This document shows positions 1 through 64,000 of a stretch of 64,000 bases of DNA, in pieces. The notes beneath the pieces are model-generated. The model saw only the letters and a program-made list of their open reading frames with translations, did no database searches and was not told where the DNA came from. The stretch spans positions 31,505 through 95,504 of the forward strand of contig JANQPG010000023.1 in the NCBI GenBank assembly GCA_028289545.1, in the 5' to 3' direction. Position 1 is the first letter of the stretch. Each line of letters begins with the position of its first letter. The translations under genes and the position numbers were made by a program. This DNA is from Woeseiaceae bacterium. Lineage in GTDB: Bacteria; Pseudomonadota; Gammaproteobacteria; Steroidobacterales; Woeseiaceae.

Positions 1-1328
1 CCCGGTGTACCGACGCGCAGTACGTCGCCGGTTTGCAGGACGGCGGAGCCGTCGATCCGGTGGCCGTTCAGGAACGTGCCGTAACGGGAGTAGTCCTCGA
101 CGACGCCCTGACCGCCGCTCACGTACACCGAACAGTGCTGCCGCGACAGTCCCGGCATGTCGCCCGGCAGGTCGAGAAAGCGACCCTGTCCGGAAGACTG
201 GCTGCCGAGCACGAGCGGCGTTTCTCCGATCGGATAGGCGACGCTGCCGAACAGCACGTGACTTGGCCGGCTGTGTTCCTCGTTTTCGGGCGCAGCCGCG
301 GTACTGGCCGCCGTCTGATCCCACGGCAGTTGCCGCAGCAGGCTCACGCTGTCGGTCGAGCGCTGCATCTCGCGGCAGCGCGCGGCGAGCCCGCGGCAGG
401 TTGCGCCGGGCTCGAGTACAAACACGTCGCCCCCAACCCTGGCTGTCAGCGTGTCCGCCAGACCCGGCAGGCGGGCCGCACGGTCGCTGAGCTGGATAGC
501 CGGCAACTCATCAGCCCGGTAAACGGCACGTAGTTGTCCGACGAGCTGTTGATAGACGGCGTCGACGGCGGTAATCAGCTCCAGAATCTCCACCTCGGCG
601 CGGTGCTCGATACCGCGGTACGCAATTTCGAGTTCCGCCCCGCCATCGCCAGTCGCCGTGGACAGCCACTCCGGTAACCGGTCCTGCATGTACTGTTCGG
701 TTTCGGCCGTGTGTAGCGGGTCGAATCGCGACTGGCGGACAAACGCCTCGGCAATCACCTTGATCCACGCGTCCGTCAGCGCCACGATGCCCGCACCCTC
801 GATCAGTTCGCTGCGTTCGACCTGCGCCTGACCCTCCTGGCTCAGACGGGTTGCGGATGCGCCGTGCAGGCTGAAGTCCACGTGTACGGGAACGGCGCCT
901 TGATACTCACGCCGGGTCGCCGCGACGGCCGCGTCGACAAGCGCAACGATCGGAATACCGAGATCCGCCGCAATGCCGAGAAACAGGCCCAGCTGCTCGC
1001 CATTCATGTACGGCGGCACGGCAACCACGAGCCGATCCGCGTTTGCATCCGCCGACACCGCCCGCCACATCGTGTCGAGCTGCTGACTGACGAGGTCCGC
1101 GGCGCTCAAATGCCGAAAGCGCGCGTCTTCGAGAGGATCCGTTTTCAGCTCGCTCCAGAAGCGGCTGTGAATGCGCCGCGGCTTGAGACGCGCGTTGCGG
1201 TACGCCGCTTCTCCGGTAACGAGTTCCTGATCCTCGAGCAGCGCAAAACCGGGTTCGCGATAGAGTATCCCCTTATCGCCGTACACCGACAGGCCGGCGT
1301 CGTTAATGTGTGCGGCAAGCAAGCTCAC
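1..1328 (-). CDS. Hsp70/actin-like ATPase-fold protein with C-terminal FHA domain (partial, runs off left edge)
   Basis: Not in ORF track (no stop in window). Hand translation from GTG at 1328 is open to position 1: VSLLAAHINDAGLSVYGDKG...RLVVAVPPYMNGEQLGLFLGIAADLGIPIVALVDAAVAATRREY... ending LPGDMPGLSRQHCSVYVSGGQGVVEDYSRYGTFLNGHRIDGSAVLQTGDVLRVGTPG, an FHA signature (SRxH...D.S..GTFLNG). Confidence 0.8.
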   Translation of the reverse strand, partial: MSLLAAHINDAGLSVYGDKGILYREPGFALLEDQELVTGEAAYRNARLKPRRIHSRFWSELKTDPLEDARFRHLSAADLVSQQLDTMWRAVSADANADRLVVAVPPYMNGEQLGLFLGIAADLGIPIVALVDAAVAATRREYQGAVPVHVDFSLHGASATRLSQEGQAQVERSELIEGAGIVALTDAWIKVIAEAFVRQSRFDPLHTAETEQYMQDRLPEWLSTATGDGGAELEIAYRGIEHRAEVEILELITAVDAVYQQLVGQLRAVYRADELPAIQLSDRAARLPGLADTLTARVGGDVFVLEPGATCRGLAARCREMQRSTDSVSLLRQLPWDQTAASTAAAPENEEHSRPSHVLFGSVAYPIGETPLVLGSQSSGQGRFLDLPGDMPGLSRQHCSVYVSGGQGVVEDYSRYGTFLNGHRIDGSAVLQTGDVLRVGTP

Positions 1329-1356
1329 GGAATCTCCCGGCAGGCCCGCGGACGCG

Positions 1357-2157
1357 TCAGTCCGCCTGCATGTGACGAATCAGCTTTTCGTCGCAGTAGG
1401 ATTCGCTGTCGAACACCAGCCGCTCCTGCATGAGCTGCAGCTGGTGCACCAGAAACATCAGGAAGATGCTGATCAAAAGGGCAATGAAGGTCGAGTTGAA
1501 AGCGACACCCAGACTCTGCGTGACGCCGGCAATGTTGCCCTCCACGGCCTGGTCGGCCTGTGCCAGCGCTTCACCGATACCGCGTACGGTGCCGATAAAG
1601 CCGATACTCGGGATGGCCCAGGAAATGTAGCGAATCATGGATAACTCGGACTCGAGCCGTTCGGCTTCCGACTCGCAAATGGTATGTGTGCTGCTGGACA
1701 CGTCCTGGACGTTGCGCGTCGACCCGAAACGCCTGAGCGCGTTCAGGAGTGCGCGCGGCAGCAGCATGCGCTGACGTTCTTCAGGCAGCGCCTGTACCTG
1801 GCGCGCAAACTCACGCGTGTCCTCCGGGAGTATTCGCATCCCCTCGGCAACGGGCACGAGATCCACGTCCAGTAGCTTGCGCTCGCGGCCAATGGTTACG
1901 GCCTTGTAGGCCATAATCGCCAGCGCCCAGAACATCAGTATGAAACAGGCCTCCTGTTCCAGGTCCTTGATCAACACCCAGATCCGGCGTTCACGAACGT
2001 AGTCCGGGTCCGCTTCCGCCGCCAGGTTTTGCTCTTCGATAATCTGTGCGGCGTTCGGTCGCACGACCGACACGTAAAACGCGTGTACGACGATTACGGC
2101 AATAATCAGCGCAAACAGCTGGAACACGAACTCGATCGGTATGTTCTTTTTCTTCAT
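1357..2157 (-). CDS. MotA/TolQ/ExbB proton channel family protein
   Basis: 266 aa; ISWAIPSIGFIGTVRGIGEAL...GVTQSLGVAFNSTFIALLISIFLMFLVHQLQ is the TolQ/ExbB/MotA core; N-terminal TM segments. Confidence 0.85.
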   Translation of the reverse strand: MKKKNIPIEFVFQLFALIIAVIVVHAFYVSVVRPNAAQIIEEQNLAAEADPDYVRERRIWVLIKDLEQEACFILMFWALAIMAYKAVTIGRERKLLDVDLVPVAEGMRILPEDTREFARQVQALPEERQRMLLPRALLNALRRFGSTRNVQDVSSSTHTICESEAERLESELSMIRYISWAIPSIGFIGTVRGIGEALAQADQAVEGNIAGVTQSLGVAFNSTFIALLISIFLMFLVHQLQLMQERLVFDSESYCDEKLIRHMQAD

Positions 2158-2176
2158 AGGCTAGTACTGCGAAACA

Positions 2177-2485
2177 CTAAATGTCGGTAGGAAAAGCAAT
2201 GGGTGCGTCGGCCGGAATGTCCTCGCTGGGGACAAAATCGTCGTCGTCGTTCGGATCGAAACCCTGCGCATCCAGCAGCGGATCGTCCGGCCCCAGATCG
2301 AGCTCGTCGTCATCGGCCGGTGTCTCGGGCGACTCTTCAGCCGCCTCTGCGGTGTCGTCCGGGGCCGGCGTGTCGGGCGTCGCCTCTTCCTCCTGCGCAT
2401 TGGCGGCCGCAAGAAGCGTTCCCAGCAGCAACACTGGCAACAGGCGATACGTCAATGACGGCAGCAAGCGGGTTAACACCTGCAT
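2177..2485 (-). CDS. small secreted acidic protein
   Basis: Signal peptide MQVLTRLLPSLTYRLLPVLLLGTLLAAANAQ then Asp/Glu/Pro-rich tail; AGGAGG immediately upstream of ATG at 2485. Confidence 0.65.
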   Translation of the reverse strand: MQVLTRLLPSLTYRLLPVLLLGTLLAAANAQEEEATPDTPAPDDTAEAAEESPETPADDDELDLGPDDPLLDAQGFDPNDDDDFVPSEDIPADAPIAFPTDI

Positions 2486-2576
2486 GGGGCACCTCCTCGG
2501 CATCGTCGCACGATAGCGTACGCAATCATTGGACCGCAGGGCATCACAATTGTCTCACGATTTATTGTCCTGCAAT

Positions 2577-5006
2577 TCACTCATCGAGGTTGCGCGCAAT
2601 CCTGAAACCAACGTCGGAGCGCGCCTCGTCGCCGTGATCGCGATAGCTGAGCCTGAGTTCGGTCATGCCGCCATGCCGCCATCCGGAGCCGCGGATGACG
2701 CGCGTGTTGCCACGCTCTGGACCGAGAGGATCCGTCACCCGCTGAGTCCGGCCCGGTGTCGGCACGGAGTAGTAGTCGTTTACCCACTCCGCCACGTTGC
2801 CGCCGCCGTCGGCAAGTCCGGCGGCATTTGTGCCGAAACTCCCGACGGGCGCCGTCGACGCAAAACCGTCGTCGTATCCCGGTATTAGCGTCGGCGCAAT
2901 GCCGTCGGCAGACTGGTCCGCAAAGTTGCCGGCATCGCGGCGCGGCGGCCAGTCTTCGCCCCAGGGATACCGAAGTGCGCCTGCGTTGCCTTCGTAGCGT
3001 AACGCCCACGTCCACTCCGCTTCGGTCGGCAACCGGTAACCGTTGGGAAACGGCCGGATTGCCACCCACTCACCAAACTCTTCCTTGTACACAGGCTCCA
3101 ACCCCTCCCGGGCGCTGAGCCAGTTGCAGTACTGCACGGCCTGCGACCAGGTCACGTTGGCAACGGGATTGTTGTCTCCCGCCATCGAGGCATGTACGTC
3201 GCTCCCGGAGTCGTGCGCCGGATCGAAGGCGGCAAACTGTTTGTTCGTGATTTCGTGCACGCCGATCAGGAACGGCCGGCTGATCGATACGGGCACGATC
3301 ACCTCGTTGGCGCGGCGACCCTGCTCGCGGCGCGACGCTCCCAGGTCGAAGCTGCCCGCCTCGATACGCCGCAGTACGTGTCCGAGCGTCGACTCCTGCT
3401 CACGCTGCACCGACGCCGCCGCAACTTCTTCCAGACTGCGCAACCGCGCCGCCAGGGTCTGCGGATAGCCGGGTCGCGGCGTCACGGTGCGCGTCCAGGT
3501 TTCGTAACCGGCCTTTCGCACCTCTATACGTTTGGGCGCAGAGCTGAGGTCGAGCGTCGTGTTGCCCGTACCCCGCGCGCGGCCGTCGACGTACACGCCC
3601 GCATCTGCCGGCGATACGTTAACCGTCACGCGCCCGGTGCGCGCGCTCAAATCCACGCTGAGTTCCTCGCTGGCGGCCGATCGCAAACGTACCTGCCGCG
3701 TCGCCGAGCCATAGCCGGCACGCGACAGGCCGATCGTGTAGTCGATGTCCGGCGACAGATCGAGCGTCAGCGGGCTTTGGCCGCGATAGCGGCCGTCCAC
3801 GGTCACGTTTGCGCCGCGCGGTATCGTGGTTACCCTGAGCCGCGCGTCCGCCGCCTCGAGGCGCACCGTGGGCAACGTCCGTTCGGTATTCGGCTCCGCC
3901 ACCACGCTGCCGTCCCAGGCCTTGAAGCCTTCGCGGACAATCGACAACGTGTGCTTACCCTCGAGCAGTTCCAGCACGGCCGGCGTCTCTCCCGCGGCTT
4001 TGTCATCTACAAAGACCGTGGCGCCCGACGGCTCGGAATTCAGCGTAACGCGAGACCAGCGCGGCACGAGTTGTACGGTAATCCGGGATTGCTGACCAAG
4101 GCCCTCAAGGCGGAATGCGTCGGAGAACGGCAGGTAGCGCTCCGAGAGCACCTCTACCGAATACGTGCCCGGTTCCAGTTCGACCGGCCCCAGCGGAGCG
4201 GCGCCGACGTGCACTCCGTTGATGTTGACGGTCGCCTCGGCGCCGTCGGTCACGTCCACCGTGACTTCTCCGGGTCGGCGCCTCAACTCGACCTCGATCG
4301 TTCTATTCGGCGCCTCGTCGACGACAAAATCCATACTGAGGTCGTAGTAGCCCGCCTTCTCGACCTGCAGCGTGTATTCCCCCTGCCGCAACAACACGCG
4401 GTTACCGAGCGGTAGCTTGAACCAGCCGCCGCTGATACTGAGGCTGTCCGGCTCGTCCGGGTTGACGTCGAACTCGATCGACTTGGACGTAAACAGTAAC
4501 CACGCCGCGAGAACAAGCACCGCAAGGCCGCCGCTCACAACCCAACGCAGCGTGTGTCGCTCCGTGGGCGGCGCTGCGGCGCGCGCCTCACTTGCGCGCT
4601 TGAATGCGGTGGGCGCGATCGCCTCTTCGGCAGCCGCCGCGGCATCGCCCGGCATTTCAGGCGGACGAGTCACGTAGGCACTGTCTTCGAGACGCACGTT
4701 CAACACGGCACGCGAACCGCTTACGCCGACGTCGATACGGCTGCCAAAATACTCGAAGACGTCGCCGTCTTGCAGGCGCCGGCTCGCCGTCAGGGGCTCG
4801 CCGTTCAGTTTCACGGAACCGTCGCGACGAACCGGCTGCAGGAACGGCGCGCCGTCGAGCAGATCGAGAACCAGCAGCGGACCGCCACCCGGACCCGGCA
4901 GCCTCAGGTCACTGTCGCTGCCCGTGCCGATACGCAGCGGCAGCTGGGCGCCGGTAACAACCCGCTCTCCCTCGACGTCGCTGATCAGTAGCTGTTCGAT
5001 GCTCAA
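2577..5006 (-). CDS. membrane protein: FHA-like N-terminus, TM helix, multiple PEGA repeats, SUMF1/FGE-sulfatase-fold C-terminus
   Basis: 809 aa; TM VVSGGLAVLVLAAWLLF; repeated P.GA.V.VDG...G.TP..L.L..G.....V...GY PEGA units; C-terminal PFLIGVHEITNKQF...GYRLPTEAEWTWALRY...GGNVAEWVND...RVIRGSGWR. TTG start overlaps kinase stop (TTGA). Confidence 0.85.
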   Translation of the reverse strand: MSIEQLLISDVEGERVVTGAQLPLRIGTGSDSDLRLPGPGGGPLLVLDLLDGAPFLQPVRRDGSVKLNGEPLTASRRLQDGDVFEYFGSRIDVGVSGSRAVLNVRLEDSAYVTRPPEMPGDAAAAAEEAIAPTAFKRASEARAAAPPTERHTLRWVVSGGLAVLVLAAWLLFTSKSIEFDVNPDEPDSLSISGGWFKLPLGNRVLLRQGEYTLQVEKAGYYDLSMDFVVDEAPNRTIEVELRRRPGEVTVDVTDGAEATVNINGVHVGAAPLGPVELEPGTYSVEVLSERYLPFSDAFRLEGLGQQSRITVQLVPRWSRVTLNSEPSGATVFVDDKAAGETPAVLELLEGKHTLSIVREGFKAWDGSVVAEPNTERTLPTVRLEAADARLRVTTIPRGANVTVDGRYRGQSPLTLDLSPDIDYTIGLSRAGYGSATRQVRLRSAASEELSVDLSARTGRVTVNVSPADAGVYVDGRARGTGNTTLDLSSAPKRIEVRKAGYETWTRTVTPRPGYPQTLAARLRSLEEVAAASVQREQESTLGHVLRRIEAGSFDLGASRREQGRRANEVIVPVSISRPFLIGVHEITNKQFAAFDPAHDSGSDVHASMAGDNNPVANVTWSQAVQYCNWLSAREGLEPVYKEEFGEWVAIRPFPNGYRLPTEAEWTWALRYEGNAGALRYPWGEDWPPRRDAGNFADQSADGIAPTLIPGYDDGFASTAPVGSFGTNAAGLADGGGNVAEWVNDYYSVPTPGRTQRVTDPLGPERGNTRVIRGSGWRHGGMTELRLSYRDHGDEARSDVGFRIARNLDE

Positions 5007-7357
5007 ATTGGTTCCTCGCAGCGCACGACGACGGGCTGCATGTCGAGTTCGGGAGCAACCCGAAACTCAATCCGAACGTCGCGATAGCCGGGCCGGTTGC
5101 CGACCGCAACGTAGTTACCGGGCCGCAGTTTAAGTTGCTGCGACGAAAAACGCCCGAGTCGCCCGACGCGGAACACCGATACCTCGGTCAGATTGTCGGA
5201 AACAAACTCGACTTCAAGCGGCGTCGCGGCCCTTTTCAACAGGCGCGACAGCTCGTCTTTCTGCCCGTTGAGCCGAGGACCGGCGTCGCTCATGCGCGTG
5301 ACGGTCAGTACCAGGTTGGTTGCGCGCTGCATGGTTGACGGCGCGCTGAGCGAATCGGGTTCCGCAATATACTCGTCGAGCTGCTTGTGCAGACCCACCA
5401 TGCCGCGTGCATCGCTCAGACCCGTCTTGGCAAACTCGAGGTTATCGTCGAGTTCGAGAATCTGCTCATAGTGCGTGACGGCATCCTCCCAGCGCTCCTC
5501 ACGTTTGAGCTCGAACACCTCCTGTTCGAGGCGGCTGATCGTCGCCAACCGAATACCCTGGTCGACCTGCAGCAAACCGTCCGCCGGTTCGGTCGAGCCC
5601 GGCCTCAGCTGCTGCGCCATGCGAAACGCCGCACGCGCGGCCGGGTAGTCGTTGACGGTAAGCGCCGCAAGCCCTTCGCTCATTCTCGCGTCGAAATCCA
5701 TTTGCTGCGCGGTACCCTGGACGCGCTCGTAGCCTTCCCGGGCGGGCCGCCACTCCGGGTCCAGTTCCATGGCCTGCTTGAAGCTTTCGCGAGCCGCATC
5801 GAGTTCGAGCTGGTCCTCATAGCGTAGCCCACTCTCGACGAGCGCCAGCACGGCGTCGAGGTTACGCGCACGCTCGCGGCCTTCCTGAGCGCGGCGGCTG
5901 CCGGGACTGATCGCGACGGCCAGATCGAAATTCCTGAGCGCCTCGACGGAATCCGCGTTGGCCAGCGCCTCCTCGGCCGCTTCGAGCGTGTCGCTGAAAA
6001 CCTGATCCACCTCCTCGAGCAGCGGCTCGAGACGTTCGATAGCCCGGCTGTATTCCTCGGTCGCGAGCGCGTAGTCGCGGGCCAGATAGGCCTCGTCGCC
6101 CGACTCGTAGGCGGCTCTCGCCTGTGAGTAACGCAGCCCGCCCCAGCGTTCGACGGCGCGCGCTTCGAGCGTCTCCATGTGCGATAGCAGGCGGCCGAGC
6201 ACAGCCTCGGTTGACTGTCTCGCCTCCACGCGCTCGTCGCGCCCGGGCAGTCCCGGCTCAGGCTCGTCGGCGGCCGGTTCCGGGGCGGCTTCCGGAACCG
6301 CTTCCTCAGCGACCGGGTCGGCGACGTCTACCGGCGCCGTCGTAAGCCTCCCGGGCAGATAAAACACGACGAACAGCAACAGCGTTACGAGTACGGCCAA
6401 CCCCAGCCACAGTGAACGCTGGGTTACCCCGCCGCCCGCAGCCGCCGACGCCTCGGGTGCCTTGAAGCCGCTTTTTGTAGGGGTCTTGCGTTCGCGAACC
6501 TCGATGACTTCGGCGTTGTCGGCAGCCCTGGAGCTTCGCAGCTCGCGCGGCGCCGCACCCGGCTTGAAGCCGGCGTCCGACAACGCGTCGAGTACCTCAC
6601 CGGCATCGGGCCGCTCCGCGGCATCCTTGGCAAGCATGGCTGCCAGGAGCGTCGACACGGCGGGCGGCAGATCGGGGACGTCTTCGGCAGTCAGCAAAGG
6701 CGGCACCCGATCCGCAATGCCGCGCTCGAGATTATCGCCGCCGTACGGCGAGCGGCCGCTCAACAGTTCGTAGGCGAGTCCGCCCAGCGCAAACACGTCG
6801 TCCGCGGGCGTCGCCGCTTCGCCCTTGAGGCTCTCGGGCGACGCCGCGGCAACAGAGCCGCCGCTCGCCAGTTCACCTGCGCTGGCGGCCACGCCAAAAT
6901 CAATCAGATAAGGGGCACCGTTCCGGTCGAGGAGTACGTTCGCCGCTTTGACGTCCCGGTGCACCACGCCCTTGCCGTGTGCGTAGCGCAGAGCATCGGC
7001 CAGTGCGGCAACCACGGGCAGCACGGCAGCAGCGCCCTTTCCGGTAAGTGCCGAAACGTCGGGACCGTCAAGGTGCTGCAGGCTGTAGAACGCGCCGCCG
7101 GCGTCGTCGTGAAACTCGAAAACCCGCACGATATGCGGGTGCAACAGGCGAATACTCGTTTGCCATTCCTGGCGCAATCGGGCTCGGTTACCCGCGGGCG
7201 ATACGAGAACCTTGAGCGCAACTCGCGATCGCGTCACGCGGTCGTCGGCGAGCCACGTTGCCGCTTCGCCGCCTCGACCCAGCTCGCGGACCAGGGCGTA
7301 ACGATTGGCCAGCTCCGCACCCGGCTTGAGGTTCTGCCGCGTGTCTTCAGCAGTCAT
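5003..7357 (-). CDS. transmembrane Ser/Thr protein kinase with TPR-like and PEGA-like C-terminus
   Basis: 784 aa; ALKVL, VVHRDVKAANVLL, IDFGVA kinase motifs; TM LWLGLAVLVTLLLFVVFYLPG; tandem A..A...Y..A TPR-like repeats; end LRPGNYVAVGNRPGYRDVRIEFRV. Confidence 0.88.
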   Translation of the reverse strand: MTAEDTRQNLKPGAELANRYALVRELGRGGEAATWLADDRVTRSRVALKVLVSPAGNRARLRQEWQTSIRLLHPHIVRVFEFHDDAGGAFYSLQHLDGPDVSALTGKGAAAVLPVVAALADALRYAHGKGVVHRDVKAANVLLDRNGAPYLIDFGVAASAGELASGGSVAAASPESLKGEAATPADDVFALGGLAYELLSGRSPYGGDNLERGIADRVPPLLTAEDVPDLPPAVSTLLAAMLAKDAAERPDAGEVLDALSDAGFKPGAAPRELRSSRAADNAEVIEVRERKTPTKSGFKAPEASAAAGGGVTQRSLWLGLAVLVTLLLFVVFYLPGRLTTAPVDVADPVAEEAVPEAAPEPAADEPEPGLPGRDERVEARQSTEAVLGRLLSHMETLEARAVERWGGLRYSQARAAYESGDEAYLARDYALATEEYSRAIERLEPLLEEVDQVFSDTLEAAEEALANADSVEALRNFDLAVAISPGSRRAQEGRERARNLDAVLALVESGLRYEDQLELDAARESFKQAMELDPEWRPAREGYERVQGTAQQMDFDARMSEGLAALTVNDYPAARAAFRMAQQLRPGSTEPADGLLQVDQGIRLATISRLEQEVFELKREERWEDAVTHYEQILELDDNLEFAKTGLSDARGMVGLHKQLDEYIAEPDSLSAPSTMQRATNLVLTVTRMSDAGPRLNGQKDELSRLLKRAATPLEVEFVSDNLTEVSVFRVGRLGRFSSQQLKLRPGNYVAVGNRPGYRDVRIEFRVAPELDMQPVVVRCEEPI

Positions 7358-7372
7358 GGAAGGAGTGGGAGT

Positions 7373-8599
7373 TCAGGTTTCCGGCGCGCGCTCTGGCGTA
7401 CCCAGATCAATGTCGGCGGGGAATCCTGTCTCGGCTTCGTAGATTTCCTTCAGGAGGCGCCGCCAGCTCTCGTACTGCGCCGCGGCCGTCCCGGTCAGGC
7501 GGCGTGTCTCTCCGGATACCGTCACCAGCATGGGAGCCGCCTCCGAACCGAACGACTCGGAGAGCTCCTTGATCGCTTCCGCGTGCAGGCTCGCCTCCGT
7601 ACGTCGGGTAAAGCCCGCAAAAATCTGCTCGATACCCTGCGACACGCCGATCGCCTGAAGCGAATTCTTCGTGCGACGCCTCGTCGAGCTCGAGCTGTCC
7701 GTGTCCATCGCCAGCGACCCGGCGAGAACAACCACGCCCATGAGCGCCCGCATCGTGCCCGAGCGGCGCACCTGGCGGTAGTTGACTGATTCTTCGCGAG
7801 CCGTCTTGCGCCAGGCGTGATACGGGATTGCGATACCGTAGTAGAAGTTCGCGTAGTGCTCATTCAGCGTGTCCACCACGAGCCGGTCACGTTCGCGAAT
7901 TTGCCGGAGGCGATCGACAGCCGGGTCGCCTTCCGCCGGCAGGCGGCTGAGACCGACAATACCGTCCTTGTCCGTCGTCAGATAATCCGCATACGGCTGC
8001 GGCGACATGTCCGCAAAGAAGCGCAGCTCCGAAATCTGCCGGACACGCGCAATGCGCTCACCGTCCAGCTGGGCGACGTACGCCTGCAAGTCGTTGGCGA
8101 TGTCGTTGAAGACCTTCTGATAAGGGTCCTGGCGGCGGTCGCGAGTACTCGAGTACGAGGAAATCCCCGTCTGGGTCTTGTAGTCCTTCTCGTACCACAG
8201 TGCCCCACTCGCGTCTTCCACACGGATGCCGATCGTCACGAATTCGCCGTCCGACTTCTGGACAGCCCCGCTGATCAATACATCGGTAAACGCCAGGCGA
8301 GACGGCACGACGCGTACGGCGCCCCAATGTCCCGTGCCCTGCAGAGTGGCCTTCAGGTGATACGGCAGGTAACGCGCCTCCGCCGCGCGTATTTCGCCGT
8401 ACACACCCGTCTTGTCCGGGTCGTTGTCCTCCGCAACGCCGTCGTCGAATTCGACGATGCCGATATCGAGAAGCAATCCTTCCTCGACCGGCTCCGACGC
8501 AACGACAAGCTCGGTCTCGTCAGCGTTCACGACTTCGTTAACAGAACACCCTTGAGCGGCAAACAGGGCAACAGCCGCAATTCCAGTAACGCGCAACAT
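7373..8599 (-). CDS. predicted lipoprotein, unknown function
   Basis: 408 aa; lipobox-like MLRVTGIAAVALFAAQGCS; within the kinase cluster. Confidence 0.75.
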   Translation of the reverse strand: MLRVTGIAAVALFAAQGCSVNEVVNADETELVVASEPVEEGLLLDIGIVEFDDGVAEDNDPDKTGVYGEIRAAEARYLPYHLKATLQGTGHWGAVRVVPSRLAFTDVLISGAVQKSDGEFVTIGIRVEDASGALWYEKDYKTQTGISSYSSTRDRRQDPYQKVFNDIANDLQAYVAQLDGERIARVRQISELRFFADMSPQPYADYLTTDKDGIVGLSRLPAEGDPAVDRLRQIRERDRLVVDTLNEHYANFYYGIAIPYHAWRKTAREESVNYRQVRRSGTMRALMGVVVLAGSLAMDTDSSSSTRRRTKNSLQAIGVSQGIEQIFAGFTRRTEASLHAEAIKELSESFGSEAAPMLVTVSGETRRLTGTAAAQYESWRRLLKEIYEAETGFPADIDLGTPERAPET

Positions 8600-8617
8600 A
8601 TTCAGACAGGCCGCTCC

Positions 8618-9775
8618 CTACAGTCCCTGGTACTTCCGATACTCCTCCCACAGCCGGTCGCGCAGCTCGGGATCTTCCTCGGCCAGCGCCGCCTCACGAA
8701 GCTGCCGAGCAATGATGTCATCGTCGGCTACCATCGGTATATCTTCGGGCGTGCGTTCGCGAATTTCCTGATCGGACATGCCCGCCGTCGGCGACTCGCG
8801 CGGCGCCATGGCGTCGTTGATGACCGCGACGGAACCGCCGCTGCCGTCACCTTCCTGTTCGCCCAGACTAATGCCGCCGCTGCCGCCGCCACCGCCGCCG
8901 AACCCTTCGGTGTTGCGCCCTACGGCGGCAATTTCTTCCTGTTCCTCAAGCAGCACGTCGTCAAAATCGCCCAGCGATTCGTCGAGGATTCCACCGAGGC
9001 GTTCGGCCCGCTCCGAGCCACTTTCTCCCGGGAACTCGCCGACGCTTCCGGCAGCACCTCCACCCGACGATCCACCGCCTCCCGAGGCGCCGCCGCCACT
9101 GGCGCCAGAACTACCGCTGGCTCCGCCGCCACCGCTCGCGCCGTCGCTGTCCGCATTGGAAGAAGCGCCACCACCGCCTATGCAGTCGCCGTCCTGTCCC
9201 ATACCGCCGACGCCGCCCGGGAGCGAGCCCGTGTCGCCGCAGTCGCCACCCGATTGACCGTCGCCATCGCCGTCACCTTCACCCGACTCGCCGCCGCTCG
9301 GAAAGCCGCCCACATCGGGCATGCCGCCGCCTGTTCCGGCGCCGTCCGGGCCCGGCATGCCGCCGCCCCCGGGCGCAGGAATGCCCGCTCCGGGCATGCC
9401 ACCACCGGAACCCGCACTGCCGCCGCTCGAGGAACCGCCGGTCGAACCGCCCGGCACGCCTCCGCCAGGCATGCCTCCTCCTTGGCTGCCGCCGGGCGCA
9501 CCGCCTCCCGGCATGCCTCCGCCCGAGGAACCGCCGCCGGAGGAACCGCCGCCCGAGGAACCGCCTCCTGACGAGCCGCCTCCCGACGAGCCGCCTCCCG
9601 ACGAACCGCCGCCTGACGAACCACCGCCGGAAGAGCCGCCGCTGCTGGGTGCTCCGCCTCCGGATTGGCTCGAGGACTCGTCATTGCAGGCCGTGGAGAT
9701 TGCAAGGGCCGCAAGGGCCAGAAGGACTGGCCGGGCCCAGGCCGGTATGGAAGCGAGCTTGAGTGGATTTTTCAT
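8618..9775 (-). CDS. Gly/Ser-rich low-complexity predicted lipoprotein
   Basis: ATG at 9775: MKNPLKLASIPAWARPVLLALAALAISTAC (lipobox) then (SSGGG)n and GGGMPGG repeats; C-terminus non-repetitive. Confidence 0.7.
   Translation of the reverse strand: MKNPLKLASIPAWARPVLLALAALAISTACNDESSSQSGGGAPSSGGSSGGGSSGGGSSGGGSSGGGSSGGGSSGGGSSGGGSSGGGMPGGGAPGGSQGGGMPGGGVPGGSTGGSSSGGSAGSGGGMPGAGIPAPGGGGMPGPDGAGTGGGMPDVGGFPSGGESGEGDGDGDGQSGGDCGDTGSLPGGVGGMGQDGDCIGGGGASSNADSDGASGGGGASGSSGASGGGASGGGGSSGGGAAGSVGEFPGESGSERAERLGGILDESLGDFDDVLLEEQEEIAAVGRNTEGFGGGGGGSGGISLGEQEGDGSGGSVAVINDAMAPRESPTAGMSDQEIRERTPEDIPMVADDDIIARQLREAALAEEDPELRDRLWEEYRKYQGL
9520..9643. repeat. 15-bp tandem repeat encoding SSGGG pentapeptides (about 8 copies)
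   Basis: gaggaaccgccgccg / gacgagccgcctccc units repeated head-to-tail on + strand. Confidence 0.85.
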
Positions 9776-10023
9776 GGTCTGGAGCCCTCCGGCGCAACGC
9801 TCGGCCCGCACACACACGGACCGTATTGTGTCTTTGGAGCAACAGATGCCGCGTTGAGTTCCATTCGATTGGAAGGCACGAAACCGCTGCCGCCCATGCG
9901 CCTTGTTTGACACAAACGACCTTAATACGCGACCGGCAGCGGTTCAACCGCGATTCTGCCGCTGAAGGCGCCGAACCATAAGGATTCTGTCAAGCGGGCG
10001 GGACCTGGGCCGCCGCTCGGCGC

Positions 10024-10875
10024 TCAGTCGATCGCGGGCTTGCGGTGCGGCCGGTAGGGCTTGCGGAACAGTATGAGAGAGAGATCGTCGGGTTTGCAGG
10101 GCTTGAGGCTCTCCGGATCGGCCATTCGGCGGGCCGCGAGGCTGACGATCCGGTCCGCCGCCACGTCGAGGGCGCCGCGCCGCATGCGATCGACAACCTC
10201 GGTGACGTGCACGTTATCGGTCAGCCCGTCGCTCGCCAGCAGCACCGTGTCGCGAGGGTTCAGCACCACGCCCGCGCCGACGTCGATACGCATATCGCTG
10301 TTGCCGACAAAATTCGACACCAGATGTCGCTCCTCGTGATGCAGCGCCTCGCGCTCGTTGAGAAAGCCCGCTTCGACGGCAAAACCGGTCGGGGAATGCG
10401 GCAAAGTCTGCAGGCGAACCCTGCCGCGCTGACCCGCAATCAGCGCCTCCGAGTCGCCAACCTGGTAACTGCGGGCCAAATGGCCTTCGATCGTCACGAT
10501 AGTCATGGTCGTGGCCGAGCCACGGGCTTCAGCCATGACCGCCGCGTTGGCGGCTTCGATGCCGTTGAGAATCGCCGTGCGCAACAGCGTGGTCTTGCCC
10601 AGAGACACGTTCAGCGATTCCGCCAGCGCCCGCACCGCAAGCAGCGATGCGCGCTTCCCGGCGGGCAGCCCGCCCGCCCCGTCGGCCACGACCAGCACGC
10701 AGGCATCCGGTCCCCACGGAATCCCGGCCACCGTGTCCTCGTTCTCGGTCAGCTTGTCAGGAGCTCGCGCGGTAAAGGCCACAAGCTGGCCGCCGCCCAT
10801 TACGACCTGCTTCGTTTCTGGCCTGTCACTGCCATCGAGCAACAGCATGCCTTCGGCCACGAGCGCTTCAGTCAT
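10024..10875 (-). CDS. PP2C-family Ser/Thr protein phosphatase
   Basis: ENEDTVAG..., VVADGAGGLPAG, QVGDSEALI, LASDGLTDNV; ATG at 10875 overlaps upstream kinase stop (ATGACTGA). Confidence 0.88.
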   Translation of the reverse strand: MTEALVAEGMLLLDGSDRPETKQVVMGGGQLVAFTARAPDKLTENEDTVAGIPWGPDACVLVVADGAGGLPAGKRASLLAVRALAESLNVSLGKTTLLRTAILNGIEAANAAVMAEARGSATTMTIVTIEGHLARSYQVGDSEALIAGQRGRVRLQTLPHSPTGFAVEAGFLNEREALHHEERHLVSNFVGNSDMRIDVGAGVVLNPRDTVLLASDGLTDNVHVTEVVDRMRRGALDVAADRIVSLAARRMADPESLKPCKPDDLSLILFRKPYRPHRKPAID

Positions 10876-12241
10876 GCACCACCGGCTCTCGGCACCAGGC
10901 GCAGTAATTCCAGAACTCTTTCGCAATTCCCCAGCCGCACGCCTTGCAGCTCGTTTTGCTGCCCTCGAGCTTCCAAGCCTGGCGAACCTTACTGCGGCAC
11001 CACGGACAGTAGCGCATGAACGGCATGATTGGGCCTCGACAGCGTTTGTTGCTGCACTCCGCGGTGTATCGCTTATCGGGGTAGCGGCGGGTCGTCTCTT
11101 CGAGAAAGCCGGGACCGTAGCACCAGGCGCAGTAGTCCCAGTCGTTCTTTACCCCGCGCTGGCACCGAGGACAGCTCGACGGCATCGACGACTCGGCGCC
11201 CCGGGTCGGGTTGTCGAAACCGCACCAGGGACAGGCCTGCATGCTCTCTGAAACGGGGCCCTCGCAGTGTCTGCACTGATGCTGGCAGTCGAGCGTTTTG
11301 CCGAATTGTCGCTTGAACTCGCGCCAGCGAATCTGCTGCCAGCTGACGCTGTGAGTGCCGGTACTGCGGCCGCTTCCCCGCTTCCGGCCACCAATCTGTC
11401 GGCGTGCGCGGCTCTGCAACCGCTCGAAGGCCGCCAGCATGATGCGGGCGTCCGCGAAGCGTTGCTTGGGATCGAGTTGAATGGCCTGCTTCAGGAAATT
11501 GACGAACTCCGGCCGGACGCGTTGCGCGAGGCGCTCCTGACCCGGCAGCGGCCATTCGAACGGCCACTCCGGCAGGCGCCCCGATAGCAGGCGATAGATA
11601 ACGAGCCCCATCGAAAACACATCCGACTGAAACTTCGGACGTCCCATCGCCTGTTCCGGCGCAATGTAGTCGATCGTACCCGACCCCGACGCCTTCAACG
11701 TGCGGGTCCGCAGTTTGGCAAACCCGTAGTCGCCGAGCTTGAGGCGATTGCCGGGAAACAGCAGGAAGTTCTCCGGCTTGATATCGCAGTGAATCACCTT
11801 GTTGTCATGAGCGTGCGCGAGGCCGCTCAAAGCCTGGCCGACCAGTTCGAGGGCGTTCGCCGTGGAAATACGCCGCTCGATGCGGTCGGCAAGGGACTCC
11901 TCGCCGAGTTCCATTGCGATCACGAAGTAGTCGTCAATATAGGCGGCGTTCAGGACACCGAGGAGGTTGGGATGGTTGAGGCGCGTGGCCACCTGTACTT
12001 CGTGAAGAAACTCGTCGTGTCCCGTGTGATCGGCATGCCTCGGTATTTTCAGAGCGACGCGCATACGCTGAATACGATCGAACGCCCGGTAGACGTCCGC
12101 CAGCGGTCCGGACGCAATACGACCGAGGATCGTGTATTTGCCGAGTTTTTGGCGCGCTCTCAACAAGTGAAGGTTCTTTTGGGTAGAAGGCGGCGATTCG
12201 AACGTACTCTTGTGCACCGCAAGCGAGAGCGCATGAGACAT
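10868..12241 (-). CDS. Ser/Thr protein kinase with four C-terminal zinc-ribbon modules
   Basis: YTILGRIASGPLADVYRAFD, VALKI, VIHCDIKPENFLL, LGDYGFAKL; C-terminus CRHCEGPVSESMQACPWCG, CPRCQRGVKNDWDYCAWC, CSNKRCRGPIMPFMRYCPWC, CKACGWGIAKEFWNYCAWC. Confidence 0.88.
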   Translation of the reverse strand: MSHALSLAVHKSTFESPPSTQKNLHLLRARQKLGKYTILGRIASGPLADVYRAFDRIQRMRVALKIPRHADHTGHDEFLHEVQVATRLNHPNLLGVLNAAYIDDYFVIAMELGEESLADRIERRISTANALELVGQALSGLAHAHDNKVIHCDIKPENFLLFPGNRLKLGDYGFAKLRTRTLKASGSGTIDYIAPEQAMGRPKFQSDVFSMGLVIYRLLSGRLPEWPFEWPLPGQERLAQRVRPEFVNFLKQAIQLDPKQRFADARIMLAAFERLQSRARRQIGGRKRGSGRSTGTHSVSWQQIRWREFKRQFGKTLDCQHQCRHCEGPVSESMQACPWCGFDNPTRGAESSMPSSCPRCQRGVKNDWDYCAWCYGPGFLEETTRRYPDKRYTAECSNKRCRGPIMPFMRYCPWCRSKVRQAWKLEGSKTSCKACGWGIAKEFWNYCAWCREPVVHD

Positions 12242-12323
12242 CAAGCGGTAATAATGTAAGCCCGCGCGGCAAGCAGTCAAGCTCGCAAAACGGCCAGCGA
12301 GGCAGACAGTTCCGCAATCAAAC

Positions 12324-12352
12324 TGTCACCAAATCTAAACCCTGCCGTCAAT
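12324..12352 (+). promoter_or_regulatory. candidate PhoB-box array upstream of PlcP-like gene (weak)
   Basis: CTGTCAC-caaa-TCTAAAC-cctg-CCGTCAA, 11-bp period; units 1 and 3 match CTGTCAY (7/7, 5/7), middle unit poor. Confidence 0.4.
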
Positions 12353-12402
12353 TCGCAAACCTACGCTTCGCAACGTGCTCATTGCAACCGGGTGAAGGAC
12401 TT

Positions 12403-13191
12403 ATGCAGCACTACCGGACCCTGTGGCTCTCCGACGTTCACCTTGGCGCCATTCAGTCCCGCGCGGCCGATCTCACGCACTTTCTGAGTTCGGTCAGCGC
12501 CGATACGATCTATCTGGTCGGCGACATCGTCGACCTCGAGCGGCTGAAGGTCAAACCCACGTTCATGGAGTCGCACCGCACGCTCCTAGGGCACCTGTTC
12601 GCGATTGCCGCCGGGCCGTCCCGGGTCGTGTACATTCCCGGGAACCACGACGTCGAGTTCCGCCGAATGGCCGGCCAGGAACTCTTCGGCGTCGAGATTG
12701 CGCTCGAAGCCGAACACGTGAGCGCGAGCGGCGAACGTTACCTCGTCTTTCATGGCGACGCGCTCGACGCCGCCATTCGCAAAGGCACGAATCTGGAGCG
12801 CTTTGCTTCAGCCGCTTACACGGTCATGGTCGAAGCGGACGTCCGCTTCAATGCACTGCGCTCCCGTTTTGGCGGTCAGTTCTCGCCGCTGTCGACCCGC
12901 ATCAAGAACAAACTCAAAGCAGCCAACGAATACATCCTGCGCTTTGAAGAAACCGCTGCGGCCTATTCGGCCTCGCGGGGTTTCGATGGCGTGATTTGCG
13001 GCCATATACACCGCCCGGGCGCCCGTCGGATTAACGGCGTGCGCTACGTGAATGACGGCGACTGGGTCGAGCATCGCACAGCGGTCGCCGAAGAGGCCGA
13101 CGGCACGCTGCACCTGCTGCACTACCGTTCGGACGGCATCGACCGCGAACCCCTGTTCCTCGATCGGAGCCGCAGACCGCTCGCAGCCTGA
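12403..13191 (+). CDS. plcP: metallophosphoesterase of the LpxH-like/PlcP family
   Basis: HYRTLWLSDVHLG...YLVGDIVDLERLK...VVYIPGNHD...YLVFHGDALD...DGVICGHIHRPGARRINGVRYVNDGDWVE; calcineurin-type motifs with PlcP-like C-terminal GDWVE. Confidence 0.75.
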   Translation: MQHYRTLWLSDVHLGAIQSRAADLTHFLSSVSADTIYLVGDIVDLERLKVKPTFMESHRTLLGHLFAIAAGPSRVVYIPGNHDVEFRRMAGQELFGVEIALEAEHVSASGERYLVFHGDALDAAIRKGTNLERFASAAYTVMVEADVRFNALRSRFGGQFSPLSTRIKNKLKAANEYILRFEETAAAYSASRGFDGVICGHIHRPGARRINGVRYVNDGDWVEHRTAVAEEADGTLHLLHYRSDGIDREPLFLDRSRRPLAA

Positions 13192-13201
13192 CCGCGGACA
13201 A

Positions 13202-13231
13202 CCCGCGTTCCGGGGAAGTCCGGAACGCGGG
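13202..13231. terminator. 12-bp perfect hairpin downstream of plcP-like gene
   Basis: cccgcgttccgg-ggaagt-ccggaacgcggg, 10 nt after stop; no clear T tract. Confidence 0.5.
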
Positions 13232-13305
13232 AAGCGACAGCCGTATTGCCGCAGTGTAGGCTTGCCGCATCGAGGCTGGCCGCATCGTCAGGAAGCTGCA
13301 GGTAA

Positions 13306-13677
13306 ATGGGAAAACCTGGAAACACCGGCATTCGCCGAGTCATTCGCGCAACACGATACTCCGCACAGGGCCTGGCTCACGCCTGGCGACACGAAGCCGC
13401 GTTCCGGCAGGAAGTCGTTGTAAGCCTGTTGCTGTTCCCGGCGGCCTTGTGGCTGGGACAAACGCCGCTGGAAAGGCTGCTGCTCGTTGCGACCTGCATA
13501 TTCGTGCTCGTCGTTGAACTGCTCAACTCGGCCGTCGAGGCGGCCATCGATCGCGTGGGCGAAGAGCAGCACGAACTGTCGGGACGCGCAAAAGACATGG
13601 GCTCAGCAGCCGTCATGGTCAGCCTGATGCTGAGCGGCGCCGTGTGGATCATGTTCCTGTGGCAACGCTTTGCGTGA
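13306..13677 (+). CDS. dgkA: diacylglycerol kinase (DgkA)
   Basis: HAWRHEAAFRQEV...VELLNSAVEAAIDRVGEEQHELSGRAKDMGSAAVM. Confidence 0.92.
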   Translation: MGKPGNTGIRRVIRATRYSAQGLAHAWRHEAAFRQEVVVSLLLFPAALWLGQTPLERLLLVATCIFVLVVELLNSAVEAAIDRVGEEQHELSGRAKDMGSAAVMVSLMLSGAVWIMFLWQRFA

Positions 13678-13719
13678 GTCGCAAACCCTCGAGCGAAGCA
13701 GAGATATCGAGAGACCGGG

Positions 13720-13980
13720 CTGGCCCGGAAATCTCACCGGTATCGCGGATTCAGGCGGGGTTCGCAGCCGTCCTGGGGCCGCTCTGGAGCGAAAGCGGTA
13801 GCGGTCGCTACCGCTTGAGTGAAGAGCCAGCCAGGGCGAGCGAGAAACCGCCTGAACCGCAATAGGTCAGCGCCGGAACAGAAGGCTGTTCTGAAAACGC
13901 ACTCCAGAACCGTGACATGGTCTGAATTATCGGCACCGTGCGCGCCAGGCGTTGGCCGACCGGTGAGATTTTCGGGCTAG
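13720..13980. mobile_element. candidate MITE-like element with 21-bp imperfect terminal inverted repeats
   Basis: Left ctggcccggaaatctcaccgg (13720-13740), right ccggtgagattttcgggctag (13960-13980), 19/21 complementary; internal near-perfect palindrome at 13793-13816. Confidence 0.5.
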
Positions 13981-14501
13981 GCCACCAGCGTAATGCTGGC
14001 CGTCGCAATGGCCGCTCCCAGCCCGGCACCGGCCACCACGTCGCTCGGATAGTGCAGGCCCAGGATCACCCGGGACGCCGCCACGAGTAGCGCAAACGGT
14101 ACGAGCACAAACAACAGGCTCGGCTCGTAGCTGCCGTAGAAAACGGCGAAACTCACGGCGTGCAGCGTATGGCCCGACGGAAAGCTGTAGCGATCGAGCG
14201 GCGCGGTTCCACACTCGATCTCGCCGTGTTTGATGTACGGCCGCTCGCGAACCAGTCGTCGCTTCAACACCGTGTAGACGAGGATACCGACACCCGCCGT
14301 CGCCAGCGTGTGTGCGACAAAGAAGCCGAGCTGATGGGTTTGCTGCAACGCACAAACCAGACCAAATCCCACCCACGCGGGGTAGTCGCCAAGACGCGAA
14401 ACCGCGGTGAAGAGCGCCTTCACGGCGCGCCAGCGGCTCAGCGCGTTGATTCGGCGACACGCATCGAGCTCTAAATCGTTAATGTAATCAATAACTACCA
14501 T
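13977..14501 (-). CDS. PAP2-family phosphatase
   Basis: KRRLVRERPY...FPSGHTLHAVSF...ASRVILGLHYPSDVVAGA: the three PAP2 motifs. Confidence 0.92.
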   Translation of the reverse strand: MVVIDYINDLELDACRRINALSRWRAVKALFTAVSRLGDYPAWVGFGLVCALQQTHQLGFFVAHTLATAGVGILVYTVLKRRLVRERPYIKHGEIECGTAPLDRYSFPSGHTLHAVSFAVFYGSYEPSLLFVLVPFALLVAASRVILGLHYPSDVVAGAGLGAAIATASITLVA

Positions 14502-14546
14502 ACCGTCGTACCGGTTACATTACGCGGCCGATTCTCTGCCCCACAG

Positions 14547-14575
14547 ACGACAGCGACGTGACCGCGCCGTGACAG
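14547..14575 (-). promoter_or_regulatory. candidate triple PhoB box upstream of PAP2 gene
   Basis: Minus strand CTGTCAC-ggcg-CGGTCAC-gtcg-CTGTCGT, exact 11-bp period. Confidence 0.6.
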
Positions 14576-14608
14576 ATCGATGAAAGTCGAGGCCAGCATA
14601 TCATTGGC

Positions 14609-14626
14609 CTGTTATATATCTGTAAC
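14609..14626 (+). promoter_or_regulatory. candidate PhoB box upstream of GT4 gene
   Basis: CTGTTATATATCTGTAAC, 16/18 match to CTGTCATAWAWCTGTCAY; third partial unit ATTTAAC one period downstream. Confidence 0.6.
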
Positions 14627-14651
14627 ACTAATTTAACGCGCTCGGCCAACC

Positions 14652-15692
14652 ATGCCCGGCATGCGCATTGCGATTGTGACGGACGCTTGGGAACCGCAGG
14701 TCAACGGAGTCGTGCGGACCCTCGGGAGGACCCGGGATCAGCTGATTGCCATGGGTCACGAGGTGCTGCTGGTAACGCCGGCCGGCCGGCGGACCGTACC
14801 CATGCCCACGTATCCTGAGATCCGCTTGTCGCTGTTCGCAGGGCCCGGCGTGCGACGCGATCTCGACCGCTTCGAACCCGACTGCATCCACATTGCGACC
14901 GAGGGCCCGCTCGGTCTGGCCGCTCGGCGCTACTGCCTGCGCACCCACGTGCCGTTCACGACCGCCTACCACACACAGTTTCCCGAGTACGTGCGTGCGC
15001 GGGCGCCGATCCCGATCGCCTGGACCGTTCGCCTGTTGCGCTGGTTCCACGGGCCGGCGGTGCGAACCATGGTGCCCACAAAGGCCATCCAGACCAAGCT
15101 GACCGACCGCGGCTTCGACGACGTCGTCATCTGGTCGCGCGGCGTGGACACCGCACTGTTCAACCCGTCGACCCCGCACGACTACGGGCTCGAAAGGCCC
15201 ATTTGGGTCTACCTGGGCCGTGTCGCGGTCGAAAAAAACATCGAAGCGTTTCTCGAACTCGACCTGGCGGGCAGCAAAGTCATCATTGGGGACGGACCGG
15301 ACCGCGAAGGGCTTGCCCGACGCTTCCCCAACTGCCACTTTCTGGGCTATCGATTCGGCGCGGACCTCGCCAATCACCTTGCGGGTGGCGACGTTTTTGT
15401 GTTCCCGAGCAAGACCGATACCTTCGGGCTAGTGATGCTTGAAGCCATGGCCTCCGGGCTGCCCGTTGCGGCATTACCCGTGGATGGCCCCATTGACGTC
15501 GTCCGCCACGGCGAGACAGGGATTCTCGACGAAGACCTGAAGGCTGCCTGTCTCTCGGCGCTCAGTCTGGACCGCGAGGCGTGCCGCCGCTACGCCGAAA
15601 AACGCAGCTGGCGACGCGCAACCGAACAGTTCGAGTCCTATCTGGCGCCACGGGTCCTCGAAACGGCGTCGGACCAACCCGCAAGCAGCTGA
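14652..15692 (+). CDS. GT4-family glycosyltransferase (candidate glycolipid synthase, Agt-like)
   Basis: MRIAIVTDAWEPQVNGVVRTL...SRGVDTALFNP...YLGRVAVEKNIEAFL...VFPSKTDTFGLVMLEAMASGLPVAA. Confidence 0.85.
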   Translation: MPGMRIAIVTDAWEPQVNGVVRTLGRTRDQLIAMGHEVLLVTPAGRRTVPMPTYPEIRLSLFAGPGVRRDLDRFEPDCIHIATEGPLGLAARRYCLRTHVPFTTAYHTQFPEYVRARAPIPIAWTVRLLRWFHGPAVRTMVPTKAIQTKLTDRGFDDVVIWSRGVDTALFNPSTPHDYGLERPIWVYLGRVAVEKNIEAFLELDLAGSKVIIGDGPDREGLARRFPNCHFLGYRFGADLANHLAGGDVFVFPSKTDTFGLVMLEAMASGLPVAALPVDGPIDVVRHGETGILDEDLKAACLSALSLDREACRRYAEKRSWRRATEQFESYLAPRVLETASDQPASS

Positions 15693-17125
15693 CCGCGAAC
15701 GTCAGAGGTCATTGCCGGCGTAAACACGCGCTCGCTTTGCCAGCGCTCCGCCAGATGTTCGATGCCTTCAATTACGCCGACCTGCAGTGCAGCCAGTGAC
15801 GCCGCGCCGAGCACGGTCGACTCGATGTTGACGGGGCGCTCGACCGGCGTGTCCAGCACGCCGGCCAGAAACTCGAGGAACCAATCGTTGGCGGCCATGC
15901 CGCCGTCGACCCGCACGACAGCCGGGCTAATGCCGTCCTCGCGCATCGCAACGACCAGGTCGTGAGTCTGGAACGCAATGGCTTGCAGCGTGGCGGTTAC
16001 GATCGTTTCGCGGCTGCTGCCGCGGGACAGGCCGACGATCGCGCCCCGGGCGTGCGGATCCCAGTACGGCGCACCCAGGCCGGCAAATGCCGGCACGACG
16101 TACACGTCGTCCACGATGCCGGTTGCGCGCGCAATCGCTTCCGACTCGGGTGCGGTCTCGATCATGCGCAATTCGTCACGCAGCCACTGCATGGCGGAGC
16201 CCGCGACAAACACGCTGCCCTCGAGACCGTAAGTCACCTGGCCGTCGAGATCGCTCGCGATGGTCGTGAGCAGCTGATTACCCGACTTCAACGCCTCGCC
16301 GCCCGTGTTCGCAATCATGAAGCAGCCCGTGCCGTAGGTGCTCTTGGTCATGCCGTGCTCGAAACCGGCCTGCCCGATGAGCGCGGCCTGCTGATCACCC
16401 GCAATGCCGCCGATGGGCGTTCCGTCCTGCAGAAACTCGACTCGAGTTTCGGCGAAATCGGAAGCGCAAGGCCGAACCTCGGGCAGCAGCGCCTTCGGTA
16501 TGTCGAACAGCCTCAGGAGCTCGTCGTCCCAGCACCGCTCGTGAATGTTATAGAGCATCGTGCGCGAAGCGTTGGTTGCGTCCGTCACGTGGGCATGGCC
16601 CGCCGACAGTCGCCACACGAGGAACGTATCGATCGTGCCGAAGGCAAGCTCGCCACGGCTCGCGCGTTCCCGCGCGCCCTCGACATGGTCGAGCAGCCAC
16701 TTGAGCTTGGTGGCGGAAAAATACGGGTCGAGGCGCAGTCCGGTTTTGTCGATGACCTTCTTTTCGTAACCCTCGCGGCGCAGCGATTCACAGTATTTCG
16801 CCGTGCGGCGATCCTGCCAGACAATCGCGTTCGCCAGCGGCCGGCCCGTTTTGCGATCCCACAGCACCGTCGTTTCCCGCTGGTTGGTGATGCCGATCGC
16901 CGTGACCGCAGCCGGCTCGACGCGGGCCTTCGCAAGCGCCTCTGACGTGACCGCCGTGACGGATGCCCAGATGGCCTCGGGATCGTGCTCGACCCAGCCC
17001 GAGCTGGGATAAATCTGCGCAAATTCCTGCTGCGCCGATTCGATCGGCTCGAGCGTGCGATCAAACACCACGGCGCGGCTGCTGCTCGTCCCCTGGTCGA
17101 TGGCCAGTATGACTCTGTCGTTCAT
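15638..17125 (-). CDS. glpK: glycerol kinase
   Basis: MNDRVILAIDQGTSSSRAVVFD...TNQRETTVLWD...GIAGDQQAALIGQAGFEHGMTKSTYGTGCFM; N-terminal 61 aa of the track ORF are spurious. Confidence 0.95.
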   Translation of the reverse strand: MNDRVILAIDQGTSSSRAVVFDRTLEPIESAQQEFAQIYPSSGWVEHDPEAIWASVTAVTSEALAKARVEPAAVTAIGITNQRETTVLWDRKTGRPLANAIVWQDRRTAKYCESLRREGYEKKVIDKTGLRLDPYFSATKLKWLLDHVEGARERASRGELAFGTIDTFLVWRLSAGHAHVTDATNASRTMLYNIHERCWDDELLRLFDIPKALLPEVRPCASDFAETRVEFLQDGTPIGGIAGDQQAALIGQAGFEHGMTKSTYGTGCFMIANTGGEALKSGNQLLTTIASDLDGQVTYGLEGSVFVAGSAMQWLRDELRMIETAPESEAIARATGIVDDVYVVPAFAGLGAPYWDPHARGAIVGLSRGSSRETIVTATLQAIAFQTHDLVVAMREDGISPAVVRVDGGMAANDWFLEFLAGVLDTPVERPVNIESTVLGAASLAALQVGVIEGIEHLAERWQSERVFTPAMTSDVRGQLLAGWSDAVSRTRGAR

Positions 17126-17645
17126 CAATGTTCTCCGTAGGGACTGATCCCCGTGTACAGCGGCTCGCGAATCCGCATGCGCCGACCCGCTTCCGACGGC
17201 GCGTCGCCGCGAGGAAGCTCGGCCGAGAAAACCGCGATCTTGTCGAGGACGGACTTGGGCCAGGGCGAAACCTTGCGCTGCCTGAGGTCGACATGCAGGT
17301 TCATCCACTCGCAGGTGGCGGCGAGCCTCGAGTCTTCGGCTCGGAACATGCGTTGAAACTGGTGCAGGCGTTTCTCGTCGTAGGCCAGTACCTGGGTCGT
17401 AATCACGAACTCGTCATCGAGCGCCAACTCGGACTGATAGGTCACGTGACTCTCGACCGCGAAGGTCGATCCGTGAGTCCTCGCGATGCTCTCTTCGGTA
17501 ATGCCGAAACGACTCCATAGCGCATCGACGGCAAGGTCGAACGCGAGCAGGTAATAGGCAACGTTCATGTGCCGATTCACGTCGATCCAGTCGCTGACGA
17601 CGGAACCTCGGTACACCTCCGTGCCGGGCAGATCGGGACTCCCCG

Positions 17646-17649
<4 letters not shown>
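17125..17649 (-). CDS. hot-dog fold acyl-CoA thioesterase
   Basis: VVSDWIDVNRHMNVAYYLLAFDLAVDALW...; 1-nt overlap with glpK start (TGATG). Confidence 0.8.
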
Positions 17650-19577
<1,928 letters not shown>

Positions 19578-19697
19578 TGAGCCCCCGCGCAATGAACCCC
19601 TGTGGCCGAACGCCAGCTCTGCACTTGCCGCGTTCGAGTTGAGTTTGTCGCGCCATACCGGTATGACGGGCTTATGGTCGCCGCCAAACGCCGCACA

Positions 19698-20687
19698 ATG
19701 CAAGCCATCAGGATCTCCGAGCCGGGCGGGCCGCGGGTGCTCGAGCCGGTTCGCGTTGCCGTCCCGGAACCCGGAGATGGCGAAGTACTGATCCAGGTTG
19801 CCGCGGCCGGGGTCAATCGTCCCGACATTCTGCAGCGCGAAGGCCGCTATCCGCTGCCGCCGGACGCAAGCCCGCTGCCGGGCCTCGAAGTCGCCGGCAC
19901 AGTTGCCGGGCTCGGCAAAGGTGTGGACGGCTGGGAGGTCGGCGACCGGGTCATGGCGCTGACCCACGGCGGCGGTTACGCCGAGTTTGCGGTCGCCAAT
20001 GCCGGTCATTGCTTGCCCGTGCCAAAACGCCTGTCGCTCAGCGAAGCCGCCGGACTTCCGGAGACCGGTTTTACGGTGACCTACAACGTGTTCATGCAGG
20101 CGCGGTTTCGCGAGGGCGAAACGCTGCTGGTTCACGGCGGCTCGAGCGGCATCGGCACGACCGCCATCCAGTTGGCCAAGCACAGCGGCGGTCGCGTCGT
20201 CACGACCGCCGGCAGCGCCGACAAATGCGCTTTCTGCGAGCGGATCGGCGCCGATCTCGCCGCGAACTACCGGAGCGGCGACTGGGCGGCCGATATCGCG
20301 GCGTTTCTCGGCGGCGCGCGAGTCGATGTTGTGCTCGACATGGTTGCCGGCAGTTACCTTGGGAAAAACCTGTCGCTGATGGCCCGCGACGGCCGCTATG
20401 CGCTCATTGCGTTCCTGGGCGGTGATACGACCGAGATCAATCTGCGCCCCATCGTCGGCAAACGCATAACCCTCACCGGATCGACGCTGCGCCCGCAGAT
20501 TGTTGCGGAAAAGACGGCCATTCGCGATCGGTATGCGGAACTGGCGCTGCCGATGCTTGAATCCGGCAAAATGGAACCCATTATCGATAGGGAGTTTGCG
20601 CTTGACGACGCGCGAAGCGCGCACGAATACATGGAATCGGGAAAGCACATGGGAAAAATTGTGCTGACCACTGCATTCAGTCGTTGA
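19698..20687 (+). CDS. NAD(P)H:quinone oxidoreductase, zinc-independent MDR family
   Basis: MQAIRISEPGGPRVLEPV...AAAGVNRPDILQREGRYPLPPDASPLPGLEVAGTV...LLVHGGSSGIGTTAIQLAK. Confidence 0.9.
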   Translation: MQAIRISEPGGPRVLEPVRVAVPEPGDGEVLIQVAAAGVNRPDILQREGRYPLPPDASPLPGLEVAGTVAGLGKGVDGWEVGDRVMALTHGGGYAEFAVANAGHCLPVPKRLSLSEAAGLPETGFTVTYNVFMQARFREGETLLVHGGSSGIGTTAIQLAKHSGGRVVTTAGSADKCAFCERIGADLAANYRSGDWAADIAAFLGGARVDVVLDMVAGSYLGKNLSLMARDGRYALIAFLGGDTTEINLRPIVGKRITLTGSTLRPQIVAEKTAIRDRYAELALPMLESGKMEPIIDREFALDDARSAHEYMESGKHMGKIVLTTAFSR

Positions 20688-20730
20688 GCATGATCGCCGC
20701 GACATCGGCAAAACAACAGGCACTAACAGC

Positions 20731-21318
20731 ATGACCGATATTGCCATTTATATTGTTGCAGTTCTGCTCGTCGCCGCCGCCGCGGCGTTGGGCTGGTGGT
20801 ACTGGCAGCGCGGCGGACGCAAAGCCCCGGACGCACTGACGCCGGGTAAGCCCCTGCCGCTATTCATCGTCTACGACGAGCAAGGCAACAAACTCGACTC
20901 CAGCAGTCTTGAGGGGGCGCCGGCGGTCGTGCTCTTCGTCAGGGGCGGCTGGTGTCCGTTCTGCAGTTCGCAGGTCAAAGACCTGACGAGCTACTACAAG
21001 GAAATCACGACGCTGGGTGCGCGCCTGATTCTCGTCACGCCTCAACCGCTGGACACGACGCGCCGAGTGGCGGACATTTTCGAGGTCGACTTCGACTTCT
21101 GGCTGGACCGTAACCTGTCGGCCGCTCGCGCGCTCGGTCTCCTGCACTCGGGCGCGGTGCCGGGGAAGTTCCAGGATGCTTTCGGCCAGGACACCATTTG
21201 GCCCACGGCGCTGGTGGTTGACGCAGCCGGGGTCATACGCCGCACCGAGCTTTCAAAACGTATTGTGGATCGGCCCAATCCGAAGATGTTGCTGGGCGCA
21301 CTCAAGAGCGCAATCTGA
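20731..21318 (+). CDS. membrane-anchored peroxiredoxin-like (AhpC/TSA) protein
   Basis: N-terminal TM; LFVRGGWCPFCSSQVKDLTSYYKEI. Confidence 0.8.
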   Translation: MTDIAIYIVAVLLVAAAAALGWWYWQRGGRKAPDALTPGKPLPLFIVYDEQGNKLDSSSLEGAPAVVLFVRGGWCPFCSSQVKDLTSYYKEITTLGARLILVTPQPLDTTRRVADIFEVDFDFWLDRNLSAARALGLLHSGAVPGKFQDAFGQDTIWPTALVVDAAGVIRRTELSKRIVDRPNPKMLLGALKSAI

Positions 21319-21344
21319 CGGCGCCTACCTGATCGATGCGCCGC

Positions 21345-21731
21345 TCAGGCGGTTTTGTCGGCCCGCTCCAGCGGATGCGGAAACATATCCGACTCGTCTT
21401 CACCTTCCCGGGGCGCCAGGCAGCGGAAGTCCTTCTCGATCAGGAGGGTCAGCACTTCGCCTTCGTCGAGTCGCTGCTCTCCGCTCATCGATACCTGCTC
21501 GCTGCTGGCCCAGGCCAGCACGGCTGTTTCCGGCACTCTGATAGTCAAACGATGCTCCGAGAAGTACGCCGCGGGCGCGACGCTCGCCGGGCTGCTTTCG
21601 ATCTCGTAATGCAGTTTGCGCCCGCCCGGAAACGCCGTACTGGCGGTCACCAGGCCCTGGCGGTTGAGCGTATCGACCTCGGCCTGGGTCAGACGCAGTC
21701 GGAGGCTGTTGTCGCGAATTCGAAGTTTCAT
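21345..21731 (-). CDS. conserved hypothetical, DUF7009-like
   Basis: MKLRIRDNSLRLRLTQAEVDTLNRQGLV..., start 21731. Confidence 0.65.
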   Translation of the reverse strand: MKLRIRDNSLRLRLTQAEVDTLNRQGLVTASTAFPGGRKLHYEIESSPASVAPAAYFSEHRLTIRVPETAVLAWASSEQVSMSGEQRLDEGEVLTLLIEKDFRCLAPREGEDESDMFPHPLERADKTA

Positions 21732-21895
21732 GCGCAAAAACTCAAAATGGACGGTCTTATCGGTTTGCTGCCCGCGCAGCACTCAGAACATGAGAACTCA
21801 TTAGAGCACGAAAATTCCCACCGCGGCAGGCGGCAGCCGTTCCGAACCGCCCGCAGCCATGAGCAACGGCAGGGGCGAAACAGTAGACTGCCGCG

Positions 21896-22663
21896 ATGCT
21901 GATCACCGATCCCTGGTTCTATGCCGCCGCGATCCCGGCTGTGCTCCTGTTCGGTATCGCGAAGGGCGGCTTCGGCGGCGGACCCGGCGCGGCTGCCGTG
22001 CCGTTGATGGCGCTGGTTGTGTCACCCGTGCAGGCGGCCGCAATCCTGCTGCCCATTCTGTGCCTCATGGACCTGGTGACGCTGTGGGCCTACCGGGGCC
22101 GCTGGCAACTCGACGAACTCAAAGCGCTGTTGCCCGCGTCGCTGCTGGGTATCGCCATCGGCACGGCACTGTTCGGTTTCATGAGCCCCGACGTCGTTCG
22201 CCTCTGCGTCGGTCTGGTCGCCATACTCTTTACGGGTCATTACTGGCTGAACCGACTGCGCCCAACCCGCGAGGAGCCCGCACACTGGCCGCACGCCGCT
22301 GCGTGGCCCGCCGGCGCCACGGCGGGGTTCACGAGCTTCATCGCGCACGCGGGCGGACCGCCGCTAAACATGTACATGCTGAGAAGGCCCCTGGACCGCA
22401 CCCGTTTTGTCGCCACGACCGCCGTGTTCTTTGCGCTCGTGAACTACACCAAGCTGATTCCCTACGCGTGGCTCGGACAGTTCTCGGCCGAGAACCTCAA
22501 GACTTCCGCCGCTCTGGCCGTGTTCGCGCCTGCCGGCGTTTACCTCGGCGTGTGGCTGCACCGACGAGTATCGGACCGGGCGTTTTTTGCGGTGGTGTAC
22601 GTGTTCCTGCTGCTCGTCGGGCTCCGGCTCACGAGCCAGGCACTCGCCGGTTTGAGCGCTTGA
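21896..22663 (+). CDS. TauE/SafE-family permease
   Basis: GIAKGGFGGGPGAAAVPLMALVVSPVQAAAILLPILCLMD; multiple TM helices. Confidence 0.88.
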   Translation: MLITDPWFYAAAIPAVLLFGIAKGGFGGGPGAAAVPLMALVVSPVQAAAILLPILCLMDLVTLWAYRGRWQLDELKALLPASLLGIAIGTALFGFMSPDVVRLCVGLVAILFTGHYWLNRLRPTREEPAHWPHAAAWPAGATAGFTSFIAHAGGPPLNMYMLRRPLDRTRFVATTAVFFALVNYTKLIPYAWLGQFSAENLKTSAALAVFAPAGVYLGVWLHRRVSDRAFFAVVYVFLLLVGLRLTSQALAGLSA

Positions 22664-22946
22664 GAAAGCCTCAAGACACACGTCCTGTTTTGGCACACGA
22701 TCGTTGCGCGCAATTCTTGCGCACGCACGTGCGGGCCTGGTCAGCGCGCTAGCCTGCCCTCTGTTAACGGCTGTGCCGCGGCCGGGCACCCGCATACGCC
22801 AGCCCGTTGCGCCCGGCGAGCCCCGGGCGACAAGGGAGGAACAATCTGTCAGACATCGTAACGTTGCCGCGAACCCAAGCCGTTACGACAACGCCGATGT
22901 TTCCGCGCGCAGCCCCAGACGGCGCGCGCAAGCGACCCGTCGACGC

Positions 22947-23159
22947 CTATTCCGCGATGACGTTCTCGGCTTGAGGGCCCTTCTGGCCCTGGGTCACTTC
23001 CATCGTGACCTTCTGCCCCTCTTTAAGGGACTTGAAACCTTCCATAACAATCGCGCTGTGATGAACGAAGACATCCTTGCCGTCCTCGCGTTCGATAAAA
23101 CCGAACCCTTTGTCATCGTTGAACCATTTTACGGTTCCAGTAACTCTTTCTTCAGACAT
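22947..23159 (-). CDS. cold-shock domain protein
   Basis: [70 protein letters not shown]. Confidence 0.96.
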
Positions 23160-23367
23160 AACAACCTCAAAGACACCAGCCGGGCCGCCGAACGAATGAC
23201 CAGCGTTCACCGGAAGCACCATCCTACTCGCAAATGGGCGGCCTCGCCCAGTAGGTAGAAGTGCGACTATGCGGATGAAATGTTACAGATCGAATAAAGC
23301 CTGATTTCCAAGGCGCTTTGCTTGAGGTCATTTTAGACCGAATATAAATATTTCTCCGGAAACTACG

Positions 23368-24573
23368 CTATTTGTCGGAAAATCGCGCAAATGAGGAGCC
23401 GGACTTCCGAACGCGATGCTGTACATATCGTCGCCCCAGCTTGCCGACGTCGTTGCAGCCGGCAAGCGCCAGCGTTCGCTCGAACTCGGCGCGCAGCAGT
23501 TTGAGCGCATGACGCACGCCCGCTTCGCCGCCGGCCGCCAGACCGTAAAGGTAGCCGCGCCCGATACTACAAACGTTTGCACCCAGTGCGAGCGCCTTGA
23601 CGATGTGGTTGCCGCGGCGGATGCCTCCGTCGCAAATGATCTCGAGGCGGTCACCGAGTGCGTCCGCAACGGCGGGAATACAGTCCACGGGCGCCGGCGA
23701 GGATTCGAGCTGGCGTCCGCCGTGATTGGAGATCATGACCGCCGTAGCGCCGGCATCGGCTGCCTTGCGGCAATCGTCCACGGTCTGAACGCCCTTTACG
23801 ACCAGCGGTCCACCCCAACGGCTCGCCAGCCAGTCGACGTCTTTCCAGGTGAGCGAACGCTCGAGTTCGTTGTCGATGAAGTCGCGGATGCTCCGGTTGA
23901 CGTCGGCCTCGTAGGCGCCGTTACTCGTAATGTTGACCATCTCGAGGTCGTTGCCCAGGACCGCGCGGTACAGCCAGCCCGGATGCTTGAGGAAGCTCGC
24001 GATCTGCCTGATCCGGCTGCGCGGGGTCGGACTGTTTGGACCTTGCGCAAAACCGTAGACGAAGTCGCGCTCGCGGTTGCCGGCAACCGGAGTATCGACG
24101 GTCAGGCAAAGCGCAACGTAACCGCTGGCTTTGCAGCGCTCGATGAAGTTCTCGGTCATGCCGCGGTCGCGGAACATGTAGAGCTGGAACATCTTCGGGC
24201 AATCCGCGGCGGCCGCGGCGGCTTCGATGGTCGTGGTGCCGAGCGTCGAGAGGCTGTATAGCGTGCCGAATTCGGCCGCCTGCCGAACCACGGCCGGCTC
24301 GCCGTCCGCATGAAACAGCCTGGACGCCCCGGTTGGCGACAGGATTACCGGCCAGTCCAGCGCCTGCCCGAACAGGCGGGTACCCGTCGCAAGCCGGGAA
24401 ACGTCGGACAGCTGCGTCGGCAACAGCTCGTAGTCGTCGTACGCGCTCGTGTTCCGGTCGAGCGTCAATTCGTCATCCGCGCCGCCGTCAAGGTAGTGAA
24501 AAACCGGCTCGGGCAGCCGGCGTTTCGCGACGGCCCGCAGGTCGGCGATGTTATTGCTCTTTGAAAGTTGCAT
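23368..24573 (-). CDS. FMN-dependent alpha-hydroxy acid dehydrogenase/oxidase
   Basis: ADLRAVAKRRLPEPVFHYLDGGADDELTL...MISNHGGRQLESSPAPVD...EIICDGGIRRGNHIVKALALGA. Confidence 0.9.
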   Translation of the reverse strand: MQLSKSNNIADLRAVAKRRLPEPVFHYLDGGADDELTLDRNTSAYDDYELLPTQLSDVSRLATGTRLFGQALDWPVILSPTGASRLFHADGEPAVVRQAAEFGTLYSLSTLGTTTIEAAAAAADCPKMFQLYMFRDRGMTENFIERCKASGYVALCLTVDTPVAGNRERDFVYGFAQGPNSPTPRSRIRQIASFLKHPGWLYRAVLGNDLEMVNITSNGAYEADVNRSIRDFIDNELERSLTWKDVDWLASRWGGPLVVKGVQTVDDCRKAADAGATAVMISNHGGRQLESSPAPVDCIPAVADALGDRLEIICDGGIRRGNHIVKALALGANVCSIGRGYLYGLAAGGEAGVRHALKLLRAEFERTLALAGCNDVGKLGRRYVQHRVRKSGSSFARFSDK

Positions 24574-24644
24574 TCAGGCAGATTACCATTCTGGTTATTG
24601 AATTGAGGCGCCATCCCGGCGCCGGCCATTCTGCCAGTTTTCCC

Positions 24645-25742
24645 ATGACTATGACTCCGGATGATGCGACACGTAATCGGCGCGTCGCTATTTGGTTGTT
24701 CTCCGTGTGCGCGCTCGTGTTCTGCATGGTCGTGCTCGGAGGCTTCACACGCTTGACGGGCTCCGGCCTGTCGATGACCGACTGGCGCCCCGTTACCGGC
24801 GTACTGCCACCGCTCAGCGAGGCAGCGTGGGCGGAAGAATTTGCCCGCTACCAGCAGTCACCGCAGTTCGACAAAGTGAACTCGCACATGGACGTACACG
24901 CGTTCAAGGGCATATTCTGGCTCGAGTACCTGCACCGTCTGCTCGGCAGGCTGCTGGGTCTCGCGTTTTTTGTACCGTTTGTCGTATTTGCCGTACGCGG
25001 CGACATACGACCGCGCGAGTATCCGAAGTACCTTGCCATGTTTGTGCTCGGTGGACTGCAGGGTTTACTCGGCTGGTACATGGTCAAGAGCGGGCTGGTC
25101 GACATACCGCAAGTCAGCCAGTACCGCCTGACGGCGCACCTCGCCATGGCCTTCTTCGTGTTCGGCTTCATGTTCTGGGTTGCCCTATCGTTGTGGTTCG
25201 GCCACGATCGTCCTGGACGTCACCCGTGGTTCCGGCGCACGGTTGCGCTCGGGTCGCTGCTCGTCGTCACGATACTGTCGGGCGGGTTTGTCGCGGGCCT
25301 CAAGGCAGGCAAGATCTACAACAGCTTCCCGCTCATGGGTGACCGCCTCCTTCCGGAAGGCCTCAATGCCTTGAGTCCCTTCTGGCGCAACGCGTTCGAA
25401 AACGCCGTCACCGTGCAGTTCAACCATCGGCTGCTCGCGCTGACCACGTTTACGCTTATCGTCGTGTACTGGTGGCGCGCACGGCGCGCCGCTTTCCCGC
25501 GGCGGGCAGCCGTTGCCGCGACCGCCATGCTGCACACCGCCGCGCTGCAGGTCGTCCTCGGCATCAGCACGCTGCTCCTGAGCGTGCCGGTACTGCTGGG
25601 CGCATCGCACCAGGCGGTGGCGATGCTGCTGCTCGCCACCGTGCTGTTTCTGGCTCACAGCCTGTCCCGGCAACCGTCGTCGATACCCCTCCCCGACGAC
25701 GGCCGGCAGCCCGTCGCGCAGCCCCCGCTCCGACAAACCTAG
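24645..25742 (+). CDS. ctaA: heme A synthase, COX15/CtaA
   Basis: GGFTRLTGSGLSMTDWRPVTGVLPP...EYLHRLLGR...SGGFVAGLKAGKIYNSFPLMG; start ATG 24645. Confidence 0.93.
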   Translation: MTMTPDDATRNRRVAIWLFSVCALVFCMVVLGGFTRLTGSGLSMTDWRPVTGVLPPLSEAAWAEEFARYQQSPQFDKVNSHMDVHAFKGIFWLEYLHRLLGRLLGLAFFVPFVVFAVRGDIRPREYPKYLAMFVLGGLQGLLGWYMVKSGLVDIPQVSQYRLTAHLAMAFFVFGFMFWVALSLWFGHDRPGRHPWFRRTVALGSLLVVTILSGGFVAGLKAGKIYNSFPLMGDRLLPEGLNALSPFWRNAFENAVTVQFNHRLLALTTFTLIVVYWWRARRAAFPRRAAVAATAMLHTAALQVVLGISTLLLSVPVLLGASHQAVAMLLLATVLFLAHSLSRQPSSIPLPDDGRQPVAQPPLRQT

Positions 25743-25796
25743 GGGTACGCACATCTACCCATAGCTTCGGGCGCGTTTTCGCCGGACTATTGGGGG

Positions 25797-27188
25797 ATGA
25801 ACGCCAACGAAAGCCGGAGCGGTTTCGACGCCGGGCTCATTCGCCGCTACGACGGCCGGGGTCCTCGCTACACCTCGTATCCCACGGCGCTGCAGTTCAC
25901 GCCGTCGGTCGGCGCCCACGAATACGAGCAGAATGCGATGGAGAGCAACGCCCGTGCGCTGCCGCTGTCGCTGTACGTCCACGTTCCGTTTTGCCACCAG
26001 CTCTGCTACTACTGCGGCTGCAACAAGATCGTCACCCGCAACGAAGCGCGCGTGACGCGTTACCTGAACGCACTGCACAGGGAGATCGCGCTGCAGGGTG
26101 CGCTGTTCGATCGCTCGCGCCAGGTGGAGCAGCTGCATTTTGGCGGCGGTACACCCACCTATCTCGATCCCGCTCAGCTCGGCGACTTGTTCCGCGTCCT
26201 CCGACAGTACTTCAGCCTGGACGATTCGGACGAACGCCAGTATTCGATCGAGGTCGACCCAAGAACCGTCGATCGCAACCGCCTCGAGGAACTCGCGGCG
26301 CTCGGCTTCAACCGGCTGAGCCTCGGCATCCAGGATTTCGACCCAAGGGTGCAGCGCGCCGTTAACCGTATCCAGGCGCTCAGCGACGTCCACACACTCG
26401 TCGAGGATGCGCGTCGAACCGGCTTCGGCTCTATTTCTTTCGACCTGATATACGGACTGCCGCATCAGTCGCTCGAGAGTTTCGACCGCACCCTGAGCAG
26501 AACCCTCGACATTCGCCCCGAGCGCCTGTCGGTGTACAACTACGCGCATCTCCCCGAGCGCTTCAAGGGCCAGCGCATGATCCGGGAAGCGGATTTGCCC
26601 GACTCGGACACGAAGCTGGCGATACTCGGGCGCACGGTCGAGCGGCTGACGGATGCCGGCTACGTGTACATCGGCATGGACCATTTTGCGCTGCCGGACG
26701 ACGAACTCGCCGAGGCGCAACGCGACGGCAGCCTGCAGCGCAACTTCCAGGGTTATTCAACCCATTGGCATTGCGACCTGATCGGGCTCGGCGTGAGTTC
26801 GATCGGCAGCATCGGCAACGTCTATGCGCAAAACACCGTGTCGACACAGGACTACGAGGAGCGCATCGAGCGGGGTGAGCTGGCGGTTGCAAAAGGGCTC
26901 AGCGTGGATAGCGACGACCAGCTTCGCGCTGCCGTCATCCAGTCCCTGATGTGTTATGACAAGCTGTCATACGCTGACTTCAACGCCCGCTTCGACATCG
27001 ACTTCGAGCGCTACTTCGCCAGCGAGCTGGAGCGGCTCGCCGACATGCAGGCAGACGAGTTGCTCGAACGTGACAGCGACGGGCTGAAAATATTGCCTCG
27101 AGGGCGCTACCTGCTCCGCAACATTGCAATGACCTTTGATCGCTACCTGGACTCCGGGCCCGTCAGGCAGTTCTCCAAGGCTATCTGA
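25797..27188 (+). CDS. hemN: oxygen-independent coproporphyrinogen III oxidase
   Basis: GPRYTSYPTALQF...YVHVPFCHQLCYYCGCNKIVTR...HFGGGTPTYL: radical SAM CxxxCxxC. Confidence 0.95.
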   Translation: MNANESRSGFDAGLIRRYDGRGPRYTSYPTALQFTPSVGAHEYEQNAMESNARALPLSLYVHVPFCHQLCYYCGCNKIVTRNEARVTRYLNALHREIALQGALFDRSRQVEQLHFGGGTPTYLDPAQLGDLFRVLRQYFSLDDSDERQYSIEVDPRTVDRNRLEELAALGFNRLSLGIQDFDPRVQRAVNRIQALSDVHTLVEDARRTGFGSISFDLIYGLPHQSLESFDRTLSRTLDIRPERLSVYNYAHLPERFKGQRMIREADLPDSDTKLAILGRTVERLTDAGYVYIGMDHFALPDDELAEAQRDGSLQRNFQGYSTHWHCDLIGLGVSSIGSIGNVYAQNTVSTQDYEERIERGELAVAKGLSVDSDDQLRAAVIQSLMCYDKLSYADFNARFDIDFERYFASELERLADMQADELLERDSDGLKILPRGRYLLRNIAMTFDRYLDSGPVRQFSKAI

Positions 27189-27235
27189 CCCGCTCGTCGC
27201 AATCGTCGTCGCAATTGCCGCCCGGGCGAGCGACG

Positions 27236-28225
27236 CTATACCGTCGTCAGCCAGCGATGCGTATCGGCCGCTTTGCCGTACTGGATGTCCTGCAGCGCGT
27301 CGCGAAGGCGGTCCGTATTTTTGCCGGCTTCACCGTCGCGTACCGGCACTTCCTCGCCGCGGTACACGAGCGTGCCCACCGGTGACAGGCACGCGGCCGT
27401 GCCGCTCAGCGCGGCCTCGTGGGTCTTCGCGTACTCGAGCAGTTCCTCGACCGTGAAGTTGCGCTCGTTGACCTTGTAGCCGAGGTCCGCCGCCAGGGTC
27501 AGGATAGACGCCCGCGTCATGCCGTGCAGGAACGACGTGTCGAGCGGCTTGGTCACGATCTCGTTGTCGCTGATCAACAGGAAGTTCGAAGCCCCGGTCT
27601 CCTGTACGTCTCCTCCAGGACAGAACAGCACCTGGTCCACACCGTAGCGTGCCTTCGCGTCGAGCGTGGGTCCCAGCGCCGCCGCATAATTGCCCCCGGT
27701 CTTGGTGCTGCCGAGCTGCTCGGTCGAGCGGGCACGCTGATCGTCGACGAGGAGCTTCAGCGGCCGGGCGCCGCCGCTGAAGTAGTCGCCGACGGGCGAA
27801 GCCAGCACATACAAGAGCGCCGTGGTCGACGGCGAGGCCGCCGCACCGATGTTTTCGAGCGTACCGATGAGCGTGGGCCGGAGGTACAGCGAACTCGGCG
27901 GCGCGGGGATCTGTTCTACTTCGGCGGCAACCAGCTCGGTGACCATCGCGGCCAGCAGGTCCGCGTCGGGTATCGGCAAACGCAGGGATTCTGCGCTGCC
28001 TTGCATTCGGCGGACATGATCGTGCAGCCTGAAGATGCGCGCCTTGCCGTCAGCCCAGCGATAAGCCTTGAAGCCCTCGAAACAGGTGCTCGCGTAGTGA
28101 AACACATGTGCCGCCGGATGCAGCGACAGAGGCGCAAGCGGCTCGATCCGGTGGGCCTGCCAGGCATCGTCTTCGAAGCGGGCGGTCGCAAAACTTGCGC
28201 AGAACTGGGTCCCAAATGTTGTCAT
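27236..28225 (-). CDS. ilvE: branched-chain amino acid aminotransferase
   Basis: VFHYASTCFEGFKAYRW...TKTGGNYAAAL...GMTRASILTLA; start ATG 28225. Confidence 0.93.
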   Translation of the reverse strand: MTTFGTQFCASFATARFEDDAWQAHRIEPLAPLSLHPAAHVFHYASTCFEGFKAYRWADGKARIFRLHDHVRRMQGSAESLRLPIPDADLLAAMVTELVAAEVEQIPAPPSSLYLRPTLIGTLENIGAAASPSTTALLYVLASPVGDYFSGGARPLKLLVDDQRARSTEQLGSTKTGGNYAAALGPTLDAKARYGVDQVLFCPGGDVQETGASNFLLISDNEIVTKPLDTSFLHGMTRASILTLAADLGYKVNERNFTVEELLEYAKTHEAALSGTAACLSPVGTLVYRGEEVPVRDGEAGKNTDRLRDALQDIQYGKAADTHRWLTTV

Positions 28226-28422
28226 GACGGCTCGTTCTTGTGTCTTCACTGCTACCAAGGCCGCGTACTTTGACCTAAACGACGGCCGAAGGCTATACGT
28301 CAAAGCAGGTAGTCGGCCAGCACGAGGCCTGGAGAGACTGGCGCTGGGGCCCAGATTCGGCAACACTCAAGCCTGGGGCGTGAGCTCACCACTCGAAAAC
28401 GACAACAGGCGGAGCTGTTTTC

Positions 28423-29316
28423 ATGACAACCCGACTCCCGATTCTGGCGATTCTTCTGGCGGCGTTGCCCGCCTCCGTGGCTCTTGCTCAACAGCCGGTC
28501 AGCGCCATCAAGGCAACCGAGGTAGTCCCCGGCATCCACATGCTCGAGGGCGCGGACGGATTCGCCGGCGGCAACATGACGCTCTTGAGCGGCGATGAAC
28601 ACGTTGTGTTGATCGACGACGGACTGGGAGCGATGGCGGGGCTCTTGCTCGAGAAGACCCGCGAAATTGCGGGTCGCAATATCGATTTTGTGATCAACAC
28701 GCACGTGCACGGCGATCATGTCGGCAGCAACGCACACTTCGCCGAGAACGGCGCCGTGATCGTCGCGCACGACAACATCAGAAAGCGTCTGCTCGACAAT
28801 CCGGAGTTCGCCGGCGGCGAAGGCGGGCTGCCCGTGCTGACGTTCTCGGACGCCGTCACGTTCCATATCAACGGCAACGAAGCTTACGTGTTTCACCTGG
28901 AACACGCGCACACCGACGGTGATGCCGCCATTCTGTTCAAGAACGTCAACGTGCTCGTGGCCGGTGACATACAGTTCCACGGACTGTTCCCGTTCATTGA
29001 CCTTGCCAACGGCGGCAATGTCGCGGGTTACATCGCAGCGCAGCGAGAGATGCTCGCCATGATCGACGACGAAACGCGCGTCGTGCCTGGACACGGCGCG
29101 ATCACCGATAAAGCCGGTCTTCGATCCGACCTCGACATGCTCGTCGACGCACACGCGCGTGTCAAAGCGCTGGTCGACGCGGGACAGAATGAGGAACAGA
29201 TCCTCGCCGCCAATCCGCTGTCGATCTACCACGACGACTACAACTGGGGCTTCATTACAACAGAGCGTATGACCCGAACCCTGATACGCTCGCTGAACGG
29301 GGACCAGCAGCCATGA
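28423..29316 (+). CDS. secreted MBL-fold metallo-hydrolase
   Basis: Signal peptide; INTHVHGDHVGSN, HLEHAHTDGDAAI. Confidence 0.88.
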   Translation: MTTRLPILAILLAALPASVALAQQPVSAIKATEVVPGIHMLEGADGFAGGNMTLLSGDEHVVLIDDGLGAMAGLLLEKTREIAGRNIDFVINTHVHGDHVGSNAHFAENGAVIVAHDNIRKRLLDNPEFAGGEGGLPVLTFSDAVTFHINGNEAYVFHLEHAHTDGDAAILFKNVNVLVAGDIQFHGLFPFIDLANGGNVAGYIAAQREMLAMIDDETRVVPGHGAITDKAGLRSDLDMLVDAHARVKALVDAGQNEEQILAANPLSIYHDDYNWGFITTERMTRTLIRSLNGDQQP

Positions 29317-30743
29317 ACCACGACAAGACCGCGGAGTTCGTCAACGGACTCTGGGACAGCGAAATCATCCCCGAGCTTTGCGACTACATCGAGATCCCGA
29401 ACAAGTCGCCGCACTTCGACCCCGATTGGGAACAGCACGGCCACATGGAAAAGGCGGTTCGCCAGCTGGAAGCCTGGTCCGCCCGTCAGCCGATCGAAGG
29501 CATGACGGTCGAGGTCGTCAAGCTCGAAGGCCGCACGCCGGTACTGTTCATCGACATTCCCGGTCAGTCCGACGATACGGTGCTGCTCTACGGGCACTAC
29601 GACAAACAGCCCGAGTTCAGCGGCTGGGACGAAGATCTGTCACCGTGGCAACCCACGATCAAGGACGGCAAGCTGTACGGCCGCGGCGGCGCCGACGACG
29701 GCTACGCCACGTTTGGCTCGCTCACGGCCATCCGGGCGCTTAGGGAACAGGGTATTCCGCACGCCCACTGCGTCGTGCTGATCGAAGGCTGCGAGGAATC
29801 GGGCAGTTTCGATCTCCCGCACTACATCGAGCTCCTGGAGGATCGCATCGGCGCCCCGAGCCTTGTGGTCTGCCTCGATGCCGAGTGCGGCAATTACGAG
29901 CAACTGTGGTGCACAACCTCGCTGCGCGGCAACCTGACGGGGACTCTGCGCGCGGACGTGCTCACCGAGGGTGTTCACTCGGGCGGTGCCGGCGGCATTG
30001 TCCCGTCCGCGTTTCGCCTGCTACGCCGTGCGCTGTCGCAGCTCGAAGACGAACGCACCGGGCAGATAACGCTCGATGCCCTGCATGTTGACATTCCCGA
30101 GCAGCGCCTCGAACAGGCGGAACGGGCGGCAGAGACGCTGGGCGATTCCGTCTACCGCAAATTCCTCTGGGCCGTTCCGGGCGCGGAAGCCGGTGAATCA
30201 CCCTACGAACTGCTGCTCAACAACACCTGGCGGCCGACCTTGAGCGTCACGGGAGCCGACGGCCTGCCGGAGCTTGTCAATGCCGGCAACACGCTGCTGC
30301 CGCACAACACGATCAAGCTGTCTTTCCGCCTGCCGCCCACTTGCGACGCCGAGCAGGCGGCGCAAGCGGTCAAGGAGTGCCTAGAGTCGGAACAGGTCGG
30401 CGGGACGCAGCTCACGTTCGAACCGGATTCCGCAATGGCGGGCTGGAGCGCGCCACCCGTGGCGCCGTGGCTGGAAGCGTCGATGCAGGCGGGGTCGCAG
30501 GCTTTCTTCGACAAGCCTTCCATGTACATGGGCACCGGCGGGACGATTCCGTTCATGGGTATGCTCGGCGAGCGCTTCCCGGAAGCGCAGTTTCTCGTCA
30601 CGGGACTCCTGGGACCGAACTCCAACGCACACGGCCCGAACGAGTTCCTGCACATCGAGACGGGCAAACGCCTGACGAGTTGTGTCGCACAGGTGCTGAT
30701 GGACCACTACGTCGAGTTTGCCGGCCGCGCCAAGGCGGCCTGA
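29313..30743 (+). CDS. M20-family metallopeptidase/dipeptidase
   Basis: VLLYGHYDKQPE...GRGGADDGYATFG...LIEGCEESGS; ATGA overlap with preceding gene. Confidence 0.88.
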   Translation: MNHDKTAEFVNGLWDSEIIPELCDYIEIPNKSPHFDPDWEQHGHMEKAVRQLEAWSARQPIEGMTVEVVKLEGRTPVLFIDIPGQSDDTVLLYGHYDKQPEFSGWDEDLSPWQPTIKDGKLYGRGGADDGYATFGSLTAIRALREQGIPHAHCVVLIEGCEESGSFDLPHYIELLEDRIGAPSLVVCLDAECGNYEQLWCTTSLRGNLTGTLRADVLTEGVHSGGAGGIVPSAFRLLRRALSQLEDERTGQITLDALHVDIPEQRLEQAERAAETLGDSVYRKFLWAVPGAEAGESPYELLLNNTWRPTLSVTGADGLPELVNAGNTLLPHNTIKLSFRLPPTCDAEQAAQAVKECLESEQVGGTQLTFEPDSAMAGWSAPPVAPWLEASMQAGSQAFFDKPSMYMGTGGTIPFMGMLGERFPEAQFLVTGLLGPNSNAHGPNEFLHIETGKRLTSCVAQVLMDHYVEFAGRAKAA

Positions 30744-30784
30744 GCCGCCGAAGGCCCAAAGCGCTCGGCAGGAGTTTTCCGAAA

Positions 30785-31909
30785 TCAGCCGGCGAACAGG
30801 ATCATGATACCGGCGGCCACCGCGGACCCGATGACGCCCGCCACGTTGGGACCCATGGCGTGCATCAGCAGTATGTTCTGCGGGTTCGCTTCCTGACCTA
30901 CCTTGTTGGCGACTCGTGCCGCCATGGGCACGGCCGAAACGCCGGCGGCGCCGATCAGCGGATTGATATCGGCCTTGGAGACGGCGTTCATGAGTTTACC
31001 CATGAGTACGCCGCTGGCCGTGCCGATCGCAAACGCCACCATACCCAGCACGAGTATGCCGAGCGTGCTGACCTGCAGGAACGCCTCGGCGGACAGTTTT
31101 GAACCGACGGCCAGGCCCAGGAAGATCGTGACAATGTTGATCAGCGCGTTCTGCGTCGTGTCGGACAGCCGCTCGACAACGCCGCACTCGCGCATGAGGT
31201 TGCCGAAGCACAGCATGCCCAGGAGCGGTGCGGCTGACGGCAACAGCATACCGACCAGCATCAGCAGGATAATCGGGAACAGAATCCGCTCGGTCTTCGA
31301 CACGTCGCGCAGCTGCACCATCTTGATCTTGCGCTCGGACTCGGTGGTCAGCGCCTTCATGATCGGCGGCTGGATAATCGGCACGAGCGCCATGTACGAG
31401 TAGGCGGCAACCGCTATTGCGCCGAGCAAATGCGGCGCCAGCTGCCCCGCAACGTAAATTGCGGTCGGCCCGTCAGCACCGCCGATGATGCCGATCGCCG
31501 CCGCCTCCCGAAGCGAAAAATCCATCCAGCCCAGCTCAGTCAGCGCCAGCGCGCCCAACAGCGTGGCGAAAATACCGAACTGCGCTGCTGCCCCCAGGAA
31601 CAGCGTGCGGGGATTGGCCAGCAGCGGACCGAAGTCGGTCATGGCCCCGACACCCATAAAAATGATCAGCGGAAACGCGCCGGTCTCTATGCCAATGACA
31701 TAGACGAGATGCAGCAAACCGTCACCCGTGGCAATTTCGGCGCCCGGTATGTTGGACAGGAGACCGCCGAACCCAATAGTCACGAGCAACAGCGGCTCGA
31801 ATTTTTTGGCGATCCCGAGATACAGCAGCAACCCGCAGATCGCGAGCATGATCGCCTGCTGCCAGCTGATCTGGTACAGGCCGCTGTCCAGCCAGATTTG
31901 CTTCACCAT
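30785..31909 (-). CDS. oadB: oxaloacetate decarboxylase beta subunit
   Basis: Polytopic; [73 protein letters not shown] 31909 or GTG 31915. Confidence 0.93.
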
Positions 31910-31938
31910 GTCCACGGCCCGTGCCTCCTATGCCGCGA

Positions 31939-33780
31939 TCACGAGGCGATGCTGACCAGTGCGTCACCGACGGCCACGACGTCACCCTCGGCCACGAACA
32001 CCTCGACGACGGTGCCGGCGGCGGGCGCCGCGACAATCGTCTCCATCTTCATGGCTTCGACGACCAGCAGCGGGTCGCCCTCGCTGACACTCGCCCCTGG
32101 CTTGGCGTGCACTTTGAAAATATTGCCGGCAAGCACTGCGTTGACGGTCTCGGCGTTGCCCGCTGGAGCCGGTGCAGCCGCGGCGGGAGCGGAAGGCGCC
32201 GCGGCGGCGGCGGCGGCGGCAGCTGGAACAGGCGCGCCCAATGCGCCGCTGGCGGCAACCTCCACGGTATAGGTTTTGCCGTTTACGCGAACGTCGTAGC
32301 TGGCGGGTCCGGACGGCGGTGCAGAGGATGCCGGAGCGACACTCGCCGATGCGGGCGCCTCGCCCGGCGATTCCTCCCAGGGCGGCGGCTCGAACGCCGA
32401 AGGGTCGTCGCGATGCTCCAGAAACTTGAGCCCAATCTGCGGGAACAGTGCGTAGGTCAGGACATCGTCCACGACGTCGTCCGCGGTCCGAATGCCCTTC
32501 TCTTTCGCGAGCTTCAGAAACTCTTCGGTCTGGGTAACCAGTTCGGGCTCCAGGAGATCCGCCGGACGTACGGTGATCGGCTCCGCACCTTCGAGTACCC
32601 GCGCCTGCAGCTCCGCATTCACGGCGGCCGGCGTCGCGCCGTATTCGCCCTTGAGCACGCCGGCCGTTTCCTTGGAGATGACTTTGTAGCGTTCGCCCGA
32701 CAACACGTTGATCACGGCCTGGGTGCCGACGATCTGCGAGGTTGGCGTTACGAGCGGCAGCGTGCCGAGATCGTCCCGCACGCGCGGGATCTCCTCGAGC
32801 ACGTCGTCGAGTTTGTCGTCGGCATTCTGCTCACGCAGCTGGTTCTCGAGGTTGGTCAGCATGCCGCCCGGCACCTGCGCGACGAGGATTCTCGAATCGA
32901 CGCCGCGCAGGCCACCCTCGAATTTTGCGTACTTCTTGCGGACGTCCCGGAAATAGGCGGCGATTTCCTCGATCAGATTGATATCGAGACCGGTTGCACG
33001 ATCGGTGTTTTCCATGATCGACACCAGCGTCTCGGTCGGGGAATGGCCGTAGGTCATGCTCATCGACGACACGGCGGTGTCGATTGCGTCGATGCCGGCT
33101 TCCGCCGCCTTGACGCATGCCGCGATGGACAGACCCGTCGTTGCGTGACAGTGCAGCTGGATCGGAATCTCCACGGTCTCCTTGAGGCGGCTAACCAGAT
33201 CGAAGGCCGTGTTGGGGTTCAGGAGCCCCGCCATGTCCTTGATACAAATCGAGTCCGCGCCCATGTCTTCGATCTGCTTGCCGAGGTCGACCCACAGATC
33301 CAGCGTGTGCACCGGGCTGACGGTGTAGGACATCGTCCCCTGCGCATGCTTGCCCACGGCGACGGTTGCCTTGATCGCAACCTCCAGATTGCGCATGTCG
33401 TTCAGCGCATCGAATATCCGGAACACGTCGACGCCGTTGGTCGCCGCGCGCTCGACGAACTTCTCGACGAGGTCGTCCGCGTAGTGTCTGTAGCCCAGGA
33501 TGTTCTGGCCGCGGAACAGCATCTGCTGCGGCGTATTCGGCATGGCGGCCTTGAGGCGCCGAATGCGTTCCCACGGATCTTCGCCGAGGTAACGAATGCA
33601 GGCGTCGAAGGTTGCCCCGCCCCAGGATTCCATCGACCAGAAGCCGACCTGGTCGAGCTTGGGAGCGATCGGCAGCATGTCGTCGATACGCATCCGCGTG
33701 GCAAGGAGGCTCTGGTGCGCGTCGCGCAACACCAGTTCGGTGATTCCAAGAGGTTTTGCAGCGGGCCGGGTATCGCTCAT
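31939..33780 (-). CDS. oadA: oxaloacetate decarboxylase alpha subunit with biotinyl domain
   Basis: [26 protein letters not shown]...; Ala/Pro linker; [19 protein letters not shown] biotinylation site. Confidence 0.95.
32201..32220. repeat. GCG trinucleotide run encoding polyalanine in OadA linker
   Basis: gcggcggcggcggcggcggc; protein linker [19 protein letters not shown]. Confidence 0.8.
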
Positions 33781-33815
33781 GCTTGTCCTGTCGGTGTGAG
33801 GTGAATGGGAAGCGT

Positions 33816-34034
33816 TCAGACTCGACCTGAACGTCGGTGGTGTTCGACGGCCGCAGTGATTGCGACGATTTCATCGGCTGTCGGGCCGTCGAATGCAGGT
33901 GGTGGCGGCGAGAACTTCATCACGGCGCGCGATAGGACGGACATTGCCAGAACCAGCAGGGTCAGGAAAACGAACACGGTCCCCATGCCCACCAGCATGA
34001 GCAGGACACCCTGATTGAATAAACTGCCTTCCAT
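33816..34034 (-). CDS. oadG: oxaloacetate decarboxylase gamma subunit
   Basis: [41 protein letters not shown]; single TM, upstream of oadA. Confidence 0.82.
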
Positions 34035-34186
34035 GTCCGTCGGAGCCCTGCTGCTGTCGAAGCGCCCGATTATACGGGTCAGCCTGACATTAAGCATCGA
34101 ATGTATCGTCTGATACTTTTCACCTTATTATGATAGCGTTAGGAATTGTTGACTCTTGACCTTGCCGCTCCAGTGATTCGCCAATC

Positions 34187-35845
34187 GTGATTCGCAAGTT
34201 TTTTGCCGTCGAAGCCGGGGTCCTGCTGCTGGCACTCGCCGTTTCCCCCGTGACTGCCTGGTCCGATGAAGATCCCGACCGGGTCGGCTCGGATCGCCAG
34301 ACCGTGAGCGCCGACAAAATACCGGCGGATGCCGTCGTCGGTCAGCTGATCCTCGACCGACAGAACGTTTTTGATCTGTCGAACCCGGACGAAAACAACT
34401 GGTTCTATGCGCTCGCCAACCGCTGGCACATAGTTACGCGTGAATCCTTAATCCGGCGCCAGCTGCTGGTGACCGAGGGTGACCGCTACTCTCAGCGGCT
34501 CGTCGACGAATCCGAGCGCATCCTGAGGCAGAACGTTTTCCTTTTCGACGCCAACGTCAGGCCAGTGGCGGTCAACGGCAATCGGGTCGACGTCGAGGTC
34601 GCGACGCGGGACGTCTGGACGCTCGTCCCCGATGTATCGGTCTCCCGCAGCGGCGGCGAGAACCGCACAAAGTTTGGCGTCGAAGACACCAACCTCCTCG
34701 GTCGCGGCCAGCTCATCCGCATTGCACGGACCGACGATGTCGATCGCACGTCGAACAGCATCGAGTACGTCGACAACAACATTACCCGCCAGCGCTGGTC
34801 GCTGGCCGCGCGTCTCGCGGACAATTCCGACGGACGCTCCAATCTGCTGCGTATCTCGCGACCGTTTATTGCCCTGGACACGCGCTGGGCCGCCGGATTG
34901 ACGGCTCTCGACGACGTACGCGAAACGCCGCTGTACCGCCTCGGCGACGAGGCGGCCGAGTTCCAGCACAAGCGTCGCTACGCCTCGGTCTTCGGCGGCT
35001 GGTCTCGCGGACTTAGACACACGAGAGCGCGGCGCTTCACGGCGGGCTTCGTATACGACGACAATCGTTTTGCCGCGGTACCGAACACGGTGCTCGAGAC
35101 CGTCGTGCCGGAAGACCGCAAGCTCGTCTATCCGTTCGTGGGCTTCGAGATCGTCGAAGACCGTTTCGAAACCGGCAACAACCGGGATCAGATCGGCAAA
35201 ACCGAAGACTTCTACCTGGGCACACGCTTCAGCGCCACGCTCGGTTGGGCGGACTCGAGCCTCGGCTCGGATCGGGACGCCGCCATTGTCACGATGGATT
35301 TCAGCAAAGGTTTCGGCAGCCTCTCGAGCCGCGCGCTGATCCTGAACCTGAGCGGCAGCGGCCGCCGCGAGAGCGGCCGCACCGCCAACGCCGTCGCGGA
35401 GCTGTCAGCGCGCTACTACTGGCGCTGGGCGGACAAGCGCACGTTCTTCATGACGCTCGAAGCCACAGCCGGGCACAACCTCGATCTCGACAACCCGGTC
35501 CAGCTCGGCGGCAACACGGGGCTGCGCGGCTATCCGCTGCGCTATCAGAGCGGCGATTCCAAGCTGCTGTTTACGGTTGAGCAGCGTTTCTTCACGGACT
35601 GGTATCCGTTCCGCCTTGTGCGCGTGGGTGGCGCCGTGTTCGCCGACGTCGGCAGAACCTGGGGCCGCAACCCCATCGGCGAGCGCGAACTCGGCTGGCT
35701 GCGTAACGCGGGCTTTGGCCTGCGTTTTGCGCCAACCCGCGCCTCCGCCAACAAGATGGTGCACCTCGATCTGGCCTTTCCGCTCGACGGCGAGGCCGAT
35801 ATCGACTCCGTACAGATACTGCTGGAAAGCAAGCGCAGTTTCTGA
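34187..35845 (+). CDS. Omp85/BamA-TamA-like outer membrane protein
   Basis: Signal peptide (GTG start), POTRA-like ESLIRRQLLVTEGDRYSQRLVDESERILRQNVFLFDANVRPV, C-terminal NTGLRGYPLRYQSGDSKLLFTVEQRFF, C-terminal Phe. Confidence 0.78.
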   Translation: MIRKFFAVEAGVLLLALAVSPVTAWSDEDPDRVGSDRQTVSADKIPADAVVGQLILDRQNVFDLSNPDENNWFYALANRWHIVTRESLIRRQLLVTEGDRYSQRLVDESERILRQNVFLFDANVRPVAVNGNRVDVEVATRDVWTLVPDVSVSRSGGENRTKFGVEDTNLLGRGQLIRIARTDDVDRTSNSIEYVDNNITRQRWSLAARLADNSDGRSNLLRISRPFIALDTRWAAGLTALDDVRETPLYRLGDEAAEFQHKRRYASVFGGWSRGLRHTRARRFTAGFVYDDNRFAAVPNTVLETVVPEDRKLVYPFVGFEIVEDRFETGNNRDQIGKTEDFYLGTRFSATLGWADSSLGSDRDAAIVTMDFSKGFGSLSSRALILNLSGSGRRESGRTANAVAELSARYYWRWADKRTFFMTLEATAGHNLDLDNPVQLGGNTGLRGYPLRYQSGDSKLLFTVEQRFFTDWYPFRLVRVGGAVFADVGRTWGRNPIGERELGWLRNAGFGLRFAPTRASANKMVHLDLAFPLDGEADIDSVQILLESKRSF

Positions 35846-35853
35846 GTACAGCC

Positions 35854-37188
35854 TCAGTGTGACGGCGCTTCAACTTCGTCATCAACCAGGCGCGATTCGA
35901 CCAGGCTGTAGCGACGAATGACAAACAGGCTCAGCACCATCAATACCGCCGGAATCAGCGCCGCCGTAACGTAGATACCCATGACGGCCGACTCGGGCTG
36001 CTCGGACGCCGCGCGATCGAAACCCGTGAACGCGAGAACCAGCCCCAACACCTGCACGCCAATACCGCCGCTCAGCTTTTCGACCAGGCTGTAGCTGCCC
36101 GCGAACAGCCCGTTCTTGCGCTCTCCGCTCTCCCGATAATCGGCGTCCATGATGTCCTGCAGCATAGCGTTGCCCATGAGCAGCATCCCGCCGGAGGCAA
36201 TGCCGAACAGCGCCCCGCGCAGCAGCACGAGTCCGAGCGGCTCACCGTACTCTGCGAACAGCCAGCTCAAGGTCAGGACGGAATAAAACAGCGTCGCCCA
36301 GAAGTATCCCCAGCGTTTGCCGCGTGAGCGAACGAGCCGGGTCCAGACCGGCATCGACAATGCCCACGCAAACGTCGTTGCCGCGCCGTAAACGCCGAGG
36401 GTCTGCAAGTCGTAGCCGAGCGCAAACCGGAAAAAGAAGAACAGGCTGCCCGCGCCGATCGCCAGCGCCAACAGATGACTGATCTTGATCAGCAAGAGTG
36501 TTCGAAAATGCGGGTTGCCGAACAGCACTTGGAGCTGCGCAATCGTCGGGCTCTTGTCGCGCGCCGTTTCGGGTACCCGCGCCGCTGCCGTCAGCCAGAC
36601 GCAGCCAAAAAATGCGAGCGCCACGACAACGGCCATCGTGAGGCCCAGAGTGGCGTAAGCATCACTGCCGCCGCCGAGCGCGCCGACGAGGTACGGGGCA
36701 ATCGCCACGCCGAACAATGTGCCTGCGGCAATGAACAGGGAGCGCCAGGCCACCATGCGCGTTCGGATGTGCGTATCCATGCTGAGTTCAGCGGGCATCG
36801 ACAGGTACGGCACGTTGAACAGCGTGTAGCCGGTCGCATAGAGGATGAGTGCGGCGAGCACCCACAGCTCGGGCGACAGCGACGGTTCTGCGAACAGCAT
36901 GAACAAAGCCAACGGCGTCAGGATGCCCGCCGCGACGAGATACGGCCGGCGCGCGCCCCAGGGGCTATGCGTGCGATCGGTGATCCAGCCCATCGGCAGG
37001 TCGGTCGCCAGATCGTACACCTTGGTCGCCAGGACCAGGCTGCCCGCCAGCGCGGGGTTGAGGCCGACGACCACGGTGAGATACGGCAACAGCAACACGT
37101 TCAGCGTGTTGTGGATCACGGCAAGACCCAACGAGCCCAGCCCCCAACCGAACACGACGACCGCCCCAAGTTTTTTCCGCAATGCCAC
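35854..37188 (-). CDS. MFS transporter, GPH (MelB-like) type
   Basis: TKVYDLATDLPMGWITDRTHSPWGARRPYLV signature; GTG start. Confidence 0.88.
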   Translation of the reverse strand: MALRKKLGAVVVFGWGLGSLGLAVIHNTLNVLLLPYLTVVVGLNPALAGSLVLATKVYDLATDLPMGWITDRTHSPWGARRPYLVAAGILTPLALFMLFAEPSLSPELWVLAALILYATGYTLFNVPYLSMPAELSMDTHIRTRMVAWRSLFIAAGTLFGVAIAPYLVGALGGGSDAYATLGLTMAVVVALAFFGCVWLTAAARVPETARDKSPTIAQLQVLFGNPHFRTLLLIKISHLLALAIGAGSLFFFFRFALGYDLQTLGVYGAATTFAWALSMPVWTRLVRSRGKRWGYFWATLFYSVLTLSWLFAEYGEPLGLVLLRGALFGIASGGMLLMGNAMLQDIMDADYRESGERKNGLFAGSYSLVEKLSGGIGVQVLGLVLAFTGFDRAASEQPESAVMGIYVTAALIPAVLMVLSLFVIRRYSLVESRLVDDEVEAPSH

Positions 37189-37313
37189 TCCCTCGCTTGC
37201 TATCTACAGATAGCCACCCCGTCGAACCTGACGCCAATGTGGCCTCTGCACGACTCGCTCGGCGCCACCCGCTACAATGCAAGCTAACTCATTTCAGACG
37301 CGAGCGCCTGGTT

Positions 37314-38390
37314 ATGGCTCGAAACACGCGGCATCCGCTGGAACTCGAAACTGACCACGACGGCACCAGCCGCCGCCTTGCCGTGCTGGCCATTAAAACG
37401 GCCCTTAGGGGCACGCTCCAAGAGTCCGTCAAACGAGATTACAACGCGCTGGAAGACCCGGAAGCAACCGACACACTCAAAACCCGCAACAGTTACCGGC
37501 TGTGGTCGGGCATCAACCGCGCCAGCCAGAACCGAATGTGGCAGGTGCTCGCCGCCCAGGCGGACGCTGATTACGCCCGCATCGAATCCGAGGCTGCCGC
37601 AAACAGGCAGCGCGCGAACGGAAGCGTGGAAACCGCGACGTTACGGGCGGTACCCGAATATCAGACCCGCGCTGCCGTACACGGTCAGCCGGGCGGCTAT
37701 ATGCTCGATCGCGGCAACGACGACCTTGCGGCCGGCATACTCTACGAGGCAGGCGGTAATCTGTACGCCATGGGACAGGGCATTGGCCATCGCGACTCCA
37801 AAGGCGAGCGGCTGATACGCCATATTCGAGAGCGTTTCCCGGAACTCGAGCCCGTGCGCATTCTCGAGATGGGCTGTTCGGCCGGCGGCCAGTCCGCGGA
37901 CTACCCCGTTGCCTTTCCGGACGCCGAGTGCCACGCAATCGACCTGTCTCCCGGCATGCTTCGCTATGCGCACGCGCGCTCGGAAGCACTCGACAGCACT
38001 GTGCACTTCCATCAGATGGACGCCGGCGCAACACGTTTTCCCGACGCGCACTTCGACCTCATCGTCAGCCACAACCTGTTTCACGAAGTCGCCGCTGAAC
38101 ACATGCCCGCCATTGCCGCCGAGTGTCACCGGCTACTGAAACCGGGCGGCGTGTGCCTGCACCAGGACGTACCGATACAAACCGCGCGCCTCGACGGCTT
38201 CATGCGCTTCATCTCCGAATGGCAGCGCGACCACAACGATGAGCCGTTCTGGACCGACTTTGCGAACGCGGATCTGCCCTCGATGATGCGCGAGGCCGGC
38301 TTTGACGAAGACGCCGTGAGTGAGGAGTATCTCAAAGCCATCGACGGTCCGATTCCTTGGTACGTCGTCACGGCATCACGACTGGCTTGA
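37314..38390 (+). CDS. SAM-dependent class I methyltransferase with N-terminal extension
   Basis: VRILEMGCSAGGQSADYP...AIDLSPGMLRYA...HFDLIVSHNLFHEV. Confidence 0.85.
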   Translation: MARNTRHPLELETDHDGTSRRLAVLAIKTALRGTLQESVKRDYNALEDPEATDTLKTRNSYRLWSGINRASQNRMWQVLAAQADADYARIESEAAANRQRANGSVETATLRAVPEYQTRAAVHGQPGGYMLDRGNDDLAAGILYEAGGNLYAMGQGIGHRDSKGERLIRHIRERFPELEPVRILEMGCSAGGQSADYPVAFPDAECHAIDLSPGMLRYAHARSEALDSTVHFHQMDAGATRFPDAHFDLIVSHNLFHEVAAEHMPAIAAECHRLLKPGGVCLHQDVPIQTARLDGFMRFISEWQRDHNDEPFWTDFANADLPSMMREAGFDEDAVSEEYLKAIDGPIPWYVVTASRLA

Positions 38391-38542
38391 GCTTCATCGG
38401 GCGAGGCGTTGACGTAGCCTGTAACTTTAGGAATTCTGGCGCCACTACGAACTGGTTTAATAGCGTCGCCGCTGAGTAAGGCTCGCAAAGCAGGAAGTCG
38501 AACTGTGTGCAAACTTCTCGCCGGAGAAACGCAGGAAAAACA

Positions 38543-39370
38543 ATGAAAGTCTGGATCACGATCTGCTTGTCGCTTGCGTGGGTAAGCTGCTTGGCAAACG
38601 CCGCATCTAGGGTCTCGTCAGAGGACCGCAGGCCCATGATAATGGTTCTCGGAACACATCACTTTTCTGGAGGCGGCTTCGATTACGTCAACCCGGCGGT
38701 TGACGACTATCTGACGCCGAGGCGGCAACGAGAAATCCTCGAGGTCGTGGAGCACTTGGCGCGATTCAAGCCTTCAAAAATTGCGCTCGAAGTGCATCCC
38801 GACAATGAAGCTGCCTTCAACGATGCCTACAGATCGTATCTCAATGGTTCGCACGAACTGAAGGTCAGCGAACGGCAGCAGATTGGCATGCGCTTGGCCG
38901 CACAATTAGGTCACTCGAGGATCTACGCCGTCGACTTTAGAAATGGCGGAATGGACATTGGGGGTTTGTTTGAGCTTGGCGAAAAAACCGGGCAGACCGA
39001 GATCCTTGAGTATCTGAACAATCTCAGGGCACAAATGTCCGAGCAAGACGCGACGTTGAACGCCGAGACTGTAAGCGTCCGAGAGCGACTGCTGCACGAA
39101 AACTCGGAGGACGTTCGAAACGCCCACAACGTGTACCTCACTCTGGCGCAAATCGGTGATGAATCGAATCTCCTCGGAGCTCAGGAGATGGGTAATTGGT
39201 GGAGCAGGAACCTCCACATATTTGCCAACATAAGCCACATCGCCGAACCTGGAGACCGTATTCTCGTGATTTTTGGCTCCGGGCATAAGTTCTTGCTGGA
39301 CCAGTTTATTGACGACTCTCACGAGTTCATTCTCGCCAACCCTTTGGACCTGCTGAACGGGGACGACTAG
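38543..39370 (+). CDS. secreted DUF5694-like protein
   Basis: Signal peptide MKVWITICLSLAWVSCLANA; MVLGTHHFSGGG..., IALEVHPD, ILVIFGSGHKFLLDQFI. Confidence 0.7.
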   Translation: MKVWITICLSLAWVSCLANAASRVSSEDRRPMIMVLGTHHFSGGGFDYVNPAVDDYLTPRRQREILEVVEHLARFKPSKIALEVHPDNEAAFNDAYRSYLNGSHELKVSERQQIGMRLAAQLGHSRIYAVDFRNGGMDIGGLFELGEKTGQTEILEYLNNLRAQMSEQDATLNAETVSVRERLLHENSEDVRNAHNVYLTLAQIGDESNLLGAQEMGNWWSRNLHIFANISHIAEPGDRILVIFGSGHKFLLDQFIDDSHEFILANPLDLLNGDD

Positions 39371-39435
39371 TTCTCAAGAGATAGCGGCGTGTCTGCCGTT
39401 GCAACGTGCGGACTCGCCGTCGCGCTCAAACGAAC

Positions 39436-39490
39436 AAAAAAAGCGCCACCGGCCATGGTCCGTGGGGAGGACCGTATCGGCCGGTGGCGC
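39436..39490 (-). terminator. rho-independent terminator for the minus-strand beta-barrel gene
   Basis: gcgccaccggcc (39443-39454) pairs with ggccggtggcgc (39479-39490); inner ggtcc/ggacc stem; T7 on minus strand. Confidence 0.85.
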
Positions 39491-39599
39491 AAGCTTCACA
39501 CGCATCCACGGTGCAGCTCATAAAAAGAGCTCGGTCGCTGGGGAGCGTAAGGGGAGCCGCGGCGCGTGTGATCGGGTCGCGTTTGAGCCTGGTGACTTC

Positions 39600-40367
39600 C
39601 TAGAACTGCCAGTCGAGGCCCAGCGTAATCTGCTGCGACTCGAGGCCTGAAAACCGGACGGCATCGCCGTCTTCGTTGATACCGGTCTGCGCCTCGCCGC
39701 GATCAAGGAAGCTGTACTCGAGGCGCAGCGCCCAGCGGTTCGCAATCTCTCTTTTGAATCCCGCCGCAAAACTCCAGGCAAACTCCGACGAGCTGCCTTC
39801 GGCAAAGGGCTGGTCGCTGATCGTCCGACCTTCGAACGCCGTGCCCTGCCAGATCGCCGAGTTGAAGTCGACGGACTGAAAGGCGTCCACCTCCGTATCG
39901 GCAATGCCCATGCCGCCACGAAGATAGGGCTTGGCCCACCAGTCGAGATGATTGAAGTCGTAGCCCAGGTTGATCATGAACAGCGTGCTGTCGACGTCAC
40001 CCTGCAGCGAAAACACGTCGTCCGTCCGTGGCGCTGCACCGGGCACGGGGCCCGAATCGATTTGCGAGGTCAGGAAACTCAACTCGAACTCCAGGCGAAG
40101 GTCGTCGAACACGTCGGCGAAGATTTCCCGGCCGACCGCCAGGCTGTATTGGAAACCGTCGTCCATTTCGATGAGCGGCGAACCGCCGTAGACGCTCTCC
40201 GTTGGCCCGAAGAACTGCCCGTCGCCACTGATAGCCGGGAGAAAACCGGCGCGGACACTGCCATACCACGATCCTTCGCCGAGCCAGCCATAGTCTTCGG
40301 CGTGGGCCACGGGCATCGCCACGAACAGCAATGACGCAACGATAAGCGTTCTTGGATTGTCGAACAT
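39600..40367 (-). CDS. outer membrane beta-barrel protein
   Basis: Signal peptide; GYDFNHLDWWAKPYLRGGMGIADTEV...; C-terminal ITLGLDWQF. Confidence 0.8.
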   Translation of the reverse strand: MFDNPRTLIVASLLFVAMPVAHAEDYGWLGEGSWYGSVRAGFLPAISGDGQFFGPTESVYGGSPLIEMDDGFQYSLAVGREIFADVFDDLRLEFELSFLTSQIDSGPVPGAAPRTDDVFSLQGDVDSTLFMINLGYDFNHLDWWAKPYLRGGMGIADTEVDAFQSVDFNSAIWQGTAFEGRTISDQPFAEGSSSEFAWSFAAGFKREIANRWALRLEYSFLDRGEAQTGINEDGDAVRFSGLESQQITLGLDWQF

Positions 40368-40469
40368 GATGATTACTCCCAGTCTGCCAAACCCGCTTCG
40401 CTCGGGTCGTGAATGGGAATACCGTACGGGGGCGCCGCGTGAGTGTCTGTAAAGAAGGGTCGCGTTGTG

Positions 40470-41825
40470 TCAGTTCGCAAGCGGCAAGGTGATGCGAACG
40501 AGCAGACCGCCGCCGTCGGCGTTTTCGGCCTCGATCCATCCGTTGTGCAACTCGATCGCCTTGTCGGCAATGGCAAGCCCGATCCCGTAACCGCTGAACT
40601 GCGGTTCTCGCGCCGGATCCGTCTGGTAAAAGGGCTTGAACAGGTGCTCGAGCTCCTCCTCCGCCACGCCGGGTCCGTGGTCCCGGATCGTCAATTCGCA
40701 GACCAGCGACGTGCGCTTGAGCATCACGTCCACCGCGCTGTGCGGCGGCGTGTAGCGCAGCGCGTTGCGCAGTACGTTCTCGATGCAGCTCCTCAACAAC
40801 TCGGCGTCGCCGAGGACGGTGCTGAACGGCATGACATCGAGCACAATCTGCCGATTCTCGGCATCGGCCTCAATGCGGGACTCCTCGGCAATGTCCGCCA
40901 CCAGACGATCCAGCCGCACCTCCGCCTTGCTGATGCGGGCCTCGTCAGCATCGAGATGGGCGTATGTCAACAGGCGGCTGATCATGCTGTCGAGGCGAGC
41001 CACTTCCTGCTCGATCCGGTCGAACTCCGGCGCCGTGCCGTCGCCGCTGGCCTTGCGCGCGAGCGACGCGGCCGCCAGAACACGCGCCAGCGGCGTGCGC
41101 AGCTCGTGGGAAACGTCTCTCAGCAAGCGTTGATGCGCTTTGACCAGGCCTTCGATCTTCCCGGCCATGTGATCGAAATTCGATGCGAACTCGGCAATTT
41201 CGTCGCCTCGGTCACCAAGCTCCGACGCGACGCGCACCTCAAGATCACCGCGTGCAAGCTGAGTGCCGGCACGCTCGAAGATACGCAGCGGCGACACGAG
41301 GTAGCGCGCAATCAATACGCTCAGCAGTACGCTCATGGGGATCGCTATCAGCAGCAGTAGCCAGAGGAGCTGCGGCTGAAACGCGGCTCGGGCAATACTG
41401 CGCTGCACGGGCGAGATGCGGAACGCCTCAACCGGCACTATTCTTACGAGATACTTACCCTCCGGGCGCAAAACCGTCACCGGCTCGAACGGGATCGTAG
41501 GCGTCATTATGGTGTTGTCCGGGTGGCGACCCGCAGGGGACTCGTAAAGGAGTTCACCGTCGTCGCGCGCAATCGTGACGAACAGGCGGTTTCTGAACAT
41601 CGCATTGCTGCTGAACCAGTCGATGAAAGCGGCCTCACCCTGGTCGCGCGTTTGCATGTTCCCTGCCTCGACAATGTTGGAGACAATTTCGCTGGGGTTG
41701 ATGGGACCGAACGAGTCATCCGGACCTACGCTGAAGCTTGCCCTTACGACCGCAATGGCGGCCCCCGCCGACAGGATCATGACAGCCCAGATCGCCACGA
41801 CGATCTTGATGTAAAGCTTCTGCAC
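40470..41825 (-). CDS. sensor histidine kinase, CpxA/EnvZ-like
   Basis: HAMP region, RDVSHELRTPLARVLAAASLA, NVLRNALRYTP, DHGPGVAEEELEHLFKPFYQTD, GYGIGLAIADKAI. Confidence 0.92.
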   Translation of the reverse strand: MQKLYIKIVVAIWAVMILSAGAAIAVVRASFSVGPDDSFGPINPSEIVSNIVEAGNMQTRDQGEAAFIDWFSSNAMFRNRLFVTIARDDGELLYESPAGRHPDNTIMTPTIPFEPVTVLRPEGKYLVRIVPVEAFRISPVQRSIARAAFQPQLLWLLLLIAIPMSVLLSVLIARYLVSPLRIFERAGTQLARGDLEVRVASELGDRGDEIAEFASNFDHMAGKIEGLVKAHQRLLRDVSHELRTPLARVLAAASLARKASGDGTAPEFDRIEQEVARLDSMISRLLTYAHLDADEARISKAEVRLDRLVADIAEESRIEADAENRQIVLDVMPFSTVLGDAELLRSCIENVLRNALRYTPPHSAVDVMLKRTSLVCELTIRDHGPGVAEEELEHLFKPFYQTDPAREPQFSGYGIGLAIADKAIELHNGWIEAENADGGGLLVRITLPLAN

Positions 41826-41839
41826 GACTTAACTCGCTG

Positions 41840-42559
41840 CTAGCCCTGCCCCTCGGCGTCGACAACCAGCCAGTAGCCTCCGCCGCGCAAGGTGTTGATG
41901 CGTATACTGCTTGCCGGCAACGCGGCCAGCTTCTTCCGCAGGTTCGCAATGTGCATGTCGATGCTGCGATCGGTTGGATGGTGCTCGCGGCCGAGTGCGG
42001 CCTTCGCGAGCGTTGCCTTGGTCACCGGCTTGCCGGCCATGCGCGCAAGGCAGAGCAGGACTGCGTATTCCGTGCCGGTCAGGTTCAGCGGCGAAGACTC
42101 GTAGCTGGCCGAGCGCTCCACGAGGTCGAGTGTCAATTCCCCAACGGCCAGGTGGCGACTGTGCGGCTCATCCAGCGGCGCGCGGGCGCGCCGCAGCACG
42201 GCGCGAATGCGGGCGGCCAACTCGCGCAGGCTGCACGGCTTGGCCAGATAGTCGTCCGCACCCGTCTCGAGCCCGACGACACGATCGATTTCTTCACCGC
42301 GAGCCGTCAGCATGACCACGGGCAGCGTCTGGTTGGGCGACGGCGTCATGCGTAGCTGCCGCAACACGTCCTGCCCTCCCATCTCCGGCATCATGACGTC
42401 GAGCACGACGAGGTCGTACTGCCGAGCGCCGATCGCCTGCAGACCGTCATTGCCGTTGTGGACCGCGCCTGCGCGAAAACCGTCATCGCGCAGGTAACGC
42501 ACCACCATTTCGCAGAAATCGCGGTCGTCGTCGATCATCAGTATCGAGGGCATGCTCAT
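41840..42559 (-). CDS. OmpR-family response regulator, CpxR-like
   Basis: ILMIDDDRDFCEM...LVVLDVMMPEMGG...DDYLAKPCSLRELAARIRAVLRR; winged-helix C-terminus. Confidence 0.93.
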   Translation of the reverse strand: MSMPSILMIDDDRDFCEMVVRYLRDDGFRAGAVHNGNDGLQAIGARQYDLVVLDVMMPEMGGQDVLRQLRMTPSPNQTLPVVMLTARGEEIDRVVGLETGADDYLAKPCSLRELAARIRAVLRRARAPLDEPHSRHLAVGELTLDLVERSASYESSPLNLTGTEYAVLLCLARMAGKPVTKATLAKAALGREHHPTDRSIDMHIANLRKKLAALPASSIRINTLRGGGYWLVVDAEGQG

Positions 42560-42685
42560 CTAACGCACGACCTCGGCATTCGTTGACTTGCCATGTAAGC
42601 AAGTATGCGGGAGCGGGGCCCCGTTCGAAAACCCGCTCTCGCATTCTCTAAGCTGTCAAAATCCAAAGGGTTTCCGTTTGGCAGC

Positions 42686-43045
42686 TCACTCGCTTTTGTC
42701 GCCGCCCCAGCGCTGGCGCATTTTCTCACGCTTGGCTCGGACAGATTCCTGAAGGGCCGCGAATTCGGTTTCGTTCAGTAGCCCATCGCCATCTCCATCG
42801 GCTTCGTCATACAGCTTGGCCACGCGGTCGCCGGGCCCTCTGCCGCCGAACCGGCCACCGCGCTGAAAATTCTCGCGCATTTTCTCGGTGAACAGTTCAA
42901 ATTCCTGTTTGTCGATGTACATGTCGGCGTTTGTGTCCAGATCGGCAAATTCCGCCGGCGCCGGCGGACTGTCGGATTCCGCAGCCGCGCTGCCCGCGCA
43001 GACGGCAAGCGCTGCTGACGCGATCACCGCAAAAGTCGCTTTCAT
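42686..43045 (-). CDS. secreted EF-hand protein
   Basis: Signal peptide; EF-hand loops DLDTNADMYIDKQEF and DEADGDGDGLLNETEF. Confidence 0.85.
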   Translation of the reverse strand: MKATFAVIASAALAVCAGSAAAESDSPPAPAEFADLDTNADMYIDKQEFELFTEKMRENFQRGGRFGGRGPGDRVAKLYDEADGDGDGLLNETEFAALQESVRAKREKMRQRWGGDKSE

Positions 43046-43312
43046 CTTGATTAGCCTCCTTGAGTTGGTCGGGTGCTGTCGATTACCCGCTGAAGCATAG
43101 AGTCCGCTCCCGTGTTCTTCTGTAAGGAATCGTCAAGACACCCGTTTGCGGTGACGTTGCAAAGCGCGTCGCAACAATGAGCCGCTGTGCGCAACCGCTG
43201 GTTCTGTCAACACGTTCGCAACACTTGCTTACACACCTTTACAAACCCGCCGCATAGGATGTGCCGCGCAAGTTCCTGTTCCAGACACATCGACTTCCGG
43301 AGGCATATCATC

Positions 43313-44692
43313 ATGCGAGGCTCGAAACGCTTTACCCTTCCGCTCTCTTTGCTCTTCGTCCTGTCTGCCGGTTGCTCAAGCAGTAACGATGACGACGTGA
43401 CAGGGGAAGGGTCCATACGTGCACTGCATGCCATTCCGAACATCGGTACGGTCAGCTTCCTCATCGAAGAAACCATACTGGGGTCGATGGGCTTCCAGGA
43501 GGCAACCGCGATCTCGGAGTACGACGACCTCGAATACGAATTCAGTTTCGAGATCTTGCTCCCGGATGACGACATCGACGAACCCACCGTACTCGTTACC
43601 CGTACACTCGGCGTCAGGTCGGACCAGGAATACACGTTTATCCTGAGCGGCTCGCTGGAGAGTCCGCAGCTGTTTCTCTGGGAGCAATTCGGCCGCGACT
43701 GGCTGGACGAAATTGAGGACGCGGAAGACAACGATACCGAAGTGACCGTGATGGAAGTGGCGTTCGGTCACATTTCCAACGTACTGGGCGAGGTGGATAT
43801 CTATCTCGAGGCGCCCGGCACAAGTCCGCTGGCAGCGACTCCGAAAGCCACCCTGAGTTACTCCGAGTTCAATTCGGCAGTGGAACTGAGCGCCGACGAT
43901 TACCAGCTTGTCGTCACACCCGCGGGCGACCCGAACACCCTCTTGTTCGCCTCCGACCCGTTCGCGATTTCGGCGGCCACCAGCACGCTCGTCACACTGA
44001 TCGACGACGGCGGCTTCACGACGGCGGATTTCTCCGTCCGGCTCATCGGCTCCGGCACCGAATTGACGGACATCAATACCTCGGCGGTCATTAGCGCCAC
44101 ACACCTGGCCAGAGGTACGGATGCGCTCGACGTTTACGACTCCAGCGATTTCAGCACACCGCTCTTCGACAACCTGGAGTTCGAGGCACTCTCCGGGGAA
44201 ATCGAAGTAGAAGAAGGCACGCTCGATCTGGCCGTTACACCAGCCGACAACCTGGGCGTTTTTCTCTCGCAGCTCAGCCTGACGGCATTCAACGGCACCT
44301 ACACTCGCCTCTACTTCATTGGGCTGCCTGGAGATCTGCAGGTGATTTCCCGGCGCTACGACCGATCCACGCTCGCCACGCATGCGCGCCTGCAGATGTT
44401 CCAGGCGGCGTCCCGCTTTCAAACAGTCGATCTGTACGTCGTGGACACGGACGTCGACATTCAGCTGATCGGGCCCAGCTACTCCAACATCCTGTTTGGC
44501 TCGGGTTTCAGCTACAACATCTTCGAAGCCGACGCCTACAACATCTACGTGACGGAACCGGACACCAAGAACGTCATTGCCGGTCCCTTGCGCGTGGACC
44601 TCGAAGAGGGTCGCAACTATTCGGTTTATGTACTCGATTCGCAGAACCTCTCTGCAACGGAGCTGATATTCTTCGAGGAGTCGGCGCCATAA
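43313..44692 (+). CDS. DUF4397-like lipoprotein
   Basis: LPLSLLFVLSAGCSSS lipobox; two DUF4397-like repeats (IRALHAIPNIGTVSFLIE..., ARLQMFQAASRFQTVDLYVV). Confidence 0.8.
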   Translation: MRGSKRFTLPLSLLFVLSAGCSSSNDDDVTGEGSIRALHAIPNIGTVSFLIEETILGSMGFQEATAISEYDDLEYEFSFEILLPDDDIDEPTVLVTRTLGVRSDQEYTFILSGSLESPQLFLWEQFGRDWLDEIEDAEDNDTEVTVMEVAFGHISNVLGEVDIYLEAPGTSPLAATPKATLSYSEFNSAVELSADDYQLVVTPAGDPNTLLFASDPFAISAATSTLVTLIDDGGFTTADFSVRLIGSGTELTDINTSAVISATHLARGTDALDVYDSSDFSTPLFDNLEFEALSGEIEVEEGTLDLAVTPADNLGVFLSQLSLTAFNGTYTRLYFIGLPGDLQVISRRYDRSTLATHARLQMFQAASRFQTVDLYVVDTDVDIQLIGPSYSNILFGSGFSYNIFEADAYNIYVTEPDTKNVIAGPLRVDLEEGRNYSVYVLDSQNLSATELIFFEESAP

Positions 44693-44754
44693 AGGTAGCA
44701 ATTGGGGGTCCAGCGATTGCACTCGACCTGTGAGGAGCCGCTGCGGGGAACACA

Positions 44755-45354
44755 ATGGCGCAAAGTGCGGTCGTCGGCATCACCGAACACGGCAACTCGG
44801 CCGTGCTCGTCACGGTCGCAACCGATCACCGGCTGCTGGATCGTCGGCGCGTCGATCTGACAGCCGACGGCCTGCCGACCCACCCGCATCACCACGAAGG
44901 CTCGTGGGCCGTGGGCCGCTACCTCGACAGCCCCTGGGCGCGGCCTGTCTCGCTCGCCGAAGCGATAGCGCTGGTCGAACAGGTGCGTGAAGCTGCCGCG
45001 CGTGGCGCGGACGACGCGCTTGCGGCGCTGGCCGCATCGGTACCCGTTACGATTGCGGGCGCCGCGATCCGCGTGTGTCCCGAACTGCCGCCGACAATCG
45101 AGGAGCGCATCGCAGACAACCGTGCACAGACGTTCGCCGATTCGGTCATGTATCGCAAAGCGCTTGCGACGGCGGCGGAAAGCCGCGGCTGGCGGGTTTA
45201 CTGGTATGACCGTGAACAGGTGTTCGAGGATGCGGCGAAGGTACTCGGCTGCAGCGACATCAAGGCGGCGCTCACGACGATGGGCCGGACGGCGGGTCCG
45301 CCTTGGCAGGCCACACACAAACTCGCCGCGGCGGCAGCGCTGTCGAACATGTAG
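44755..45354 (+). CDS. conserved hypothetical protein
   Basis: 199 aa ORF with GC3-rich codon pattern, no recognised domain. Confidence 0.6.
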   Translation: MAQSAVVGITEHGNSAVLVTVATDHRLLDRRRVDLTADGLPTHPHHHEGSWAVGRYLDSPWARPVSLAEAIALVEQVREAAARGADDALAALAASVPVTIAGAAIRVCPELPPTIEERIADNRAQTFADSVMYRKALATAAESRGWRVYWYDREQVFEDAAKVLGCSDIKAALTTMGRTAGPPWQATHKLAAAAALSNM

Positions 45355-45366
45355 CCCGGGTGCGGA

Positions 45367-45663
45367 TCAGCTGCTCGGCCGGGAAGCGGTTTGCAGACGT
45401 TCGAGCAGCTCTGCGAAATACCGGCGATGTCGCTCGAGCCGCCTGCTCACGAGTTCAGGCGAAGGCGCATACGCATCGATCGTGTCCGGAGTGGGCGTGC
45501 TGCCTGCTTCGAGCAAACGTTCGACGCTATCGAGCCGGTCGCGCAGCACGCAAACCTCTTCTGCCTGGCGCAGCAATTCAGCCAGAACGGCCGCCAGCAG
45601 CGGATCGTCCTCATTACGCTGCAGAGCCTGCTGCTCGGCGACTATGTCCTCGAGTGTCAACAT
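45367..45663 (-). CDS. hypothetical small protein
   Basis: 98 aa, MLTLEDIVAEQQALQRNEDDPLLAAVLAELLRQAEEV, helical; consistent position. Confidence 0.55.
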   Translation of the reverse strand: MLTLEDIVAEQQALQRNEDDPLLAAVLAELLRQAEEVCVLRDRLDSVERLLEAGSTPTPDTIDAYAPSPELVSRRLERHRRYFAELLERLQTASRPSS

Positions 45664-45679
45664 CGTTATCTCCGTTCCT

Positions 45680-45727
45680 AGGGCCTGCTAACCATGAGGG
45701 TGTACTCGCGCATGGTTAGCAGGCCCT
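45680..45727. repeat. 17-bp perfect inverted repeat (REP-like or bidirectional terminator)
   Basis: agggcctgctaaccatg-agggtgtactcgcg-catggttagcaggccct. Confidence 0.85.
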
Positions 45728-46726
45728 TAGATCCACGACAACCTTGCCGAGGTTGCCGCCTGACAGCAGGTACTCGACAGCCGTTGCGACATCTTCGAGG
45801 CCGCAAAAACGCCGCACGTCGACGAGCGGGCGAATCCTGCCTTCTCGTCGCATGGTGAACAACTCAGCGCGCGCCGCAGCCGCGTGAGCGGCAAACCGAT
45901 AGTTCATGAATCCGCGTATCGACGCTGCCTTCCAGTACAGCTTCGTGTAGATCCGTTCCGCCAGCACCTGCTCGGGCGGTAGCCGATCCGAGGTATAACC
46001 GCAAACGACGAGCCTGCCGAGCGGCGCAAGGTTATCGACCAGCCGGTCGAAACCCTGTCCGCCCACCGAGTCCATGACGAGGTCGAGACGATCGCGGTAT
46101 TCGGAGTCGATGACGTCATCGAGCTTTTCCTGCCGATAATTGACGACACGCTGAACGCCAATGGACTCGAGCCAGGCTGCCTTCCGTTCGCCGCCGCAAA
46201 CGGCGATGACGTGGTTGCCCGCTGCAAGCGCCAGCTGGGTCATCACGTTGCCGAGACCGCCTGCCGCGGCCGTAATCAGCACCGTTTCGCCGCGAGCCAT
46301 ATTGCCGACCTTGGTGAGCGCCAGCAGCGCCGAGACGCCGCTCGGCACCAGCGCGAGCACCTCTGGCGATGCCTCCTCGACCGGCAGTGCGGTCTCGGCG
46401 GCACAAATCTGCCAGAGCCGGTAGGCATGTCCAACGTTTACGGTTGCGACCGTCTCACCCACCCTGGCTGCCGGCACGCCTTCGCCGACGGCCTCGATAA
46501 CACCCACGGCCTCCACGCCGGTATCCGCGGGCGGCACTACCGTCGCGTGCTCGACCCGATCGAGGCACATCATCTGGTCGTAGACGCCGTTGATGCCCGC
46601 ATAGTGGTTGCGCACTAGGACCTCACCCGGTCCGGGCTCACCGCAGTCTTCACGAACGATCGAGGTGCAGTCGGCAAACGACTCACCCAGCCGGTGAATG
46701 ACAATGCGGCGGTTTTCTCTCATCAT
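45716..46726 (-). CDS. MDR-family zinc-independent oxidoreductase
   Basis: NHYAGINGVYDQMM..., VLITAAAGGLGNVMTQLALAAGNHVIAVCGG, LVMDSVGGQGFDRLVDNL. Confidence 0.85.
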   Translation of the reverse strand: MMRENRRIVIHRLGESFADCTSIVREDCGEPGPGEVLVRNHYAGINGVYDQMMCLDRVEHATVVPPADTGVEAVGVIEAVGEGVPAARVGETVATVNVGHAYRLWQICAAETALPVEEASPEVLALVPSGVSALLALTKVGNMARGETVLITAAAGGLGNVMTQLALAAGNHVIAVCGGERKAAWLESIGVQRVVNYRQEKLDDVIDSEYRDRLDLVMDSVGGQGFDRLVDNLAPLGRLVVCGYTSDRLPPEQVLAERIYTKLYWKAASIRGFMNYRFAAHAAAARAELFTMRREGRIRPLVDVRRFCGLEDVATAVEYLLSGGNLGKVVVDLRAC

Positions 46727-46754
46727 ACGGGCGTTATCGTAGCGGAGATTGTCT

Positions 46755-47462
46755 ATGCCGGTCGCTGTAATTACGGGCGCCAACCGAGGTATTGGGCTGG
46801 AGCTGACCCGCCAGTATCTCGAGGAAGGCTGGACGGTGTACGCGCTCATCAGGAGTTCGTCCGCCGCACTCGACGAACTGGCTGGCGGCGGGTCCCTCGA
46901 ACTCATCAACTGCGACCTGACCGACGACGGTCAACTCAAAAAGGCGGCAGCGCAGATCGCCGCGCCCGCCGTCGACCTGCTGTTGAATTGCGCGGGCACG
47001 ATGGGGCACGGGAGCTTCGAGGAACAGGGCCTCAAATTCCAGTCCTTCGGTAGCTTCGATCGCGAGGAATGGCGGCGGGTGTTCGACATCAACGTCTTCA
47101 CGCCGCAGTCACTGACGGAACTGCTCGCCGACCGCCTGGCCGCGGCCGAACGCGGCGTGGTCGCAACGCTTACGAGCATGCTGGGCAGCAATCAGCTCAA
47201 CACGGCCGGCAGCCTGTACGGCTACCGGGCGAGCAAGGCTGCCGTGAACTCGATCATGAAATCAATGGGCATCGATCTCGGCAAACGCGGTGTCATTGCG
47301 GTTGCGCTGCATCCGGGCTGGGTGCGCACCGACATGGGCGGCAAACATGCCGACGTCGAGGTTGTCGATTCGGCAGCGGGTCTCCGCAAGGTCGTTGCCG
47401 GCCTGACAGCCGACGACGCAGGCGCCTTCGTCGCCTACGACGGCACCCGCATGCCCTGGTAG
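46755..47462 (+). CDS. short-chain dehydrogenase/reductase
   Basis: AVITGANRGIGLELTRQY, LLLNCAG, YGYRASKAAVNSIMKS. Confidence 0.93.
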   Translation: MPVAVITGANRGIGLELTRQYLEEGWTVYALIRSSSAALDELAGGGSLELINCDLTDDGQLKKAAAQIAAPAVDLLLNCAGTMGHGSFEEQGLKFQSFGSFDREEWRRVFDINVFTPQSLTELLADRLAAAERGVVATLTSMLGSNQLNTAGSLYGYRASKAAVNSIMKSMGIDLGKRGVIAVALHPGWVRTDMGGKHADVEVVDSAAGLRKVVAGLTADDAGAFVAYDGTRMPW

Positions 47463-47468
47463 CGACGT

Positions 47469-47786
47469 TCAGCCGCGGGCCGCGCCCGCAGCCACGGGCG
47501 CCCGCTTGCCGGACAGGGCCAGGTACAGCAGCGGCCCGATCGAACCGAGGAACAGCGTGGCCACCACCCACGGCCAGGGATTGCGTCCGGACTTCCTGGC
47601 GTCGACGACCAACCAGCTCAGTACGAGGATCAATGCGACGACAAGATCCGCGAACACCTGCCAGCCGGCGGGGCTATGACGGTGATAGTCGAAAATGCCG
47701 ATGTTGCCAACTTCGAACACGGCGTACAGCGTCAAGAGCGAAAACGGGATCAACAGAACAATGGCGAGTGTGCGGCGATTCCACAT
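47469..47786 (-). CDS. small membrane protein (DUF2834-like)
   Basis: MWNRRTLAIVLLIPFSLLTLYAVFEVG... three TM helices; start 47786. Confidence 0.7.
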   Translation of the reverse strand: MWNRRTLAIVLLIPFSLLTLYAVFEVGNIGIFDYHRHSPAGWQVFADLVVALILVLSWLVVDARKSGRNPWPWVVATLFLGSIGPLLYLALSGKRAPVAAGAARG

Positions 47787-47918
47787 GTCTTTCCTCCGGG
47801 GCGGGCAACAAGCGCTATCCTGTAAGCCTGGTCTCAGCCCCGCAATGACCTCAAAGGTTATTGATCGCGGACCACCGAGCGTTTGAGATCGCCGCATTGG
47901 CAGCAAAGGGAGACAAGC

Positions 47919-48746
47919 ATGCGAGCCGCCGGACAGGAACAATTTCAGAATGTGTGCCGCCAGTGGCGGCAGTACAGGAAACTCTCGCAGCTCGACCTCG
48001 CACTCGCGGCCAACGTGTCGCAGCGGCATGTGAGCTGGCTCGAAACCGGCAAGAGCCAGCCGAGCCGCGAGATGGTCATCCGTCTCTCCGAAGCCATGGA
48101 AATTCCGCTCAGGGAGAGAAACCGGCTGCTCAAGTCGGCCGGCTACGCATCGGTCTACGGAGAGAGCGCGCTGGATGAACCGGCGATGGCGCCCGTGCTC
48201 GATGCATTGAACCTCGTGCTCGACCACCACGAACCGCTCCCGGCCATTGTGGTCGACCGCGGCTGGAACGTCAGGAAGAGCAACAGCGCCGCCGGGCAGC
48301 TGTTTGCCTCCGCCGGCGTATCCGCGGAGATGCTTCAGCGCGTCGGCGCCGGTGACGGTCTCAACCTTGCGCTGCTGACTGTACATCCCGAAGGCGTACG
48401 CCGTTTCATCAGCAACTGGGACGAAGCCGCGCCGGCGTTTGTTCGGCGGCTGAAAAGCGAGGCGGTAGCCACGGGCGACCCGGAACTCAAAGCCCGCTTT
48501 GCCGAGTACATCGAACTCGCGGGGCCCGTCGCGGACAACGAGCCCGCTGTCAGCAACCTGACGCCCGTGCTACCGCTCGAACTCGATCTGAACGGGCTCA
48601 AGTTGAGCCTGTTCTCGGTCATCTCGACGTTCGGCACACCGCAGGACATTACGACCGACGAACTGAGAATCGAAGCGTTCTATCCGAACGACGCCACGAC
48701 CAAGGCGTTTTTCGCAAACGCGGGTTCGGACGGCGGCAGGGCTTAG
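47919..48746 (+). CDS. XRE-family HTH regulator with MmyB-like ligand-binding domain
   Basis: QYRKLSQLDLALAANVSQRHVSWLETGKSQPSREMVIRLSEAMEIPLRERNRLLKSAGY. Confidence 0.92.
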   Translation: MRAAGQEQFQNVCRQWRQYRKLSQLDLALAANVSQRHVSWLETGKSQPSREMVIRLSEAMEIPLRERNRLLKSAGYASVYGESALDEPAMAPVLDALNLVLDHHEPLPAIVVDRGWNVRKSNSAAGQLFASAGVSAEMLQRVGAGDGLNLALLTVHPEGVRRFISNWDEAAPAFVRRLKSEAVATGDPELKARFAEYIELAGPVADNEPAVSNLTPVLPLELDLNGLKLSLFSVISTFGTPQDITTDELRIEAFYPNDATTKAFFANAGSDGGRA

Positions 48747-49147
48747 TCCCGACCGTCGTCAGTCAACTGCAGCATTGCGCCGCCGGCTGTCGGCAGGTCG
48801 GCAATACGCCAGTCGAGGATTCCGCTGCGCACTTCAGCAGGGGCAGCCAGCGCTTTGCGGGCCAACAGGTCCGCAAGATGACGGTCGAAATCGTCACTAC
48901 CGACCGAGAGCAGGAAGAAACCCTCGCCGTGTTCGGCAAGATGCCGGCCGGGCACCGAATCCGGATCGTAGGGGCAAACCAGGACCAGCCATGACTCACC
49001 CAGCCTCGCGCGCGCAATGTGTGAGCCCCGTGGGGCGTGGTCGATCCGCTCGAACTCCTCGAGCCCGAGCAGCAGGCGGAAACGCGAGCAGGCCGCGTCG
49101 AGATCGCGCACGACAAAGTTCAGGTGATGGATGCGGGTAGCCGCCAT
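48743..49147 (-). CDS. VOC/glyoxalase-family protein
   Basis: RIHHLNFVVRDLDAACSRFRLLLGLEEFERIDHAPRGS. Confidence 0.88.
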   Translation of the reverse strand: MAATRIHHLNFVVRDLDAACSRFRLLLGLEEFERIDHAPRGSHIARARLGESWLVLVCPYDPDSVPGRHLAEHGEGFFLLSVGSDDFDRHLADLLARKALAAPAEVRSGILDWRIADLPTAGGAMLQLTDDGRD

Positions 49148-50064
49148 CAGGCTGCCGGCTGGCCTCCCGCCGGAAACATACCGGCCTTGGGCAGCAGCGC
49201 GGGCACGCCGCGGCCCAGTTCACCTTCGAGCCAGCGGCTCGTGTCGATGATTTTCTCAAGCGACACCCCCGTCTGCACGCCGGACCGCTCGAGCATGTAG
49301 GCGAGATCGTCGGTTGGTATGTTCCCCGTTGCGGCGGGCGCAAACGGACAGCCGCCAATACCGCCAATGCTGGCGTCGAGGTATGTCACACCCGCCTCGA
49401 CGGCCGCCTGGGCGTTTGCCAGCCCCGTATTGCGCGTGTTGTGAAAATGGCAGCGCAGCGGCAGGTTGCCGGTCAACTCGCGAACGCGCCCCAGCAGTTC
49501 GGTCACCTGCGCCGGTACCGCAACGCCAATGCTGTCGGCAATGCCCAGCTCGGCGGGCTCCGACTCGAGCACCTGTTCGGTCAGCTCCAGGATACGCTCG
49601 ACACTAACCTCACCTTCGTACGGGCAGCCAAAAGCCGCCGAGATCATGACGTTGGCCTTGAGGCCGTTGTCCTTTGCACGCCCGCTGATGGCGTGCCACG
49701 CGGCAATGGACTCTGCCGTCGTGACGTTCTGGTTCTTCCGGTTATAGGTATCGGTCGACACGACCACCATGCCGATCTCGCCGATCTTTGTCGCCAGCGC
49801 ACGGTCGAGGCCGCGCTCGTTCATGATGAGTCCGATGTACGACACATCATCGCGATCTGGCAGCAACTCGATCAGTGCCTCGGCATCAGCCATTTGCGGC
49901 ACGCGCTTCGGATGCACAAAACTCGCAACCTCGAGGCGCCGGATGCCCGCCTCGATCGCCAGTTCGATGTAGCGGGCCTTGGCTTCGGTGGCGAGGATTT
50001 CGGGCTCGCTCTGCAGGCCGTCCCTCGGCCCGACCTCGACAATCTGAATACTCCTTTCGCTCAT
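49147..50064 (-). CDS. mvaB: hydroxymethylglutaryl-CoA lyase
   Basis: IVEVGPRDGLQSE..., ISAAFGCPYEGEV, CHFHNTRNTGLANAQAAVEAGVTYLDASIGGIGGCPFAPAATGNIPTDDLAYML. Confidence 0.93.
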   Translation of the reverse strand: MSERSIQIVEVGPRDGLQSEPEILATEAKARYIELAIEAGIRRLEVASFVHPKRVPQMADAEALIELLPDRDDVSYIGLIMNERGLDRALATKIGEIGMVVVSTDTYNRKNQNVTTAESIAAWHAISGRAKDNGLKANVMISAAFGCPYEGEVSVERILELTEQVLESEPAELGIADSIGVAVPAQVTELLGRVRELTGNLPLRCHFHNTRNTGLANAQAAVEAGVTYLDASIGGIGGCPFAPAATGNIPTDDLAYMLERSGVQTGVSLEKIIDTSRWLEGELGRGVPALLPKAGMFPAGGQPAA

Positions 50065-50690
50065 GCGTGCATCGCCTCCAGGTACTGGATAACGTCGGCT
50101 TCGCTCACGACGTCTGCGTATTTGGCGTTCATATCGAACAAGTTGGCCTCGTGCGGGCCTTCATGCCGGTCGCCGCAGGCGTCGGCGACCACAATCGGAA
50201 TGAAACCGCTCGAAACCGTGTCCACACAGGTTGCGCGCACGCAGCCGCTGGTTGTCAGTCCGGTAATGATAAGCGTGTCGATACCGTTTGCCGTCAGGCT
50301 GGCCGCCAGGCTCGTGCCGAAAAACGCGCTCGGATACTGTTTGGAAATGACAAACTCTTCCGCCGCAGGTTCCAGACCTTCTGCCCAGGCTCCCATGGGA
50401 TTTCCGGCGACCAACACCTCGAGCGCGGGCACCTTGCGAAAAAACACCCCGCCGTCGGCACCGCCGGGATGGTACACAACGTTGGTGTAAAACACGGGTA
50501 TACCCGATTGGCGTGCTGCCGCGCGCACTCTGAGAGCGGAAGCCAGCGCATCGTCCACGCCGGCATACAGCGCACACTCTCGATCGAAGTACGCCTCGAC
50601 AAAATCGATCAGTATCAATGCGGGCGACGCACCAAAACCGAGTCGACCGTCGAACGCGCCGCGATAATTCTCTTTGAGGTCGTCGCTCAT
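50061..50690 (-). CDS. isochorismatase-fold cysteine hydrolase
   Basis: PALILIDFVEAYF, VISKQYPSAFFGTSLAASLTANGIDTLIITGLTTSGCVRATCVD. Confidence 0.92.
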   Translation of the reverse strand: MSDDLKENYRGAFDGRLGFGASPALILIDFVEAYFDRECALYAGVDDALASALRVRAAARQSGIPVFYTNVVYHPGGADGGVFFRKVPALEVLVAGNPMGAWAEGLEPAAEEFVISKQYPSAFFGTSLAASLTANGIDTLIITGLTTSGCVRATCVDTVSSGFIPIVVADACGDRHEGPHEANLFDMNAKYADVVSEADVIQYLEAMHA

Positions 50691-50773
50691 ACGCAGAGGC
50701 CCGTGGCCGTTCGTTGATGCAGTTTAGAACAAAACCGGCGCGCCGGATGGCGCGCCGGTCCTTCGGATCTAAA

Positions 50774-53308
50774 TCAGAACGAGTACTTGAAATCCAGGCC
50801 GTAGGTGGCGAGCCCTGCTTCGTGCAGGAAAGAGCCGCCAAACTCCGGCGCAGGAATGACTTCCTCGAGGTAATCCTTGTCGGTGATGTTACGGCCCCAG
50901 GCCGTCAGCGACCAGCGCTCGCCTTCGAGACCAATACGCATGTTGACCGTGCTGTACGCATCGCGCTTCGACTGCGAGAAGTTCTGGCTGGCCGGGTCGG
51001 GAATCAGACCGAACGCATCCCAGATCGTGGGGGTTTCCTCACCCTGCAAGGTGTGGAACCAGGTGTCCCCGATATGCTGCACATCCGCGCGTGCGAACAG
51101 GCTGATCGACGCATTGAGCGGCACGTCGAACTGCGCACCGAGGTTGAACGTCTCGCTCGGCGCCTGCGGCGCGTCGTTGCCGACCGACAGCGGCCGGTTG
51201 ACGTTTTCTTCGATCTCCGAGTCCAGGAAGCCAAAACCACCGTACAGCGAGAACACGTCGGTCGCCTGCCAGTTGAAATCAGCCTCGATGCCGCGAATGT
51301 ACATTTCGTCGATCGTGGTCACTACACGAAGAATGCCGAACGGCCCGGCAAAAAACTCGAAGAACTGGTTGTCCTCGACCTCGGTGTTGAACACGGCGGC
51401 GTTGAGGGTAAGACGGTTGTCGAGCCAGGTTGTCTTGACCCCCAGCTCGAAGGCGTTCGAGACCTCTTTTTCGTATTCGTCGTTGATGACGAGCTGAGCG
51501 TCCACGGCTTCACCCGGACCACCGTTGCCCGCGTTGAACCAGAAGTTCAGAAGCGCCGAGCTGCCGAGGTTGTTGAAGCCGCCCGAGCGGAAACCAATAC
51601 CCCAGCTGGCATACGCCGTCACGTTGTCAGCTGCCGCCCAACGCGCCGTGAGTTTCGGCTGCAGTTGATCGAAGGTCCTCGAACGATCGGGTATGCCGCC
51701 TGGGTTGGCCGTAAAGCCCGGATTGATCGGGCCCACCTGACCATTCAGAATCGTATTGACGTTGAGACCGGAGGCCGTGACGTTGGGCACGTTGTTCGAC
51801 ACCGAGCGGTCTTCCTGGTCCCAGCGCAGCGCGAGCGACAGTTCCACGGTATCCGAGACGTCGTAGGCCAGTTCACCGAACAGCGCAATGACGTCCGTAT
51901 CGAAGGTATCGTCGAATAGAAGGTCGGTGGGGTTCGGGCCGGTGGGATCCACGTAGGGCTGGCGCAGGAAACCCTGGCCGGTGTCCGCGCCGTAGGCCAC
52001 GACCACCTGACGCTCGATCTGCGCGGCGTACAGACCCGCGATCCATCGCAACGATTGATCCTGCGGCGACGTGAAACGGATTTCCCCACCGATGTCCTCC
52101 TGGTTACGCTCCTGATACTGGTAGCCGTCGCAGGACGTCGGCGTGTAGGGACCGTAAACGCCCTGGAACTCCGTGCCCGGCGGGAAAACGCCAAACGGAT
52201 CGAAGAAACCGCCGAACAGATCGTCGCGGCCGGCGCCGCCCAGGCCTGTCGGGAAGTTGTTGAGCGTGGCACGATCCGCCTGGCAGGCCGGCGTCAGTTC
52301 GTAGCCGTAGAACGTCGCGCTGGTGCCGTCGGAGAGCAGATACTCCTCGAGATTGTTGTAAGACACGAGCGCCGTCACGTCGACGTCGCCCCAGCCGAAG
52401 TCGGCTTTGATCGCAAAGTCTTCGGTCTCCTGCTCGTTCTCGCCCGGTACGTTGAACGCATAGCGGAACGGCACGTCGTTGACGTCGGCGTCGAAATTGG
52501 GGCTGCCGAACGCTCCTTCGAACGCCGGAATGGCAAATCCGGCGTTGAAGTTGATGGCGCCGCCATCGACCCGGGACATACCGGCCCGAATGTCGAGCTT
52601 CAGGTTGTCATTCGGAGTGACAATGACCCGACCGCGAATGGTCTGGTCTTCGAGATAATCGACGGCATCATCGGCACCGGTCAGCAGATTGGTGAAATGC
52701 CCGTCCTGCTCGCGGTAGCTTCCGGAGAGGCTGGCACGCACGGTCTCGTTTCCGCCGCTGACACGGGCGGCAATACGCTGCTGCCCGATGTTGCCGGCGC
52801 CCACTTTGATCTCACCCGTCAGTTCCTCGGTCGGCTCCTTGGTCGTCACGAGTATTGCACCGGCAACGGCGTTACGGCCGTACAGTGCGCCCTGCGGGCC
52901 TTTGAGGACCTCGATCTGCTGCACGTCGACCAGCTCTTCGTTGAAGCTGTTCGGGTTCGTGCTCAGCACGCCGTCGACAACGTACGCGAAGGTTGATTCG
53001 GCGTCGCGCGTCGACACGATGCCGCGGATGCTGACCTGCGTATCGCCTACGTTGGCCGTGTCGACGATCGTGACGTTCGGGATCATCGAAATGAAGTCCG
53101 AGGGACGTTCGATGCCGGCCTGATCGATCATGGCTTCCGTGAAAGCCGTAATCGCGATCGGCACATCCTGCAGGCTCTCGTCGCGTTTACGCGCCGTGAC
53201 GACGACCTCTTCGATGGCCCCTGCTCCGCTGTCCTGTGCGCCGGCGTTTGCGAAAGGCAGCAAAGTGGCTGCCGAAGCCAGCAGCAGTATTCGACTCTTG
53301 TTCTTCAT
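50774..53308 (-). CDS. TonB-dependent receptor
   Basis: IEEVVVTARKRDESLQDVPIAITAFT TonB box/plug; C-terminal YGLDFKYSF. Confidence 0.95.
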   Translation of the reverse strand: MKNKSRILLLASAATLLPFANAGAQDSGAGAIEEVVVTARKRDESLQDVPIAITAFTEAMIDQAGIERPSDFISMIPNVTIVDTANVGDTQVSIRGIVSTRDAESTFAYVVDGVLSTNPNSFNEELVDVQQIEVLKGPQGALYGRNAVAGAILVTTKEPTEELTGEIKVGAGNIGQQRIAARVSGGNETVRASLSGSYREQDGHFTNLLTGADDAVDYLEDQTIRGRVIVTPNDNLKLDIRAGMSRVDGGAINFNAGFAIPAFEGAFGSPNFDADVNDVPFRYAFNVPGENEQETEDFAIKADFGWGDVDVTALVSYNNLEEYLLSDGTSATFYGYELTPACQADRATLNNFPTGLGGAGRDDLFGGFFDPFGVFPPGTEFQGVYGPYTPTSCDGYQYQERNQEDIGGEIRFTSPQDQSLRWIAGLYAAQIERQVVVAYGADTGQGFLRQPYVDPTGPNPTDLLFDDTFDTDVIALFGELAYDVSDTVELSLALRWDQEDRSVSNNVPNVTASGLNVNTILNGQVGPINPGFTANPGGIPDRSRTFDQLQPKLTARWAAADNVTAYASWGIGFRSGGFNNLGSSALLNFWFNAGNGGPGEAVDAQLVINDEYEKEVSNAFELGVKTTWLDNRLTLNAAVFNTEVEDNQFFEFFAGPFGILRVVTTIDEMYIRGIEADFNWQATDVFSLYGGFGFLDSEIEENVNRPLSVGNDAPQAPSETFNLGAQFDVPLNASISLFARADVQHIGDTWFHTLQGEETPTIWDAFGLIPDPASQNFSQSKRDAYSTVNMRIGLEGERWSLTAWGRNITDKDYLEEVIPAPEFGGSFLHEAGLATYGLDFKYSF

Positions 53309-53389
53309 AGTGACGTTCTCTTGCGTGCTCTTATTCATGATTCATACTCACAATCCTGCCGCGGTAGGCGTTTACCCACTGATCGACGT

Positions 53390-54838
53390 TCAGGCGGTCG
53401 TGACGCTTTGAATAATCTCTCGAGCGGCACGACGGCCGGAGGTCAACGCACCCTCCATGCCGGGCGCAACCAGTTCGGTGTGTTCGCCCGCGAAATGAAG
53501 TCGCCCTATCGGTTTGGGTATGTCCGCGGCATAGCGCGTCATTTGCCCCGGGGCGTAGTGCGCGTAAGCGCCTTCGGCGTAGGATTTCCCCCAATCGTTG
53601 CTGTACGTTTTTTCCACGAGCTTCCGGCTCTCGGGCCAGATCTTCTCGAGTTCCCTGACGGCAAACTCGACGCGCTCCTCCGCGTCGAGTTTCTGCATGG
53701 CTGCCGTGCCCGCGCCGTTTATCCAGTTGACGAGCAAACCCCGCTCGCCCGACATCCTCGATGATGCATTAAACAGCCGCTCGAGGGGACCGTCTGAATA
53801 TACAGCCAGCACATTGTCCTCGTTCGACCAGAAGCGGCGCGACAACTGCAGGTACGTCTGCACAACCTGCGTGTACGGTAACTCGTCGACAATCTGCTGA
53901 CGAGCCGCAGGCAGCTCAGGCGCAAAGCGCACTTTCCTGAGCGCCGTGAACGGCATAGCCAACACAACTGAATCAGCCTCCCACACTTCCCGGCCCGCTT
54001 GTGTTTCGAATTGTAACGTAACGCTATTGCGGTCCTGTTCGACCGCCTGTAGCGCACAGCGATAGCGCACGCGGTCCCCGAGCCGCGCGGCAAACGCATC
54101 GGTCAGCGTCTGGTTGCCGTTCTTGAGATTAAGCGCCTGCCCGCCAGAGGCGAACAGCGCTCTCACCGCATCGCGAAGAGCGCTCAGAGCGGAGACGGTA
54201 TCGAGGCTGTTGTAGTTGAGGGTATGCTCGATCAGCTTTAGTGCGGGCTCGCTCGCGCCGAGACTCTCGAGCAAACGCCCGAGCGACATCTCGTCGTAGT
54301 GAGCAAACTCAGGCAGAAGTACGCGTTCGACGCTGCCGATTTGCTCGGCAATCGGCCTGAGGTAGTGACTCAACAACCGCATCGGAGCAAGCGGTCGCTC
54401 GTCGCTGGTCAGCGCCAGCGGCCAGCGATCGGGATGCTCGCGCAGCTCGCTCGCCTTGTATCGTTTGCCCTCGAGATCGAGTATGACCTCCGGGCGGCCT
54501 CGAAATACCGACTGCGGTTCAAACTCGAGTTCGAACAGCGTGGAGAAATAGAAGAAGTTGGCGTAACCCGGCCCGCTCGTCTGGCCGCCGACATCCACCC
54601 AGGCGCCATCGTCAAAGACGTCGCGCAGCGTCTTGATACGTCCGCCGGCGCGTCTGGACTGCTCAGCGAGCTGTACATCGAAACCGGCCTCGACGAGGTC
54701 ATGCGCAGCGGCCAGCCCGGCGAGCCCGGCGCCCACGACGACAACGCGCGGCTGCGACGCTAAGACGCCGGCGGCGGACCCTGCGAGTGCAAGCCCACCC
54801 GCCCCCTTGAGAAATCGGCGACGCGTCAGCTCTTGCAT
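53390..54838 (-). CDS. Tat-exported flavin amine oxidase
   Basis: LTRRRFLKGAGGLALAGSA Tat motif; RVVVVGAGLAGLAAAHDLVEAGFDVQLAEQSRRAGGRI; GRLHFAGEHTELVAPGMEGALTSGRRAAREI. Confidence 0.92.
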   Translation of the reverse strand: MQELTRRRFLKGAGGLALAGSAAGVLASQPRVVVVGAGLAGLAAAHDLVEAGFDVQLAEQSRRAGGRIKTLRDVFDDGAWVDVGGQTSGPGYANFFYFSTLFELEFEPQSVFRGRPEVILDLEGKRYKASELREHPDRWPLALTSDERPLAPMRLLSHYLRPIAEQIGSVERVLLPEFAHYDEMSLGRLLESLGASEPALKLIEHTLNYNSLDTVSALSALRDAVRALFASGGQALNLKNGNQTLTDAFAARLGDRVRYRCALQAVEQDRNSVTLQFETQAGREVWEADSVVLAMPFTALRKVRFAPELPAARQQIVDELPYTQVVQTYLQLSRRFWSNEDNVLAVYSDGPLERLFNASSRMSGERGLLVNWINGAGTAAMQKLDAEERVEFAVRELEKIWPESRKLVEKTYSNDWGKSYAEGAYAHYAPGQMTRYAADIPKPIGRLHFAGEHTELVAPGMEGALTSGRRAAREIIQSVTTA

Positions 54839-55017
54839 ATCGTCCCCCCTATCGGCCCCGAATAGCCGCGCCGGAACGGCGCGCTTACCTGCAATGACGT
54901 TTGCATCACGGGCGCGCTTGCCCATAATGACATAAAAGCCTAACATTAAGTCATTTTCAGGTTAAGCGATTTATTCAAAGCGACGCGCGCTGCGCGCGCA
55001 ATCCGGGGAGAACGTCT

Positions 55018-55914
55018 TTGAAACTGATGCGCGCCGCCACGCTTTCCGTGGCCGACTTGAACCGCTCGGTGGACACCTACTGCGAATGGCTCGACTACAG
55101 CCTGGAAGAGCGTGGCGAACTCGATCCGGCGCTCGCCGCAAGTTGGGGGTCACCGGCCGCAGCGGGACGACCCTACGCCGTCATCCGCCCCGCTTCCGGC
55201 CACGACATCTTTATTCGCTTTGTGGAAAATCGCATCCACCCGGACTACCAGGCGCTCAGAACGTTCGGCTGGGCCGCCATCGAGGTTTGTGTACAGGACG
55301 TGCTCAAAGTCAACGAGCGCATGTTCCAATCTCCCTTCGAGATCATCGGGCCGCCCCGCGAGATCGACGGTCTGCCGGCCATCTATCCGATGCAAGTCAA
55401 AGGCCCGGACCAGGAAATTGTGTACTTCACGCAGATCCGCGAAGACCTGCCTGCGTTCGACCTGCCGCGCGCCGACGCCATGATCGACCGGCTGTTTATC
55501 CTTGTCATGGCCTGCTCCGACATGGCCGCCTCGCTCGAATGGCTCGAGCAGCACGCGGATTTTGCGATAGGCCGCGAGCGCATGGAGATTGTGTACACGA
55601 TGCTCGCCAATGCATTTGGCACGCCGCTCGACGAACTGCACGCGATTTCGACGATGGTGCACGGCAAAGACGTATTCCTCGAACTCGACCAGATGCCGCC
55701 GCAGGCAACGACACGCCCGCACTACGACGGGGAACTACCCCAGGGTGTGGCTATCGGCACGTTTGTACACCCGGACTTCGACGCCATCGTCGAGAAGAAC
55801 TCGGGACTTTGGATCAGCGAGCCGGCTATACACGACTCCGCCGTTTACGACGGCAAGCGCGCCGGCACGCTACGGGCGCTCGACGGTACGCTGATTGAAC
55901 TCGTAGAAACGTAG
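55018..55914 (+). CDS. two-domain VOC-superfamily protein
   Basis: RAATLSVADLNRSVDTYCEWLDYSLEE... second domain FILVMACSDMAASLEWLEQHADFAIGRE; TTG 55018 or ATG 55027. Confidence 0.78.
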   Translation: MKLMRAATLSVADLNRSVDTYCEWLDYSLEERGELDPALAASWGSPAAAGRPYAVIRPASGHDIFIRFVENRIHPDYQALRTFGWAAIEVCVQDVLKVNERMFQSPFEIIGPPREIDGLPAIYPMQVKGPDQEIVYFTQIREDLPAFDLPRADAMIDRLFILVMACSDMAASLEWLEQHADFAIGRERMEIVYTMLANAFGTPLDELHAISTMVHGKDVFLELDQMPPQATTRPHYDGELPQGVAIGTFVHPDFDAIVEKNSGLWISEPAIHDSAVYDGKRAGTLRALDGTLIELVET

Positions 55915-55927
55915 GCCCGCAGCTTAC

Positions 55928-57211
55928 TCAGGCGCCCTTGTCCGCCGCTTCCACCGCCGGCTCTATGGGCTCTTCGTAATCCCGGTATTTGCCGAGCAAC
56001 AGCAACGGTAACGAGCCCGCAAGAAATAGCCCCGACGAAATCAGAAGAATTTTGTCGTAGCTGCCTGTGACATCGAAAGACCAGCCGAACACGGCCGGTC
56101 CCAAGCCTGCGCCGAGCGCAAAGAAACCGTATAGCGCCCCGTAGATTGCGGCGTAGTGCAGGATTCCGAAGTACCGCGACGTCAGGTACGCCATCAGGTC
56201 GTATTCGACGCCGGCGGCCATACCCAGAATAAAGATCGCTACGGCCGCAAACAGGAACGAATACTCGGCCTGTGCCAGCATGAAGGTTGCGACGGCGGGC
56301 AGAGACAGGATCGTGGCGGCCACGGCCGGCGCCCAGAAATGATCGATGATGTAGCCGCCCGCCACTCGGCCGACAATAACGGCGAAACCGATCAAGCTCG
56401 CAAGGTTGACGGCCTGGTCCGCCGTAAACCCTTTGCTACCCATGATCGTTTCCATGTTCGGAATCGGCCCGCCGACGGCAAACGAGATCGGCACGAACGC
56501 ATAGGCCAGAAGCCAGAAACGCCAGTCCCGTACCGCCTGCCCCAGCGACAGGCCTCCGTAGCGCACTTTCGGCTTGACGTCCTCGCGAACCATGCGCGCC
56601 ACTTTGTCGGCAACCTTGGGATCGGCCGCGTCGCGGAACAGGAAAAACGCGATCGGAAAAGCAATCATGAGCGGCAGCGCGCCGACGCCAACGTAGGCCA
56701 TACGCCAGCCGACGAGTTCGATCAGCCAGAAGGCATACTGCTTGGCGAACACCCCGAACAGTCCGGTACCGATCAGCGCAAAACCCAGGGCGAGCCCGCG
56801 CTTCTTGAAGAACCAACTATTGACGGCACGCGTCCAGGTAATCGGCAGCGTTCCTGCTCCGGTGACAGCCAGCAGAAACCACGTGAAGTAATAGAGCAAC
56901 AGGCTGCCGTTCATCAGTGAGAACGACGCCATCGTCAGCGAAAACAGCACCAGCGATGTCAGCGCGACGCGGCGTGCGCCGTAGCGATCGCTCAGCTGCC
57001 CGATGAGCGGGCTCATGAACAGCGCCGCAAACGTGAAGATCGGGAAGCAGAACATTATCTCCGCGGTCGTCCAACCAAACTCCTGTGTGTACGGTGCTCG
57101 GAAGACTCCGATCGTATAAAACGGCAGCGGCGACATGCCGAGTCCGATACCGATGGCGGCCGCCACAACCGTGGGCCAGCCGAAACGAAACTCGGCGTAC
57201 TGGGATGCCAT
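55928..57211 (-). CDS. MFS transporter (OFA/MCT-like)
   Basis: 12 TM; APYTQEFGWTTAEIMFCFPIFTFAALFMSPLIGQLSDRYGARRV. Confidence 0.9.
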   Translation of the reverse strand: MASQYAEFRFGWPTVVAAAIGIGLGMSPLPFYTIGVFRAPYTQEFGWTTAEIMFCFPIFTFAALFMSPLIGQLSDRYGARRVALTSLVLFSLTMASFSLMNGSLLLYYFTWFLLAVTGAGTLPITWTRAVNSWFFKKRGLALGFALIGTGLFGVFAKQYAFWLIELVGWRMAYVGVGALPLMIAFPIAFFLFRDAADPKVADKVARMVREDVKPKVRYGGLSLGQAVRDWRFWLLAYAFVPISFAVGGPIPNMETIMGSKGFTADQAVNLASLIGFAVIVGRVAGGYIIDHFWAPAVAATILSLPAVATFMLAQAEYSFLFAAVAIFILGMAAGVEYDLMAYLTSRYFGILHYAAIYGALYGFFALGAGLGPAVFGWSFDVTGSYDKILLISSGLFLAGSLPLLLLGKYRDYEEPIEPAVEAADKGA

Positions 57212-57271
57212 AAGCTATGCCTTAAATGTTGTTGTGAGACGCTGCGTTCGGCCGCCGGTGGATCGGCTACG

Positions 57272-57943
57272 TCACATCATCGCCGCATTCTTGAATACGC
57301 CAAAGTAGGCAACAGCGCCAATGACGATCCAGTATATGTACGCGAGACCGCGGCCGTAAGCCAGCCTTTTGTCGAGCCGTGCTTCGGCCTCGGCATCAGG
57401 ACCCGCCGCGAGTTTGCGGAACTGGATCACCCAGTCGCGCATGATGAAACGCAGCAGAAGACCGATGATCAGCGCCACGCCGTACAGCGCCGCCTTGATG
57501 GCATACCAGTCCTGAGTAAACGGCCAGCCCTTAACCAGCGAGTAGACGCCGAAGATGATCAACAGCGGAATGATGACGTAACGAATGGCTTCGTCGGCCT
57601 TCGTCAGCGTCAGTCCAAGATCGGTGCCGCGCTTGAAGAACGCGGAATAAGTAATCGTCAGCCAGCCGGCCACGAACACCCACATGCCGACGATCCAGGC
57701 GCCGTCCAACGGGTGATAGTTGCCGATCGCGCCCATGTGCAAACCCAGCGGCAGGAGCAGGATGATGCCCGTGCGCGGCAATATGTCGATGCGGTAGGCG
57801 GTCTCCATGTGCCGATGTCGCTCTTCCAGGCTCAGCTTGGCGTTGGTAATCGGCCGCGACGCATTGAAGACACCCCACTCGCCGCCCAGCCAGTACGCCA
57901 TTGCAATGATATGCGCCCATTTCAGGAACAGATACGTGCTCAT
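57272..57943 (-). CDS. polytopic membrane protein, unknown
   Basis: MSTYLFLKWAHIIAMAYWLGGEWGVF...; about 6 TM. Confidence 0.75.
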   Translation of the reverse strand: MSTYLFLKWAHIIAMAYWLGGEWGVFNASRPITNAKLSLEERHRHMETAYRIDILPRTGIILLLPLGLHMGAIGNYHPLDGAWIVGMWVFVAGWLTITYSAFFKRGTDLGLTLTKADEAIRYVIIPLLIIFGVYSLVKGWPFTQDWYAIKAALYGVALIIGLLLRFIMRDWVIQFRKLAAGPDAEAEARLDKRLAYGRGLAYIYWIVIGAVAYFGVFKNAAMM

Positions 57944-57987
57944 TGAACTTCTCCCCGGTTCTTAGTGTTTTGCGCCCGCTCCCTCGA

Positions 57988-58362
57988 TCAGGACGCCGCC
58001 GCGCGGATGGCTTCGGCGGACTCCCAGATCACGCCCCCCATGAAACGGCCGCCGGCGGCGGTCGCTTCATGCACGCGAATGTCCGCGTACATGCCGCTTC
58101 GCACATAAGGATCGCCAGCCACCAGCGCCTCGGCATCCTCCGCCGTGTCGGCCTGGACCAGAAAAAAACTGCCGATGAGCGGTTCTTCCCCCGGATTTCT
58201 CAACGGGCCGCACACAAGGTAACGCTCGTGATTGTGCTCAACGTAGTCGAGATGCGCTTCGAGTTCTTCATCGCGGACGGCGGCGCTGCCGGGTCCGTCA
58301 TAGGCCAGCACAAGAAAAACGGGGCCGTCGATACGCGGCACCGTGGGCGCGTTCTTCGCCAT
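57988..58362 (-). CDS. YciI-like protein
   Basis: RDEELEAHLDYVEHNHERYLVCGPLRNPGEEPLIGSFFLVQADTAEDAEALVAGDPYVRSGMY. Confidence 0.85.
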   Translation of the reverse strand: MAKNAPTVPRIDGPVFLVLAYDGPGSAAVRDEELEAHLDYVEHNHERYLVCGPLRNPGEEPLIGSFFLVQADTAEDAEALVAGDPYVRSGMYADIRVHEATAAGGRFMGGVIWESAEAIRAAAS

Positions 58363-58481
58363 AAAAACTCCCCCAATCCGGCTAAAATTCGATAGTATTG
58401 CCCTAATGATATATCAAAATACCCTTTAAGGGATACGCAGCCAGCAAAAGCGGCGTATCCGGGGGCCAAAGGGAGACAGTC

Positions 58482-59054
58482 ATGGGCAGGATATTCGCCG
58501 TTTTCACCGTATTCGTTACCTTGCTGATGTTCGCTGCAGCGCCGGCTTACGCCGAACCAGTGGCAGCCGAAGACCGGGTAGGCATCGACTTTCGGCGCAC
58601 GACGCTGGTCGTCAACGACATCGATACATCATTGAGCTTCTATCGCGACGCCCTCGGCATGCGGGTCATTTATGACCAGATGATTCGAAACCCGCGAGAC
58701 GCGGAGACCGACGAAGAGGCAGAGCGCGCACGGCGGCTCGTTTTCCTGAGAGCGAACGACGACTACATCGGTGTTCTGGGCCTTCTGCAGTACACCAAAC
58801 CGGTCTCACGGCCACCCCACCAGGGCGCCACGCCGTTCAGCACCGGAAGTTCGGTACTGCTGTTCAACGCAAAAGATGTCGAGAAGACCTTCGAAAAGGC
58901 GCGCAACGTAGTAGGCGTCCGCGTGCTGTACGAGCCGACCCGCGTCGAGTACCCGTCGTATGACGGTGAAGGCACAATCCCGGTAATCGTGAGTTCGCTG
59001 ACAGACCCGGACGGATTCGTTCTGGAGCTCAACGAGTTGTTAGCGGATCCCTAG
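58482..59054 (+). CDS. exported VOC-family protein
   Basis: Signal peptide MGRIFAVFTVFVTLLMFAAAPAYAEP then RRTTLVVNDIDTSLSFYRDALGMRVIYD. Confidence 0.85.
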   Translation: MGRIFAVFTVFVTLLMFAAAPAYAEPVAAEDRVGIDFRRTTLVVNDIDTSLSFYRDALGMRVIYDQMIRNPRDAETDEEAERARRLVFLRANDDYIGVLGLLQYTKPVSRPPHQGATPFSTGSSVLLFNAKDVEKTFEKARNVVGVRVLYEPTRVEYPSYDGEGTIPVIVSSLTDPDGFVLELNELLADP

Positions 59055-59055
59055 G

Positions 59056-59886
59056 ATGAGCGAATCCATTCGCACACGGCGCGGCTTCGCCGACGGCGAG
59101 TACGGCCAGATTCACTACCGCATCGCGGCGCCGAATGCACCGGTGAAACCGCCGCTGATCTGCCTGCACATGAGCCCCAAGTCCGGCCGATCCTATGACG
59201 ACGTGCTGCCGTGGCTTGCGACCGAACGGGTCGTCATTGCCCCCGACTATCCCGGACACGGCGAATCCGACAAACCGCCGGCCGAGCCGGAAGTGACGAT
59301 TGCCGACTTCGCCCGATCCGTCTGGCACTGTGTGGATGCGCTGTGCAAGGGCCCCGTGCACATGCTCGGCTGCCACACGGGCTCGATGGTGGCCGTCGAG
59401 GCCGCGAGGCAGCGTTCCGACGACGTAATGAGTATCGTCAGCATTTCGGCGCCGCTTTTTACCCACCAGGAGCTCGAACCGCTAACCGCCTTTTTTGAGC
59501 CCATTCCGATCGACGAGGAAGGCCGGCGTTTCGATATCATGTGGCAACGTATACTCGAGCACCGCGGACCTGGCATGACCCTCGAGATGGCGGCGGATTC
59601 GTTTGCCGAAAACCTGCGGGCCGGTGACGACTACGAGTGGGGACATCGCGCCGCATTCGCTCATGTGCCCGAGTATCGGCGGGATCTTGCCGACATCGAG
59701 CAGCCTGTATTCGTCATGAACCCCGCGGACGACTGCTACGCCGCGTCGAAGCGTGCCGATGCCGTGCTAAAGAACGGCCGCCGCACGGATTATCCCGATT
59801 GGGGCCATGGTTTCCTTAATGCATACCCTGAGCAGGCTGCTCGGGAGATCCTGAATTTTCTGGAGCAATGTGAGCGCAATGACTGA
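59056..59886 (+). CDS. alpha/beta hydrolase
   Basis: VVIAPDYPGHGESDKPP, HMLGCHTGSMVAVEAARQ, YPDWGHGFLNAYPEQAAREI. Confidence 0.9.
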   Translation: MSESIRTRRGFADGEYGQIHYRIAAPNAPVKPPLICLHMSPKSGRSYDDVLPWLATERVVIAPDYPGHGESDKPPAEPEVTIADFARSVWHCVDALCKGPVHMLGCHTGSMVAVEAARQRSDDVMSIVSISAPLFTHQELEPLTAFFEPIPIDEEGRRFDIMWQRILEHRGPGMTLEMAADSFAENLRAGDDYEWGHRAAFAHVPEYRRDLADIEQPVFVMNPADDCYAASKRADAVLKNGRRTDYPDWGHGFLNAYPEQAAREILNFLEQCERND

Positions 59887-61309
59887 GAGGCTCAAGATTC
59901 GCAACCCGCGTACCGGCGAATCCGACTACGAAATCCCTGTAACCGACGAGCGCGAGATCGCGGCGCTTGCAGAAAGCCACCGAAGCGCTCAGCCGGACTG
60001 GCTGGCGCTGGGCGTCAAAGGGCGTATCGACGTATTGAAGCGCTTCCAGTCTGCACTGGCGGCCGAAGAACAGGCCATAGTCACCGCGCTAAGCGCCGAT
60101 ACGGGCCGCGGTACGCTCGCCGCGGGAGAACTCAAGGGGCTCATTGGCAGCATCGATCGCTGGTGCGCCCTGGCTCCGGGATTGCTGGAGGAGTCCAGCA
60201 GGGCCTCGATAGCTATGCCGCAGGTCGAACTCCGGGAACAACTCGACCCCTACCCTGTGCTCGGCGTCATTAGCCCGTGGAATTTTCCGCTGCTGTTGTC
60301 GTTTATCGATGCCGTGCCGGCCCTGCTCGCGGGCTGCAGCGTCATCGTAAAACCCAGCGAGGTCACGCCGCGTTTTGCGGAACCCATCGGCCGCGCTATC
60401 GATCAGGTGCCTGAGCTTGCCGGGGTTCTCCGCTTCATCACTGGCGACGGCCGCAGCGGCGCCGCGCTCATTGGCAACGTCGACGTCATTGCCTTCACCG
60501 GCAGCGTCGCAACGGGCAGGAAAGTGGCGGCCGCCTGCGCCGAAGCTTTTATCCCGGCGTTTCTCGAACTCGGCGGCAAGGACCCTGCGATTGTCCTGGA
60601 GGGCAGCGACCTTGAGCGCGCCTCGACCGCTATCCTACGGGCGTCGGTGTCCGCAACGGGTCAGGCCTGCCAGTCGCTCGAGCGCATTTATGTGCATGCA
60701 AACGATCACGATGCATTCGTCGACAAACTTGTTGCAAAAGCAGACGCAACACCGCTCAGTTATCCCGACCCGGCACAAGGCATCGTCGGGCCGCTGATCT
60801 TTGCGAAACAGGCCGAGATCATTGCCGCGCATCTGAAGGACGCTGTGGACAAAGGCGCAAAGATTCGAACGGGCGGAGCCGTAGAGGAAAAAGACGGCGG
60901 TTTCTGGGTTGCTCCGACCGTGCTGACTGACGTGAGCCACGACATGCAGATCATGACCGAGGAAACCTTCGGCCCCGTCATGCCGGTCATGCCCTTCGGC
61001 AATGAGGCTGAAGCCGTCGAACTCGCCAACGACACGATCTTCGGCTTGTCCGGCGCAGTATTCGGGCCCAGCGAAGAAGCTGCGCTACGCGTCGCCAGAC
61101 AGCTCAAGGCCGGCGGCGTCAGCGTCAACGACGCCGGCATGACGACTATGATCTTCGAGGCGGAGAAAAACGCCTACCGGCGTTCAGGGATGGGCGCGTC
61201 GCGCATGGGGCCAATGGGACTGAGCCGTTTCCTCAGGCAGAAAGCGCTGTATGTCAATCGGGGCGCGACGGTGCCGATCGAAGCCATGGCGGAAGGCGCC
61301 GGCAGCTAG
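59879..61309 (+). CDS. NAD(P)-dependent aldehyde dehydrogenase
   Basis: ISPWNFPLLLSFID, FTGSVATGRKVAAACAEAFIPAFLELGGKDPAIVLEG, SATGQACQSLERIYV; ATGACTGA overlap with hydrolase. Confidence 0.93.
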   Translation: MTERLKIRNPRTGESDYEIPVTDEREIAALAESHRSAQPDWLALGVKGRIDVLKRFQSALAAEEQAIVTALSADTGRGTLAAGELKGLIGSIDRWCALAPGLLEESSRASIAMPQVELREQLDPYPVLGVISPWNFPLLLSFIDAVPALLAGCSVIVKPSEVTPRFAEPIGRAIDQVPELAGVLRFITGDGRSGAALIGNVDVIAFTGSVATGRKVAAACAEAFIPAFLELGGKDPAIVLEGSDLERASTAILRASVSATGQACQSLERIYVHANDHDAFVDKLVAKADATPLSYPDPAQGIVGPLIFAKQAEIIAAHLKDAVDKGAKIRTGGAVEEKDGGFWVAPTVLTDVSHDMQIMTEETFGPVMPVMPFGNEAEAVELANDTIFGLSGAVFGPSEEAALRVARQLKAGGVSVNDAGMTTMIFEAEKNAYRRSGMGASRMGPMGLSRFLRQKALYVNRGATVPIEAMAEGAGS

Positions 61310-61337
61310 GCTCAGGTAAAACGCAGAACCGCAACGC

Positions 61338-61372
61338 AAAAAAAAAGCCCCCGCATAACGGGGGCTTTTTTT
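61338..61372. terminator. bidirectional rho-independent terminator between convergent genes
   Basis: aaaaaaaaagcccccgcataacgggggcttttttt. Confidence 0.93.
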
Positions 61373-61393
61373 GTATCGCTTGATGTCCGCGCT

Positions 61394-63919
61394 TCAGTTC
61401 GCGCCGAAGCGGAACGTCGCCTCGACACCGAAGTTACGGCCGCGACGCAGGTCGCCGAAGAACGCGCGCGGGAAACTCGTCGAGCAGGGCCGCGGCGGGA
61501 ACGTGCTGCAAGCGTCGGCCGGCGCGCCGGCGTTGGTCTCGCTCCGCCCCGAGGAGAAGAACCCGCCCACGTTGGTGATCAGCAGCGGATCCTGAAGCCA
61601 GCGCGTCACCATGTTGGGTGCATCTTCGTCCGTCAGGTTACGACCGTAGAACGCAATCTCCCAGTTATCCGTCTGCCACCCCAGACGCAGATCGACAATC
61701 GTCGCGGCGGGAACCCACGCCAGGTTGTGAACCTGAACGGGTTTTTCGTCTTCCCAGGAGTACGACAGGTTGGCGAAAAAGTCGGAGTTGCCGAAGCTCT
61801 CCGTCCGGAAATCAGCGAATGCACTGAACTGGTTTTCGGAACTGAGCGGGAACTGGTTGCCGACTATGGAGCCGTTACCGGAACCGTTCACGTCGTTACC
61901 CGTACAGGCGGTTGCATCCTGAAGCACGCCGCCGCCGGAGGTCAAGGTCCACTGGAAGTCGTCACAGCCTTCGGTGAACTCCGTGTCCGCAAGCGCGTAG
62001 GTTGCGCCCAGCAGCAGGTTGTCGCTGACGGCCCAGCGAGCTTCCAGCTCGATGCCAAACGTCTCGCCGCCACCCTGGTTGGTGACAACCGAGGTCAGTG
62101 TGGCGCTCGCCGTCGAAGACAGCGGCGTCGTCAGCTGGATATCAGTCGCGTCGATGAAGAATGCCGCCGCGTTGATCGTCACCCGTCCGTCAAACGCCGT
62201 GCGCTTGATACCCAGTTCGAACGTGTCCGACTCTTCCTGCTCGTAGGTTGTGGTCGGCGGTATCAGCACCGCTCCGGCTGAGCCGATTACGCCACCGGGC
62301 TTGAAACCTTTGGCGTAAATACCGTACACGAGGGTGTCGTCGTTCGGCCGGTAGTTGACCGAGAGCCGAGGTGCAATCTCGTCGAAGGAGTTCGTGAACG
62401 ACGTAGGCGTGCTCGTATCCACGTCTTCGGTCAAGCCCTTCTCTTCGTCGAACCAGCGAACCTCGAGTGTTGCGGAAAGCCTGTCGGTGAAGTCGTACTC
62501 AATCGAACCGAACACGGCCATGTTTTCAACGGTGGCCTCTTCGTCGACGGGGTCGATACCGGAGAAGGTGATATCGGCGATCGACTGCTCCTGATCGTAG
62601 TAGAACGCACCGAGCAACCAGCGAAAACGGCGGTCGATGGGGGACCTGAGCTTGATCTCAACCGAGTAGTCGTCGTCCTCGGCCTGACCCGAGGCGCAGA
62701 ACGCACACTCGGCGCCCGGGGCCGGAAGCACGTTGACGGACGTGTGGTCCGAATCGGAGCCCGTCTTGCGGTCTTCGTTGCGGTTCGCCACCGAGCCGAT
62801 CAGCGTGTAACCGTTGTCGAACTCGTACTCACCCTGCAACGTGAACAGAGTGACATCTCGCTCAACGCCGGAGAACGCAACGCCGGTGTTGGTGTTGTAG
62901 GGGTCGCCGCCGGCCGGAATATCGACGCCGATCGGTGGGAACTGCCAGCCCAGAAGCGGCGTGTTCGGAATACCCGGAACGAGAACCGTGTTTACGACGG
63001 GACCGTCGTTGAGCTGGACGGTATCTCCGGGCGCGTTGATTTCGCCGCAGTAGTACTGGTTGTTGTTGCTGCTTCCGGTCCACAGCCAGGTCGCGTTTGA
63101 GCGAGTACCCGGAAAGCAGTTATTGGACTCCGCGGGCTGCAGGAAGAAAGCGCGTGTCCCGTCACGGTCTTCCTGGTAGTTGAGTCGCGCACTTAGCGAC
63201 AGCTTGTCGTTCGGCGCAAAATCGAGCCGGCCAAACACCGACGTGGTCTCTTCGTCACCGACCGTACGTCCCGTCGTAAGGTTGTCCCATTCACCGTCGA
63301 AGCTGTAATAGCGCCCCGTAAGACTCGCTGACACTGCTTCCGTAAGCGGTCCGCCTACGGTGACAACGGCTTCCTGGTCCGCATCCTGCCCGTAGCGGAC
63401 TCGGGCCTTCACCCCGAACTCTTCACCGGGGCTTGCGGTCACGAAGTTGATCGCACCGGAATACGTGTTGCGACCGTACAGCGCGGCCTGCGGCCCGCGG
63501 ATGACTTCGACACGCTGCAAGCTGCTCAGGTCGAGTGACGACAGGTCGCCCGGGTAGTACACGCCGTCGACGAAATAAGCGGCTCCCGATTCGACGCCGA
63601 ACTGAACGCCGGCCAATACGTTGCCCTGACCGCGAATGACGGGCCGGTCCGTGGAGCGACCAAACGCTTTCGCGAGGCTCAGGCCCGGTGAGAAGCGTGC
63701 AATATCATCGACGGAACGTACACCGCGTTTGACGATGTCGTCGACGCCGAACGCCGATACCGACACGGGAGTATCCTGCAGTGACTCCTCGCGGCGGCGC
63801 GCGGTAATGATGATTTCTTCGAGAGCAGAGGCCCCGTCCTGAGCAAGCGCAGGCTGAACTTCGAACATGCCTGCCGTTGCCATGACCGCGACTGCCACGA
63901 CCTTTAGACTGTGTCTCAT
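61394..63919 (-). CDS. TonB-dependent receptor
   Basis: LEEIIITARRREESLQDTPVSVSAFGVDDIVKRG plug; C-terminal FGVEATFRFGAN; start ATG 63919. Confidence 0.95.
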   Translation of the reverse strand: MRHSLKVVAVAVMATAGMFEVQPALAQDGASALEEIIITARRREESLQDTPVSVSAFGVDDIVKRGVRSVDDIARFSPGLSLAKAFGRSTDRPVIRGQGNVLAGVQFGVESGAAYFVDGVYYPGDLSSLDLSSLQRVEVIRGPQAALYGRNTYSGAINFVTASPGEEFGVKARVRYGQDADQEAVVTVGGPLTEAVSASLTGRYYSFDGEWDNLTTGRTVGDEETTSVFGRLDFAPNDKLSLSARLNYQEDRDGTRAFFLQPAESNNCFPGTRSNATWLWTGSSNNNQYYCGEINAPGDTVQLNDGPVVNTVLVPGIPNTPLLGWQFPPIGVDIPAGGDPYNTNTGVAFSGVERDVTLFTLQGEYEFDNGYTLIGSVANRNEDRKTGSDSDHTSVNVLPAPGAECAFCASGQAEDDDYSVEIKLRSPIDRRFRWLLGAFYYDQEQSIADITFSGIDPVDEEATVENMAVFGSIEYDFTDRLSATLEVRWFDEEKGLTEDVDTSTPTSFTNSFDEIAPRLSVNYRPNDDTLVYGIYAKGFKPGGVIGSAGAVLIPPTTTYEQEESDTFELGIKRTAFDGRVTINAAAFFIDATDIQLTTPLSSTASATLTSVVTNQGGGETFGIELEARWAVSDNLLLGATYALADTEFTEGCDDFQWTLTSGGGVLQDATACTGNDVNGSGNGSIVGNQFPLSSENQFSAFADFRTESFGNSDFFANLSYSWEDEKPVQVHNLAWVPAATIVDLRLGWQTDNWEIAFYGRNLTDEDAPNMVTRWLQDPLLITNVGGFFSSGRSETNAGAPADACSTFPPRPCSTSFPRAFFGDLRRGRNFGVEATFRFGAN

Positions 63920-64000
63920 CCAAATTCCCCCATGAATTTTCGGATTTTTGTTGCCGGCTGGACGCCTGCAGCGGATACTATACCAGAACAAAGGATATAA

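Follow-up and report, generated by a model that had tools for sequence, protein, structure and literature searches.

A Ser/Thr protein kinase with a predicted duplicated double zinc ribbon tail, present or absent as a whole, beside a PP2C-type phosphatase in Woeseiaceae

The kinase and phosphatase genes

The window, a 64,000-nucleotide stretch of a Woeseiaceae genome, encodes on its minus strand a Ser/Thr protein kinase with a C-terminal tail of four ribbons (10868..12241; 457 aa if translation begins at the probable ATG). The complete open reading frame runs from 10868 to 12280 on the minus strand, its long form beginning at a TTG at 12280. The ATG at 12241 is the likely start, and the homology of relatives begins near residue 38 of the long frame. 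The protein kinase domain (11453..12136, minus strand; Pfam Pkinase, E 1.4e-36) had been called intact in the initial annotation on the basis of its HCDIKPEN and DYG motifs, and this is borne out: the catalytic lysine and the APE motif are present as well, which completes the set that characterizes Hanks-type Ser/Thr kinases (catalytic Lys, HxDxKxxN, DxG, APE), and the kinase is of the non-RD type. Structure comparison recovers a kinase fold, with PknB among the best solved matches, and the full-length AlphaFold2 model is confident for the kinase and poor for ribbon 2. The kinase is probably cytosolic and active. The same genome encodes 16 kinases, three PP2Cs and a single four-ribbon tail. 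PADLOC matches to the defence genes mad6 and PD-T4-6 were rejected as indications of a defence role, since they cover the kinase domain and a second kinase is matched too.

The adjacent gene encodes a PP2C-type Ser/Thr phosphatase (10024..10875, minus strand) with intact metal-binding Asp motifs. Its ATG at 10875 precedes the kinase stop codon (10870-10868), and the two genes share 8 nt (ATGACTGA), confirming the overlap of start and stop reported at the outset. In 43 of 73 relatives, an ATG or GTG in the PP2C frame lies within the end of the kinase gene, giving an overlap of 4 or 8 nt. The motifs that mark a PP2C (ED, DGxGG, GD, SDG and DD) are conserved in about 60 relatives, and the kinase-PP2C pair is conserved in Woeseiaceae, in other families of the order and in Planctomycetota.

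Architecture and conservation of the tail

Between the kinase domain and the tail lies a variable linker (11282..11410, minus strand) that ends in a conserved predicted helix, WRxxxWREFxRQF. Four cysteine units then follow on the minus strand, together spanning 11275-10892: ribbon 1, CRHC-x10-CPWC (11222..11275); ribbon 2, CPRC-x10-CAWC (11120..11173); ribbon 3, CSNKRC-x10-CPWC, with a conserved MPFMRYCPWC (10997..11056); and ribbon 4, CKAC-x11-CAWC (10892..10948). The initial annotation had described four CxxC-x(n)-C-x-W-C units; there are indeed four, but unit 3 opens with C-x4-C rather than CxxC. The spacing of the cysteines across the tail is x10, x16, x10 / x21 / x10, x16, x11, so that the 16-residue spacer has the same length in both halves. 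When the units are aligned, as had been proposed, the two halves match end to end over 59 columns (hhalign probability 97.7%). Given this spacing and the way the profiles of the two halves match, the predicted ribbons show a duplicated double zinc ribbon (DZR), A-B-A'-B', rather than four independent modules.

Ribbons 1 and 2 together match Pfam DZR (PF12773) above the family cut-off (30.1 bits versus 27.3), and the same place scores 26 bits, just under the cut-off, in a whole-genome scan. The tail resembles DZR and other short all-Cys zinc ribbons in its paired C-x2-C-x10-C-x2-C units. It differs from DZR in that it consists of two such modules in tandem, with a Trp in each second knuckle, and in that the best-scoring DZR stretch covers ribbons 1-2 only. 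An AlphaFold2 model of the tail alone has a mean pLDDT of 83.4 and a pTM of 0.75 and places short hairpin-like strands at every unit; AlphaFold2 places no metal, and the model is confident without it. The DZR match above cut-off, the all-Cys knuckles and the hairpin-like strands thus support the original assignment as zinc ribbons, for which a duplicated DZR is the better description. The modules are almost certainly zinc-binding, and we infer zinc occupancy from the 16 conserved cysteines, which are consistent with it. Rubredoxins have two Cys knuckles widely separated around one Fe; the knuckles of the tail are 10-11 residues apart, and the tail is not rubredoxin-like. A Foldseek search of the tail against the PDB returned no match with an E value below 0.8, that is, no solved structure resembling the tail, and a PDB sequence search gave only weak matches (best E 0.014), which we do not count as homology.

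A scan of GTDB contigs yielded 78 loci, mostly from Woeseiaceae, with some labelled Chromatiales and about a dozen from Planctomycetota; one of the loci, L079, holds a tail-less relative. All 16 cysteines are kept in the 78 aligned tailed sequences (window included) from these two phyla, two of them differing solely by a local gap where the second Cys of unit 3 would align. Judged by this alignment, such conservation cannot be chance. The spacing of the cysteines is near-invariant as well. Identity to the window is 87% for the tail versus 84% for the kinase domain in the nearest relative, and 45-60% versus 47-58% in distant relatives, whereas in most relatives the linker drops to 21-47%. Thus, the tail is about as strongly conserved as the kinase domain, and the linker is not. 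The invariant tail residues other than Cys include P13, M18, W23, R46, K49, W52, W57, Y76, F92, Y95, K102, W107, W128 and W133.

Distribution of tailed and tail-less kinases

The order was sampled with 117 genomes, in which the orthologous kinase is recognized by E values below 1e-50, compared with 1e-29 or weaker for other kinases. It is present in 52 genomes, 33 with the tail (including G511, where the tail is seen as a fragment at a contig edge) and 19 with the kinase domain only. In 38 kinase loci that were fetched and read, the kinase contains seven or eight CxxC motifs where it is tailed and none where it is tail-less, and no partial tail was seen among them. The tail is therefore all-or-none in the sampled order.

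Tail-less lineages keep the kinase and, where it can be read, the PP2C, as in one tail-less relative (L079) whose kinase is followed directly by the phosphatase. Across the 38 loci, PP2C was matched beside the kinase in nearly all; a match is absent at L104, L118, L133 and L134, and in L104, L118 and L134 the kinase lies at the edge of the contig or stretch. Two other accounts of the tail-less state were rejected. The ribbons have not been relocated to the phosphatase, as inspection of kinase and PP2C in these lineages found no ribbon units, and those loci contain no tail-matching ORF that would encode the tail as a gene of its own.

A tree of the kinase domain (68 rows) requires four changes of tail state, a number also forced by the starred branches. 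With Planctomycetota as the outgroup, four losses of the whole tail would be the simplest reading, although tree counts do not distinguish gains from losses, the outgroup does not form a monophyletic group, and the search that found it relied partly on tail patterns. Beyond the order sample, 85 of 107 family genomes have the tail; in the class sample it occurs in two of 369 genomes, each belonging to the genus of the window, while in the phylum sample it is found in the window only, plus one marginal partial match. Given this distribution, the tail is a lineage feature, shared with Planctomycetota. In the kinase tree, some Planctomycetota kinases group with a family of the window's order (the loci concerned are L065, L068 and L072, and the f186 loci L134-L136), which suggests transfer between phyla. 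A kinase on a contig labelled Gemmatimonadales (L060), with PP2C alongside, is 69% identical to the Woeseiaceae kinase and is probably a binning error.

A comparison of tailed with tail-less proteins looked for columns that are at least 90% conserved among the tailed ones and differ in three or more of the four tail-less lineages. None of the 71 conserved kinase columns and no PP2C column passes; at 80% conservation two kinase columns do (S220 and F228). Two of the four tail-less lineages are single sequences, so this negative is a weak one. A tail acting on a third party would be expected to leave no tail-linked column in kinase or PP2C, and the result speaks weakly for docking of a further partner rather than for internal regulation.

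The neighbouring gene cluster

In Woeseiaceae, the kinase-PP2C pair heads a conserved cluster whose next genes lie on the minus strand of the window. They encode a Gly/Ser-rich lipoprotein-like protein (8618..9775), consisting largely of GGGSSGGG-type repeats and matching no Pfam family; a 408-aa lipoprotein-like protein of no known family (7373..8599); a second Ser/Thr kinase with TPRs and, by eye, a membrane segment (5003..7357); a protein with PEGA repeats and an FGE-sulfatase-like domain (2577..5006), whose N-terminus we read as FHA-like without a Pfam FHA match; and a proton-channel protein of the MotA/TolQ/ExbB family (1357..2157). Outside the window the cluster goes on to encode an FHA protein, two vWA proteins and an OmpA protein; only the window's own genome was read for these four genes. 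The envelope-type cluster comprises window 1357-9775 and L091:6455-10832. The FHA protein (L091:9459-10832) matches Pfam only as FHA; by eye, its N-terminal part resembles an Hsp70/actin-like ATPase.

MotA is found in 99 and vWA in 102 of the 117 genomes of the order, many of them without the zinc-ribbon kinase, and thus the cluster and the kinase-PP2C pair are separable. A vWA gene is present in all 33 tailed genomes, in 15 of the 19 with the tail-less kinase and in 54 of the 65 without the kinase, counts from the sampled order in which genomes are not independent of one another. Dependence of the tail on linkage to the envelope cluster was rejected: in G369 and G476 the cluster is retained although the tail is missing, and in several tailed lineages tail and cluster are unlinked. 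Upstream of the kinase (window 12382-17308) lie genes for a metallophosphoesterase, DgkA, PAP2, a glycosyltransferase and glycerol kinase, several of them syntenic in some relatives; their annotations suggest a lipid or glycolipid set.

Relation to known systems

Zinc-ribbon additions to bacterial kinases are known and mostly unexplained. PMC7159879 (eLife 2020) describes actinobacterial GAP1-N2 systems in which an active kinase fused to a zinc ribbon is encoded beside active PP2C and vWA genes, a theme presented there as restricted to actinobacteria and to GTPase systems. The locus in the window shares with these gene sets a zinc-ribbon kinase, an adjacent PP2C and a vWA gene nearby; it differs in having four ribbons where that description mentions one. 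Among the genes examined around the locus, none is a GAP1-N2 or GTPase gene. The four-ribbon version is thus a variant on a known theme. SpkB of Synechocystis is likewise a Ser/Thr kinase with a Cys-rich extension, but the SpkB extension, as described, is N-terminal and redox-modulated. PknG of Mycobacterium tuberculosis carries a Cys-based metal module that affects activity; unlike the window kinase, it has a single rubredoxin-like module, which precedes the kinase core, and also a TPR domain. Each of these two kinases offers a functional precedent for a Cys-rich module that influences kinase activity. Searches of open-licence literature turned up no four-ribbon kinase, and within that literature neither the four-ribbon duplicated DZR nor its all-or-none distribution seems to have been described.

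The tail has the look of a separable module, for docking or for sensing, attached to a signalling pair of the usual kind. Since related genomes encode both tailed and tail-less forms of this orthologous kinase, each paired with the same phosphatase, these natural pairs make the role of a zinc-ribbon tail directly testable by comparison.

Possible functions of the tail

We hold with moderate confidence that kinase and PP2C would form a two-gene phosphorylation switch, with the tail as the part by which the kinase docks to a partner or substrate. Zinc would be structural in the duplicated DZR, and the resulting rigid unit, with its conserved Trp, Tyr, Arg and Lys residues around CPWC/CAWC, would provide the docking surface; the partner could be encoded in the neighbouring FHA/vWA/MotA/OmpA envelope cluster. 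For docking speaks the persistence of the kinase-PP2C pair without the tail, which is a detachable whole; against it, the tail is present where the envelope cluster is unlinked, and the cluster is present in genomes without the kinase. The initial annotation had suggested a metal- or redox-sensing or a protein-docking platform. The docking half of this proposal is favoured by conservation of the tail at about the level of the kinase domain, by the tail's many invariant residues other than Cys and by its detachability, whereas sensing finds no specific support here despite the related SpkB and PknG.

The main rival is nonetheless a tail that senses redox state or metal, such that oxidation or zinc loss at the ribbons would alter kinase activity. 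Each chain offers sixteen paired thiolates, SpkB activity is modulated by thioredoxin through its Cys-rich N-terminal extension (PMC10651672), and mutation of the rubredoxin domain alters PknG activity (PMC5448819). However, conservation is strong well beyond the cysteines, the kinase domain bears no clear signature of tail presence, and redox or metal genes are absent among the immediate neighbours examined; a sensor is a real but minor possibility. Somewhat less likely still is that the tail works, by docking or sensing, for an envelope machine driven by protons, formed by the MotA/FHA/vWA/OmpA cluster and controlled by the kinase-PP2C pair.

It is unlikely that the tail is mainly an oligomerization or stability module without a partner of its own: several lineages lack it and keep the catalytic pair, which makes it dispensable there, but its conserved aromatic and basic residues exceed the needs of metal binding. 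Recruitment of the kinase to nucleic acid or ribosomes is very unlikely, even though zinc ribbons often bind nucleic acids (PMC3581485) and the tail is rich in Arg and Lys, as ribbon 3 resembles ribosomal protein L33 too faintly to be significant (E 0.12) and the conserved neighbourhood partners are envelope and phospho-signalling proteins.
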